From: Allomyces arbusculus
Lineage: Eukaryota > Blastocladiomycota > Blastocladiomycetes > Blastocladiales > Blastocladiaceae
Direction of reading: 5' to 3'
DNA length: 64,000 nt
NCBI GenBank assembly: GCA_027604705.1
Contig: JADHYV010000008.1
Coordinates: 372,001 to 436,000 of the forward strand
The position numbers and the translations under genes were made by a program. The stretch's first letter is position 1; each line of letters opens with the position of its first letter. The notes under the pieces are model-generated. The model was given only the letters and a program-made list of their open reading frames with translations, ran no database searches and had not been told where the DNA came from. Of the stretch, positions 1 through 64,000 are shown piece by piece.

Positions 1-638
1 CGGTGGCCCGCGACCTTGACACCGCGCTCCGGGTCGTATCCGGCGAGGCGGGCGAGCACCTCGTGGTGAGAGAGCAGCGCGTCCTTGACGGGCGTCTTGC
101 CGTCCTTGAACCAGGTGCGCACAATCTCGTTGTTGTCCTCGTTCTTCGAGTCAATGACCGAGTCGTGGACCAGGTTGCCGAGCGCGCCGAGCGCCTCGTT
201 GAGGGCGTCCTCGGCAGCCTTCTTGGCGTCGGCGAGCTGCGCCTGCTCGGCCTCGATCGCCTTCTTCTGCTCGAGCAGGTCCGAGGCATCCTTCTTGGCC
301 TTCATGCGCGTGCCGATTTCTGTTCATGGCGGTGGCGGGCAAGGGAGTGATCAGGACCCCGTTGAGATTGACAGAGCTCAATCAGCGCCGCCACGACCAC
401 ATCCGACCGCGACCGCGACCACAACGACAGCGACCACGGCTGTGAACGCACCCTTCTTGACGGCATTGAGGTCCTTGTTCTTGCGGTCGAGCTGGAAGGT
501 GATCTTCTTCCACTCTTCGTCGAGGGCGATGACCTGGTCGACGCGCTTCGGGTCGTTGCCGCGCTTGCGCTCCGACTCGCGCACGAGCGCCGGGTTCCCG
601 CCCTTGTCGGTGCGCAGCAGGTTGATGTCGATGGTCAT
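1..638 (-). CDS. SES1: Seryl-tRNA synthetase, cytosolic (N-terminal part, runs off left edge)
   Basis: Charges tRNA-Ser with serine in the cytosol. Exon 1 (452-638) starts MTIDINLLRTDKGGNPALVR, the usual class II SerRS opening, and continues into the helical arm (VDQVIALDEEWKK). Removing a 132-nt intron (320-451, GTGCGT...CAG, phase 1) gives KK-E-IGTRMKAKKDAS and then the rest of the tRNA-binding coiled coil. The segment then reads HHEVLARLAGYDPERGVKVAGHR, the standard SerRS linker into the catalytic domain. About 167 residues are visible; the catalytic motifs 1-3 lie outside the window. The ATG at 636-638 was chosen because it is the first in frame and fits the family N-terminus. It is divergent from the Ede1-like gene. 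Confidence 0.96.
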
Positions 639-1131
639 GGTGCTGGTGGTGGTGTTGCAGGGCAGCAAGGAGCACGAGCACGGCGGCCAGTCGGGTTTGG
701 GTCGGTGACTTTGCCCAGCAGCGTCGAGGAGCGAGCGGCACGCAGCTGGACTCACGCTCGCATGGATTTGGACACGCAGTTTTGCAGACCTCGACCACAC
801 GGACACGATCTGGTCACCCGGAACGCACGGGAGACACGCGCGGCTTCGCCACACCTCGAAGCACGACGGCTGCAGGCCGCAGGCCCGCGGGAGCCCCACC
901 GCGCCGCTGCCGCCGCCGCTGCCGACCCGCCGCCCATCGCGCCGACCTTCAAGGACGCGCGCCGCACCTGTCCATCTCCTGCGACGCCGCCTGCAACCAC
1001 TGCCCGCAACTGTCGACGACGGCGCACCGCCGCCGCCCGCGAGCAACAACTAGTCGCGCGCGGCACCATCAGCCTGCAGTTGACGTCCCAACCCCGACAC
1101 GCCCATCAGCCCTGCTGCCAAGGACGACGCG
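639..1131. other. Divergent intergenic/promoter region
   Basis: This stretch lies between the starts of the seryl-tRNA synthetase gene and the Ede1-like gene. It contains G/C-rich simple sequence and no convincing TATA box or conserved ORF. It presumably holds both promoters and 5' leaders. Confidence 0.5.
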
Positions 1132-3800
1132 ATGCCCGACGTGCAGTTCACGGCGCGCCCCAACGAGCGCGCCGATTACGAGGCCTGGTTCGTCGCGCAC
1201 GGCGGGTCCGTCGCCGCCGACGCCATCCCCGTCGACGGCGCGTCCGCCTTCTTCCGGCAGTCGGGCCAGCCCAACGACGTGCTCTCGTCCGTCTGGCGCC
1301 TCGCCAACCGCACGGCCTCGCCGTCGGTCCTGCGCTTCTCCGACTTTTGCATCGCCGCCAACTTGCTCCTGCAACTCGCGCGCGGCCAGCTCGCGAGCCC
1401 GCCCGTGACCTTGCCGCCGGCATTTGCGCGCGATGCTGACAGGTTCGCCGCGGCCCCCGTCGCGCCTGCCGCGCAGCAGCCGACGCCGTTCGATTTACCT
1501 GCGGCGACCACCGCGCCCAAGCCCAAAGCGCCCGTCGCCGACTTGCTCGTGCTCGATAGCGACAGCGACGACGGTGCGCCGATCCTGTCCACACGCGCGC
1601 CACCCGCGACACGGGCGCCGCTCGACGTGCAGCGCACGGGGATGCGTAATGGCAGTGTATCGCGTGCATCGACGCTGGCACCCGCGGCTCCGTCGTCGGC
1701 GACGGGGTCGTCGATTGCGCCGTTATCTGCGCAGCGCACGGGCGCGTCGGTCACGGCCGCGCCGCGTGCCGTGCCCGCGGCACGCGCCATGTCGGTCGCC
1801 GGGTTCGACCCGTTGCCCGCACGGCCCGCGTCGGGCGCCGGGACGCGGTCGGTCGCGACGCCGCCGCCGTCGACGTTTGGTGGGGCACCAGGCGCAGTGG
1901 CATCGACGACGGCGTGGGCGATTCCGGCCGACAAGCAGGCGCTGTACGGCGGGTACTTCAACAATGTCGACCAGGACGGCAAGGGTTTTGCGACGGGTAC
2001 GCTCATGTCTCAGCTGCAGCCTCCCATCATGAACCCGGCACTGACCCACCATCAGCCAACGAGTGCTACAGCTTCTTCCTCAACTCGAACCTGCCCCCCG
2101 AGGACCTGCGCCAAATCTGGTCGCTTGTCACCTTCGACGCCGTCCCACAACTGAAAAAGAGCGACTTTGTCGTGGCTATGCACCTCATCTTTGAGCGGCT
2201 CGCCGGGAAACCGATTCCGGACACCTTGCCTGCCGACCTGGTCCCGCCTGCGCGACGCAAGCCTGCTGCTACGTCTGCGGCAAGTCCGCTCCCCCCGCGT
2301 GCCGCTACGCTCGCGACGCCCGCAGCGCCTGCGGTAGCCCGCGCCTCGTTCGACGATATCATCGGCGGCGGCGGCGCGCCGGACCTCGCGTCGCCCGTGC
2401 CCAAGCGGCCGGCCCTCGCGACCGGTGCCGCCGCGGGTCTGCGCAGTATGAGCTACGCTGCGCCAGCGAGTCCCATCGCGTCCGTTCCTGCGCCGCTGCC
2501 GACCGCTCGCTCTACCGCTGCCCCCGGCGCGCCCGCGGCTCTCTCGCAGTTACCCGAGGCGCAAGAGCTCGCGTCGCTGATGCAAACGACCGAGGCCCTC
2601 TCGCGGCAGCGCATCGAGACGACGACGACCATCAACTCGCTCTCGATCGAGAAGCAGAACCTGATGATCCGGCTCGGGCAAGTCAAGGCGACGCACGATG
2701 CCGAGCAGGCATTGATCGAGTCGCTCAAGGCGACGCTCGACCAGGAACAGGCGGCCACCGACGCGTTGAAAGACCAAGTGCTGGCCCTCGAACGGACTCG
2801 CAACGAGTTGGATGCGGAGAAGCGGCAGATGCAGCAGCAGATGCTCGACCATCGCCGGCAGGCCGACCAGATGCGTAACCGCATTGTTGCGCTCAACTTG
2901 GAGATTCAGAATATGCGCAACCAGTTGGCGAAATTGAAGGAGGAGGCCAGGCGCGAGCAGGATAACTACGAGTACCACGCGCAGTCGGTCCAGAATATCG
3001 AGGAGACGAAAGCGGCGGTCGGCGCGCAACTGGATGCGGAGGTCGCGAAACAGCAGGAACGCGCCACGGCGAAACAGCTCGAGTCCGCGTTCCCACCCGC
3101 CATGTCGCCAAAACCTGCGGCAGCCACCATTGTCGCGAGCCCGATTCCGGCACCGGCAACGATCAAGCGCTCGACGACGCCGTTTGATACGGAATTGCTC
3201 GCTCTGCTCGACGATGCACCCGCGCCTATGCCTGCGGCGGCGGCTGCAGCACCGGCCACGCCTGCTACCCCGGCGACCCCCGCGCCCGCGCCTGCTGCGG
3301 CCACGACGCCCGCGGCCAAGCCAGCGACCGCCGCCAGCGTTTCAGAGAGCCTGTTCGACCTCACCTTCCCGTCGCCGTCGAACCTGCCGTCGCTGCCCGT
3401 CAGCCCGGCCCCGCTGCCGCGCGAGGTCACGGACGCGCTTGCCGCGGCGCCTACCGTGTCCGCGGCCACGCCGTTCGACGCGATCGTTGCCGCTCCCACG
3501 CCAGGCACGCCGTTCGCCGGTCCCGCGCCCGCGCCCACGACCACGGCCGCTCCTGCCGCCGCCGTCGAACCCGCAAAGCCCGCCGAGGCCGTGGCGGCGC
3601 CCGTGGTCGCCGCATCGGCTGAGGGCGGCGACGCCCCCGCCCCTGCACCGTCGGCCGCGGCGGACCCTGCTGAAGAGGATCCGGTGGCCACGGTCATGGC
3701 GCTCGGGTTCACGCGTGAGCAGGCTGTCGACGCGCTCGACCGGTACGACAATGATCCGGAAAAGGCGACCAATTTCTTGATTGACCAGGCGGCGCAATAA
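1132..3800 (+). CDS. EH-domain / coiled-coil / UBA endocytic scaffold (Ede1/Eps15-like)
   Basis: Predicted early endocytic adaptor that binds NPF-motif and ubiquitinated cargo at clathrin sites. Join 1132..1996 and 2056..3800 (59-nt intron, phase 1) gives 869 aa. The sequence shows a divergent EH-like domain at about residues 5-95. A second, clearer EH domain lies near residues 265-355 (YFNNVDQDGKGFA, then FFLNSNLPPEDLRQIWSL); the intron falls inside it. A long coiled coil follows (about 490-680, IEKQNLMIRLGQVKA onward), then an Ala/Pro-rich stretch. The C-terminal UBA domain contains DPVATVMALGFTREQAVDAL. This order matches yeast Ede1 and animal Eps15/Eps15R, with the terminal UBA favouring Ede1. 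Ede1 usually has three EH domains; only two are evident here. Confidence 0.9.
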
Positions 3801-4035
3801 GCGGGTTTGCACCGTGTGGCCGGCACCTGTCGGCCAAGTAAGAGCTCCACAGTGGAGCGCGCATTTTTGACCCCTCGTTTTTGTTGAATGTATTGAAAGG
3901 ATCGACTGTAGTGTTGAAACATCAAATGTATTATGTACAGCGGTGGCTCGAAGTTACTGGCGCGTCTGCGCGCGTGCGGGCGGTGCGCGCGCGTCGGGTG
4001 ACGGGAGGACAAGGGCAGACCGGGAAGGAGAAAGG
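3801..4035. other. Convergent intergenic region
   Basis: Short 3'-3' gap between the Ede1-like gene and RAD6. An AT-richer stretch near 3870-3930 probably serves 3'-end formation for both genes. No gene is seen. Confidence 0.4.
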
Positions 4036-4715
4036 TCAGCTCAGCCAGCTCTCCTCGACGATTGCGCGCACGCGCTTCTGGTATTCCTTGATGTTTTCGC
4101 GGAAGAGCTGCGCAGCCTCGACATTGGCGGGCGAGTTTGGGTTCGGGTCGTGCAGCAGCGACTGGATCGACGTGAGAATGGCTATCAACAACCGATGACA
4201 TGGTCAGCATCGACCGCGCGGACCAAGACGGCGGCGGGGGGGTCGACCATTCGCGTACCAGCAACGTCGAATGTCGGCGACCACCGGTTCTGCAAGATGT
4301 CGAGACACAGGTCGCCGTTCGCGTAGACGTTGGGGTGGAACATCTTCGAGACAAACTTGACCTTGGGCGGCTTGTTCGGGTAGGTCTCGTCAAATTCCAT
4401 GACCAGCTTGAACGTGCCATCCTCAAAGGGCGTATCGGGCGGGCCGAAAATCACCGCGTTCCACGTCATGATGTTATCGGGGCACGGCGCGCCGCTATTG
4501 ACGAACGTGGAGGGGGTCAGCAGGGGGTGGAGAAGTTGGAGACCGACATTACGGGGTGCAGGACGTACGAGACGCCGGCCGGCGGATCGGTCTGCAGCCG
4601 CTTGAAGTCGCTAAAGAGGTGCAAATGTGGTCAAAATGGGTTCGATTGATGCCGGACCAGAACGCGCACGGGCAGGAACATACCGCATCAGGCGTCGGCG
4701 AGTCGGGGTCGACAT
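4036..4715 (-). CDS. RAD6: Ubiquitin-conjugating enzyme E2 Rad6/Ubc2
   Basis: E2 enzyme that ubiquitinates histone H2B (with Bre1) and PCNA (with Rad18) and serves N-end-rule degradation (with Ubr1). Four exons give an almost canonical Rad6: [25 protein letters not shown], then [20 protein letters not shown], then [20 protein letters not shown]. The HPN motif and the catalytic Cys in [14 protein letters not shown] are intact. The last exon reads [22 protein letters not shown] and ends [11 protein letters not shown]. Intron 3 is 4182-4258; introns 1 and 2 are bounded by CG/GTATGT...TTTAG and TC/GTACGT...AATAG. It lacks the long acidic tail of S. cerevisiae Rad6, as in most fungi and animals. 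It is divergent from the RNase P subunit gene. Confidence 0.97.
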
Positions 4716-5171
4716 GTTGGACTGGTGTTTTTGGGGAAGGAGCGGACAGGGGCACAATCGGTCGCGGCCGGAGGGTTGGAGAAATTGGGAAAGTTGCGCG
4801 TGTCGTACTTTATCGTTGAGCCCAGGCCCAGAGACGTGGTCAAGAGCTGACTCGAGTAGAATGCAGCGAGTGATGCGTGCTGAATCGCGGTCGTGGTCGA
4901 GATTACGTCGCTGACGATGGAGCGCGCTTCGTTCGACTCGGACGCTGGTCGGAGGTGGCAGTGACGCGAAAACGCTGCGAACACGACAGATGAACAAAGC
5001 GAAACGCATGTCTGTGCCACGCACGCGGGACCAAGTCACTGCTGCTCACAGTTTTTCTTGTCGTTTCGCGGAGATGCGAGTGCACACCACGTCCGCTTCG
5101 ATCCGTAATTTCGGCGTTGACAGCACGTCTATTCGCTTCCAAGTACCCGCAAGACGCGCTCGTACACGTCA
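4716..5171. other. Divergent intergenic/promoter region
   Basis: The 456-bp gap between the RAD6 start and the RPR2-like start. No ORF with recognisable content is present. It presumably carries the shared bidirectional promoter. Confidence 0.45.
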
Positions 5172-6158
5172 ATGACCGACTCGCACGCCACGACGACGGC
5201 CACGGCGGCCCCGGTCCCACCAGCTCCTGCACCAGCTCCAGCGACAGCCCCCGCACCCGCAACCGCAACCGCACCCGCACCCACGAGCCAACAATCCCAG
5301 CCGCAACAGCAACAGCAGCAGCATAAGAAGCAGTCGAAGCAGCAGAACACCCAACATAATGCATTGCAGCCCAAACAGCAGCAACGCAAGCAGCAGCCAA
5401 AGCAGAGCAAAAAGAAGCGCAGGAGCGACATTATGGGCTCAGGCCCGGGCACCGAGCAGATCAAGCGGCTCAACTTCATGCTACAGGCCGCACACCTCCT
5501 GTCGCACCCGGCCACGTCGGCGCCGCATCCGTTCAAAAGACGTGGTGACCACCAGAGGGAACGGCCGGGGATGCCGGCGCTCACGCCAGTCGGGCGGCAT
5601 ATTTCGCGCGAGTTGGTTGCGGCGGCACGCAAGGCGACGCTGAAACTGTACGAACTTGAACTTTTGAACGGGATTGGTCAGGTGGGCATGAACCGCTGGA
5701 TGGGCAATAATATAATCGCGTGGTATTGCAACTTTGCAGGGATCCGGCCGTCAAGCGATCAATGTGCAAGCGGTGTTATGCGGTGCTGGTGCCGGGCGTA
5801 ACGTGCTCGGTGACTGTGAAATGTACTCGTTCTCTCAAAACTCGAATTCGACGCGAATGGGACTGATCAACGCTTCATAGACCCGAAAATGTCGCGTCGG
5901 AGACGTGCGCAGCTCGTAGCTGCTGCACCCGCTTCCGCTGCGGCGCCAGAAACATTGCCGCCCCCTGACACCGACGCTGCCATGGACGTTGACGCGTCGA
6001 CTGACGCGTCGCACCCACCGGCTCCGACATTTAAGGTCATTCCAGCAACTATCACGAAGTGCCACGCGTGCGGATATGAGCGACGCATGGTGCACGACCC
6101 AGACCACACCCTGTTCCACGACCGCGCGCAAGTCTCGCTCGAAGAGACCTTGGCATGA
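5172..6158 (+). CDS. RPR2: RNase P/MRP protein subunit Rpr2/Rpp21/Snm1 family
   Basis: Zinc-ribbon protein subunit of nuclear RNase P (5' tRNA maturation) or the related RNase MRP. Join 5172..5647, 5740..5822 and 5881..6158 gives 278 aa with every junction in frame. The core is EQIKRLNFMLQAAHLL, then ISRELVAAARKATLKL, then DPAVKRSMCKRCYAVLVPGV and TKCHACGYERRM. CKRC and CHAC supply the four zinc ligands. The N-terminus (about residues 1-90) is an extra Ala/Pro/Thr then Gln/Lys-rich low-complexity extension encoded by CAG/CAA/AAG repeats, not found in most homologues. A second Ala/Pro/Asp-rich insert lies between the two zinc knuckles. Rpr2 and Snm1 cannot be separated by eye. Confidence 0.88.
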
Positions 6159-6268
6159 CTCCAATCTGAATACATTGGGCGTGGATATACTGAACCAAGA
6201 CTCAATCAGGCTCTCTTTTACACAGGTCGGGCTATCCACCCAACTGACTACACACCCGTCCCCACCTC

Positions 6269-7709
6269 TCATGCCGTCGCCGCCGGCACCGCCGCGCGCT
6301 TCTGAATCGCGGCGACGACATCATCCACCTGACCGCACAGCGCGGCCACACGTGCGTCCCATGAACTCAGGACTCCCTGCGTCTGGAAGTAGAGGAATCC
6401 GTCAATCTGGTCCAAGTGACCGAGCAGGCGGCGCTCGGTGATCATGCGCGCGGCCGTGGTCTCGGCCTGCGCTGCGTCGACGCCGAGCAACCGCCCGAGC
6501 TCAGCAAGCGAGATGTTGGCGTAGATGCGGCTCGCGGAGAGGAGGTTGTGCTGGATGACGGCGCGGTCGAGGACGGTCGAGCCTAGATGACCGGGACGCG
6601 TCAGGTGCAGTGCGTCGGGCAATCAAGGAGGAAGAAGAGCAGTGTGTACCGTCCGCGAGCTTTGCCAAATGATGCCCTGCAAGCGTCTCGCTGAAATCGC
6701 TCACCTCGTGCGCGCGCAGAATTCGGCCCAGGTACATCTTCTCGACCATCGAGACAAACACTTGCGGGAGCTTGTGCACACGGTCATCCTTGTAGAGCTG
6801 CGCGAGCAGACGTGACCGGTGCGGCCCAGCCTCGGCGAGCACCGTGCACGTCACGGCCTTTTGCAGGACCAAGTTCTTTTCGTCCGGGTGCAGCTGCGGC
6901 GCGTAGGAGAGCTCGAGGTACTTTTGCGAGGCTTCGAGGAATTTGCGCTTGGCGTCAAGGATCCGGCCGTGGCACATCTTGTAGGTGAGCTGCAGGACCG
7001 GGTCGTGGTCCGGGCCGATCAGGAAACCGGCACGGTTCAAGTAGGTCTCAGCGGTGACCGAATCTTCGTCCTCGAGGAGCAAGCGCACGATGTGGATGTA
7101 GATGCGCAGCTTGTACTCGTCGGTGACTTGGCTACATCGGCGGAGGGGAGGGTGTAGGTCAGGATCGGCACCCACGCGCGCGACGACGCGTTCAGATAGC
7201 AAGGAAACGTACCGGTGGCCCGTGTCCATTGGGATGTTCATGAGCATGCGCGCAGCCTCGGTCCACTCCTCCTCGTCCTCGAGAATCGCGGACAGCTTTT
7301 CCCGCGCGAGAGCAACCTGCAATATCACGACAACGGCACGCGTTCAGATCACACTCAAACTACCCGAGAACGCGACCGGCCCCAAACGCACCGGATCCTC
7401 AAACGACACAAGCCGCGGCGTCAGTCTGTCGATGACAATCTCGTAGAGCCGGCGCTTGGTGCTCGTATCCACGGTCGTCGCATCAACCATGGCCGCGACC
7501 AAGTCATTCGCGACGGGTCGCGCGACGACGAGCCCGGGACCGCCATCGCTGACGAGGTCGTTGAGAAGCGAGTCGACATTGGCGGGAATGGCAGCGAGGT
7601 GCGGCGAGTTTGGCGTAAACAGCGCGGCGGTCAGGTCGCGGTAGGCGGTGGGCTTGTCCTTGGCGGGCAGGCCCGCGATCTGGGCGAGAAGTGGCGCGAT
7701 GGTCGCCAT
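6269..7709 (-). CDS. CSN4: COP9 signalosome subunit 4 (PCI domain)
   Basis: Structural subunit of the COP9 signalosome, which removes Nedd8 from cullins. Exon 1 (from 7709) encodes an N-terminal helical repeat and ends near FEDP before GTGCGT. Exon 2 reads VALAREKLSAILEDEEEWTE and MLMNIPMDTGHR, a CSN4 hallmark. Exon 3 contains LRIYIHIVRLLLEDEDSVTA, then YLNRAGFL, KFLEASQKYLELSY and MYLGRILRAHEVSDFSETL. Exon 4 holds the PCI winged helix (STVLDRAVIQHNLLSASRIY, ISLAELGRLLGV) and the terminal helix ending AAVPAATA. The three introns obey GT-AG and restore frame. It is divergent from the SPEF1-like gene, with under 300 bp between the two ATGs. Confidence 0.93.
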
Positions 7710-8005
7710 GGTGGTGCGCGTGCGGGGGTCGAGACGAGTGCAATCGCGCAGGTGCAGCCGTGGTCGTGGTCGGCGCGTCGACGGAGGTGGAGAAGTGAGC
7801 GAGCAGCTCTGACGCAGACGCGTGCTGCCGTTGTGCTTCGTGCCTCACGCGGCCTGCACGCAACACTCCAGCACGTCTTGCAACGTCTCGCACGCTGATC
7901 GCCTTTTGCAAGTCGCGCCGGTTCGCAGCTCGCGCGCGCGCTCGTCGAGTTCGACGACGTGTTGCTCGGCACGCGTGCCGTCCCGATCCTTCAGCACTTA
8001 CTGCA

Positions 8006-9017
8006 ATGCCCCCGGCCACAGCCATCTCCAGCACCACCGCCGTCTCGACCACTATGATGAACGCGGCGCCCTCAACCACCACCGCGGGTCCTGACTCGTA
8101 TGCGAGCACGCCGCGGTCGCCCGCAGTTGCCGGCGCTGGGCTCCTGTCTGACGACGAGTTAACCGACCTGTTCCAATGGATCGACGCGATCCCGCTGTCG
8201 CGGCCGAAAAAGAACTTCACGCGCGACTTTTCCGACGGCTGTGCGTTTTGCTGGACCGACCCAACCGCCGACTATATCCAACGGCCGTGCGCGACTGACA
8301 CCAAAGCGGTGGAGTGCAGGTCTGTGTGCCGAAGTGATCCGGCACCTGCACCCGAGGCTCGTCGACTTGCACAATTACCCACCCGCCAACTCGACGCCGC
8401 AAAAGATCTACAATTGGAACACGCTCAACTGTACGCACCCCACCTCGGATCTTTTTTCGTACACACTCGTGCTCACTTTGACCATGTCGCGCCCGTCTCG
8501 TCAGTCAAGGTTCTCAAGAAACTCAACTGCGCGCTCACCGACGACACGATCCAGCACATTGTGCAGTGCCGTCCTGGCATCGTCGAAACCGTGCTCTTTG
8601 ACATCAAGCAAAAAGTGCGTTCGCTCTCTCCACCCACCCATTCCACACCGTCTACTGACTACTGGATCCCACCAGCTCCTCTCGATCGCCCCGTCTACCG
8701 ACCGCACCGCCGCCGCTGCCACAGGCCTCTCGCACGCCATGTCTGGCGCGAGTCTGCCCAAAGCGGCCCCACCCTTTCCGCAGCAGTCGCTCCTGCGCGG
8801 CGCGATCCAGGCCGGCACGCCCGCCGCCGAGTGGAGGATGACTGGCGCACCACCCGCGGCCGTACCGGCGGTGGCGGTTCCCCAGCCGCAGGACGTGGAC
8901 CGCGACCAGCTGATTGCAACGTTGCGGGAGACGGTCGGGATTTTGCAAGAGAAGATTCACAAGTTGGAGTTGCTGCTGGTGCTCAAGGATAAGAAGATTC
9001 AGGAGTTGTCGCAGTGA
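8006..9017 (+). CDS. SPEF1/CLAMP-type calponin-homology protein of flagella
   Basis: Microtubule-associated CH-domain protein. In animals SPEF1 (CLAMP) binds and bundles central-pair and other stable microtubules. Join 8006..8240, 8320..8430, 8505..8614 and 8676..9017 gives 265 aa. The CH_2 domain (about residues 48-155) reads LSDDELTDLFQWIDAIPLSR, PKKNFTRDFSDG, CAEVIRHLHPRLVDLHNYPP, KIYNWNTLN, KVLKKLNCALTDD and RPGIVETVLFDIKQK. The C-terminal coiled coil (LIATLRETVGILQEKIHKLE) matches the SPEF1 layout. Non-flagellated fungi generally lack this family, so it is direct evidence for a zoospore-forming organism. The ATG at 8006 gives a low-complexity Ala/Thr leader of about 45 residues; a later start is possible. 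Confidence 0.92.
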
Positions 9018-9564
9018 AACACGGGACAGCTGGGACTGTTGGGACTGTGTCGCGGGGTGCGGGAGAACGCCTCCGGACATCTGAAGGAGCGCGACGATAG
9101 ATTTTTCTTTGCGGAGCTGGATTTTGGTGGTTTTGCCGGAATTCGACCAACTGCAAGATTACTTCCAACGTTGAACAACGATCATCAAGATTGATCAAGA
9201 ACACGTATAGATATTCTGCTACAACAGGACATGACAGATCGTTGCGAAAAAAAAAGAAATGGTTCATTGACAACATGTGCAAACTGGACAGATGAGCGTA
9301 CGAGCCGTACAAGAGAGACTGGTAAAGAGGAGAGGGGGATCCGAAAACTGCATTTCCGAGCGAGAAATTGGTGAAACGGTTACCAGGACAGAGAGAGAGA
9401 GAGACGAGCGCGACCAGGAAAAAGGCGCAAACGGATGATACAAGCAAAAAGTACAGGAGGAAGATTGAAATGGGTTCGACAAATGAGACTCTTGAAGACG
9501 CGCGCTACAGCAGTCGCGGCAGACTTGACTTGACACGGGTTACATGGACGACGGGAGGGTGCGC
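9018..9564. other. Convergent intergenic region
   Basis: AT-richer 3'-3' spacer between the SPEF1-like gene and the KNH-type gene, with A-runs (about 9246-9256) and a short GA repeat near 9391-9402. No gene is recognised. Confidence 0.45.
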
Positions 9565-10233
9565 TTAGAGGGCGAGGAAGCCAGCGGCCGCGACAAAGGC
9601 GGCGAGCACAAACGACGGGGCCGAGCCGGCAGCGCCGTTGGTGAGCGTCGAGGTCACGTGCGGGGCAGCCGTCGTCGTCGTGGCGGTCGAGGTGGCCGAC
9701 GAGGTGGCCGACGAGGTGGTCGAGCCGATCGTCGTGGTCGAGGCATGCGTGGTCGAGGTCTCCGTCGCCGTCGAGGTGCCGGTCGTCGTGGCCGTGGCGG
9801 TGCCCGAGGTCGTGCCGGTCGTCGACGTGCCGGAGAGCTGCTGCAGATCGGGCTTGCCGCCGGTCACGGCAAAGACACCCGTGTACTTCCAGCCGGCCGG
9901 GTCCGTGCCAACGGCAAACTGCACGGCGTAATCGGCCGACTCGGGCAGGTTGGTCGGGACCTTGAACTTAAGCGAACCGGCAGCGGGCGTCGTCGTGCCG
10001 AGCTCGGTCATGGGCACCATGTTGTTGAGATCGCCGTTGACGCGCATCAGCATCACCTTGACGGGCGCGTCAGCGTCCGGGCCATTGCCGGCGGCGTCGT
10101 ACGACCAGGTGAGCGTCTCGTCGGTGCCGGCAGCCCACGGCTTGAGCGGCGAGTTGACGGTCACGGACCCGGCGAGGGCAGCGGGGAGGATGGCGGCCAC
10201 GAGGGCGAGGATGAGCAGGGCGGCGGCGATCAT
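9565..10233 (-). CDS. Secreted Ser/Thr-rich GPI-type wall protein with KNH/Kre9-like N-terminal domain
   Basis: Single exon, 222 aa. A signal peptide (MIAAALLILALVAAILPAAL) precedes SVTVNSPLKPWAAGTDETLT. This resembles the Kre9/Knh1 N-terminal domain: V-x-P-x-x-G/A-x-x-x-x-I/L-x-W, followed later by SADYAVQFAVG. Residues of about 130-195 are almost pure Thr/Ser/Ala, a typical O-mannosylated stalk. The end is a small-residue omega region (NGAAGSAPS) followed by a hydrophobic tail, fitting GPI attachment. This family is common in fungal walls and often linked to beta-1,6-glucan; the exact role here is unknown. A TATA-like element lies about 225 bp upstream. Confidence 0.8.
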   Translation of the reverse strand: MIAAALLILALVAAILPAALAGSVTVNSPLKPWAAGTDETLTWSYDAAGNGPDADAPVKVMLMRVNGDLNNMVPMTELGTTTPAAGSLKFKVPTNLPESADYAVQFAVGTDPAGWKYTGVFAVTGGKPDLQQLSGTSTTGTTSGTATATTTGTSTATETSTTHASTTTIGSTTSSATSSATSTATTTTAAPHVTSTLTNGAAGSAPSFVLAAFVAAAGFLAL

Positions 10234-11460
10234 TTTGGTCTGGAGAAGAGAAAAGGTGTGATGAGTTTGCGGTCAAGCCAATGCGCACGTTGAATATACC
10301 AACTTGAGCACTGAGCACGTACAGGTGGGTGGAGAAGATGGGGGTCAGTTGTCTACGACAGTCGCGTCTTGGTGTCGAAGAAGAGCGGTGGAGAGGAGAA
10401 GACAGACAACGGAGAGAGCGTTGGATGGTGAGCAAGGACCAGCGGGGAAGTGCGCGGTTTTATACATGCGCAGAATCAGGCCTGATCGGACTGGGATGGC
10501 TCAAGGGAAAGCGCGCTTGTCTGTGTCGAGCGCGTCTTGGCCCTTGGCCTTGGCCGTCGGGCGCAGTGTGGTGCACGGCAACGTTACCGTGAGGGTACCT
10601 GTGCCGCGTGGGGATGCTTTGCATGCTCGCCGATCAACCCAAAAAAGCGGTGCCTTGCCGTCTGGGCGGTGGTAGTGTGGAGGGGCGTGCGCCGTTCGGG
10701 GCGCCGCGGGGCCGCACCACTCAAACTGGTCGAAACAGGGTCGCGAGGACATGCAAACGGCAACCCTGCAGCCTTCGACGCAGGGAAGTAGCGCCCAGTG
10801 CGGTCAGCGCCTGCAGCAACGTAAAAATATTTTCCGAACACCGCCTGGCGTGCTTTGCGTTCACCGCACCGACCGCATTGGAAGTCACTCTGCGTCTTGC
10901 AATGCCGCCGCCGTCGCCCAAAACGACTTCGGATGCATGTCCACGGTCGGGGACAGGCGTACGACGGTCAGTGGACGGGCTCACCATGATGAGGGTGTTC
11001 CGGGTGGATGGCCGTCGCGCGCAGGTCCGACTCGCGCGTAAGTTGCCAGGTCCCTGCCAGCGGCAAACCGCAACGTGGGCAGGTGGTTTCCGGGAAGAAC
11101 CGCGTCAATTGCGTGTGGTTAGCCTGCCACACCCATTGCATCTCGCACAAGCAGCGCAAGCCTGCCAGATCTGTTGTCTTGGCGTGACCGTGCCCGTCGA
11201 CGTGGGCGAGCCTCTTGCGCTGCCGCCTGATCGGACGCCGTGCCTTTGGGCCGTCAAGACGCCGGCTCGAAGACGCTGCCCACGGCCGACACGACGCGCT
11301 CCAGGACGCGAGCACGAGCACGAGCACCCGCAAGCGCACAGAACGCCACGACAGACCGTGATCCGCGACCGCCGCCCGCTCCACCGACGCGTCTGCTGCC
11401 GTGCCCTCCTCGTTACCCTGTGATCCGACGCGCCCCCCTGCTCGAACCGCGCTCTTCACC
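10234..11460. other. Long divergent intergenic region
   Basis: About 1.2 kb between the KNH-type gene and the signal peptide peptidase gene. Open frames here are GC-driven and show no family resemblance. I see only promoter-like sequence on the left and no RNA gene signature. Confidence 0.4.
10458..10464 (-). promoter_or_regulatory. TATA-like element upstream of the KNH-type wall protein gene
   Basis: The minus strand reads TATAAAA, about 225 bp before the ATG at 10233, in an otherwise GC-rich stretch. The distance allows a 5' leader of roughly 150-200 nt. The assignment rests on position only. Confidence 0.4.
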
Positions 11461-13548
11461 ATGGCCAGCAGCGACGATGCTGGCCTCTATGTGGCCTACG
11501 TGGCCATGCTCGTGCTCGCGCTGATCCCCATCTACGCCGGCGCCTGGAAGTCGGTCGACCTGATTCAGCCGGCCACGACCAAGGTGCGTTCATGTGTGAG
11601 CCTGGTGCACGCTCGCATCTCCTGTACTGCGCCCCAGCAACCCCACCCCCGCCTTCATCAGGATCTGAAAAAAGCTGATCATTACGCGCACTCTAACGGA
11701 TAGAATGGCAAGCCGCAGCTGCGCTCGCGCACCGACGGCCACTTTGACAAGGAGACGCTCTCGTCGGCCGACGCCTACTGGTTCCCCATCACGGGCTCGG
11801 CCGTGCTCTTTGGCCTCTACCTGACCTTCCGGTTCCTCGACCCGGCCCACGTCAACTTGCTCTTGACCGCCTATTTCGCGCTTATGGGCGTTGTCGCGCT
11901 CGCGTCACTGTTTGCCACGGCCTTGGCCCCCGTCGAGACGGCGTGGAAACTGACTAAGTACGACCTGACGCTGCACCGCCAACCGTCGTTGGCATCCAGC
12001 GCGTCATCGTCGCGCAAGCCGGCCAAGCATGACAGCCTGCGTCTCTTCTTTGTCACGTTCTCGCGGCTCACGCTGCTCTCGACAGTCGTTGCCGTGGTCC
12101 TGGTCGCCGTTTACGTGCTCACCAAGCACTGGACGCTCAATAACCTGCTGGGTCTGGCATTTGCCATGTCGGCCATCACGCTGCTCGACCTCGACTCGTT
12201 CCGCACGGGCATGATCCTGCTCGCGGGCCTGTTTGTCTACGACATCTTTTGGGTGTTTGGCACCGACGTCATGGTCTCGGTCGCGCGCAAGTTTGACGCG
12301 CCCGTCAAGATGCTTTTCCCCAAGGACATTACCGCGGCCACGCCCGCGTTCACTATGCTCGGCCTCGGCGATATCGTGATCCCGGGGATTTTTGTGGCCC
12401 TGTGCCTGCGGTTCGACTACCACAATTATCTGCTGTCGATGGCCAAGCGCAAGGCGACCAACTACACGGCGTGCGGGTTCGCGACGCCTTACTTCACCAC
12501 GTGCCTCGTTGCCTACATTGCTGGGCTCGTCACGACTGTCGTCGTCATGCATACGTTCCGCGCTGCGCAGCCGGCGTTGCTCTACCTGTCGCCGGCGTGC
12601 ATCTTGGCCGCGTTCGGCACTGCCGTCATCCGCGGGGAAGTCGGCGCGCTGTTTGCCTACTCGTCGGACGTGGACCGCGACTTGAAGGACTCGCTTGTGC
12701 CCGCGGATGAGGACGAGGATGAGGACAACGAGGATACGACAACCCGGTCCAAGGCGCTCGCGTCGGCGCGGTCGCCGCTCAAGCCCAAAAAGGTCGGTGC
12801 GGCCCCTGCTGCTCCCGCCGCCTCTGCGGACGCCAAGAAGTTTAACGCCGACGACGCGGCGCGCAAGCGCAAGCGGCTTGAGGCTGAGCGGTTCGACTTT
12901 GACGAGCAGACGACGACGCCGCTCACCAAGCGTGTGCACTCGGAAGTCGACTTGCCGGCGACGCCGCAGGTCGAGACCGCGGCCGAGCCCGCGAGTGCGG
13001 CCACCACCGCCGATATTGTGGCCGCCCCCGCGCCGGCTGTCCAGGATAAGGCCGGTAAGAAGAAGAACGACAAGAAGGGGAAGAACAACAAGAAGGCCGC
13101 GGCGACTCCGGCCCCCGCGCCGGCTGCAACGTCGTCGGCGACCGTGACTGAGTCCGAGTCGGAGGCGCCCAAGCCCGCCGCACCCAAGGCGGCCGAGCTC
13201 AAGCCGGCCGCGGCGGCACCCCAGCCTGCCGCTGCCGCGCCCGCCAAGGGCAAGCAGGCGCAGCAGCAGTCGCGCGCGGCGTCGCCCAAGCGCGCGCCTG
13301 TGCCCGCACCCGCGCCGGAACAGCCCGAGGAGGAGGCGTTCACAGTCGTGTCGCGCAAGAACCGCAAGAACCGCCCGCGCGCGGCTGCCGCGAATGCGGA
13401 TGAGGAGGCTGCGCTGTCGATGTCGTCGTCTCCCGCACCGCAGGCGTCGAGCAGTGGCGGCGCGCCGGAGCGTTCGGCGATGGCCGATCTGTACAATGGC
13501 GTGGATGTCCGCACGATCCGGTTGCCGGAGTTGGCGGATTTCGAGTGA
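11461..13548 (+). CDS. Signal peptide peptidase (intramembrane aspartyl protease) with long low-complexity C-terminal tail
   Basis: Presenilin-type ER protease that cleaves signal-peptide remnants and type II membrane segments. Join 11461..11583 and 11704..13548 gives 655 aa. The first exon holds TM1 (YVAYVAMLVLALIPIYAG). The second carries the remaining membrane helices and all three family motifs: YD in AGLFVYDIFWVFGTDVM, GLGD in FTMLGLGDIVIPGIF, and PALL in AAQPALLYLSPA. The catalytic core ends near residue 365. Typical SPPs stop soon after with a KKxx-type ER signal. Here about 290 extra residues follow: an acidic patch (DEDEDEDNED), Lys-rich KKKNDKKGKNNKK, long Ala/Pro/Lys stretches, and a conserved-looking FTVVSRKNRKNRPRA block near the end. 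The stop is followed by non-coding sequence. Confidence 0.93.
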
Positions 13549-14211
13549 GGTGTGGGGATGAGTTGCCAACAGTTGTGGTTGGGTTTGATCGCGGTCTGAT
13601 CGGTCGCGTTTCTTGGGTTACTTTTTCGTTCGTCTGGTTTCCCTGGGCTTTTTGTTTCGCAGCAGGTTGACACCCCGCCCTGCGTTTGGTTGACAGTTGT
13701 TTGTGATTTCTGGTGTTGGTCTTGCAGTACTCTTACAAGTCTCATTTCATCCACTACTTGGTTTGTCGCCTCTCGCGCATTTGGAATTGTAGAGGACAAA
13801 AGAAGCGCCGCGACCAATGCCGTCACGACCCACGAAGGCGCTTGTGCATGGGATTGTTCAAATGTAAAATAGCATCAAAATGTCGAGTGCAAGGACAGAC
13901 GACCTTTGCAGATCGACTTCCGGTTGTTTTGAAGCAAAATGCTGCAGAACAGGGCTGCCTATTGCGACCCTGGCCAGACTCGAGCCGGCCAACCCACTGG
14001 CGTGATACCAATGGGTCGATCACGCCTTCACAATTAGTATCACATTTCCATTGCGACGCGCCACGAGTGCGCTCATGTGCGCTGACGGGGAGCTTGAAAG
14101 AGTCCCTTGGTTGCGAAAAGCAGCGTTTTCCTATCAACAGCTGCACAAGTGCGCGCGCTGCGCGCCAGGTCAAAAAGAGCCACAACATGTTAAACCTCCC
14201 TCATTTGCGTG
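13549..14211. other. Intergenic region with a tRNA-like relic
   Basis: Gap between the signal peptide peptidase gene and the tRNA-Arg gene. Apart from the tRNA-like relic described separately (13964-14026), I see no gene. Confidence 0.45.
13964..14026 (-). pseudogene. Decayed tRNA-Arg-like 3' half with a hairpin
   Basis: On the minus strand the segment ends CTCGAGTCTGGCCAGGGTCG. It aligns with the T-arm and acceptor 3' strand of the intact tRNA-Arg about 250 bp away (TTCGAGTCCGGCCGGGGTCG). Two of the differences are C-to-T and G-to-A changes at CpG sites. Upstream, a perfect 8-bp inverted repeat (13999-14006 with 14019-14026) forms a hairpin. No matching 5' acceptor strand or anticodon arm can be drawn, so it is not a working tRNA. 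It may be a tRNA pseudogene or the head of a tRNA-derived SINE. Confidence 0.45.
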
Positions 14212-14284
14212 CGACCCCGGCCGGACTCGAACCGACAATCTTTGGTGCCGAAAACCAACGAGTTGACCATTTCTCCACGAGGCC
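14212..14284 (-). tRNA. tRNA-Arg (anticodon UCG)
   Basis: A 73-nt cloverleaf with no intron. The acceptor stem GGCCTCG pairs with CGGGGTC (two G-U pairs), discriminator G. The D-arm is GAG-AAATGGTCAA-CTC. The anticodon stem TTGGT/ACCAA closes the loop TTTCGGC, giving UCG at 34-36 and reading CGA. The T-arm GTCGG-TTCGAGT-CCGGC is canonical and serves as the B box. A T5 run on the minus strand (14172-14176) is a likely RNA polymerase III terminator. The body resembles other eukaryotic tRNA-Arg(UCG) genes. Confidence 0.93.
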
Positions 14285-14780
14285 TTCGCCGTGCTAGGTT
14301 CGTTTCTGGTCAGGATAGACTGGTCCGGACTGAGACGCGTGCGGTGGACAATGCGCCACACAGCGGTGAAGCCCCACTCAGACCTGCACGTGATCGTGTC
14401 CTGTCGAGTCGTGCCGCGCCGAAAGATGAGATTGCGCGTTTTGATCATGGCTCGTCGTCGCTTCCATCGTTTGATTTTCCGACGACGACCGAGCTGGCCC
14501 CGGACGACGGCGCACACGGCGGCACGCAGCACGCTGCTCCGGATACAAATACCGTGCCATCCCTGCCGCTCGCCCGCGCAGCCCACGTTGGCGACGCCAA
14601 GTCTCTCTCACTCTCTCGACTGCGCCAGCACCCGTGGGACCCGCGACCTCTGCGCGCGCACCGACCGCATCGACTTGTTTACTCCGGGGCCCAAATCGAC
14701 TCTTTCATCTCTCGGCCCGGATCCGCCTCGTTCTTGCTCTCTCCTCGACTGCAATACCCCATAACCGCAAGCTCGCCACC
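14285..14780. other. Spacer/promoter between tRNA-Arg and ARG5,6
   Basis: No ORF with recognisable content. The right-hand part is presumably the ARG5,6 promoter and leader; ATG context at 14781 is GCCACCATG, a good Kozak match. Confidence 0.45.
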
Positions 14781-17688
<2,908 letters not shown>

Positions 17689-17845
17689 ATTGAAGTAGGG
17701 TTATTATCTTAGTGTTCGTTTGCGTGCTTGCTTGCTTTGATGGAAGAGGGGAGGGAACGTGGGCAGTTGAGGTGAAATTTGTGGTCGTGAAATGGATTTT
17801 GGACATTCAACCATTCTCCTTGCTTTTTCATTGAAAGTTTGTCGA

Positions 17846-19084
17846 TCAAACACTCTTTTTGACCGTCGCCGACACAATCACGTACCGCGCCCCCAACGCT
17901 TTCCAAAGCGCCCACCACATCCACCCGGCCACGCGCCATTTCCGCGCGCCGGGGAATGCGCACAGGTAGGTCGTGAGCCCAGGGAACACGGAATTGGTCA
18001 CGTCCTCGACCTTGATCGCCTCGAACCCGGCACGGTCCAAATGAAGGACGTAGTCGTCGATGGAACCGAGGTTGGCCACGGGGAGCGCGGGAATCCACGA
18101 AAAAAGCGTGCGTGTCGCGAACGTGGTCGGGACTATCAGGTCGGCGAGAGCGAGTCGACCCGGTCGTGCAGGCGAGGAGGACGTGAGCGCGGCGTGCGCT
18201 GCGGCGAAGAAGTGCGCGCGCGTCTGATAGTGGTCTGCGTTCGTCGCATGGAGGTTAATCTGGTGAGTGGGAAACATGCAGTGTTTAACAAAACGTACAC
18301 GCCGAGTCAATGGAGAGGACCACGTCGGGCGCCCAATCCGGATCGGGGGCGAGTGCGGGCCACGCCGCGTCGATCGTCACGGCGTCGCCCTCGGCCAAAA
18401 CGACGCGGTTCGAGAGATTGAGCGCGGCAACACGGTCGCGGGCGATGGTGGCTTGCACGGGTGACTTGGTCTATGGTGAACGGCGTTCCTCGTCAGCTCA
18501 GCGTGTGCCAGACTCACTTGTGGCAAAAAGTCGGAACGTACGAGCCCAATCACGTCGCACCCAAACTTGGTGGCGAGCAGCAAGCACTGGTCGCCGAGTC
18601 CATACCCGCAGTCTATTTAACAATAATGGATGCACGTCAAATCGGGAGAGGCCATTGATTCATACCAACTTTACGAACCCAACACACGGGTCCCGCGCTG
18701 CACGCCAGAAGCATGCGCAACGGCACAAACCATGCTCTCGCAAGCGCGCACAAATGATTGACACTCTCCACCGTTTACTGTGACCTCATTGGAAGAAATT
18801 AAGGTTGGTTCGTCGTTGTCGGGTTGAGGAACCCACAGGCCCACGTTCATGAACCCAGTCGTGCCCGCTGATAGTTCTACGTGGTCGAGTCCATAGAGAC
18901 CATCCTGAGAGCGCGTTTTTCCTTGATTTGTCGTCGATTGTGGCCAAGTTAATGCGGTATCGGTAAGTTCTGATGTTGCGGAGGGGCCATGTCTCGACGC
19001 GTAACGCGCTTGGTCACTGGCGAGCAGGCGTTGGAGTGGATGATCAAGCGCATCGTCGTGAGGCAAGAGCGCCGGGTCGGTCAT
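17846..19084 (-). CDS. Class I SAM-dependent methyltransferase (small-molecule type)
   Basis: Likely four exons. Exon 1 starts MTDPALLPHDDALDHPLQRL and runs through YGLDHVELSAGTTGFMNVGL to GTRVL; splicing to exon 2 yields VLDCGYGLGDQCLLLATKFG, the glycine-rich SAM-binding motif I. Exon 2 continues CDVIGLVRSDFLPQ. Exon 3 gives VQATIARDRVAALNL and motif II (VVLAEGDAVTID), then VVLSIDSA. The last junction creates DSAYHYQTRAHFFAAAHAAL, the motif III region typical of Methyltransf_11/cyclopropane-synthase-like enzymes. The C-terminal part ends SATVKKSV. Substrate cannot be told from sequence. An upstream ATG at 19360 is in frame, but the leader it adds looks non-coding. Exon edges were set by eye. 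Confidence 0.75.
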
Positions 19085-19743
19085 TGTGATCGTGTCTGGA
19101 TGGTGGTTGCCCTGACGATGGCGCGCACGGCATGCATTCAACCTTTGGCCGTCCAGCAGTCTTTGCGGCGGCAGCTGCCGTCTTGCAGCCGCCTCGCCAC
19201 CGGTACGCATGCAGCTGCCGTGCGCTGCCGTGTCTGCCGCGTGACGATCAACATTAACTCGTTCAGAACTTGCTGCATTCAATTGTGACCACCAAGTCGT
19301 TGGAAATGATGACAAATCAGAACAAGCAGAAACAAGGTCCCCGAGTGACATTAGCGGCATTTACTCAGCAATATTTGAGCACGAGGTGGGAAGTGGGAGA
19401 CGCGCTTTGAACACGATTGCGTCTCCTTGAGCGCCCCTGTCTTGACCACGAAAGCAACGCAAGAGGGTGCGATGAACGCAGGAGCGCGCGATGAACGCAG
19501 GAGCGCGCTGCAACGCACCCACGATCACGATGCCTTTTGAGCAACCAGTTTGATGTCGCGGCGAACGATTCTCCCTGCTCGATTCTGCATGCGAACGGCC
19601 GTAAACCCCTTTACGGAGCCCCCCACGCCTGTGCCAGATTCCAGCTGACCCGAGTACCACCTTCTAACATCAGCACTGCAACAGCTGCCGCTTCGGCCCC
19701 GTGCGACTCGACCCGCGCTCGTTTCTCCCATCTGCGCCCCGTC
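19085..19743. other. Divergent intergenic/promoter region with a 19-bp duplication
   Basis: Between the methyltransferase start and the receptor gene. It contains a perfect 19-bp direct duplication (19471-19489 and 19490-19508). No gene is seen, although the true first exon of the receptor could begin here. Confidence 0.4.
19471..19508. repeat. 19-bp perfect tandem duplication
   Basis: GATGAACGCAGGAGCGCGC occurs twice (19471-19489 and 19490-19508; the last base of the second unit continues as T after it). It lies between the methyltransferase and receptor genes. Confidence 0.85.
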
Positions 19744-22700
19744 ATGCCTGCGCCTGGCACGCACCTTCCCCCAGATCTGGACCTCGGCTGTCGTCGAACG
19801 CCCAAGTCGCGCGATAGACGATGCTGCCGGGACTGCACCGTCGTCTGCCCACGTGGTGAGCCACGACGACCGTCCTCGTGCGACACAGGCCGCTCGTTTT
19901 GGAAGCAGTCGGTCCTGGCCGTTGTCGTGGCCCTGATCTTCTCGGCCACTGTGGCGCACGGACTTCGCGTGCGCTTGGTGCTTGGGGAGGCGCCATCCAC
20001 ATGGAGTGCGTTTGTCGCCGAGTCCTTCACAATTTGTGTCAATCCGCCGACAACTGACTGGATGATCGACGTGTCTAGCCACGGTGCCGTTCCTGCGACT
20101 CGCCATTGAAGGGTGCAACAGCGTCGCGCGTGTCAACCCATCCGTGACGTGCGGCGCGACCTACGTCGACTTGTCATCAGGCAACACAGCGACGATTGAG
20201 AACGGGATTAACAATGTCGTGGCGACCAGTATGTCTAGGCGTCTCTAATCGCTTTCGCTCGCGCTCTCGCATCACCTAATCGAATCACGTATGCGTCGCG
20301 TTTCTAGCCGGTGACGATGTGTTCTTTACCACGTCGTTCCTGAGCACCGACGCCATGGAGCGGGCAGCGCTGGCCAACCCAACCAAGACCTTTGTCCTGA
20401 TCGACTCGGTTCCCTCCAAGACGTACCCGAACATGGCTGGTGCGGGCTCTCCACCCGGTGTCCACTCAGTCTGGTCCGTTGAAGTTTCTCACGTTGGGCG
20501 TCGTGTAGGGATCACGTTTGCCGAGGACCAAGCCGGATTTCTCGCCGGAGCTCTGGCCGCCGTATTCAGTCAAGTGAAGAAGGTTGGCGTCATTGGTGGG
20601 CTTCCGATTGCGCCGGGTGCGTTTGGCTTGTTCGTTTGTGAGAATGGTGGAGCGGGTCGCAATCAATGACTGACGATGTGCCAATAGTCAAAAAATACGT
20701 CAACGGCTACCTGAACGGCGTCTTGTCGCTGTGCCCGACGTGCGAAATCTACAACACCTACGTCGCATCGTTTTCTAACGCGACGCTCGGCCAGGCGGCT
20801 GCCAGCTCGCTCATGGCGCAAGGCGTTGACGTGATTTTCGGCGCAGGAGGTACGTTTGCCTCGAATCGCAAGCCTTATTGGTAGGTCTCGAGGACTTACC
20901 ATTGTTGCTTACATTTTCTCTGCAATAGGGGGCATGGGCTCGGCTGGTATTCTGTCGGCCGCGCAGCAGCAAACATTTGTCATTGGCGTCGACTTGGACG
21001 AGGCGCAGACCACGTTCCTCGGGCTGCAGGCCATCGACTACCTGCTCGGGTCGGCCATCAAGAACGTCGACGTGGCCGTGGCGAGTGCCATTAACAACGT
21101 TCTCGCTGGTCAATTGGGCGGGTACAATCTCGTGCTCGACTCGTCACTCAGTACGCGACCTTGCTCAAGCCTGGCCGAGTGCCGAACGCACGCAGACTGT
21201 AATCGACGCTGACCCATGACTTTCCCCCCCCCCCCCCTCGTTGATAGAGGGCGTCGGGCTCTCGGCGCTCAACTCGACCGCCTTGAAGGACTTTTCCGCG
21301 TCTGTTACGGTCTCCATCAAGACGGCCACGGATATGTGCGCGACGACGGCGTTTTACAGCCGTGCGTCGGTCCTGACCGTCATTCGCAACAACCTCGACA
21401 GCCGCATGCTCTTTACCAAGGTTTTGCCGTTGGGCGACATGGAACCGCTCACGGCCTACACGCCCAAGACGTGGTACGACGTGGCACCTTTTGGCGCGCG
21501 CAGTAAGGTGCCGAACGGCTTGCAGGGCCACTCGGCGCTCGTACTGCCCAGCAACCAGGTGCTCGTGTGGGGTGGGCAGACCGTGATTGGCGAATTCCCG
21601 CAGCACGCGAGCGTACTCGACTACGACACGTTGACCTGGCGCGCTGATACGCCTGCATGGTCGGCCCCAGTCCCACCTGGACGCATGTTCCACGCCGCCG
21701 CGGTCACACAGCGCGCCGGCGCGAGTACCATGTACATCTTTGGCGGCCAGGGCGCGAACGCAATGATCTACGCCGACACGTGGCGATACGACGTGGTGGG
21801 CAGGTCGTGGACGATGCTCACGCCAACCACGGCCCCGAGCAACCGCACCGACTCGGCGTACGCAGCGGTTGGCACCACCCTCTACCTGTTCGGCGGCCAG
21901 TCGCCGTCGGGCGAAGTGCTGTCGGATCTGTGGGAGCTTGACCTGGCGACCGAGCAGTGGACGCAAGTGATGGCTTTCGGCGCCCCACCGGGCGCGCGAC
22001 GGCACGCGGCCATGACGACTGTGAATGGGACCAAGCTCGCGCTTTTCGGTGGGACAGACGGCGACCGCAACCCGACGTCGAAACTGCACGTCCTCGACAC
22101 GACGACGCGCACCTGGACGCAGATCTCTCCAGGTGGGGATGTCGCGCCGCCCGCTGCCGAGCGCGTCGGTGCCGTGACTTTAGACGACAAGCGCGTTCTT
22201 TACACAGGCGGCGTCGGTGCCGGCGGCAGTCTCAACTCGACGTGGGTTTGGAAGATGCACACAAACCAGTGGGTCGTGGCCAACCAGGACGCTGGGTACG
22301 GGCCGTTGCCAGCAGGTCTGCACTCGCATGCCATGGTCGTCTTCAACCAGTCGGCGTCACCGACCGCGTGCCAGTCGCAGACGGTGCCCGGGTACTCGAT
22401 TTGCACGCCGGCGACGCTTCCCGTTGTGCTTGCGATCAGTGGGGTCGCGTCAAACCCGGGCGGTGGGGTGCTCGTGTCATTCGCGAGCGCCGAGCCGCCG
22501 TTGCCGGCTCCAGGCGTGATTGACCAAGGGGTCAAGATTGCGGTGACGGCCATCAACGTGGTCGGGCTCGTGGGCGTGCTCGGAATCATGGGCGTGCTGC
22601 TCACGCACCGCAGCCACAAGGTCGTCAAGGCGAGCAACTGGAAGTACGGCATCGTGATCTTGCTCGGGTCAATTGTGATTTCTCTCGGCATCATTGCCAC

Positions 22701-23657
22701 GTCATGGGTAACCGACTCGCGCCAAGGGGTCATGGTCGTGGCCTACATGATCTCGAGTGGGTTCGACTTGATCTTCTCGGCACTCGTCGTCAAGACAAAC
22801 ATGATCTATTCGTGCGTATCGCGATTCTCTTCCCGCGACAGATGAAGTAGCGACTAACCGAACAGACACGTTGCATCTGTAGCATTTTCACAGCGCAGAA
22901 AACGTTCAAGCCGAGCAAGTGGCAAAACTACGGCTTCATTGTCCTGATGCAAATCGTGCAGTTCGTCATCGTGGGTCTGTGGTTCGTCTTTGACTCGAAC
23001 CCGACACGCACGATCTCGCTCGGCGGTGTCTCGTGGGTCGTGCGCACCGTCAATGTCAACTGGGTCGTGTTCGCCACGATCCCGATCGCCGGGCTCACGA
23101 TTGCCGGCCTGGTCCTGTCCTTCAAGACGCGTAATGTGACGAGCCGGTTCAACGAAGGTGCGCACATTGCGACTGCCATGTACCTGTTTGCCTTTTCGCT
23201 CGTCGTCGTGGCACCTGTCGCGCTCGTCCTCGACTCGCCGTTCGTCGTCTACATCATCACGTCATTGCTCATCACGCTTACAAACTTTGGCGTGATCGGC
23301 ATCTACTACGGCCCCAAACTCGTCGCCATCTTTGTGCCACCGCCCGAGCCTGTCCTGACCGGGAGCGTCACGGCGTCGGCGACGGGGACCGACACGACCG
23401 ACTCGGCCGATTCCAGCAGTGGATCCGCGAACGTGTTGCGGTGCAAGTTCTGCAAGCAGCAAATTGGGACGGCGTCCGCGTCGAATTCAGGCGGTCACAC
23501 GCTGCAGCGTGCCGCGAGCGTGCAACGCAGCCCGGGGTCGATGAAGCAGCCGCTCGTCAAGAATGGGGCGTCGTCGGTGCTCGCGTCTGCACCGTCGAGT
23601 CCGGTCAAGAGTTTGGCGGGAGATAACCCGTTCAAGGATGTCAAGGGGGTTCGCTGA
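19744..23657 (+). CDS. Class C GPCR with BMP/PnrA-like ectodomain and extracellular Kelch repeats
   Basis: Predicted plasma-membrane receptor. A hydrophobic signal/anchor (SVLAVVVALIFSATVAHG) is followed by a BMP/PnrA-like substrate-binding domain assembled from about six short exons: RVRLVLGEAPSTWSAF, then NGINNVVATTGDDVFFTTSF, AGITFAEDQAGFLAGALAAV, APVKKYVNGYLNGVL, MAQGVDVIFGAGGGMGSAGI and TFVIGVDLDEAQTTF. Next come about five Kelch blades (LVWGGQ, MYIFGGQGAN, LYLFGGQSPSGEVLSDLWEL, LALFGGTDGDR, LYTGGVGAGG, with matching W-T turns). Seven transmembrane helices of the GABA-B/7tm_3 type follow, ending GVIGIYYGPKLVAIFV. The cytoplasmic tail is Ser-rich with a CKFCKQQ motif. Ligand is unknown. 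The ATG at 19744 leaves about 55 residues before the signal; an upstream exon may exist. Dictyostelium Grl receptors share BMP+7TM; the Kelch insertion is unusual. Confidence 0.88.
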
Positions 23658-24672
23658 GTAGAGACTTTTGGAGAGGAGTGTCGTCGAATCGGATCAGGAG
23701 ATGGAGCAGACTGTGCGAGGAGGGCCCGCGGGTGTAGCCCGACACGTAGTTGTAGGTAGGTCGGCGGCGGTAAAAACATTGTCGAGATAGTGTCGAATTC
23801 TCTGGAAGGCGCACGCTGAGATGCTGCGCTCCTTGGCCGATTGTTTTTAAGCGTGCTTCCCCGAAAGCTCGGAGAGCAAAAAAAACAGCATAACAAACTA
23901 GGAGAGCAATACAACAGCAAAAAAGGACTGTCCAGGCGCCAGGCCCCATTCAAGGGAAATCAGCACTGAGGTCGATCAGGTTTGCATCTGGCACCTCCTG
24001 ATCCGTAACGATCAGCTGGGCTGCTCTCCACCAATGAAAATGAGGGGTATAAATTACCACAAGAATGGGTGTGCGCACAACAGCTTTCTGCGTGCGAGGT
24101 GAGTTGCCTGTTGCGACTCAAGGCGTTGAAGCTTCATTTCGGATGGAGAAGATCTTGATCAGGTCCCGCATCGCACCGCAAGCGAGACCAGGAAGTCGAG
24201 GTCCTTGTCGTCTGGCAACTCGATGTTACCATCTTTGCTGAACACCAGCTTCTTGGACGTGCCTAAGATGATATTGCGCAGGACGAGTGTGGTGCTCAAA
24301 CGCACGACATGAATGTCAGAAACAAGGAAAGAGAGCATCACCGTGCGGTAGTTTTGGCGTTGATGCTGCTGCAAAACGATGTCTGTCCCTCTGGTGCCTC
24401 TCATATCAACTTCTCATGCGTAACCAAATTCAATAAATTGAGCTTGACCCTTTTCCCGTTTGCGAGCGTACCCAAAATTGAAAAATGAATCAATCTCAAC
24501 TAGCTGTTCATAAAGCCCCGTGCGCATCTTGTCCACCGGGCGTTTCATAGAGGCCGCGGCCGGATGTGCTCTCGTCGTTATCGCCAACACGCATGAAGCC
24601 AACTCGGTCAGACATGATGTTGAGTAATCCCATCATTGACAAATCAATTCACTTTCTATTATCACAACACCG
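23658..24672. other. Intergenic region, AT-richer, with two short unassigned ORFs
   Basis: About 1 kb after the receptor gene. Minus-strand open frames at 24159-24404 and 24414-24602 (including YEQLVEIDSFFNFGY and VVRLSTTLVLRNIILGTSKK) look less GC-biased than neighbours, but I recognise no family and cannot find a convincing splice between them. They could be a small unknown gene or decayed repeat sequence. Confidence 0.3.
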
Positions 24673-24963
24673 CTATGGCCTCCTTGATGCCGCTTGCGCC
24701 TGCGTCTGCGCCTGGAGCTCGGCAATGACGCTGCGCTCGCTCTCGAGCTGCGACTCGAGTGTTGAAACTTGGGTCTCGGCAAGCCGCCTGTCCTCGGCAA
24801 GAAGCAACTTTTCGTGCACGAGGTGCAGCGTAATCGTCGTCGTGAAGGCAATGGCAAGAACGCGGCCGACGGGGCGCGCGAGCGACTTGATGAGCGACGG
24901 GCGCGGGGCTGGGCGCGAGTCGGCCCCGGTGGACGGAATCAGCGGCGACGTGATTGGTGGCAT
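24673..24963 (-). CDS. Small single-pass membrane / coiled-coil protein, unknown function
   Basis: Single exon, 96 aa. The N-terminal third is Pro/Ser/Arg-rich; one hydrophobic segment (VGRVLAIAFTTTITLHLVHE) is followed by a heptad-like helix (LAETQVSTLESQLESERSVI, then AELQAQTQAQA). The basic, Ser/Arg-containing start and single helix would fit a small mitochondrial inner-membrane protein, but I recognise no family. Support comes from its codon pattern, clean start and stop, and position divergent to CYM1 with only about 250 bp between the ATGs. Confidence 0.55.
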   Translation of the reverse strand: MPPITSPLIPSTGADSRPAPRPSLIKSLARPVGRVLAIAFTTTITLHLVHEKLLLAEDRRLAETQVSTLESQLESERSVIAELQAQTQAQAASRRP

Positions 24964-25210
24964 GGCTGGTTGCGGTAAGTCGCGGCCGGTCGGTCGGAGA
25001 TGCTTTTGGTAGTAGGAGGGTGGTTTGCGGCGATGAAAGACGTGATTTCTGTGCGGTTGTCAAGAGCAGGTGACCGTGTTGATCAGCTTTCGCTGCCAGA
25101 CCCTCCAAACGCTGCAGCCAGCACAATACCACTTGGTGGCCACTCCACACTCATCGATCCTTGACCAAGTCGCTGCAATCAGAGCGGTAAGGCCGTTCAA
25201 GTCGCTCAAC

Positions 25211-28200
25211 ATGTGGTCATTGCTCCAGCGATCGGCACCGGCTCGTCGTGCCGCCGCCAGCACGCTCTCAACACGAGGACTGGCCACTGCGGCCAGCACA
25301 CTCGCCGTCGGGAGCAAGCACCATGGATTCGTGGTGGACAGGGTTCGCATGTGAACGACCTTTGCGGGCGCCATGATCAGAATGCCAGCAACTGACCAAT
25401 GCTGTGCAGACGACGACCATCGAGGAGCTCAAAATCAACCTGGCCGAGCTGACGCACCAAAAGACCGGTGCCAAGGTCCTGCATTTTGACCGCGATGACC
25501 CGAACAATGTCTTTGCGTATGTTGCGCTTGCCATGGTTCGGCGTGATTGAGCAGTGAACTGACTATTTTGCGCTCTTTCTCAGTGTCGGCTTCCGCACGC
25601 CCGTCACGGACAGCACGGGCCTCCCGCACATTCTCGAGCACACGACGCTGTGCGGGTCGGCCAAATACCCGGTGCGCGACCCGTTCTTCAAGATGCTGCA
25701 GCGGTCGCTGTCGACCTACATGAACGCGTGGACTGCGCACGACTACACGCTCTACCCGTTCTCGACGCAAAATCTTGCTGACCACCGCAACCTGATGAAC
25801 GTCTACCTCGATGCCGTCTTTCATCCAAAGCTGACCGCGCGCGATTTCTCGCAAGAAGGATGGCGGCTCGAGCATCAGGACCCAAAGGACCCGAGCTCGC
25901 CGCTCGTGTTCAAAGGCGTCGTCTACAACGAAATGAAGGGCGCCATGGCCGACATTCACTCACATTTCTACTTTACGCTGAGCCAGTCGCTGTTCCCAAA
26001 CTCGATCTACGCGCCCAACTCAGGCGGTGATCCGGCAGTGATCCCGAACCTCAAGCACGAGGACCTTGTTGCGTTCCATCGCCGGTATTACCGACCGGAA
26101 AATGCGCGCTTCTTTGTCTACGGGTCGGCACCTATTGACCCGACTTTGGAGCACATTGACCGCGTCATTTCGTCGGTCGAGCGCCCGCCGCTGACGGATA
26201 CCGACAGGGCGCCTGTCAATGATTTGCCGTCACTGGCTGAGCCAAAGACAGTCAAGGCAACTTGCGCTCTGGACCCGAGTACGTTCTTTGGCCGTGCCTG
26301 TGTCTCTGTGTACGTCTCTGGTTGCATTTGGACCTGACCGATCCCCTTTGTTGCTTTCCAGTGGGCGACCCGGCCAAGCAGACGCGTATGTGCATCGCGT
26401 GGGGCTGCAACGACGTGCACGATGTCTACACGACGGCCGCCATGAAGGTGCTGAGCTCGCTGCTGCTCGACGGTAGCTCGAGCCCGATGCAGCAGGCGCT
26501 CATCGACTCTGGCCTGGCGCCCGACTACTCGCCCGTGATCGGCTACGACAGCTCGCTGCGCAAGGCCTCGTTCGGGATCGGGGTGCAGGGCATTTCTGCC
26601 GAGCAAATTCCGGTCGTCGAAAAGACGATATGGGATGTGCTGAACAAGGTGGCCGAGACTGGGTTCCCCAAGGAGCGCATCGACGCGATCGTGCACCAGA
26701 CGGAACTGTCGCTGCGGCACGTGACGGCGCAGTTTGGGCTCGGTCTCCTGCAGGGCGTGAGTTCCGGCGTGTTCCAGGGCACCGATGCCGTCGAGAGTTT
26801 GCGCGTGACCGCGCACATGCGCCGGATCCACCACGAGGCCGTAAACAGCGACCTGTTCCAGCGGCTCGTGCGCACCTACTTGCTCGAGAATCAGCACCGC
26901 GTCACGCTGATCATGGAGCCCGACGCCAACCTGACGGTCAACCAGGCGACGGGCGAGGCGGGGCGGCTTGCGGAGCGCGTAGAGGCCCTGACCGACGCGG
27001 ATCGCAAGGCCATTTACGAGCGAGGGCTCGACCTCGCGGCGGCACAAAATCTCAAGGAGGATTTGTCGGTGCTGCCGTGTCTCTCGCTCGACGAAGTACC
27101 GCTCGAGACGCCGTATCACGCAATTGAGCGGCACGACCGCGCTCTTCCGCAAGTGAACGCCGCGACTGGCGCCCAGGTGTCGGCGGCGCAGCCCGTCACG
27201 TACCCGTTGGTGACGCGCACATCGGAGACGAACGGCGTGACGTACTTGCGCGCGCAAACCGCGCTCGACCTGCCCAAGGAACTTCTGCCGCTGCTGCCCC
27301 TGTTTTCTTCGGTGCGTTGGTCAGCTATTAGTCGGCGTGAAGAGTACAGAGCGTGCTCACCGGGATCATCTCCCACGAATAGGCCTTGACGTGGCAAGGT
27401 ACAAAGGACAAGACGATGGAGCAGCTGGACCAGGAAATCAAACTCTTGACAGGTGGCGTGTCCGCCTCACCACAAGGGATCGCTTCTCTTGACGGTACGT
27501 CTTTTTGATGGCCTTCAAGCCCCACATAGTGCAGCTGCTAACTGCCGTCCAATCCGCAGAGCTGCACTCGTACCGTCTCGGCCTCGGCGTGGGCGGCAGC
27601 GTCCTGACGCGTCAGGCCGAGCACCTTGCCCGGCTCATGCCAGAGCTGCTGTTTGGCACGGCGTTTGATCGCGTCGACCGGCTGCAGACGCTCGTTGCTG
27701 GCAATGTCACGTCCATGGCCAACTCGATTGTGAGCGCGGGCCACCGGTTTGCGCGCAGCCTTGCCGTGGCGCAGGTCACGCCCATGGGTGCCGTGTCCGA
27801 GTCGTGGGGCGGCATCTCGCAGCTCCGCTTCTTGCACGCGCTGCAGACTCAGAACAAGGTGGAGACGGTGGTGCCGCAGCTGGAGGTTCGTTTGCGCGTT
27901 TTGTGTGTTTCAGTGCCCGCGTCGTACGTTCTGGACTGACCCACCGCTGGTATAGGCGATTCGCGACCGCATTGCTCTCAAATCGACTCGGTTCATGGCT
28001 ACGGCCGAACCCGCCGCACAAGCCGAGAACATGGCCCATGTTGATAACATGGCACGCGAATTTGCTCGCCATTCATCGAGCAACGTGATGGCCCCCGCCG
28101 AGATCAAGGGCACGCAGCTGTTGTCGGCGACCGGGTCCAAGATCTTTGTCGCTACGCCGTTCCCTGTCCACTTTTGCGCCGCCGCCCTGCCGACGGTCCC

Positions 28201-28714
28201 GTTCATGTCGACGTCCGACTCGATGGCGCTGGCCGTCGCCGGCAACCTGGCAACGCATGGTTACCTGCACCGCGAAGTGCGTGAAAAGGGCGGCGCGTAC
28301 GGTGCTGGCGCCAACCACGCGGCCGATCTCGGCGTCTACTCGCTCTTCAGTTACCGTGACCCACACTCCCACGCTACGCTCGAGCATTTCACGACCTCGT
28401 TCCGCGCACTCGTCGACGGCGGGATCGTCACGGACCAGGCGCTGCACGAGGCCAAGCTGTCGCTGCTCGGTGACATGGATATGCCGCTCGATGCGGGCGC
28501 ACAGGGCGCAGGCGAGTTTACGCAGCCGACGTTGACCAAGGCCGTCCGGCAAGCGCGTCGCGACGCGTTGCGCAACGTCACGCGCGAGGACGTGGCCCGC
28601 GTCGCGGCGACGTACTTGGTCGACCGGCCTTTGGCACAGGTCGTGCTTGGGCCCGCGGGCAGCGCCGACGCGTTCAAGGCCGACGGGTGGGAGGTCGTGT
28701 CGCTGGAGCTGTGA
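25211..28714 (+). CDS. CYM1: Mitochondrial presequence protease Cym1/PreP (M16C)
   Basis: Matrix metalloprotease that degrades cleaved presequences and other free peptides. The start MWSLLQRSAPARRAAASTLS is a matrix-targeting signal. After short early exons (HHGFVVDR, TTIEELKINLAELTHQKTGA, LHFDRDDPNNVFA) the sequence gives VGFRTPVTDSTGLPHILEHT, containing the inverted zinc motif HxxEH with the catalytic Glu. It continues SLSTYMNAWTAHDYTLYPFS, VVYNEMKGAMADIHSHFYF and NSGGDPAVIPNL, all PreP signatures. The second half holds the linker and the partner M16 domains (ELHSYRLGLGVGGSVL, EVREKGGAYGAGANHA with the R/Y substrate-binding pair). At least five introns interrupt it, near 25350, 25515, 26290, 27310, 27490 and 27890. 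The protein ends GWEVVSLEL. Confidence 0.95.
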
Positions 28715-29073
28715 GTGGTTCCCGTTTGTTGTGACAAGTCGCACAATTAAGATATATTAGTTGCCGACCACCGTGTGGCCAGTTTGTCCACTGTGCTCCG
28801 TTCTCGTGCCTCCTCTCCCTCCATCACACCGCCGTCGTCGTCGTGATGGCGACGCTCTGCTCGTGCCGGAACACTTCCGGGCAAGTGAGCGGATGAGGGT
28901 GAGGAACAACACCACACGTGATCATGAAACGCGACGCGCTCAACAAGTCGGCCAAAACAGACTGATTTCATTGGGCTCGACCGCGGCGATCGCCCTGGCC
29001 TCGCCCTGCACGACTTGGTCTGGCACCGTCGCCCCCCTCCCCTCTCTCCCCAGCACCAACACCAACCAGCGCC
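28715..29073. other. Intergenic/promoter between CYM1 and the M17 aminopeptidase
   Basis: Tandem same-strand gap of 359 bp. No other gene is seen; it should hold the CYM1 3' end and the aminopeptidase promoter. Confidence 0.45.
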
Positions 29074-30878
29074 ATGCCCGTCACAACCCACGTCAAGTTT
29101 GGCGCGTTCCTCGCCGAGTCCCCCGCCGACCTGTCGGCCGCCGCTCTGATTGGCGCCAAGGGCACCGTGCAGCTCGCCGAGCTGCCCGCTGTGACGGCCT
29201 CGTCAGTCTTTGCCGCCGTCGATGAAAACGCCACGGCTCCGCTGCACCTCGCCGAAGAGCACGGCTCGGCGCCCGCGTCGGTGACCGTCTGGGCCACGCA
29301 CGATGACAAGCTGATCCCCGTCGCGTTCTCGCAGTTTGCCAAAGAAACGTCGCGCCACATGGCCATTGTCCGTACCGACTCGGTGCGCGACGTGGCCAAC
29401 AAGGTCGTACCTGCCAAGGGCAACGCTCTGCTCGTCGTTCGCGTCGAGTCGGCCGCCCAGGCGTACGCCGCTGGTCTTGCTGTTGCGCGCAACTGGCCGC
29501 TCTACTCGCGCAAGACGGGTGTCGAGAGCACGGAGCGCACGGTCTACGTCGACTTTGTTGTCGCTGACGAGTCGGTCGTCGACTACGACGAGCTGAACGC
29601 TGTCGCTGCCGCGATCCGTGACGTGCAGCGCCGCGTCGACACGCCGTGCTCGGAGCTGAACACGGTCACGTACGTCGAGGAGGTGCGCAAGCTCGTCGAA
29701 CGCCTCAACGACCCGACCGTGTCGATCAAGGTGATTCAGGGCGAGGAGCTCAAGGAGCAGGGTACCTATTATCCAGTGCAGATGCTCGAATTCCTGGCAG
29801 CAGTTCCGCTGACGATTTGCTTCGGCATCAGGCTTTGGTGGCATCTACAACGTTGGCAAGGCTGCCGAGTTCCCGCCGGCTCTTGTCGTCCTCTCGCGCG
29901 TGCCCGAGAACGCCGACAAGACGCTCGCGCTCGTCGGCAAGGGTATCGTCTACGACTCGGGCGGTCTTTCGCTCAAGCCCACGTCGGGAATGGTCCGCAT
30001 TACTCTCATACCTTTTTCGCGTTCCGCGCGCATTCGCTGACCCCGCTTTCGCGAAATTAGGTTGGAATGAAGCAGGACATGGGTGGTTCGGCTGCTGTGC
30101 TCGGTGCTTTCGAGGCGATCGTCGCCACCAAGGCCGCGCCCGCGACGGCCGTGCACGCGCTGCTGTGCCTGGCCGAGAACGCGATTGACGGCAAGAGTTT
30201 TAAGAACGACGACATTCTGCACATGTACTCGGGCAAGACAGTCGAGATCAACAACACTGGTATGCTTCATTTCTGGCCCAACTGGTATTCCGCGAATTCA
30301 TCTCATCCCCGGCAACACTTCTATTCCCTCCCCCCCCTTCCCAACAGACGCCGAAGGCCGTCTCGTCCTGGCCGACGGTGTCGCGTACGCGACGCAGCAC
30401 CTGAACCCAGACGTGGTCATTGACATGGCGACGCTGACGGGCGCGCAGCTGATCACGACGGGCATCATCCATGCCGGTATCGTGACGGACTCGGAGGAGG
30501 TGGAGACGACGATCCTCAAGTCGGGCAAGGCCACGGGCGACCTCGTCTTCCCGATGCTCTACGCGCCCGAGATTCTCAAGTCGCAGTTCGACTCGCCCGT
30601 CGCCGACATGAAGAACTCGGTCAAGGACCGCATGAACGCGCAGTCGTCGTGCGCGGCGCACTTTGTCCAGGCGCACCTCGCCAAGGACTACAAGGGCGCG
30701 TGGCTGCATGTTGACATTGCTGGGGTACGGTTCTATGGTCCTACTGTTGCCATGGGATGCCGCGAACCGGGGCTGACTTGCGTTTCTCCTCGCTTGACCT
30801 TCGTAGCCCGCTGAGGCCGCGAGTCGTGGTACCGGTTTCGGCGCCGCGCTGCTGTACGAGTTTGCCAAGCAGTTCTAA
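29074..30878 (+). CDS. M17 leucyl aminopeptidase, NPEPL1-like
   Basis: Dinuclear-metal cytosolic aminopeptidase that trims N-terminal residues from peptides. Exon 1 (29074-29761) is the non-catalytic N-terminal domain. Exon 2 from 29832 has FGGIYNVGKAAEFPPAL and the metal-binding Lys/Asp motif ALVGKGIVYDSGGLSLKP. Exon 3 gives MKQDMGGSAAVLGAFEA and the start of the signature (KTVEINNT), completed by exon 4 as NTDAEGRLVLADGVAYA. Then follow DMATLTGAQLITTGIIHAGI and VADMKNSVKDRMNAQSSCAA. The ADMKNSVKDR...SSC block is typical of the NPEPL1 branch rather than bacterial PepA. The last exon ends FGAALLYEFAKQF. All catalytic residues are present. Confidence 0.94.
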
Positions 30879-31018
30879 ATTGTCTCCACACACCATACAT
30901 ACATCGACTGTTTTGCCATCACGCTCTTCCAACGGCCTTCAGGCCACGTCTATTCCAACAAAACGCCTAGCAACATCTGGACAAGATTGTGGCCAAATAA
31001 CTGAATAGAGCCTCCATT

Positions 31019-32776
31019 TCACTCGGCGGCAACAGCGCCGATCCGTCCCGCATCCTGGAACGCGGCAATCGTCCGCTCCATACCGTCGAGTGCCTTAATC
31101 AAATTGGCCTGCGTCCACAGCAACGGGCACACGTCATTGACAACATACTTGCCCTTTTCGAGGTAATACGACTCGGGGCACTTGAGCGTGCCAAACGCGC
31201 AGTCGGGCCCTGTCGTTTGGCCAACAGCGCGGTTGAAGAAGCGCGTCTGCAGTGCGCGGTACGTATCTGCAGCCGCGAAATCACCGCGCTCGAGAGCCGC
31301 GCGCGCCCAAACACCGCAAATGCAGGCGACGATCGCATCAAAGATACACCACTGCGCCTCCTGCCCGGGCTTGAGGAGCGCATCGCGCGCGCCCATGTCG
31401 TCGGAAAAGTCGGCCGTGCGCGTCGCCTCGTCAAACAGCGCCTTGTAATCGGCCATCCAGTAACTATCGCCGCGGTACCGGCGAATCCCATGGTCGCCCG
31501 CCAAGTCGCGGACCACGTCGGTCACGATTTGCGCGGCCATGGCGTCGTCGACAACGTGCATCGGGTAGACGAGAAAGAGCAGCGCCGCGTCGGTCGCGCG
31601 CTCGTGCCCAGGCGTGCGCGACTCGTACGGCAAAATGGTCGCGAGTGCGGCGCGTCCTTGGGATTCGAGCGCTGCAACGAGGGCCGTGGCTGTATCGAGC
31701 TGGGTCGACTCGGTCTTGGCCGCGGCCAGGCGCGTCATCTGGTCTGCGAGCGGGTGGAGATCCTTGTCGTGACCAACGACATCGAGATGTCTCGCCCAGT
31801 ACGCCATCCGGGTCGCGACAGCCACGCCAGCGGCCTCGCGCGCGACGAGCACCTTGTGCCAATCCCGCAACCCAGCGACCATGGCGCCAACTGACGACGC
31901 CTCGACTTTACGCGCTTCCTCCCAGTGACCCGAGTCGTCGTCGTGCCAGTACTCCACGCGGTACGCGTACAGGATGAGCAATGCGAGCATATCGGCCAGG
32001 GATCCGGCCGACGGGAGCGCGTCGATCCCCGGCAACGGCGCGAGCAGGTCCTTACCAAAATGTCCGTTGCGCGCGAGCAAGCTCGCGAGCCACAGCGTGT
32101 ACCCGAGCGCATCGTTCTGCGCGTGTGCCCACGTCTGGTCAATTTCCGAAAGAGAATTCCCGTCGAACCGAATATGCGGCCGCTCCATGGCATTGGTGCG
32201 GAAATCCACGGTATTCTGCAGACACACGTCCCATCGGTGCCGGTACCGCAGCCAGAACCGTGCCAGGTCCGTGACAGCACCCGCAGCGATTTGAGCCTCG
32301 CCGAGCACATAGCGCGCGTGCGCAATGTGAATTGTGTCGCGCACCCACGTGTGCGTGTACCCCGTGTAGTCTTCGGAACTTGCGTCGTCGTGCAGCGCGG
32401 CCTGGAAAAGCGCGCGGCCTTGGATCAGGGGCAGATCAAGCGCGTGAGCCTGATTGAGAACGGCGCGAATCGCCGACACTTGGTCGCGGTGCGTGTACGT
32501 GTCCTTGACGAGCTCGGCCAGCGTCGGGTTGTGCAAGACGACGCGCGCCGCGGCAAGTGTTGCGGCCAACGTGTTCACTTTGTGTGCGGCAGACTTGTCC
32601 ACCGTGCCGTTGCGTGTCTCGACGGGCGCATCAATCATAACAACCGTCGTCGCCGTATCTGGCACGGTCGGCTTGGCGTTGGCCGGCATGGACGGGCGGG
32701 ACTTGATGCTGCCAGGCTTGCGGCCACGACCGCGTTTGCTGCTGGAGCTCTTGTTCTTGCGCGTTGACTTGCACAT
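31019..32776 (-). CDS. GH15/glucoamylase-like (alpha/alpha) barrel protein
   Basis: Single-exon protein of about 585 aa if started at 32776 (MCKSTRKNKSSSSKRGRGRK); an upstream ATG-frame extends to 32914. The body looks like an (alpha/alpha)6-barrel glycosidase of the GH15 / phosphorylase-kinase-alpha kind: DLPLIQGRALFQAALHDDAS, TGYTHTWVRDTIHIAHARYV, then IDQTWAHAQNDALGYTLWLA, WEEARKVEASSVGAMVAGLR, RYRGDSYWMADYKALFDEA, KPGQEAQWCIFDAIVACICG and PESYYLEKGKYVVNDVCPLL. Trp/Asp/Glu-rich motifs (WEE, DALGYTLW) sit where GH15 active-site residues are expected. No signal peptide is present, so it is unlike secreted glucoamylase. Basic GRGRKPG near the N-terminus resembles an AT-hook. The substrate is not clear. 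Confidence 0.72.
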   Translation of the reverse strand: MCKSTRKNKSSSSKRGRGRKPGSIKSRPSMPANAKPTVPDTATTVVMIDAPVETRNGTVDKSAAHKVNTLAATLAAARVVLHNPTLAELVKDTYTHRDQVSAIRAVLNQAHALDLPLIQGRALFQAALHDDASSEDYTGYTHTWVRDTIHIAHARYVLGEAQIAAGAVTDLARFWLRYRHRWDVCLQNTVDFRTNAMERPHIRFDGNSLSEIDQTWAHAQNDALGYTLWLASLLARNGHFGKDLLAPLPGIDALPSAGSLADMLALLILYAYRVEYWHDDDSGHWEEARKVEASSVGAMVAGLRDWHKVLVAREAAGVAVATRMAYWARHLDVVGHDKDLHPLADQMTRLAAAKTESTQLDTATALVAALESQGRAALATILPYESRTPGHERATDAALLFLVYPMHVVDDAMAAQIVTDVVRDLAGDHGIRRYRGDSYWMADYKALFDEATRTADFSDDMGARDALLKPGQEAQWCIFDAIVACICGVWARAALERGDFAAADTYRALQTRFFNRAVGQTTGPDCAFGTLKCPESYYLEKGKYVVNDVCPLLWTQANLIKALDGMERTIAAFQDAGRIGAVAAE

Positions 32777-34337
32777 GTTGGCGGCTGCAGGGTCGTCGGA
32801 GGGAGGGATGGCAAGAGCAATTGTTCTTTGCGAAGGCTGGGGGCGGGCACAGTGCCTCTTTTGAATGGAACGAGTACCGGCCGTATTTCCGCGGCGGCGT
32901 CGTCGTTTCATCATCTCGTCGACGACTCGAACTCAGGTTCGAACGCGTTTCTTTCAGTCGGGAAAAAGAGGCGGCCAACTTGAGGGCGAAAGGCCGCCGC
33001 CACCCACTTCGCTGCAACAAGTTTCGCTGGTTTTTTTGGGTCGAAAAACGGGCCGAGCTTGCCAAGCCTTCTGCCGATGCACACATCGGTTCCTTGTTCA
33101 CAGCATGGCCACGCAGGCAACGCATTGCAACTTGTCTGCCTAGGAAGATGTCGCCCATCACGACCTCGCCCTCATCGACGATGTTGCCATCAACCGCGGT
33201 TGTCAGGGCGACGACGATGGTGAGCTTCGCAAGGACCCGCGCGCACCGGCGCGACGGGTCGAGGGACTCGAGTGAGAGACGCGGGAGACGCGCCACCGCT
33301 CACGCTGACCGACCGAGTTGGCGAAGAGCACACTCTCAGCTTCATCTTGTTGCTGCGCTGTTGGGACGACCGCCACACTCCGGCTTCCGGACTGGGGTTG
33401 GAGGATGAGGGCGTCACCACAAATATTCATCAAGCGCGGCGACCACTCGCGCGCAACGCGGGTCCAGTTCCGGTCACGTCCGCTGCGGCTTTCGAGATGC
33501 GCTGGCATGTTTTGACCGGCCATCTTCCATCAACAGTGCGCGCGCCCCGCCCTTGGGCCGACTTCGGTACTCGAGACGCTTGGCGCAGCCCCATTCTCGT
33601 TCAATCTGTCGCTGCGAGTCATGCTTGGGCCCCGCCGCCACCATCGCGATGAAGCACGATAGTATGCGTATCGACTGGGATAAGTGAGCATGCGAGGAAC
33701 GACTCCATCGAGCCCTCACACGCCGATGAGCGCGTGTGATGCGCACTCCCTCATCTGCGCGCCGATTGTCGTACATACGGCCCCATGGGCAAACATACGA
33801 GTAGGTTGGCGTTGGTTTTCTGCAGTAGTGAGAGTTGTGCGTTTGCGGGCCGCAGCAACAGCCTTCTGTTTCACCAATGTCAGGCTGTGTACGTCGGTGT
33901 GCGCGCCTCGTTGTGGCGTTAAACCAACGGAGTCGGCGCACCGTCCTGCCAGGCCCCAGGCCGTGAATGTGTCCAACTCGAAACCGACTCTCGCCCCCCC
34001 CCCCCCCCCCAAGCTCGCGAACCGACGCGTGTCATACGCGCGCCCGCGCGCGGGCACTTCCGCGCTCAGGAAACTTTTGGCCATGACGAAGTTCCAGCTG
34101 GGACGGACCACGCGGCCACGATGCGCGCATGGGCGTGAGGAAAGGGACGGAGCTGGTCGACTACAAAAGCACGGCGCGCCCCGTACCGATGTCGATTCGC
34201 ACCCGATCATTTTGATCGTTTTTCTATCGCCCTGCACCCCCCGAACCTCGAGCCGTCAACGCCAGTCGACAACGACCTGATTGCTGCACGATTGTCCTTC
34301 CATCTCCACCGCCAGCCCGACACCTTTCTTCTCCACC
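32777..34337. other. Long divergent intergenic region with a C17 run
   Basis: About 1.5 kb between the GH15-like gene and the sugar transporter. It contains a run of 17 C (33994-34010) and no recognisable ORF or RNA gene. It should hold both promoters. Confidence 0.4.
33994..34010. repeat. Homopolymer run of 17 C
   Basis: A mononucleotide run in the intergenic region before the sugar transporter. A second run of 14 C (21224-21237) lies in a receptor-gene intron just before its acceptor. Confidence 0.95.
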
Positions 34338-35894
34338 ATGTCGGCCGAAACACAAGAAAAGGCCTCACTTTTCCAAGTCGCCTTGCTCGCGCTGCCATGG
34401 ATTGGCGTGCAGGCCATTTGGCAAGTCGAGTTTGGGATCGTCACACCCGTGCTGGAAGCGTACGGCCTTGATCCGGCATTGTCCTCGGTGATTTGGATCT
34501 TTGGTGCGTGACGTTCTCGATCCGACGCGCGCGCGGTGCAGCTTACAGCGCGGTGCAGCTTACAGCGCGGTGCAGCTTACAGCGCGGTGCAGCTTACAGC
34601 GCGGTGCAGCTTACAGCGCGTGCTTCTCGTAAACGTGCAAGTGACGACGGAAAATTCTTGACGACTTCTAGGTCCCATCACGGGCTTCTTCACGGCACCG
34701 ATCGTCGGCAGTTTGTCGGACCAGTCGACGATGCGCCTGGGCCGCCGCCGTCCGTTCCTGCTCGGCGGTCTCCTTAGCACGCTCATCGCGTCAGCGCTCT
34801 TTTCCGTCACGTACTTGATGGGCAGCGCCAAGCAAGTCGTCGGTTTTCTGGCCTTCATCATGCTCGATATCACCATCAACTTCATGCAGACGCCGCTGCG
34901 GTCGCTCGGCGCCGATATGGTCCCGGAATCGCAGCAGTCGACGGTGCAGCTCATGTCGGCTTTTTGCCAGGGATTGGGCGCAATGCTCGGGTTCGGTTTG
35001 ATGCGCGCCATGTGGTCGTCGGAGCCGCACCAGATGCCCGGTCTGTTTGCCGTGGTCATGGGCCTGAACGTGCTGTTCCTCGGGTCGACGTGCTATTTCG
35101 TGCACGAGAAGCACCAGACCAAGGACCAGGTCACCAAGTCGTCGGTCGTAGAGACACTCACCAAGGTGATTCACGGTGTCAAGGACATGGAGCGCCCGAT
35201 CGCTGTGATTTGCGCGATTGAGTTCTTTTCGTGGCTCGCGTTGTTCGCGTGGTGGCCCACGGCGTCGACGTGGTTCTCGCGCAATGTCTATGACGGTTGC
35301 CAGCTGTCCGACAAGGCCGGGTGCACGGATGAAGGGTTTGCCAAGTACACCGAGGGCGACAACGCCTACTCAGAGTCGGGCATCTACGCAAACCTGTTGC
35401 AGACAATCTTCTCGCTCGCGCTTGCGCTCGCTATGAACCACGGCATTCTGCGCCGTGTCAAGATCCCATACTTCATTTGCCTGATTGTCGGCGCCGTGTT
35501 CCTGATTCTCGCCAAGATCATTTCGGGGTCGCACACGTTTGGGTTCATTGTGGCTATTGGCATGGCTATTCCCATTTCGTCCATCAACTCGTTCCCGTTT
35601 GCCATTGTCGGAAAGCACAATGCGGAGCGCGCCGCTGCCAACAAGGGCGACGGCAAGGAGGAGGAGACTTCGGTGGGCCTGCAAATGGGCCTGCTCAACT
35701 TGTTTATCTGCATGCCGCAGCTGATTTCCACGTTCTCCGTGAGTGGGATGCGTGGGTCGCTGGGCAACGAGGGCCTGCCGTGGGCCCTCGTCATGGCGGG
35801 TATTTCGCTCGCAATTGCGGCCGCGTTGACGACGCTTATTCGCGAGGAGGAGCCGGCCGCGGCCGGCGTGACCGAGGCCGCAGGCAAGGCCTAG
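34338..35894 (+). CDS. Sucrose/H+ symporter-like GPH (SUT/SLC45-type) transporter
   Basis: Predicted plasma-membrane disaccharide/proton symporter of the GPH branch of the MFS. Join 34338..34503 and 34672..35894 gives 462 aa. The start MSAETQEKASLFQVALLALP leads into TM1 (WIGVQAIWQVEFGIVTPVL). The second exon begins GPITGFFTAPIVGSLSDQST and carries the family loop RLGRRRPFLLGG. About twelve membrane helices follow, including GADMVPESQQSTVQLMSAFC. Loop 7-8 contains a Cys pair (GCQLSDKAGC). SINSFPFAIVGKHN and LNLFICMPQLISTF are typical of SUT proteins. The only intron contains five perfect copies of a 17-bp repeat. Sugar specificity is not proven by sequence. Confidence 0.9.
34531..34615 (+). 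repeat. Five perfect 17-bp tandem repeats inside the transporter intron
   Basis: The unit GCGCGGTGCAGCTTACA repeats five times without change (34531, 34548, 34565, 34582, 34599), followed by a partial unit. Each unit junction makes a TTACAG acceptor-like site and each unit contains a GGTGCA donor-like site. Seventeen is not a multiple of three, consistent with an intronic position. Confidence 0.97.
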
Positions 35895-36223
35895 ATTTTG
35901 TCGTTGTTTTTGCATTTGCATTGTGATTCCTTTCGTTTGCGTGCTCATTTTGGACGTGTCGCCTGCCAAATTGGAGGCGAACCAAGACCTGTACATTGTG
36001 GATCAACTTAACTCTTTGTGCAACTGCAATGTTCCATTTCTCGTGCCCGCGATCAGCTATCAGGAACGATGTGGGAGCGCATGTTTGAGGCAATGTCTGT
36101 GAGTCTCGTTTCACGATTCGTGGAAGCGGCGCGGCAGCGCAAGGAGACTGGGCGGACACGGTTTGTTGTCGAGTATTTGATGTATAAATCAAGAGCAAGA
36201 ATGGGTGCATGAGCGAATGCCGT
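35895..36223. other. Convergent intergenic region
   Basis: 3'-3' spacer between the transporter and the METTL25-like gene; T-rich near 35900-35935. Nothing else is seen. Confidence 0.4.
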
Positions 36224-38418
36224 TTATTCGCTCTCTTCCACGCCGCTACCCTTCACACCCACGATAACACAGTTACGAGGGCTCTCGATGTGGTCAAAGA
36301 GCGGGAACAGCATTCCGCGCCATCCCGGCGCCATCTTCGCCGCGCCCTTGTCGCCCCCCGCCGCCGCGTACCCCTGCTCGGCGACCCACAGGTACCGATC
36401 TAAGACAATCAGCGACTCGATAGACTCGGCCATAAGCGCGCGCAGCGTCCACACGAGCGCAATTTCCTTGAACGCGCCCTTGGCCACGCGCACCTTATAA
36501 AATGCCTCAAGCGCATCCACGTCCACCGTGTACACACGCAACTTGGCGACCCACGCAGGCTCCATCTCGCCCTTGCCCGCCGGCCGTCCATGATCTTCAA
36601 TCAGTGCTGCTATCGCGCCCTGCACGTACTCAGAGAACGGGGGCAGTGCGCCGCGCCGCGTCTTGGCAGTGTGTACCGAGACAACGGGCGACTCGCCCGT
36701 CACGTCGTGAATTACGACTTGCAGTAACGCGCGGTAGAGGTGCCGGCGGAACGCTTCCTTGGCGGCGTCGCCCTGCGCGGCCCACCGGCACGTGCTCTGG
36801 CACGCGAGCATGCGCGCAGTCCACCCGAGGTTGATGCCGACCTTGGTTACGACCGACGACATCGGGAACCCGGCCACTTCCGGCTCACTGTTGCAGCACG
36901 CCGCGGACGTCTCATCCACGGGCTCGGCACCGGGCCACACTTTTTTGCGCGACGCGGCGATAATGCGCGTCTTCAGAAACTTGTCGCGCGTGCCGGGCGC
37001 CAGCATGTCTTCGGCAAACTGGTCCTCGATCGCCTCCGACAAATGATTGTAGCAACAACCGCAGTTAATCACGAGCGCGGCTGTCGATTCCATCCACATG
37101 CGCAGCGTAATCGGGGCCAAATCGCCGCAAGTGTCTGTTGGGAAATGAACAAATCAGAAAACGACACAGGCGAACACAAAGGTGTGGGGTGGAAAAAACG
37201 CACGAAGTCCAATCAAACCCCATTTGCCCTTGGCCCAGTCGAGGTCGTCGCCCGTCGCGAGCTCCGGGTCGACGGACGTGTCGCTGGGATCAGCCGCCGC
37301 TGCGCGCAGCTGCTCCTTGCTTGCGCGCACAAGACCGTCAAACGTGTCGTCGGCCGTGACGTGCTTGTTCAGGTAGACGAGCCGGCCCATGTTCGTGAGC
37401 CGCTTGCGGTTGCGCTTCAGCAGCGTTCCGCGCCGGCGAATCGCGCCGGACGTTTGGATTGGGTCAGTATCGACGCCAAGGACGTTGTGCCCATAGTGGA
37501 GGGCCAAAATGGACGACTATGAACGCGATTAGGTCAGTTGATGCGCGCGAGTAAAAACGAGGGCGAGCGCGACGCACCAGGTACCCTTGCCCAGCACCGA
37601 GATCAATTAAATTCTGTACACCGGCCGACTTGGCAATGTGCGAAATGAACGCAGCGAGAATCTCCACCTCGATAATCTTCTTGGGCGTCATGCCAAGAGC
37701 CATGTTCTTGTCGATCTTGATCGGGTCGAGGTCTGACCATGGAGAAATGAACGGTAAGGCGACCATCCTCAGTCTTGTGAGCGTTTGGACTGCTGAAATG
37801 ACACAAACCAAACGATTTAGGCGAGCGGGGCAGACCAATCGTGAGCGCCTGCTTGATAAACGCCATGAGGTCGGCGGGCCACACGGACTAGCGGTTTAAA
37901 TAAGGTCGTCAGAGACTCAGCGCTGCTGAGTCGCATGAAAACGCAAATCAACGGATGCGGATGCGAACCTGCAGCTCGGCAAACTTGTTCGGCGAATTCG
38001 ATGCCAAATGAATGACATGGTCCAGGAATAAATCATCGTCGACGGTCGGGTCCGCGACCAGGTCGCGCCAGTGCGCAGGGCAAATGGCCTCGAACGTCTT
38101 TTCGACGAAGAAGTCAACAGCACTGCATGGTAACAAAGTGACCAGCTGATCAGCCCGGGATCATGCTCCCCCACCGCCGTTTACGGCGCGGAGCAGGTTG
38201 CTGATCATCTCATGGTCGTGACCAAAGGCGTACTGGAAGTTGAAGAATTTGCTGTATTTGCGAATGAAATCGGCCAGCCCCAGCGCGTAGCGCTCCATGT
38301 CGTCTCGTGTCGCCAAACCCTCAGGGCCGCTGCAATACTCGGCGGGCAAATCAACCTCGGGCCTCATAGTTTTCGCCATGCTGCGATCAGTGAGAGTTGC
38401 AGAAAGGCAGTCGAGCAA
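36224..38418 (-). CDS. METTL25-like methyltransferase
   Basis: Predicted SAM-dependent methyltransferase of the METTL25/RRNAD1 type. The 5' exon encodes MRPEVDLPAEYCSGPEGLAT and IRKYSKFFNFQYAFGHDHEM. The next gives VDFFVEKTFEAICPAHWRDL. Then come KNMALGMTPKKIIEVEILAA and LIDLGAGQGYL, the SAM-binding loop. A later exon gives LALHYGHNVLGVDTDPIQTS and ANLTRRLT-type basic sequence (RRRGTLLKRNRKRLTNM). The last exon carries APITLRMWMESTAALVINCG and CCYNHLSE, the METTL25 NxGCCYxxLSE hallmark, then the C-terminal domain ending VKGSGVEESE. Introns were placed by eye; the first may be only about 39 nt. The start is either 38418 or the in-frame Met at 38379. Confidence 0.82.
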
Positions 38419-39223
38419 CGATGCACCAAGAACTGAACGTCGTCGTTACGTATCACCAGTGGCGTTGCCAGCAACGCCGACCCTGGCGACCAACGGATGG
38501 ACACTGCAGTGGCCACTGACCAATGAAACCTAACCTCAATTATTGGCCAAGTCACTCACACGTGCCATTGTCGCTCAGGAGTTGGCAGCCAGAGCCGTTC
38601 GGTTCCCTCTTCGTCCATACGCAACTCGACCAGAGGTTTGTGCAACCCACGCGCGCAGCCAACGACGACCACCGTTCCCACGGCCACCCCCACATGTGGA
38701 CTCCGCAACCGCACCGCTGCCACCGGACTACGCTCGCGAACGACGCCCGCAGCGAATTCGCCCGCTCGCCTTATCGTTGCGCCATTTCTCGCGACCAAAC
38801 CGCCACGCCGTGACCCCTGGCCACGCTGGTCCATCCGTTGCCGATTCGACGAAGTCGCCGTCGAGATCTCGACTGGCCCTCACATTCTCCGGAATGTCGC
38901 TCCACGCTTCCTGGTGAATTCAGGTTTGCGCTGGCCAGGGGTTATGCTCTCGGTTTGGCGCGAGCGAATAACGGCGAGCTGCGTCTGCCAGTGGAACCTT
39001 TGATTGTGAATTTCAGCTCGTTCGCATGCTGGGGGGCTCGCTTGCAGCTATTTGGCGCAACATGCGAATTTGGGGGCGGTTCGCGAGCGGCCGGGGGCGT
39101 TTGGCGGCCGTGGTGGTCATCGTTTGGATCTCGTTCGTCTTGCGACCGTGCCAGCGTTAATTTCCTCTATTAACCCGTTTTCTGGCCGTTCCTTGCAGCC
39201 TTGTGTGCGAAACTTCCTTCAAA
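38419..39223. other. Divergent intergenic/promoter region
   Basis: About 800 bp between the METTL25-like gene and RPL29. A TTCCTTGCAG just before the RPL29 ATG could be the 3' end of a leader intron. No other gene is seen. Confidence 0.4.
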
Positions 39224-39495
39224 ATGGCCAAGTCGAAGAACCACACCGCGCACAACCAGAACAAGAAGGCGCACCGCAACGGCATCAAGAAGGTTCGCCA
39301 TTTTTTTCTGGCTGGCTCTCGTGTCAAGGCGCTCGTACGATGCCCGCCCCAACTGACCGACGTTATTGTTATCGAATGCAGGTGCAGACGCAGCGTTACC
39401 GCTCGAACAAGGGTGTTGACCCCAAGTTCCTGCGCAACCAGCGTTTTGCCCGCGCCGGCACGCTCGCCGCCAACAAGGCCCGCATGCAGGAGTAA
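39224..39495 (+). CDS. RPL29: 60S ribosomal protein L29 (eL29)
   Basis: Small basic protein of the large ribosomal subunit. Exon 1 (39224-39292) reads [20 protein letters not shown] then IKK; exon 2 continues [20 protein letters not shown], then [15 protein letters not shown]. This is the complete eL29 signature (SKNHT.HNQ...HRNGIKK...[13 protein letters not shown]). With the acceptor after 39381 the product is 60 aa. A second AG six bases downstream (after 39387) would drop Val-Gln and fits the family slightly better, so the acceptor is a tandem site. Confidence 0.96.
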
Positions 39496-39840
39496 GGTTC
39501 CATGCTCTTGATTGTGCGCACGTCGTCTTGACCAACACAGTTGTGAGTTTCGTCTGAAAAACCGTCCATTTTTCGTGTTCTGCACGCACGCGGTCAGGAA
39601 GAAAGCAGAACAGCGCCAAAACGAACGTGAATGACCAAAAACAGCACCAGGATAATGTTTGTCCGAAGAATATGCGATTGAGAAGTGGGCAGGGCAGGAT
39701 ATGAAATAATTTGCTCCTTGTGTGAGGGCAGCATCACAGCCAAGGATGCCAATTATACCCTCTGCCACGCGCGCTTGGATCCTGCCACCTGTGACCTGAC
39801 AGCCCACACACACACGCTAATTCAAGTTGCACGCGGTTAA
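39496..39840. other. Spacer with normal base composition before the CpG-free island
   Basis: RPL29 3' flank. CpG dinucleotides are still frequent here (for example around 39580-39625 and 39760-39835), so it marks the left edge of the island that follows. No gene is seen. Confidence 0.45.
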
Positions 39841-42445
39841 ATAGATTCCAACAAATCAATTGTGCCCTGAACCACGACTGGCTCCAGGGCATGCTGTTGT
39901 GGGACACAGAGATGGCTTCAAGGGCAGGCTGCCAACACAAATAAGCAGAGGATAAGGGTGGGGGAGCCTTGGCTCAGCAAGAGACACAGGGTGTCCTGTT
40001 GCTTCACTGCAAGGCTAGCAGTGCACAAGTGGCCTGGAGGCAGGAGCAACCAAAATGGGATGCCAAAAATAGCTCACCTGTACCTACCCATTGACCTGTT
40101 GCAAAAGTTTCCAGGTCCATTGACCAACAATGCAGTCTGTCTTGCTCATTTCATGCAATGGCCTGGATTTTGTAATTGTGCTCAAAGTGATGTGCCAACT
40201 GGAGAAGAACAAAAATAGTGCCCACATACCTGCTCACAGAGTGGATAGCTGTTGTGTGCACAGAACCAAAGTGGATGGCATGTGTTGCACATTCTCAAAA
40301 AAGCCAGGCAAATGTGCATATTGACAATGACAAGTGAGATGCTCTGAGTGATGGGCAGAACACATTAGCAGGCGGTTCTCTTTTAATGGGGCAGAGCAGG
40401 TGGCACTTTGTGTCCAACTTCAACTCCAACAATATAGACAACCAATGTGCACTCAACTGGTAGACAACAAAACACAAAACAGAACAGACCTGAGCAACAA
40501 GGGAAAAGCATGTCAGTGGGCAGTTTTCCAGTGGGGCAGGGTAGCCAGCACAATAAGCACCCACTAGCAGGCCCACCAGCCTGTTGAACCCACTCCACAA
40601 CACAACTGCCATCACTCAGGGATACAACACAAATTAAAGCAGAGGAGCAGTAACCATATGGGTGATGTACCCACCAGCAACAGTGGTAGCCACAAGCCAA
40701 TTCTGCACACCAATAGTTGCATGAGTGACAGTTACATTTTGGATGGCAGCCCACCACTCAAAACTTTGAGCATAGACTGAGCACAGGAGCATGACAGAGT
40801 CAGCAGCATGGTCTGTGTCAGCAGCTATGACTTGGTCAGGGGGAGAGGTCAGACATGGCTGACAGCTTGCCATCATGTGCATAACCATGATTGCACATTT
40901 TTGGAGCTGGTTGATGCTGTCACAGTCATGGTGGGATATGAAGAATAGCAGTGGAAGGGGAAGGCCAATGTGCATGGTGGCACACACCAACAGTAGTGGC
41001 ACCTGACAAGGAGATGATTGTTGGCTGCTGGGAAAGGGCAGCAAACTGCTGCCTGGGAACTTGTAATAATCAAACTGGATAGAAGTGCAGCAGGTGGTGT
41101 ATATGAAGGTGAGAAAGGGTGTGGTGTCTCCAGAGAGAGAACAGTGGATCTGGGTTTGAACCAATGCCCTCAGCTCAGTGGCTTTGCATCAACAAACAGC
41201 CACTATCCACACAAGGCATTGCTTGCTAATTCCAAAACCTCTGTTGAGCACTGAGGGAGCATTCAGTAATGCCATTTGACTGGGGCCCTGCAACATAATT
41301 TTTTGCAAGTGAGTGAATGGGGACCTGGGCCCTCAGAAAGATATCCAGGGCCACATGGCAGGAATAACTGCTCCATATGGTGGACTGAAAAGAGCAGCTG
41401 GAGCCTCACTCAATTGAGTTCCATGAGGGCCAGCTTACTGTCATGGTTTTCAATTACCCAATATGGGCTGAGACACATCTACACAGTCTTTCTCTCAACT
41501 GCAATGTCTTATTAAGATCATTGTTCCAAATGAGCACCAAGCTGCCAGGTTGACTTGAGTGGTCATCAACTGTCAGCAGGTCAGTTATGGTCACACATGC
41601 ATGAGTTGCCAACCTTAGCCAATGCCTTGTTGATGTGCAACAGAACAAGTGTAAAGCCTGTATATGAACATGCAAAAGATATTCATTCTCCACTGGATAT
41701 GCATATGCAAGTCCTTTGTAGTTAGCCAACTAATGGTTAACAGACAATGCACACTCACACCTCTGCACCAAGTAGAACAGTGTGTGACCCATACTGCACC
41801 AGACCATTGCTCAATTGGCTATGACAGCAAGCAGCAACATGTCTGGCCATGTCTTCTGTCTGCTTGTGGATCTTGGCCAGCAACCATGTAAATACATGAC
41901 TGCATTCAACCATTCTATGCACAGGTGTATGCAACAGTTAGGATCAGCTTGGGACCCTATTTCTTGACACAGTCCTACACCTCCTGCATCCTAACTGTGG
42001 TATGGTCAGTGACTATGATTGTCAAGGCTTATGACAGTGAAAAGGCTCATTCAGGAACTTGATCATGCTGTGCACCTTGGTGTCCAGGATGACAACAGTC
42101 TCAAAGAATCCTGTGAATGTTCACCATGTGTCAAGATTGTGCAGCTTGCCACTTGCAAGTGGCAAGTGGCATGGCCATGTGGTCAGTTGAGGTAAGGGAC
42201 ATGGGCCCATTCATGGTGGACAACTGGGGGACAGGTCATCACAGCTTGAGGCCATCCCAGGCACACACACTCCAGGTACTGTGTTGTAAGATGCATCACC
42301 TGCACTGACTGTCAATGTGCACACCATAGAGAAGGTCAAGCATGTCAAACTGTCCACAGCCAAACTTGAAATCGCATTGCTTGTGCCAGGCATCAACATG
42401 CACAGGGTGCACAATGTGGTTGATGACATGCTCACAACCAACCAT
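39841..42445. mobile_element. CpG-depleted repeat island, probable transposon fossil
   Basis: About 2.6 kb in which CpG is nearly absent: I find one near 39875, one near 40372, then none until about 42373, whereas flanking DNA has CpG in almost every line. TpG and CpA are correspondingly abundant. GC is visibly lower than in the genes around it. No intact gene is present on either strand; open frames are short and of odd composition (rich in Cys, His, Met, Trp). This is the pattern left when a methylated repeat loses CpG by deamination. I read it as an old, heavily broken transposable element. Terminal repeats and the family could not be identified, although fragments could fit a retroelement. 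Confidence 0.7.
42148..42163. repeat. 16-bp perfect palindrome inside the island
   Basis: GCCACTTGCAAGTGGC is a perfect inverted repeat without loop, followed at once by a further AAGTGGC. It may be a remnant of an element's structure. Confidence 0.8.
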
Positions 42446-42612
42446 CAGACCCAGCGTCACATTGGCGTGAAATGGAAAGAGTGTGTGTGGGCTGACAGGT
42501 CACATGTGGCGAGATCTAAGCGCGCGACGCCTGTGCGTGGCAAGGGAAAATCGCCTGGGAACATGAAGGTTGTGTGCTTTGTCAGGGGTGGTGACTTGCA
42601 TGAGGAATAACG

Positions 42613-42624
42613 CTTGTGCACAAG
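42613..42624. repeat. 12-bp palindrome at the right flank of the island
   Basis: CTTGTGCACAAG reads the same on both strands and directly abuts the 40-bp tandem duplication. Confidence 0.8.
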
Positions 42625-42702
42625 CTAGCTCCTGAACGAATCTTGAAGCCGAACGCTGAGAGAGCTAGCTCCTGAGCGATCTTAAAGCCGATCGCTGAGA
42701 GC
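42624..42702. repeat. Two diverged copies of a ~40-bp tandem repeat
   Basis: Copy 1 (42624-42663) and copy 2 (42664-42702) both begin GCTAGCTCCTGA and end CGCTGAGAG. They differ at a handful of positions and by one base in length. They lie between the CpG-free island and the eIF1A gene. Confidence 0.9.
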
Positions 42703-42797
42703 GCTGAGCTGGAGGTGGCAAAAACCATCGATGGGACGGGAAGGGCAGGCGTGCGAGGGAACCAACGCTTGTATCCAAATAGGTCGGACACCGACGC

Positions 42798-43561
42798 TTA
42801 GATCTGCGCGGCACGGAGAAAACAACGACGCAAGGACGTCAGCAAACCGAGTCCGTGATTGTCCACTGCCGTCATGCAGACCGAACCGTCGTACCTCATC
42901 GACATCGAACTCAAAGTCGACGCCGTCACCCTCCTCGGGCGCAAACGTGTCCGTCTCGTTGATCTTGGTCGTGTCGGGCAGCTCGCCGTGCTGCTTGAGC
43001 GCGCGCGCCTCGTCGGCCGAGAACTTGTGGATCACGTCGCACTTTTCGTCTTCGAATTCGCGCAGGCCGACCAGGATAATGTCGCCCTGGTTGATCCACA
43101 CCTTTTTGCGCATCTTACCGCGGATCGTCGCGAGGCGCTTGGTGTTGTCAAAGCACTGCGCCTCGAGACGGCCGTTGCCGAGCATCTTGACGACCTGCGC
43201 GTACTCTATGAACAGCGGGGGATGCGCTGTCAACGTCCGTTCAAGAACGAGTCCACAAGCGCCGACTTGGGCCGCTGCAGAGAGGTACGGTCGGTCGGTC
43301 GCTGTCATTTGCGGCTATGAGGCTCTCGCGAACGCCTTTTCGTGCAACTCGCGCCCACCTCCGACGACCGCGCATACTCTAGCCCCGCTGCCGACACTGC
43401 GGCCGTCGCCGTCTTTGCCGCGTCCCCGTAAAGAATTTCCGAGGGCCGAAATGACAAGTACCCTGGCCGTCCTCCTTGAACATCAGCTCGCGCTTGACAC
43501 CGTCATCGTCGTTCTTTCCCCTACGGCGCGTCTTGCCGCCCTTGCCCTTGTTCTTCGGCAT
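42798..43561 (-). CDS. TIF11: Translation initiation factor eIF1A
   Basis: OB-fold factor that promotes scanning and Met-tRNAi loading on the 40S subunit. Exon 1 (43462-43561): [20 protein letters not shown] then [12 protein letters not shown]. Exon 2 (42895-43205): [60 protein letters not shown] and [20 protein letters not shown]. Exon 3 (42798-42803) is a single Ile codon plus the stop, after a 91-nt intron (42804-42894), ending the protein DVDEI as expected for the family's DxDDI tail. Total 138 aa, the normal length. Confidence 0.95.
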
Positions 43562-44225
43562 GTTTGCTGGTAGTGGCGCTGAGCTGGAGCGCGGTTGGAC
43601 GTCGTGCGTGCAGCGGTGCCGGTCGACGGGTCCTCCAGTTGGCTTTGCGTATGGCTGGCCAGGGCCGCGTCAGTCGGGTGGTGTTTCGCTCCCCATGTCG
43701 TTGTCACGTGGACCATTGGCACTCGGTCGGATATGCGTCAACCCCGACTTTTTTTGTCTGCTTCCTCCTCTGCTCTCGTCCTCCACGGCTTTGAAGTGAA
43801 CCACAGATCACCTCGATCAAGAGGAATACTGGTGGAGAAAAGAAAATAACAGCCTGTATCGACATTGCGATCGAGAAATTCCGTCGTTTTTGAATTGGAG
43901 TTGGGTATTTGCAGAGAGAGGAAAAGCCGGCAAGAAGGCAGGCGCGGCGCTCGGCAAGCGCTCGAGAAAAACAGATCAACAAAATGGACTGGCGCTCTTC
44001 GATCAAAGCGCGCAACGACAGCAGCGGTGCTGCTCGACGACGAGAAGCTCCGGAGTGGGTGGTGGTGCTCCAAACGCGCCGGTTGGTACGTCGGTGTACC
44101 GACTGCGGGCCGAAGGGAGGCCGATGAATCTCTTCTTCATCATCTTGGACGTGCACGCGCCCGCGACGTGACCGGAAATGCGGAACGCGGCTCCACGTTT
44201 TGGCCATGCACCGTCGCCGACGCGC
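43562..44225. other. Intergenic region
   Basis: Tandem gap between the eIF1A start and the NIPSNAP stop. Open frames are short and unrecognised; it should contain the eIF1A promoter. Confidence 0.4.
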
Positions 44226-45355
44226 TCAGAACAACCGGCGCATAATATTGGTTGTGTGCTGCGTGACGAGCGGCACCGTATGCCAGACCGTATCTGACCA
44301 GCCCTTGACCTGCCACGCCTGTTCGCGCGCCTCCTTGCGTTCCTGCATGTTCTGGTAGTACCACAAGTGGTGCACCGTGTTGAGCTTGCCAATCTGCGAG
44401 AACCAGGCGCCGATCGGATGGCAGTGCTGCCGGCGCGCCTCGACCCCCTTGGACCAATGGTGGGCCCACTCGAGCATGGCGCCCGGCTTGATCGTGTAGG
44501 ACCGCAGCTCGTAAATCCCGTCGTCGTGAATCGGAACCGGGTTCCAAAAATTGAATTCGCGGCACAGGTGATTCGTACGGTACTGGATTGTGCCGCGCAA
44601 TTTGCGCTCAAGGTCGCGCGCGCGGTCGTCTTGGCTCGCCTTGGTCATTTCGTAGACGCTTGGGTCGCGGTAGCTCGTCATGTGCACTGTGATTTCGCAG
44701 AAGGAATGGGCGCGTCAGCTTTCCCATCTGCGACACGAGATGCGCGCGATGGCAACGCGCAAACAACAGCGTACCGGCCGTGTCCTGCTCGCCAATCTGG
44801 ATCATGAAGCTGCCAATGTGCGAAATGGGCGCCTTGCTGTCGCCTGACGACTCCTCGAGCGACTTGTAGAGCTCGGTGCTACAGAAACACGCGCGCGTGT
44901 GATTCTTGTCAGCTCCAAAAGCGTCCGGTGAGCCATTCAGACGCACTCGACCGCGCGACGCCATCAATCAACGCAAGCAATTCGCAGCGATCGGTATTTA
45001 CCTGTATCCAATGTAATCCTCGAGCGCGTCCGGCTTGACGTGGTGGACTAGTTGAAACGACGTCGTCAGCGCTCCGCGATCTCGCAACGCGCAGGAGCAA
45101 AGAACGCGCACATTGCAGCTCCATGACGCTCTCATCGCGCGCGAGCAGCTTCGAGTGCGCCTGGTCGACCTTGGTCAGCGCTTCCTGGTTGCCGTAAATC
45201 AGATTGCCGAGCTTGCCCGAGAGCTTGGGGCCTGACGCGCTCGTGGTCGTGGGCGTGCTGGGCGACGCGGCGAGTGCTGTCGTGGAAAGCGCAGCGCGGC
45301 GTGCGGCCGCAGCCATAGCCGAGATCGATGGTCCAAAGCGGGCAAGCGGTTGCAT
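44226..45355 (-). CDS. NIPSNAP family mitochondrial protein
   Basis: NIPSNAP proteins are mitochondrial ferredoxin-like-fold proteins; in animals NIPSNAP1/2 act in mitophagy signalling. The first exon (from 45355, MQPLARFGPSISAMAAAARR) is a targeting sequence followed by KLSGKLGNLIYGNQEALTKV and QAHSKLLARDESVMEL. Middle exons add VKPDALEDYIGY-type sequence, LYKSLEESSGDSKAPISHIG and SFMIQIGEQDTAGTLL. The last exon gives MHMTSYRDPSVYEMTK, IHDDGIYELRSYTIKPGAML, EWAHHWSKGVEAR, then GAWFSQIGKLNTVHHLWYY and the end VTQHTTNIMRRLF. The YELRSYTIKPG and IGxLNxVxHLW motifs are diagnostic. Internal exon edges are approximate. Confidence 0.92.
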
Positions 45356-45977
45356 CCTTGTGATGTCGGTGTGCGTGGGTTGGTTCAGGTCAGAGTTGGT
45401 CCAAAGAGGAGGGGCTGAGGGGGTCGAGCGCGAGCAGTGGGGACCGGGGGAGCGCAAGCGTTTTATAGGTGCAAGGGCCGAGGACGCGTGGGCCCCTTTC
45501 TTGGTCGGTCAGCGCTCAGGGCAAATCAGGAACGACGCGGAGCACTCGCCGCCAAATCGAACAGAAAGCGCCAGGTCAACAGCGCACAGAAGGGCTGTGT
45601 GGACGCCATGTTGGGGGACCCGACGGGCATGCCCATGGACCGACGCGAACGCGTTTCCGCACGCAAAAGACCGGCAGCACGGCACGCGACCCCCGTGATG
45701 TGGGTTGCACCAAGCGATTGTCGCGATTTGGCGGGTTGCTGTTCATGGCCATGCCAAGTGATGCAGGAAAGCGAGGCGAAGGGAGCGCGACCGTGCGAGC
45801 TGACGAACGACGCGGTCGCGTGACTGGGGCCTCCTTTTCGCCCTTCCTCGTCGCGGCCGCGCCCGACCACGTAACCGGTACCTCCCTCGTCATGGTCGCC
45901 ACTCTTCCCCGCGCGCGCACACCCAGCGTTTCCACAGCGGCACGCACCGGAACCGCCACCGACCGACCGGCATGATA
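45356..45977. other. Intergenic region
   Basis: Between the NIPSNAP start and the in-frame stop of the Rpn6 gene. No gene is recognised; the NIPSNAP promoter should lie at its left end. Confidence 0.35.
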
Positions 45978-47826
45978 TCATTCGTGTCTGTTGGCACTGA
46001 GTGGTCCGAGGTAACGCCATGCCTCTCCTGCTTGTTCTGATCCTGGTCCCATTCCCTGCCGCTCGGCGAAACGACGAAGCACATTTGATTTCATGTTGCC
46101 ATTCATCCGACACTCTGGGTCCTCGCCCCTGCCGGCGTCGTGCCTTCCCTTCCTCCCAAGCCACTGGACCAGATCTCCGTTGGCTGATCCTCTCAGCTTA
46201 ACGTGGCAGCCTACAAAAGCGTCAAAACGCGTGAGCAACCGTTCGAACCGAGAGACGAAGCGGGAATCATGGGGACGTGCCTTCTGGTACAGACTGTCAA
46301 CGACCGTGCCGAGCTTCTTGACCGTCTCGAGCGCGTCGTGGTACGTTTGCTACGCGAAGATCAACCGATCGGGGTCAATGGTGAATAGTAGCCGCGGCTG
46401 TGCACAACGGTCCAAACATACGTCGGTCTGCGTCTCCTCATACACAATCAACACGCACGCGCCCTGGTCCAAGACGCCCTTGAGCTTGCCATCAAGAATC
46501 AGTTGCGACAACTTCTGTTCAACCTGCTGCAGTGGCAGCTTGACGAGCTGCGCGACATGCGTAATCTCGACACGCGAGTAGGGCTCAATAATCCGCAGCA
46601 AGTTCTGCTCGAGCAGCGTATCGTAGAGCGCCGACAAGTGCAGCCGCACGACCGGGTCCTCGGTCAACTGCGCGCGGAAGTTGGACAGCGCCTGCTCAAA
46701 CTCGAGCAAGCTGCGGTGCTGCAGAGCGACAGCGACGGCCTTCATCGCGGCGACCTCGGGCGTGTTGGCAAACCGCACAGCCACCTTCTGCTGTGCAAGG
46801 GAGTGCACGTCCTCGGGCGCATTCAGCATGACTTTGCTCATCAGCAGGTATTTGAGCGCTGTCACGGCGCGCGCGTCGTCCTGCGACGCGTAACCCTCGA
46901 GCGTCTCGTAAAAGTACGAGTAGGCCGTCTTGAAATCCTTATCCTCGGCATGCAGAATACCGGATTGCATGTCGAGCCCGGCCTGCAGGACCGGCGGGCA
47001 GTAGATCGAGTTGGCGGCAGTGCGCGCTGAGGTCAGCGACGCGCGCGCCTTGGCCAGGTTGCGCAGCGCGTGGAAGACGCGCGATTCGAGCAGCTGCACG
47101 TCGACGAGGACCAGCTTGTCGTCGAGCCGCTTCAGTTCTTTGAGCAGTTGCGCGATCAGGGCGAGCGCCTCCGTGTACATTTTGTGGTCCAGGTACATGG
47201 CGGCTAGACGCGTCTCGAGCGATTGCCGCAAAAAAATGCGCTTCTCTTCGGCCGCCCAGTCGATGGCTTCCTTGCACACCTGCACTTGCAGCGCCAGCGA
47301 GTTGGGGATGTCGGAGAAGTAGTCGATCAGTGTGCGCACTGTACGAAACGAGTGGAGAAGGACGCGTTAGACTTGTCATTCGCTGCAATGCGGAGTTTCG
47401 TCTTCGCGCGTCGACGATTAACGCACCAATCTTGGCCGTCTTGGCCTTGGGCAGCGAGACAAGGAACGTTCGACATTGGCTCAAGAGCGCGGCGAGCTCC
47501 TTGGCGGCCCTACAACGCAGTCCAACCCACGTCAGCGTTCAAAACGCGCTGCAAGTGGTACGCGTGCCCAGTAGTCGTACCGTTGCGTGCGGTACAGCTG
47601 CCCGAGCTTGAGGATTGCAGCTTCCTTGGCGCGCACGGCCTCCTCACCCGTCGCTAGACGCGGATCGCAGGCGCGTCAGTTTCCGACGCGTACTTGGGGA
47701 CCAGGTGCGCGCGTAGGTACCCGACGATTGCAGCACTTCGAGGTACGCAGCCGCGGCCTGCGCCGTGTCCTTCTCGACGAGCGTATCGGCGCGGTCGACG
47801 GTTTCCATGAGGTTCGTCACGGCCAT
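45978..47826 (-). CDS. RPN6: 26S proteasome regulatory subunit Rpn6 (PSMD11)
   Basis: Lid subunit that clamps the lid to the 20S core. It starts MAVTNLMETVDRADTLVEKD at 47826. Exons joined in frame give ATGEEAVRAKEAAILKLGQL, then LAALLSQCRTFLVSLPKAKT and AKIVRTLIDYFSDIPNSLAL. The long exon carries the helical repeats (ALIAQLLKELKRLDDKLVLV, VQLLESRVFHALRNLAKARA, DFKTAYSYFYETLEGYASQD) and the PCI domain (LRIIEPYSRVEITHVAQLVK, LDQGACVLIVYEETQTD). A last exon adds QTYHDALETVKKLGTVVDSL, normally within a few residues of the end. Here the frame stays open to a TGA at 45978, adding about 85 unusual residues. A missed terminal intron is possible, so the true stop between 45978 and about 46275 is unresolved. 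Confidence 0.9.
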
Positions 47827-48318
47827 GATTGCGTGTTTTTTTCCGGGATTGATTGGATCTTCGACTCGGTTGGCCGTGGCCGCGTCAGGGGACCGAGTAA
47901 TCGCTTGGTCGACCACTGGTCGGCTGTAAACGTGGGCGGCGGATGCGGTGGTGCTGGTTGGCCGCAAGGAGATGGTTGATCGCCTGGTTTGTAGATGCGC
48001 TCGACAGCTTCAGCGCCTTTGCCGTTCAGAACGACGCGACGAGCGTGACGAGAGCGATCACGACCGCACACGTGCGTGTGAGGCATTCGGTTCGGCGATA
48101 TCGTTTGCCACTTTCACACATCTCTTATTCTTTAGCTGCAAAAGCCGCGTTCTCCACTCCTCAACACTCATCTCTTGTCCGTTCGCAAAGAAACGATTTT
48201 GCATTTCACCATTGCTTATTCCAACTTGAAATTAATAACTATTTTGAAATGGAAGTGCGCCCCCAACCACAGGGGGTGCAACAACGACTCGCAGCCGATC
48301 CGAGAGACCAACAGCTGC
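47827..48318. other. Intergenic region
   Basis: Gap between the RPN6 start and the malate dehydrogenase stop. It holds the RPN6 promoter and an AT-richer stretch (about 48110-48250). No gene is seen. Confidence 0.4.
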
Positions 48319-49762
48319 TTAGGCCGAGCGCACAAAGGCGTAACCCTTCTCAATGTTCTTCTTCAGCTCGGGCACGCACTTGGAGAGAAGCTCCTTCTCG
48401 TACTCGGACGTGGCGCCGATCGGGTGGATCTTCTTGACACCGTCGGTCTGTGATCGTCAAATGAAGCGAGAAGAAGGTCAATGAACTGTTGCGAGAAAAA
48501 CCAAGCGACATTGCAAGAACACAAAATACGTACGCCGAGCTCAACGTTGGTCGAGAAGAACTCGACACCCTCGTCAGCGAGGACGGGCGACTGGACGAAC
48601 GTGGGCTCGACAATGCCCTCCTGGCCGTGCAGGGCCTTAAGCAGCGACTCGGTGAAGCGTGCGCCGGCCGCGGCCATCGAGAGCGTGGCCGAACCAGTGC
48701 CGTCCTTGGCCTTGACAACCTCGTCACCGCCGTACTGGATGCGGTTCGTCAGGGCCTCGCGCTGCTCCTGCGTGAACTCAATGCCCGTCTGCGAGAGCAG
48801 CGGCACGATCGTCGGGCCGGAATGGCCACCAACGACGTGCACGTGCACGCCCGTCGGGTCGACCTCCTTGGTCTGGCCGACAAACGTCGAGGCACGGACA
48901 ACGTCGAGCGTCGTGACACCAAACAAGTGCTTCTCGTTGTAGACGCCGGCCTTTTTGAGCACCTCGGCAAAGATCGGGACCGTCGAGTTAACGGGGTTCG
49001 AAATGATCAGGAAGTGCGCGTTCGGGCACGTGCGCGCGCAGGCCTCGGCCAGCGACTTGACGATGCCGGCGTTGATGTTGAACAGATCGTCGCGCGTCAT
49101 GCCCGGCTTGCGCGGGACACCGGCGGGGATCACGACAACGTCGCAGCCCTCGAGGGCCGCATCGAGCTGATCGTTGCCCTTGTGGCCCGTAACCTTGACG
49201 GGCGTGTTGATGTGCGACAGGTCGGCGGCGACACCAGGCGTGTTGACAATATCGAACAGCGACAGGTGCGAGACGAGACCCGTCTTCTGCTTAAGCAGCA
49301 GCGACAGCGGCTGGCCAATACCGCCCTGTTAAAGTAGAATCAGATACGATAAAAGCGAGTTAGCGTGGTATTCGTAGGAACAAATCACCGGAAAAACGGA
49401 GTGCGAGCGTGAGATACGTACGGCGGCGCCGAGGACGGCAACCTTCTTGTACTAGATGATGGGATCCAGGGCGTTCGTTGGCCAAGCGGAGGTGGCGCGT
49501 TAGTTTATGCTGCTCCTGATCTGCACAGTCCGACTTGGCGAGCATCCGCGAGCACGACGCGACGCAGAGCATAATCAGCAGCTTCCGCTTCTCGCTCCGC
49601 GCGCGTGTGTAGGATTCAAGTCGCTGAGCGTGCGCGATCGTGCTGGGCGCAACGGTGTCGAGCATGTTGTTGCGCGTACGATCACACGCGCATGGAGAGC
49701 GTGATCCGTACAGCAACGGCCGAAGAGGCAAAGTTGCGCGCGAAGAGCTTGGTGGCCATCAT
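48319..49762 (-). CDS. MDH1: Malate dehydrogenase, mitochondrial type
   Basis: NAD-dependent interconversion of malate and oxaloacetate in the TCA cycle. A first exon [17 protein letters not shown] is a short mitochondrial presequence. A small second exon gives [10 protein letters not shown], and the next exon completes the Rossmann loop as [20 protein letters not shown]. It continues [40 protein letters not shown], then [20 protein letters not shown] and [19 protein letters not shown], the proton-relay His/Asp region. The last exon reads [20 protein letters not shown] and ends [10 protein letters not shown]. All active-site residues are present. The ATG may be 49762 or 49759. It is divergent from the EF-hand gene. 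Confidence 0.95.
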
Positions 49763-50692
49763 CTTGGAGAAAATGTTCTTGTCGCTGCTGGAGATACCGT
49801 TGGTGGGTGCCAGGAGGGAGAAGACGTTGCGGGTCGCGGGCGTCGCGCGGTTTTGAGGTTGGGCCGGGGTCGGATCGGTTGGTGGTGGTCGCGCGAGTTG
49901 CGCGTGTTGGCTTGCACGAAGTGTTTTCGGAGGTCAGCACGTGCCTTTCATCACTGTGCGCCCGGTCGACAGGGATGACAGGTCGCCAACGCGTTCAGCC
50001 CTCGGGGCACTAAACGAACACGTGTGCTGGCTCCTGGGGGCACATCGCGATTGGGAGACACGCGTTCGATCCCAACCAGCGGCGCGTTCTGGTGCTTTCG
50101 ACGTCGGCCTGTTCCTCGCTAGGATCGCCGGCCGCCGCCACCGTCGCTCACAGTCGCTTGCCGGCACTTGGCTTGCTCAAGCTCTTCCAGCTGCACGGCG
50201 GACGCGCCCGACTTGCGTTGACGACGGCCACGGAATCTAACGACTTGCTGCAATCTGCTCTGTCCAGCGCCTGCTCGACCATCCGCCGGTTACGACAAGC
50301 CATCACGACTGCAGCAAGCTGCCCAGCTCATTCCGTTCAACGAACACGACCGCACGCACCAGCACGGCCCCTCGTTCACGTCCATTTTGAACGACACGCC
50401 GACCGATTGAGGACTATTTTGTGGCCAGGGAAAGCGCGCTTCCCACCGCGCACTTTTCATCCCCGCCGATTACGCTGGTCTGTCGCAGCGCCCCGACGGC
50501 AAGTGCATCACGGTCCATCCTACTTAGTCCGAGCCTCGCGGTTTCGACTTTGGCAACGTTCAGCGCGGTCCTTTAGCTCGTTCCTGAATCGCTGTCGCGT
50601 CCCCGGTTCGCATTTGCCGGCTGGATCCGTCGTGACCCGTTCCGGGGGTGCTCCTGAACCATCGTCCGTGCCCCTCGCAACACGCTGCCGCC
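49763..50692. other. Divergent intergenic/promoter region
   Basis: About 930 bp between malate dehydrogenase and the EF-hand gene. No recognisable ORF or RNA gene. Confidence 0.4.
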
Positions 50693-51596
50693 ATGGGCCA
50701 GCGCCCGTCACGCGTCGAGGACGAGGAGATTGAGCGCAAGTCGCACTGTACGCTCAGCTCTCTCTAAGGCCCCACCCACCGCCACCATCGCAGCTGTCGC
50801 ACACGCATGCTGACGCCAGCCAGCGTCGCACCATTCTTAGTCACGCACTCCGAGATTCGGCGCATGCGCGCCGACTTTGAGCGCATCGCGGATCCGGAAA
50901 CGTCGACGATTACGAAAGAGCAGTTCAAGGAGACGATCTACCCATATGTCTCGTCGTGGACGGCAGGCAATATCTTTCTGGAGCGGCTATTCGATGCGTT
51001 TGACGAGAACGGCGATAAGACGATTGATTTCCGAGAATTTGTGCATGGGCTGTCGGTGTTTTCGCGCGGCACGCCCGAGGAGAAGCTCGAATGTGCGTCC
51101 TTGCGACGGTGCATGCCGGGCGGAGTATCGAAAAGCTGACGATGCGGTTGTGTGTGTGTAGTGTCGTTTCGCATCTACGATATCAATGGTGACGGGTTCA
51201 TTGAGCGAAAAGAGTTGTTCAAGATCATGTCGCAAATGGTACGCGCGGTGCTCTCGTTGGGCGATATGGATCACGACTGACGCAGGATGATGCATTTGCT
51301 CTCCAGTACTCTGCCTTCTACAACGAGGACCAGTCGGCACGGATTCACGAGCTCGTGGCGCGGTTTTTCGAGGATCTCGACGTGAATGGCGACGGCCAGC
51401 TGGTGCGTACGTGGACCGCGTCATGGGTGCGCGCGCCTCCCTGTAGCGCGACTAACGTGTCGTGATGGCTTAGTCGCTGACCGAGTACAAGCTGCAAGCA
51501 ATGAAGGAGCCGCTGATTGTCGACTTTCTGCAGCAGTTTCTGGCCGACCCGGATCCAAGGACAGGGTCGCTGCACAACCTGTCAATTGGAGGATGA
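50693..51596 (+). CDS. N-myristoylated EF-hand calcium sensor (calcineurin B / CBL / NCS superfamily)
   Basis: Starts MGQRPSRVEDEEIERKS with Gly2 followed by a polar/Ser context that fits N-myristoylation. A phase-1 intron joins to SVAPFLVTHSEIRRMRADFE. EF-hand 1 (ADPETSTITKEQF) is degenerate. Three canonical loops follow: FDENGDKTIDFREF, YDINGDGFIERKEL and LDVNGDGQLSLTEY, separated by short introns (near 51090-51160, 51240-51290, 51400-51475). GLSVFSRGTPEEKLEFSFRI resembles the CBL/calcineurin-B inter-lobe region. It ends TGSLHNLSIGG. It is close to calcineurin B in layout but not identical to the conserved fungal Cnb1, so a CBL- or CHP-like sensor is also possible. Five exons, roughly 200 aa. 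Confidence 0.8.
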
Positions 51597-52606
51597 CGCG
51601 CGCGGGCTGCGGGTACGGACTCGGGCGCGCGCGGAATGCATGGGTATCTTTATTGGTGTTGCTTCGTGTCGTTGGTCGGATTGGTTGCTCTCCGCTGCGT
51701 TGACGTGGAAGCGCAGAGCGCGACTCCGCCTGGCCAGCGACTCCGCCTGGCCAGCATCTCGCACGTGTCCGAAAAGGGACCTGCTGCGGGTACAAATTGC
51801 TCCTCAACGTGACGAGACGGGCCCGGGGGCAGCTGGTGCGCCACGCGCCACGCGGGGCTCGCCACACGCCACAGGCAAGCACGAGCCGCGGGCGCAAAGG
51901 GCCCGCTAACGACACGCGCAGCAGCACTGCGAAAGGAGAAGCGCACGATCTCCACGGGCCACCACCACAACCACCACCACCACCTTCACCCAGAAACGGC
52001 GACGCCGACGACCACCACGACGACAACGGCGACGCGAGCGCGCCACCACGTCAGCAGACAGCACGCTCCACACCCGCACTCGACAAGTGCTGCCGAGCAC
52101 CCAAGTGCCCGCCGCCTGTCAACGTCAAACGCTCTGGCCCGTGGGATCGCAAGCACCACCAAGGGCCCCTTTTCCCGTCCAGCGTTTGTGCACGTCGGCT
52201 CCCCCGTCGCTGCCGTCCGTCCTGCTCGGATCGCGCCCCCAACCCGCACGCGCGCGCGCGCCTGTTCGCCGTCTGCTGACTGCCGCGCCGGTTACCGCAC
52301 CTGCCGTCGCGCCGCGCGCTGCCGCTGGCTGCGCGTTCACCGCCCTGCACGAACCCGCCCAACTGAGCCAGCGCCCGTTCATTTGCGCGTGCCGCCGCAC
52401 GACGGCTGGCCTGCCACCCTGCGCTGGGCCAACTTGACGTTCGCGCCCGCTGTTTGTTCGTGCGCCGCTCCAGGACCCGTCTACGTGCACGTCGCGTTCC
52501 GATCTGTGTGCGCGAGCGTACTCTGCGTGCCGCTTACTGCAACGATTGACCCTGTGCATTGCTGCTGCGGCTCTCTTCCGCTCGCTGATTGCGCGCCGCC
52601 GACAGA
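51597..52606. other. Intergenic region with a 17-bp duplication
   Basis: About 1 kb before the LIM-RhoGAP gene. It contains a perfect 17-bp direct duplication (51720-51736 and 51737-51753) and C/A-rich leader-like sequence. No gene is recognised. Confidence 0.4.
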
Positions 52607-55600
52607 ATGGCCATGGACCCCGTTTCGACGCCGCCCGCCATGCCGGACCCGCGTAGTGCCGATCTGGCCAACGGAAGCGCCGCACCGGCGCCTATAACGC
52701 CGCCAACGACCATGCGCGCGCCCAAACTGTGCACGGCGTGTGGGTTGCCCATGACGGGCCAGTTTGTGCGCGCGCTCGGCGGCACGTTCCATCTCGACTG
52801 CTTCAAGTGCGTGGTGCGTACTCATGGGGGAGTCGAGAGTTCGGGGCTGACGTTGCCTGCGGCAATAGCGGGAGCAAGAAGAGCTAGAGTATTGGTCGGA
52901 GCAGGCGCCGTTACGGCAGCATCCGCGCCGGCTGTAGTGACGCCCGCATGCCGCACGCTCCTCTGCAAGTGAACCGTGCTGACTGACCGACCGCCTGCCA
53001 TCGATTCTAGGACTGCGGCAAGTGCGTTGCTAGCAGGTTCTTCCCCGTGCAAACCACCGATGGCACCCAAGTGCCTCTCTGCGAGCGCGACTACTTTGCG
53101 CGACTCGACCTGCTCTGTGCCAAATGCGGCGGCGCTCTGCGCGGCGCCTACATCCAAGCGCTCGGGCGCAAGTACCACGTCGAGCATTTTACGTGTTCCA
53201 TGTGCGACACGGTCTTTGGGCCCGCCGAGTCCTACTACGAGCACAATGGCGCCGTCTACTGTCATTACCATTTTTCGCAACTGCACGCCGCGCGGTGTAC
53301 CGGGTGCCACGAGGCCATTCTCAAGCAGTTTGTCGAAATTGCGCGTAACGGCGTCGACGAACAGTGGCACCCAGAGTGCTATATGATTCACAAGTCGTGG
53401 AACGTGACACTCGTGCCCGAAGCCGTACCAAGTGATCCGGACGCGACCGCCGTTGAAAATGGAGGAGGGACCGGGGACGACGATTCGGTCGAGGCTGTCG
53501 GCGAAGATGACGAAGGGCTGAACGCGCCGGACGCACCTCTCGTACAGTCGACGAGGGCGCTGTCCATGCCCGAGGCGCTCGCAGAACCCGACGCGGCCGC
53601 GCGTGAACAACTGCGCACGACACAGCAGCTCATGGAGGAAAAGGCTACCCGCATCTGGTCGGTGTTGAGTGTGTTTGAAGAATCGGCCGCGGCGTGCATT
53701 TCCGATATGCTTCTCAATGTCTCGAACGGGCTTTACGTCGAGGGCGTAAACGAGGCCGCGTCGTTCATCTTGCACGTCGAAGTCTTGTTTGCGGGCATTG
53801 ACCGGATCGAGGCCCTGCTTGCGCGGCACCACGACCGTACGGGGCTCGTGCACCACAAGGAGCCGAAACTACTCTGCAAGAAAATTGTCGGCTTCTTTTC
53901 GCTCCTCTCACACGCACACGAGACGCATCTCGGCGCGACCGGCGGATTGGGCCCGCGGCGGCTCGGGATCACGCAGGAACTGCTCGGGCTCGTTACGTCC
54001 CTCGCGCACTTGCTCAAGGTCCTGATTCGCATGACGCTGTGCGGGGCCCTCAAGCTCGAACGCGTCTATGGCCAGGACGGCGCTGTGTTCGAGTTTCTCG
54101 ATACACTCATGGAGCTGTCGGACCACGAAAAACGCATTCGCATGGTCTTGCTCGACACGGACGTCAAATCGGACCTGTGCCACGCGTGCCGGTCAACCAT
54201 CGAAGAGTCGTGTGTCGCCGTCGTCACGCACCCAGGCCAGCCGCCACTCCCCTCGTGGCGGTGGCACTCGCACTGCTTTGCGTGCGCCGTCTGCGGCCGC
54301 ACGCTGACGACCGCCGAGGACGTCGAGGGCGCTGTCCTCACGCAGGACCACCAGGTGCAGTGCGCGAACTGTTTCGCCGAGACCAAGGCGCCGTCGGTGC
54401 TTGATTTTTACACGGGCGAGAATGCGTCGCCCGTGCACTCGGACACGGACGAGCACGACGACGACGACCGACCGCACCACCCGACAATGCCGCTGTTCGA
54501 GCTCATCACGCCGCTCTCGCAGTACACGTTCCTCCTGCGCGTCGCGCTCAAGCGGCTCCTCGGCCTGCTACGCGTCGAAGAGGGCGGGCTCACCGACGCC
54601 CTGCAGGACCCGCGCCGTAAGCGCGTTCTGTCGGGTTCGGCACTCGACGCAACGACTGCCGCGGCGGCCTCGGCCGCTGCCGCTGCTGCCGCTGCCGCCA
54701 CGTCGGGTAGTCCCAACGCGTCAACCTTCAACAGCATGCTCACGAGCAAGCCGCGCACCAACTCGTTCCCGCGCAGCGACTCGCTGCCACGGCTCGTCTC
54801 GCCGTCGCCCGGATCCACGCCGCCCGATGACGGCCGGCCCGCGCGGTCCGACTCGCTCCCGCGGCCCGGATCGTCGCCGCCGCAGTACCACTACCAACAC
54901 TACCTCGGTAACATCCCGGCGTCCACGTCCCCGACCATGGCGTCGCGCGAAATGGCCAATGCCGCTGCGGCTTCCGCGTCGGCACCCGTCTCGCCGCCAC
55001 CGCCACAGCCGGCGATCCCGCCACTTGCCGCCGCCGCGGCCATGGCGGCGGCCGGCGCACCGATCACGCTCGGGATGGCTCCAGCGCCGACTGTGCCCGC
55101 GCCCGAAATGTGGCTGTCGGACCTGTCCGCGCTTGAAGCGTTTGTCGTGCGCCACTTTGCCGCACGAGACCTCGAGCCATTGCTCGCGGGCATCATGCGA
55201 CCCGAGGAACTCGCGGCGCTCACAGAAGAACGCAAGTCGTCCGGATCCGGCACGTCGGGTGGGATGTGGGGCCGGTTTGTGTCGACGTTGCGCGGCGGCG
55301 GGCGCCGGAAAGACAAGGAGTCGTCGGCGGCTGTGGCGGCCGCACGTGCGGCGGCGTCGGCGGCGGCGGCCATGGCCGCGATGAATGCTGCCGCGGCCGC
55401 GGCTGGGAACGATGTGCCGGTGAATGAGATGAATGGGCCGAGCGATCCAGTGAACGGAATCGTGCTCGATGATGACAGTGTGGATGGGGACGGGGCCGCG
55501 ACACCGAATCCGGCAACCGCGACACCGTCTGCGACGAGTCCCGCCAAGAACCAGGGCACGTTTGGCGTCCCGCTCGACATTCTCCTGTACCGCACGGGCG

Positions 55601-56490
55601 TCTCGTCGGTCCTGGGTGCGCGGTCCGGCCGGCTCGCGATCCCAGCGTTCATCGACACGTGTGTCGGCACGCTGCGCAACCTCGACCTGCATGTCGAGGG
55701 CATTTTCCGCAAGAACGGCAATATTCGGCGACTCAACGAAGTCAAGGACGCGCTCGACAGCAACCCGCTCGGCGCGCTCGATATGATCCGCGACGATAAC
55801 GCAATTCAGATTGCCGCGCTGCTGAAAAAGTTTTTGCGCGAGTTGCCGGAACCGCTGCTCACGTTCCGCCTCTACAAGCTGTTCATGGCCATTGCACGGA
55901 TTCAGAACGAGCAGGACCGAATGCGCGCGCTGCATTACGCCGTGTGCTTGCTGCCCAAAGCGCACCGCGACGTGCTCGAAGTGCTCATGCTGTGCCTGCG
56001 CGACGTGGCCGCGGCGTGCACGCACCCGGACGACCCGGAGCGCGGGAACAAGATGGATTACGGGAACCTCGCGACGGTATTGAGTCCAACGTTCCTCGTC
56101 CCGCCGCGTGGCGCCGAGGAACACCACGACGTCGCCACGTCGGTCCTGTTCGACTTGCTCCGGTGGCAGCCGCGCGTGCTCTGGACGGTCCCGTCGGATA
56201 TCGCTGCGCTGTTCCGCACGGGCAACGCCACGGTCGCGGGTGGCGGCAGTTCTACAACGCTCGCACAGGACCCGGCTACGCAACAGCAGCAGCAGCTCGC
56301 GCAGCAGCACGAGTTGCTGCGACGCGTCCAGGCCGTTCACTCGTCGGGTCTCGCGCGGTCCGCGGGCCTCTCGACCGCACCGACCGCCGCAGGGATGGGT
56401 GTGCGGCTCGGCACGCCGATCCCGCCGGCCGACTCGCCGGCACCGCCAAGCGATGACGCGAAACCGACGGCGCAGCCGGCCGAGGCGTGA
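52607..56490 (+). CDS. LIM-domain Rho GTPase-activating protein (Rga/Lrg type)
   Basis: Turns off Rho/Cdc42 GTPases in polarity and wall control. Join 52607..52813 and 53011..56490 gives 1228 aa. LIM1 (about residues 40-95) starts LCTACGLPMTGQFVRALGGT, and the intron falls exactly between CFKCV and DCGKCV. LIM2 (about 100-155) reads LCAKCGGALRGAYIQALGRK. A further zinc module near residues 450-535 reads CHACRSTIEESCVAVV and HCFACAVCGRTLTTAEDVEG. The middle is poly-Ala/Ser/Pro low complexity with basic Ser-Leu-Pro-Arg repeats (RSDSLPR). The RhoGAP domain (about 920-1110) has FGVPLDILLYRTGVSSVLGA, the arginine finger in EGIFRKNGNIRRLNEVKDAL, LKKFLRELPEPLLTF and NLATVLSPTFLVPP. All catalytic features are intact. 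Confidence 0.95.
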
Positions 56491-57129
56491 GTTGTCCTGG
56501 TGCGATGTATCTAGCTGTTGCCTTTCTTTTTCTTTACGGTTTCCCGATCCGACTCCCCACCATTTCCCGGCCGACTGGCGGTTGCGCGCCGCCGGGGTTG
56601 GTTTTGTGCCAAGTTTCTCAGTTTGTGGAGCGCGCGCGCGGTCTTAGATGTGGTTTCGTTTTCTCTTGATTCTTTTCTTTATTGCTTTGCCGGCCGGGCC
56701 GGCCTCGCATCCGCGTTTTCCCTGTCGTGCTTTCAACTCCTCCCTCGCCACCCACCTCGTTCGTCCCTATCTCTCGTTCCTCGCCTCCCCCCGTTTTCGC
56801 GTTGTTGCTGTCGTTCGTGCGTTGCTGTCCTAAATTTAGGTAGTTTACCCAGACATCCTGCTTGACTTGATGTTGCGTCCACCATACACTTCGGTGCCGT
56901 TTCTCGCTCCTCCTCTCACAAACCAGTGACGATCCGAAAAAAAAAAACCAATGTAATTGAAAACACGGGGCCCACGATCTGTCCCAGTCCACCTACCCTC
57001 CCCGGAATCTCTATCCCAAGTGACCGTTCCTCGGTCCCAGTCCCGCACGCGCTCCATCCAGGCCATGGCCACGGCACAACCACGCACGTGAAGTCCCATT
57101 CCCTCCTTCACCCCGATGACGACGCCCCC
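56491..57129. other. Convergent intergenic region
   Basis: 3'-3' spacer between the LIM-RhoGAP and MARK-type kinase genes, T/C-rich with an A9-type run (about 56938-56947). No gene is seen. Confidence 0.45.
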
Positions 57130-60994
<3,865 letters not shown>

Positions 60995-62120
60995 ATGCAG
61001 CCCAGCATGCTTGCTCTCTTCCTGCTGGCCCTCGTTGCCGGCACGGTCAACGCGCACATGATGATGGCGTGTACGTGTCTACATTTCCATGCGACCGGAT
61101 CGCAAGTGCACTTTGTATCACGCTTCCAATCGCTGACGCTTCCCCACCCACTTCTCCCCTCACTCAGTCCCGGAGCCGCGCAACTCCAAATTCCACCCAA
61201 GTCCCGAGTTCATCGATTATTCGTATACCAGCCCTCTCGGCGTGTTCCCATGCAAGGGCTACAAGCCGCAAGCCGCGTTCCGCACGTTTGCCCCTGGCGA
61301 GACGGTCAAGGTCCGGATCGAGGGTGGTGCCACGCACAATGGCGGCCACTGCCAATTCGCGCTGTCGTACGACAATGACCAAACGTTTGTCGTGATCGAC
61401 ACGGTCATTCGCGAGTGTCTGCGTCCTGGTACCGGTCCGTTCACGTACGATGTCCAGATTCCGGCGACGGCGCCATCGGGCAAGGCCACGTTCGCGTGGA
61501 CGTGGATTAACGCCGTGGGCAACCGCGAGTACTACATGTCTTGCGCGGACGTGCAGATTTCGGGCGCCAATTCGGCGCCATTCTCTGGGCCGGAATTGCT
61601 CGTTGCGAACTTGCCCGGGTCCAAGTTCAATTTCCCGGAGTTTCCTGGCAACTCGCCGGACAACCGCGAGTTCTTCAACCAGCGCCGCACAATCACGGTG
61701 CGTGGGAACGGGTCGACGTCGCCTGGGCCGGCTCCGCAGCCGCAGCCGACCGTGACGGCAACCGCCGCGCCGACTCCGACCAGGAAGCCGGGCAAGCCAG
61801 GCAAGGGCGACAAGGACCCAGAGCCGCCGAAGCCCACGTCGCAGCCGCCCACGAAGCCCACGACGGCTCCGACCAAGCCGACGACGGTTCCGACCAAGCC
61901 GACCTCGGTGCCGCCCACGAACCCGAACCCGCAGCCGACGGCGCAGCCGCCCAAGCCGCAGCCGCAGCCGGGCAAGTGCACGACGGGCGAAATGAAGTGC
62001 TCGTCTGACGCGAAGAAGATCTCGCAGTGCTTCAACGACCAGTGGTTCGATATGGACGTGCCGCCGGGCACCAAGTGCTCGACGGAGCTGACTGGTTCGC
62101 CCCTCATCGTCACGCTGTAG
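60995..62120 (+). CDS. Secreted LPMO-like protein (AA11-type) with Pro/Thr linker and CBM19-like C-terminal module
   Basis: Predicted copper oxidase acting on chitin-type polysaccharide. Join 60995..61070 and 61168..62120 gives 342 aa. The signal peptide ends ...GTVNA, leaving His1 of HMMMAFPEPRNSKFHPSPEF as the mature N-terminus, as needed for a histidine brace. A second His candidate lies in GGATHNGGHCQFALSYD, and the axial Tyr region reads ATFAWTWINAVGNREYYMSC-A, very like AA11 enzymes (AWTWFNxxGNREMYMNCA). A Pro/Thr/Lys-rich linker (about residues 205-290) follows. The C-terminal module CTTGEMKCSSDAKKISQCFN plus DQWFDMDVPPGTKC has the Cys pattern of a small CBM19-like carbohydrate-binding domain. 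Copper chemistry is inferred from motifs. Confidence 0.85.
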
Positions 62121-62594
62121 ACTGGTATTTCGGTCGCGTCGCAGGGTGGAGAGTCTTTGCTTTGTCTACCGCGCTTTCTTTCTTGCATTTTGGAGCGGGT
62201 GGTGAGTTGTGGCTGGCCTTGGTTTGCTCTCGCGCAATGTCGTGCAAGTTCCTTGCATCTTTTTCCCATGAATCGTTTTTCATCATGTTCACTTTTTTTC
62301 GGTTCGGGGAACACAAATATGAAGCGAGATCGTCGCTGTCACCGCTCCTCAAGTGCGCCTGCGCGATCCAGCCTGTTGTAAGCACACTCGCGCACGGGTG
62401 AGGAATCGCGCCCACAAGCGAGCACGCGCACGGGCTCTGCGGCGCGAACTAGCAGCAGGGCCATCAGGTCACTCATCAGCGCTAGCAGCGCATCGAGCGC
62501 TGGCGCGTGCGCCCGTCGATGGCGTGCCAGGGCATAACAAAAAGCCGACAACCCCCACACTTCCTCCCTCCACCCAACCAGAAACTCCAAAATA
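62121..62594. other. Convergent intergenic region
   Basis: 3'-3' spacer between the LPMO-like gene and the RGS protein gene. T-rich near 62160-62300. No gene is seen. Confidence 0.45.
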
Positions 62595-64000
62595 TCATAC
62601 TTTAATCACCTGTAAATACTTTGCGAATCCATTCTGGTACATGTTGTTGAACGCCTCGCGCCTCGCCTCGGCAAACGACGCGACCGTCAGATTATGCGCC
62701 TGGTACGCGCAAATCAGCCGCTCGCGTGTTGCCGAGACAAGGTTCAGTTCTCTTGGCGCGCCGGGCAATATGTACATTTCGCAGATACGCCGCAGCCGCT
62801 GTTGGAGCGCGGCGGCGGCTTGGTCGTCAGACTTGCCGGATGGGATGGGGAGAGATGGTGGGGAGGCAGGGTGGGCAGGTGGTGACGCGTAGAGCGATAT
62901 TGGTTTGGTCGTGTCGAATGGGGTTGGGTCGAGTCGGGCCATGTCGTCCCTAAGAGTGAGTGGAGAAGGGGCGTATGAGTGTCGGCGTATGAGTGTCGGC
63001 GTGGGAGGAACATGCGTGCGGATCGAAGGGACCTACCAGAATAGGCCGTTCTCGAGGCAAAAGTTGGACGCGAGCACGCGCTTGAAGGCCTCGAACTGGT
63101 CGCGGTCCTACAAACGAGCACATCCAATTTGTGAGTCTGCAGCCTTCGCTCGATACGGCGACATCAAGAAAACACCCCATACGTCCAAGATCCGCTGAAA
63201 CGCCTCGGCCGTGTATTCAATCGAGACGACCGACCTCGTCGGGTGCATCTTTTGATGCGCGTGTCTCCTCGCGAGCTGCACGAGCGCGACGAACAACGGG
63301 GCGACCACCGCGATAACGATCCAGAGCAAAATTAGCGCCAGCAGCACCGTCGACCTTCGCCACATGGGCGGCAAAATGACGGCCAACGACGGGGTCCACC
63401 CGACAATATAGAACGCGACCATGCCAAACTGGATCGCGAGCAAAATGTCACTTTCGAGCCGCAGGTAATACGCGTCGTGGATATTGCGAATCGTGACGAG
63501 AACAAACGGCAGCGCCAAGACTTCCACGACGAGCAGCGTGAGCAATGGCACGTACGCGAGCCACGTCGTATCGCCTGTTGCTGGGTCCTCGAGGCACTGC
63601 GGGAATCCCGGGAAGTTGGGCGACTTGGTATCGAAGCACCCGGAAATCCCGAGCGAGATGGGTACAATGACCACCGCGACAAATGCCCAGGTCGCGAGCA
63701 TCGCCCAGAGCACGACCTGGCTCCGGTACCGGCGCACGGGCGTGATTCTCGACAGCGACGTGGCCGTGGTCGTGGGGGTTGGGAGCAACCTCGTCTGCAG
63801 CGCGAGAAACATGCGCTCCATGCGATTCAGGTGCGACTCCCAGGACGTATCGCTGGAACTGGTGCGACTCGTGCCGGACACGCCGCTCGCACCGGATACG
63901 CCGCTGGCCACGGACGTGCGTGACAGACCCGACCCAACGACCGTCTCGGCCGAGTGCGGGTGCAGCGACACCGAGTGGACCACTTTCGTGTGGCGTCGTG
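62595..64000 (-). CDS. Multi-pass membrane protein with C-terminal RGS domain (runs off right edge)
   Basis: Predicted membrane regulator of heterotrimeric G-protein signalling, of the fungal GprK / plant AtRGS1 kind. The visible part starts in mid-protein with a Ser/Gly/Thr-rich loop, then four hydrophobic helices (VVLWAMLATWAFVAVVIVPI; TWLAYVPLLTLLVVEVLALP; LLAIQFGMVAFYIVGWTPSL; STVLLALILLWIVIAVVAPL). The RGS domain then reads SIEYTAEAFQRILDV, DRDQFEAFKRVLASNFCLEN then GLFW, and, after an intron, RLRRICEMYILPGAPRELNL, ICAYQAHNLTVASF and FNNMYQNGFAKYLQ, ending VIKV. The frame is open to 64000 without an ATG, so the N-terminus and further helices are outside. An intron near 62945-63040 contains two copies of a 14-bp repeat. 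Confidence 0.82.
62971..62998. repeat. Two perfect copies of a 14-bp repeat in an RGS-gene intron
   Basis: GCGTATGAGTGTCG occurs twice head to tail (62971-62984, 62985-62998). Confidence 0.9.

Follow-up and report, generated by a model that had tools for sequence, protein, structure and literature searches.

The window analysed here, a stretch of 64,000 nucleotides of DNA, encodes a predicted receptor in which a hydrophobic signal segment, a Bmp/PnrA domain, a Kelch propeller, a seven-transmembrane (7TM) core and a tail follow one another from the N- to the C-terminus. The combination of Bmp, Kelch and 7TM in one predicted protein, as read from the sequence, is confirmed as real and lies far beyond chance. 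We interpret it as a class C GPCR for a nucleoside-like ligand, in which the Kelch domain stands in the place of the cysteine-rich domain of the mGlu receptors, and we give this reading a probability of about one half.

The gene starts with an ATG at position 19744, and its stop codon ends at 23657 on the + strand (Table). The spliced model comprises eight exons and encodes 1,124 aa without an internal stop, in agreement with the initial annotation, which had described one continuous gene over this interval; the end of the Bmp domain, the Kelch domain and TM1-TM3 lie in a single exon. The introns (n=7, 69-97 bp) were predicted from the reading frame, the splice sites and homology, with the paralogue described below and PnrA relatives used as guides for the donor of intron 1 and for intron 3. 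A first model, with a poor intron 1 donor (GTGTCA) and with exon 3 lacking its internal intron, was rejected, and in the corrected model the Bmp score rose from 125.2 to 137.2 bits. Between the Met codons that precede the Kelch domain in exon 7 and TM1 there is no hydrophobic segment.

Table. Predicted exons and domains of the receptor gene (positions in the window)
Feature	Position	Strand	Content
Exon 1	19744..20005	+	initiation codon, basic N-terminus, signal segment (hydrophobic, ~19897-19983), first Bmp strand; donor GTGCGT
Exon 2	20079..20228	+	Bmp lobe 1
Exon 3	20308..20439	+	Bmp lobe 1; Asp170 at the place of ribose-binding BmpA Asp98; boundary set via paralogue and bacterial relatives
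Exon 4	20509..20616	+	Bmp, ITFAEDQAGFLAG motif
Exon 5	20688..20849	+	Bmp; Tyr221 and Phe246, corresponding to BmpA Phe151 and Phe176
Exon 6	20929..21150	+	Bmp; Val292, Asp293 and Lys316, corresponding to BmpA Val224, Asp225 and Lys242
Exon 7	21248..22811	+	Bmp end, linker, whole Kelch propeller, TM1-TM3; single stop-free frame
Kelch propeller	21448..22503	+	aa 413-764; read as six blades (PF24681, LZTR1 match, low-confidence model)
Class C 7TM core	22522..23318	+	aa 771-1012; split by intron 22812-22882 (7tm_3, positive-inside)
Exon 8	22883..23657	+	remainder of the i2 loop, helices TM4-TM7, cytosolic tail and stop codon
Cytosolic tail	23337..23657	+	Ser/Thr-rich; conserved CxxC motif at 23436-23468 (paralogue alignment); omega 0.37

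A PnrA/BMP-like domain, a Kelch propeller and a 7tm_3 core had all been proposed from the letters alone, and Pfam searches recovered each of them above its cut-off. In the final model the Bmp family (PF02608) matches aa 100-371 with an E-value of 7.4e-40 (137.2 bits, compared to the curated cut-off of 24.1). The closest solved relative in a PDB sequence search is 6yab (7.5e-25), which we take to be pneumococcal PnrA; BmpD (6shu, 8.6e-18) and TmpC/PnrA (2fqw, 3.9e-14) also match, and two of the 230 candidate bacterial stretches (L039 and L040) were confirmed as Bmp relatives. The nucleoside pocket of BmpA includes Asp98, Phe151, Phe176, Val224, Asp225 and Lys242, according to passages of PMC13325309. 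When these residues were mapped by motif through L040 on an alignment of trimmed sequences, a comparison that left Ile147 and Ala200 outside, five of the six equivalents in the receptor (D170, Y221, F246, V292, D293, K316) were identical to BmpA and one was an aromatic exchange, with the same letters in both paralogues. L039, whose best-segment identity (29%) is close to that of L040 (31%), is identical to BmpA at none of the six positions and shows an aromatic exchange at one. On the other hand, two N-lobe aspartates of BmpA, Asp19 and Asp24, are lost, the first being replaced by Pro or Thr and the second falling into a gap; the equivalent of Phe27 is ambiguously placed at F91 (in a 2.4-bit alignment) or W87, both aromatic. 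The N-lobe residues vary with the ligand in the Bmp family, as stated in the same source (PMC13325309). Thus, the earlier idea of a nucleoside sensor is strengthened by the six largely kept positions and weakened by the two missing aspartates.

The Kelch domain was recovered by PF24681 with an E-value of 2.6e-73 (best stretch aa 439-648, 246.4 bits compared to the cut-off of 50; final model) and by PF13418 (132.6 bits compared to 21.6), while PF13854 and PF25210 scored below their own cut-offs. Its best sequence neighbours in the PDB are LZTR1 (2.5e-28), a dynein heavy chain and KLHDC3; in one scan of genome contigs none of 54 pattern-matching stretches was confirmed as a bacterial relative. 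The initial annotation had counted about five blades, and five repeats are indeed obvious, but the count is better read as six, with the sixth blade at aa 702-764 presumably closed by an N-terminal strand around TWYDVAPFG. The AlphaFold model of the Kelch part alone, made from a single sequence, is of low confidence (pLDDT 42.3, pTM 0.50) and was used for the strand pattern and the fold class alone; it contains 23 strands grouped 4+4+4+4+4+3, and its Kelch-type fold matches in the PDB (50 listed of 497 at E <= 0.001) have TM scores of 0.48-0.61 by query length.

The 7tm_3 family (PF00003) matches aa 771-1012 over positions 4-251 of the 251 in the profile (2.4e-35, 122.8 bits compared to the cut-off of 33.5). 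The signal segment and the seven helices that had been noted earlier are found again in the merged hydropathy segments, of which one is N-terminal (aa 52-80) and seven fall within aa 772-1009, where the sixth and seventh run together. The intracellular loops i1/i2/i3 carry 4/4/3 Lys and Arg residues, compared to 1/2/0 in e1/e2/e3, so the predicted topology is N-outside with seven helices and, as had been proposed, places the propeller on the outer side. Sequons give no support of their own to this topology, as they are not enriched in the ectodomain (6 compared to 4.9 expected, P 0.36), nor significantly in the Kelch domain (4 compared to 1.8, P 0.088). The full-length 7tm_3 match, a large periplasmic-binding-protein-like N-terminal domain and the N-outside seven-helix topology together characterize the protein as a class C GPCR. 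Its 7TM core had been called GABA-B-type, an assignment we reject in favour of a closer mGlu match (mGlu3 6.6e-13, GABA-B2 1.3e-4, in a pairwise search of the PDB only). NCD3G, the domain that marks membership of the mGlu/CaSR/T1R subfamily, does not appear in the first model, for which 11 families were listed up to E 1, nor in the final models up to 0.001, and its place is occupied by the Kelch domain. The absence of a cysteine-rich domain is the one GABA-B-like trait that remains.

A paralogue about 81 kb away encodes 1,101 aa in eight exons with the same intron phases and domain order; the agreement of exons is partly by construction, as the two gene models were used to define one another. 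The paralogue model has one atypical acceptor (AAAAG). Between the two copies omega is 0.368 in Bmp lobe 1, 0.136 in the rest of Bmp, 0.104 in Kelch, 0.191 in 7TM and 0.37 in the tail, and values below 0.4 throughout indicate purifying selection in every part. The stretch from the signal segment to TM1 contains seven cysteines, all of them conserved in the paralogue. The dS values are uneven (lobe 1, 1.0; tail, 1.2; rest of Bmp, Kelch and 7TM, ~0.5; overall, 0.64), and gene conversion may therefore have homogenised the middle of the gene. Lobe 1 is the least conserved part of the ectodomain (54% identity), so the ligand could have drifted, and the paralogues, which share lobe 2 and the propeller and differ in lobe 1, may read different nucleosides. 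Blades 5-6 with the linker contain only five of the 87 nonsynonymous differences in 129 of the 597 codons (omega 0.045), a low point that is unexceptional once clustering is preserved, since equally low values occur in 51 of 597 circular windows.

Only two of 28 Kelch matches in the genome adjoin a 7tm_3 match, and these, like all three Bmp matches, belong to the receptor and its paralogue. The 7tm_3 matches form 59 clusters, and there are 37 exon matches to G-alpha. A rhodopsin and a guanylate cyclase domain occur in one frame, an arrangement described for Blastocladiomycota in passages of PMC4046227, which supports the zoosporic host assumed in the initial annotation; the host is probably a blastocladiomycete-like, zoosporic fungus.

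According to the preferred reading, a nucleoside or a ribose-bearing relative would close the PnrA/Bmp-type flytrap at the cell surface, and the closing motion would be passed on, by way of the Kelch propeller or alongside it, to TM1 and the 7TM core; the core would then activate one of the G-alpha proteins. When a propeller is closed, its N- and C-terminal strands are neighbours within a single blade, so that it can be suspended at the side as a module while the chain runs on from the flytrap to the membrane. A protein, a glycan or another receptor subunit would probably bind to the exposed faces of the propeller. It is a more tentative proposal, which we consider doubtful, that in such a nucleoside-gated receptor the Kelch domain has replaced the cysteine-rich domain as the transmitting element and that the small molecule and a surface partner are read together, making the protein a coincidence detector for settling zoospores.

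The same architecture would also be compatible with the loss of nucleoside binding, a protein or glycan on the surface of a host, mate or food particle activating the receptor via the Kelch domain and the flytrap acting as a scaffold for dimerisation. The Kelch domain is the most constrained part of the ectodomain, blades 5-6 and the linker in particular, the equivalents of Asp19 and Asp24 are missing, and class C receptors of gut fungi bear ectodomains other than flytraps, e.g. pectin-lyase folds (passages of PMC5168858). However, both paralogues retain the pocket positions for the most part and the low point in nonsynonymous changes is matched by other windows, and we regard this explanation as distinctly less probable than nucleoside sensing.

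If the receptor served mainly in the control of development or growth, with a self-made ligand, rather than in the chemotaxis of zoospores, there would be parallels in Dictyostelium. GrlH, taken here as a Grl receptor with no Bmp domain implied, is reportedly linked to the proliferation repressor AprA (PMC5821085). GrlJ acts in post-aggregation development, according to passages of PMC1885808. The 59 clusters of 7tm_3 matches, however, look more like a repertoire for environmental sensing, and a developmental role appears unlikely, slightly more so than the loss of nucleoside binding. Finally, two neighbouring genes or a mis-assembly could have brought a foreign Kelch or Bmp part next to the receptor, and the introns are indeed predictions; however, the stop-free exon common to the Bmp end, Kelch and TM1-TM3, the same domain order in the paralogue and the selection acting on every part led us to reject a two-gene or fusion-artefact reading, and make any such explanation highly improbable.

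Class C receptors relay ligand binding from the flytrap to the membrane via a connector, and the tolerance of this connector bears on the mechanics of GPCRs; here a whole propeller is predicted at the connector position of both paralogues, which selection has maintained. Should the nucleoside pocket be functional, a eukaryote would use a bacterial-type nucleoside-binding fold as a GPCR sensor outside the purinergic families of animals. The Bmp and Kelch domains are separately producible, testable pieces of the ectodomain.

The protein shares its general plan, a flytrap followed by an interposed domain and 7TM, with the metazoan mGlu/CaSR/T1R receptors, to which its 7TM core is nearest by pairwise search, but its flytrap matches Bmp instead of ANF_receptor and its interposed domain is Kelch instead of NCD3G. 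With regard to the propeller, LZTR1 is the nearest relative in the PDB by sequence, and the KLHDC2/KLHL20 and ATRN-LZTR1 Pfam models match. Attractin also bears an extracellular Kelch domain; LZTR1/KLHDC-type Kelch proteins and attractin are cytosolic or single-pass, whereas the propeller studied here is predicted in a GPCR ectodomain. Bmp and ANF_receptor belong to one Pfam clan (passages of PMC3251606). The bacterial lipoproteins PnrA, BmpA and BmpD have the same domain, with most of the checked pocket positions kept in the receptor, where it is, however, part of a GPCR and lacks the N-lobe Asp19 and Asp24. Class C GPCRs of gut fungi likewise exhibit non-canonical ectodomains, of other types (pectin-lyase or SBP type II, in passages of PMC5168858, where 'bmp' and 'kelch' do not occur). 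Among the literature matches listed (titles, beginnings of abstracts and passages) none reports Kelch in a class C GPCR, and 'kelch' is absent from the main text of PMC3251606, PMC12716839 and PMC10445921, the last of which deals with the Grl receptors. Among the closest systems are the Dictyostelium Grl receptors with Bmp, a likeness pointed out in the initial annotation: a signal sequence, Bmp/PnrA and class C 7TM are common to GrlJ and our receptor, GrlJ being shorter (783 aa; passages of PMC1885808), and BMP is ascribed to Grl clades 2-7 in passages of PMC10445921. Similarly, AMAG_08984 and AMAG_12053 of Allomyces macrogynus, which probably belongs to the phylum of our host, are fungal glutamate-family receptors with a BMP domain. 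The ectodomain types listed in passages of PMC3251606 do not include Kelch; compared by description only, the two proteins may be orthologues that carry Kelch, or may not. Bmp-7TM receptors are already known, and it is the Kelch insertion that seems to be new.

The arrangement proposed by the initial annotation, in which a Bmp/PnrA-like domain, a Kelch propeller and a seven-transmembrane (7TM) core are joined in a single gene at 19744-23657, is confirmed in sequence; it is real, duplicated and under selection. Our model of this receptor gene was built from reading frames, splice sites and homology, its introns being predicted (see table), and it encodes a protein of 1,124 amino acids with no internal stop. 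The introns are 69-97 bp long, with the donors GTGCGT, GTATGT, GTGCGG, GTGCGT, GTACGT, GTACGC and GTGCGT in that order. Both the paralogue described below and bacterial relatives support intron 3, as the latter read PNLAGITF across this place without interruption. Exon 7 by itself encodes the end of the Bmp match, the whole Kelch region and TM1-3 in a single open frame, and therefore the joining of Kelch to 7TM is independent of any predicted splice.

Coordinates of the receptor gene and associated features (window positions unless another stretch is named)
Feature	Position	Strand	Remark
Exon 1	19744-20005	+	final model
Exon 2	20079-20228	+	final model
Exon 3	20308-20439	+	final model
Exon 4	20509-20616	+	final model
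Exon 5	20688-20849	+	final model
Exon 6	20929-21150	+	final model
Exon 7	21248-22811	+	final model
Exon 8	22883-23657	+	final model
CxxC motif	23436-23468		in cytosolic tail
Semialdehyde dehydrogenase-type protein	16573-17685		neighbour, no evident receptor link
M16-family metallopeptidase exons	25558-27386		neighbour, no evident receptor link
Low G+C stretch	40001-42000		down to 47%, vs 56-57% in two adjacent 2-kb windows and 56-69% elsewhere
Paralogue	~307,235-311,134 of contig C8	-	866-4765 of the reverse complement of stretch L034; ~81 kb from receptor gene
Type 1 rhodopsin match	1243-3081 of stretch L037 (contig C7)		

Pfam searches with the final model recovered the Bmp domain (E 7.4e-40), Kelch_KLHDC2_KLHL20_DRC7 (2.6e-73) together with several further Kelch models, and 7tm_3 (2.4e-35), which covers positions 4-251 of its 251-position profile. 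When overlapping hydrophobic segments are merged, one remains at the N-terminus (aa 52-80), and another seven lie within aa 772-1009. Lys and Arg are more numerous in the inside loops (4, 4 and 3 in i1, i2 and i3) than in the outside loops (1, 2 and 0), which predicts that Bmp and Kelch are extracellular. All seven cysteines between the signal segment and TM1 are conserved in the paralogue; no sequon enrichment was found in the receptor. The GABA-B label that the 7TM core had been given is unsupported, as in pairwise comparisons mGlu3 is nearest (6.6e-13), followed by mGlu2, mGlu5 and mGlu1, then by mGlu7 and CaSR, vs 1.3e-4 for GABA-B2. In the pairwise alignment, the core and mGlu3 have three motifs in common, KTN (end of TM3), FNE (i3) and PK (after TM7), which we take to be class C signature positions. 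A CxxC motif (LRCKFCKQQIG, with Y replacing F in the paralogue) is conserved within the otherwise diverged cytosolic tail, and one might guess that it is possibly a metal or lipid-modification site.

A PDB search with the propeller gave 74 distinct sequences at E <= 1e-5, and among the best 60 of these LZTR1 ranked first (2.5e-28), followed by dynein heavy chain, KLHDC3, plant specifier proteins and other Kelch proteins. The single-sequence AlphaFold model of the propeller is weak (pLDDT 42.3, pTM 0.50) and all-beta save one three-residue helix, with 23 strands that we group 4+4+4+4+4+3. We read the propeller as probably six-bladed, with a last blade that would be closed by the N-terminal strand. 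The best 50 of the 497 Foldseek PDB matches to this model at E <= 0.001 bear titles of Kelch proteins, plant specifier proteins and SAKe designs (the last two presumably also Kelch-type propellers), with the exception of 5f72, whose title mentions antibodies only.

The nearest solved relative of the Bmp domain is 6yab (7.5e-25), presumably pneumococcal PnrA. The pocket described for BmpA and its structural homologues comprises Phe27, Phe151, Phe176, Val224, Asp225 and Lys242, and Asp98 as the ribose residue; in BmpA it also includes Asp19 and Asp24 (text of PMC13325309). In an alignment with two bacterial Bmp relatives, L039 (from a Gemmatimonadetes MAG) and L040, the residues D170, Y221, F246, V292, D293 and K316 of both paralogues stand where BmpA has Asp98, Phe151, Phe176, Val224, Asp225 and Lys242, the BmpA residues having been placed on L040 by motif, not by structural superposition. 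L039, whose identity in the best segment is similar (29% vs 31% for L040), has none of the six identical and carries Trp at the Phe176 place, so survival of these residues in the receptor does not simply follow from homology; the ligand of L039 is probably a different one. The place of Phe27 is taken by F91 in one weak alignment and by W87 in another, and Asp19 and Asp24 are absent. A nucleoside is a plausible ligand of the receptor.

The paralogue encodes 1,101 amino acids with identical domain order in 8 exons, whose phases (0,1,1,1,1,1,1,2) are those of the receptor gene, a match that is partly by construction, as each model helped to fit the other; one of its acceptors (AAAAG) is atypical. 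The two proteins are 78% identical across 1,092 aligned codons, with dS 0.64, dN 0.146 and omega 0.229 overall (Nei-Gojobori). The N-terminus, Bmp lobe 1 and the tail are their most diverged parts (omega 0.391, 0.368 and 0.369, respectively), vs 0.136 in the rest of Bmp, 0.104 in Kelch and 0.191 in 7TM. Since lobe 1 is the most differing part of the ectodomain (54% identity), the paralogues may recognise different ligands. dS varies along the gene, being 1.0 for lobe 1, 1.2 for the tail and ~0.5 for the rest of Bmp, Kelch and 7TM, and gene conversion could explain the low values in the middle of the gene. Blades 5-6 and the linker, 129 of the 597 codons from Kelch to TM7, hold only 5 of 87 nonsynonymous differences (permutation P 5e-5); clustering accounts for part of this deficit, because 51 of the 597 circular windows are equally low. 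As blastn of 17500-27000 against the 10-kb paralogue region gave matches only at 20087-20154 and 20303-23470, the compared flanks are not duplicated.

The window corresponds to 372001-436000 of contig C8, in a genome of 25.9 Mb and 197 contigs. Across this genome, exon matches, which are lower bounds, number at least 88 for 7tm_3, in 59 clusters (gap <900 bp, one strand), at least 38 for ANF_receptor, at least 37 for G-alpha, at least 28 for the Kelch model PF24681 and at least three for Bmp, the last all within the receptor gene and its paralogue. A same-strand 7tm_3 match stands no more than 1 kb away from two of the 28 Kelch matches; the remaining 26 have theirs at a distance of at least 22 kb, or have none on that contig and strand. 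With these clusters, the class C repertoire is large for a genome of 26 Mb, and grouped matches occur on contigs C50, C88, C98, C74 and C85. The genome also contains two type 1 rhodopsin matches, in stretches L037 and L038 (contig C15). In L037 the rhodopsin (1.1e-26) shares one frame with a guanylate cyclase domain (5.4e-21), and an intron probably separates them, since the cyclase match lacks the beginning of the profile (positions 59-141 of 183 are covered). Such a fusion is reported from Blastocladiella, Allomyces and Catenaria in the text of PMC4046227, and the host is therefore probably a blastocladiomycete.

In the mechanism that we propose, a ligand would close the Bmp flytrap, the closing motion would pass through the linker and the last propeller blade to TM1, and the 7TM core would in turn activate a G protein, while the propeller might serve as a second binding surface.

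Among the matches listed in our literature searches on Kelch, which covered running text, we came across none that places this domain in a class C receptor. Passages of the literature describe Bmp-domain class C receptors from Dictyostelium and two such sequences from Allomyces (PMC3251606; PMC1885808; PMC10445921), fungal class C receptors whose ectodomains are pectin-lyase or SBP type II domains (PMC5168858) and, in a recent survey, ectodomains of holomycotan glutamate receptors more diverse than those of animals (PMC12716839). Class C receptors with a Bmp domain are known, and it is the insertion of Kelch that seems new.
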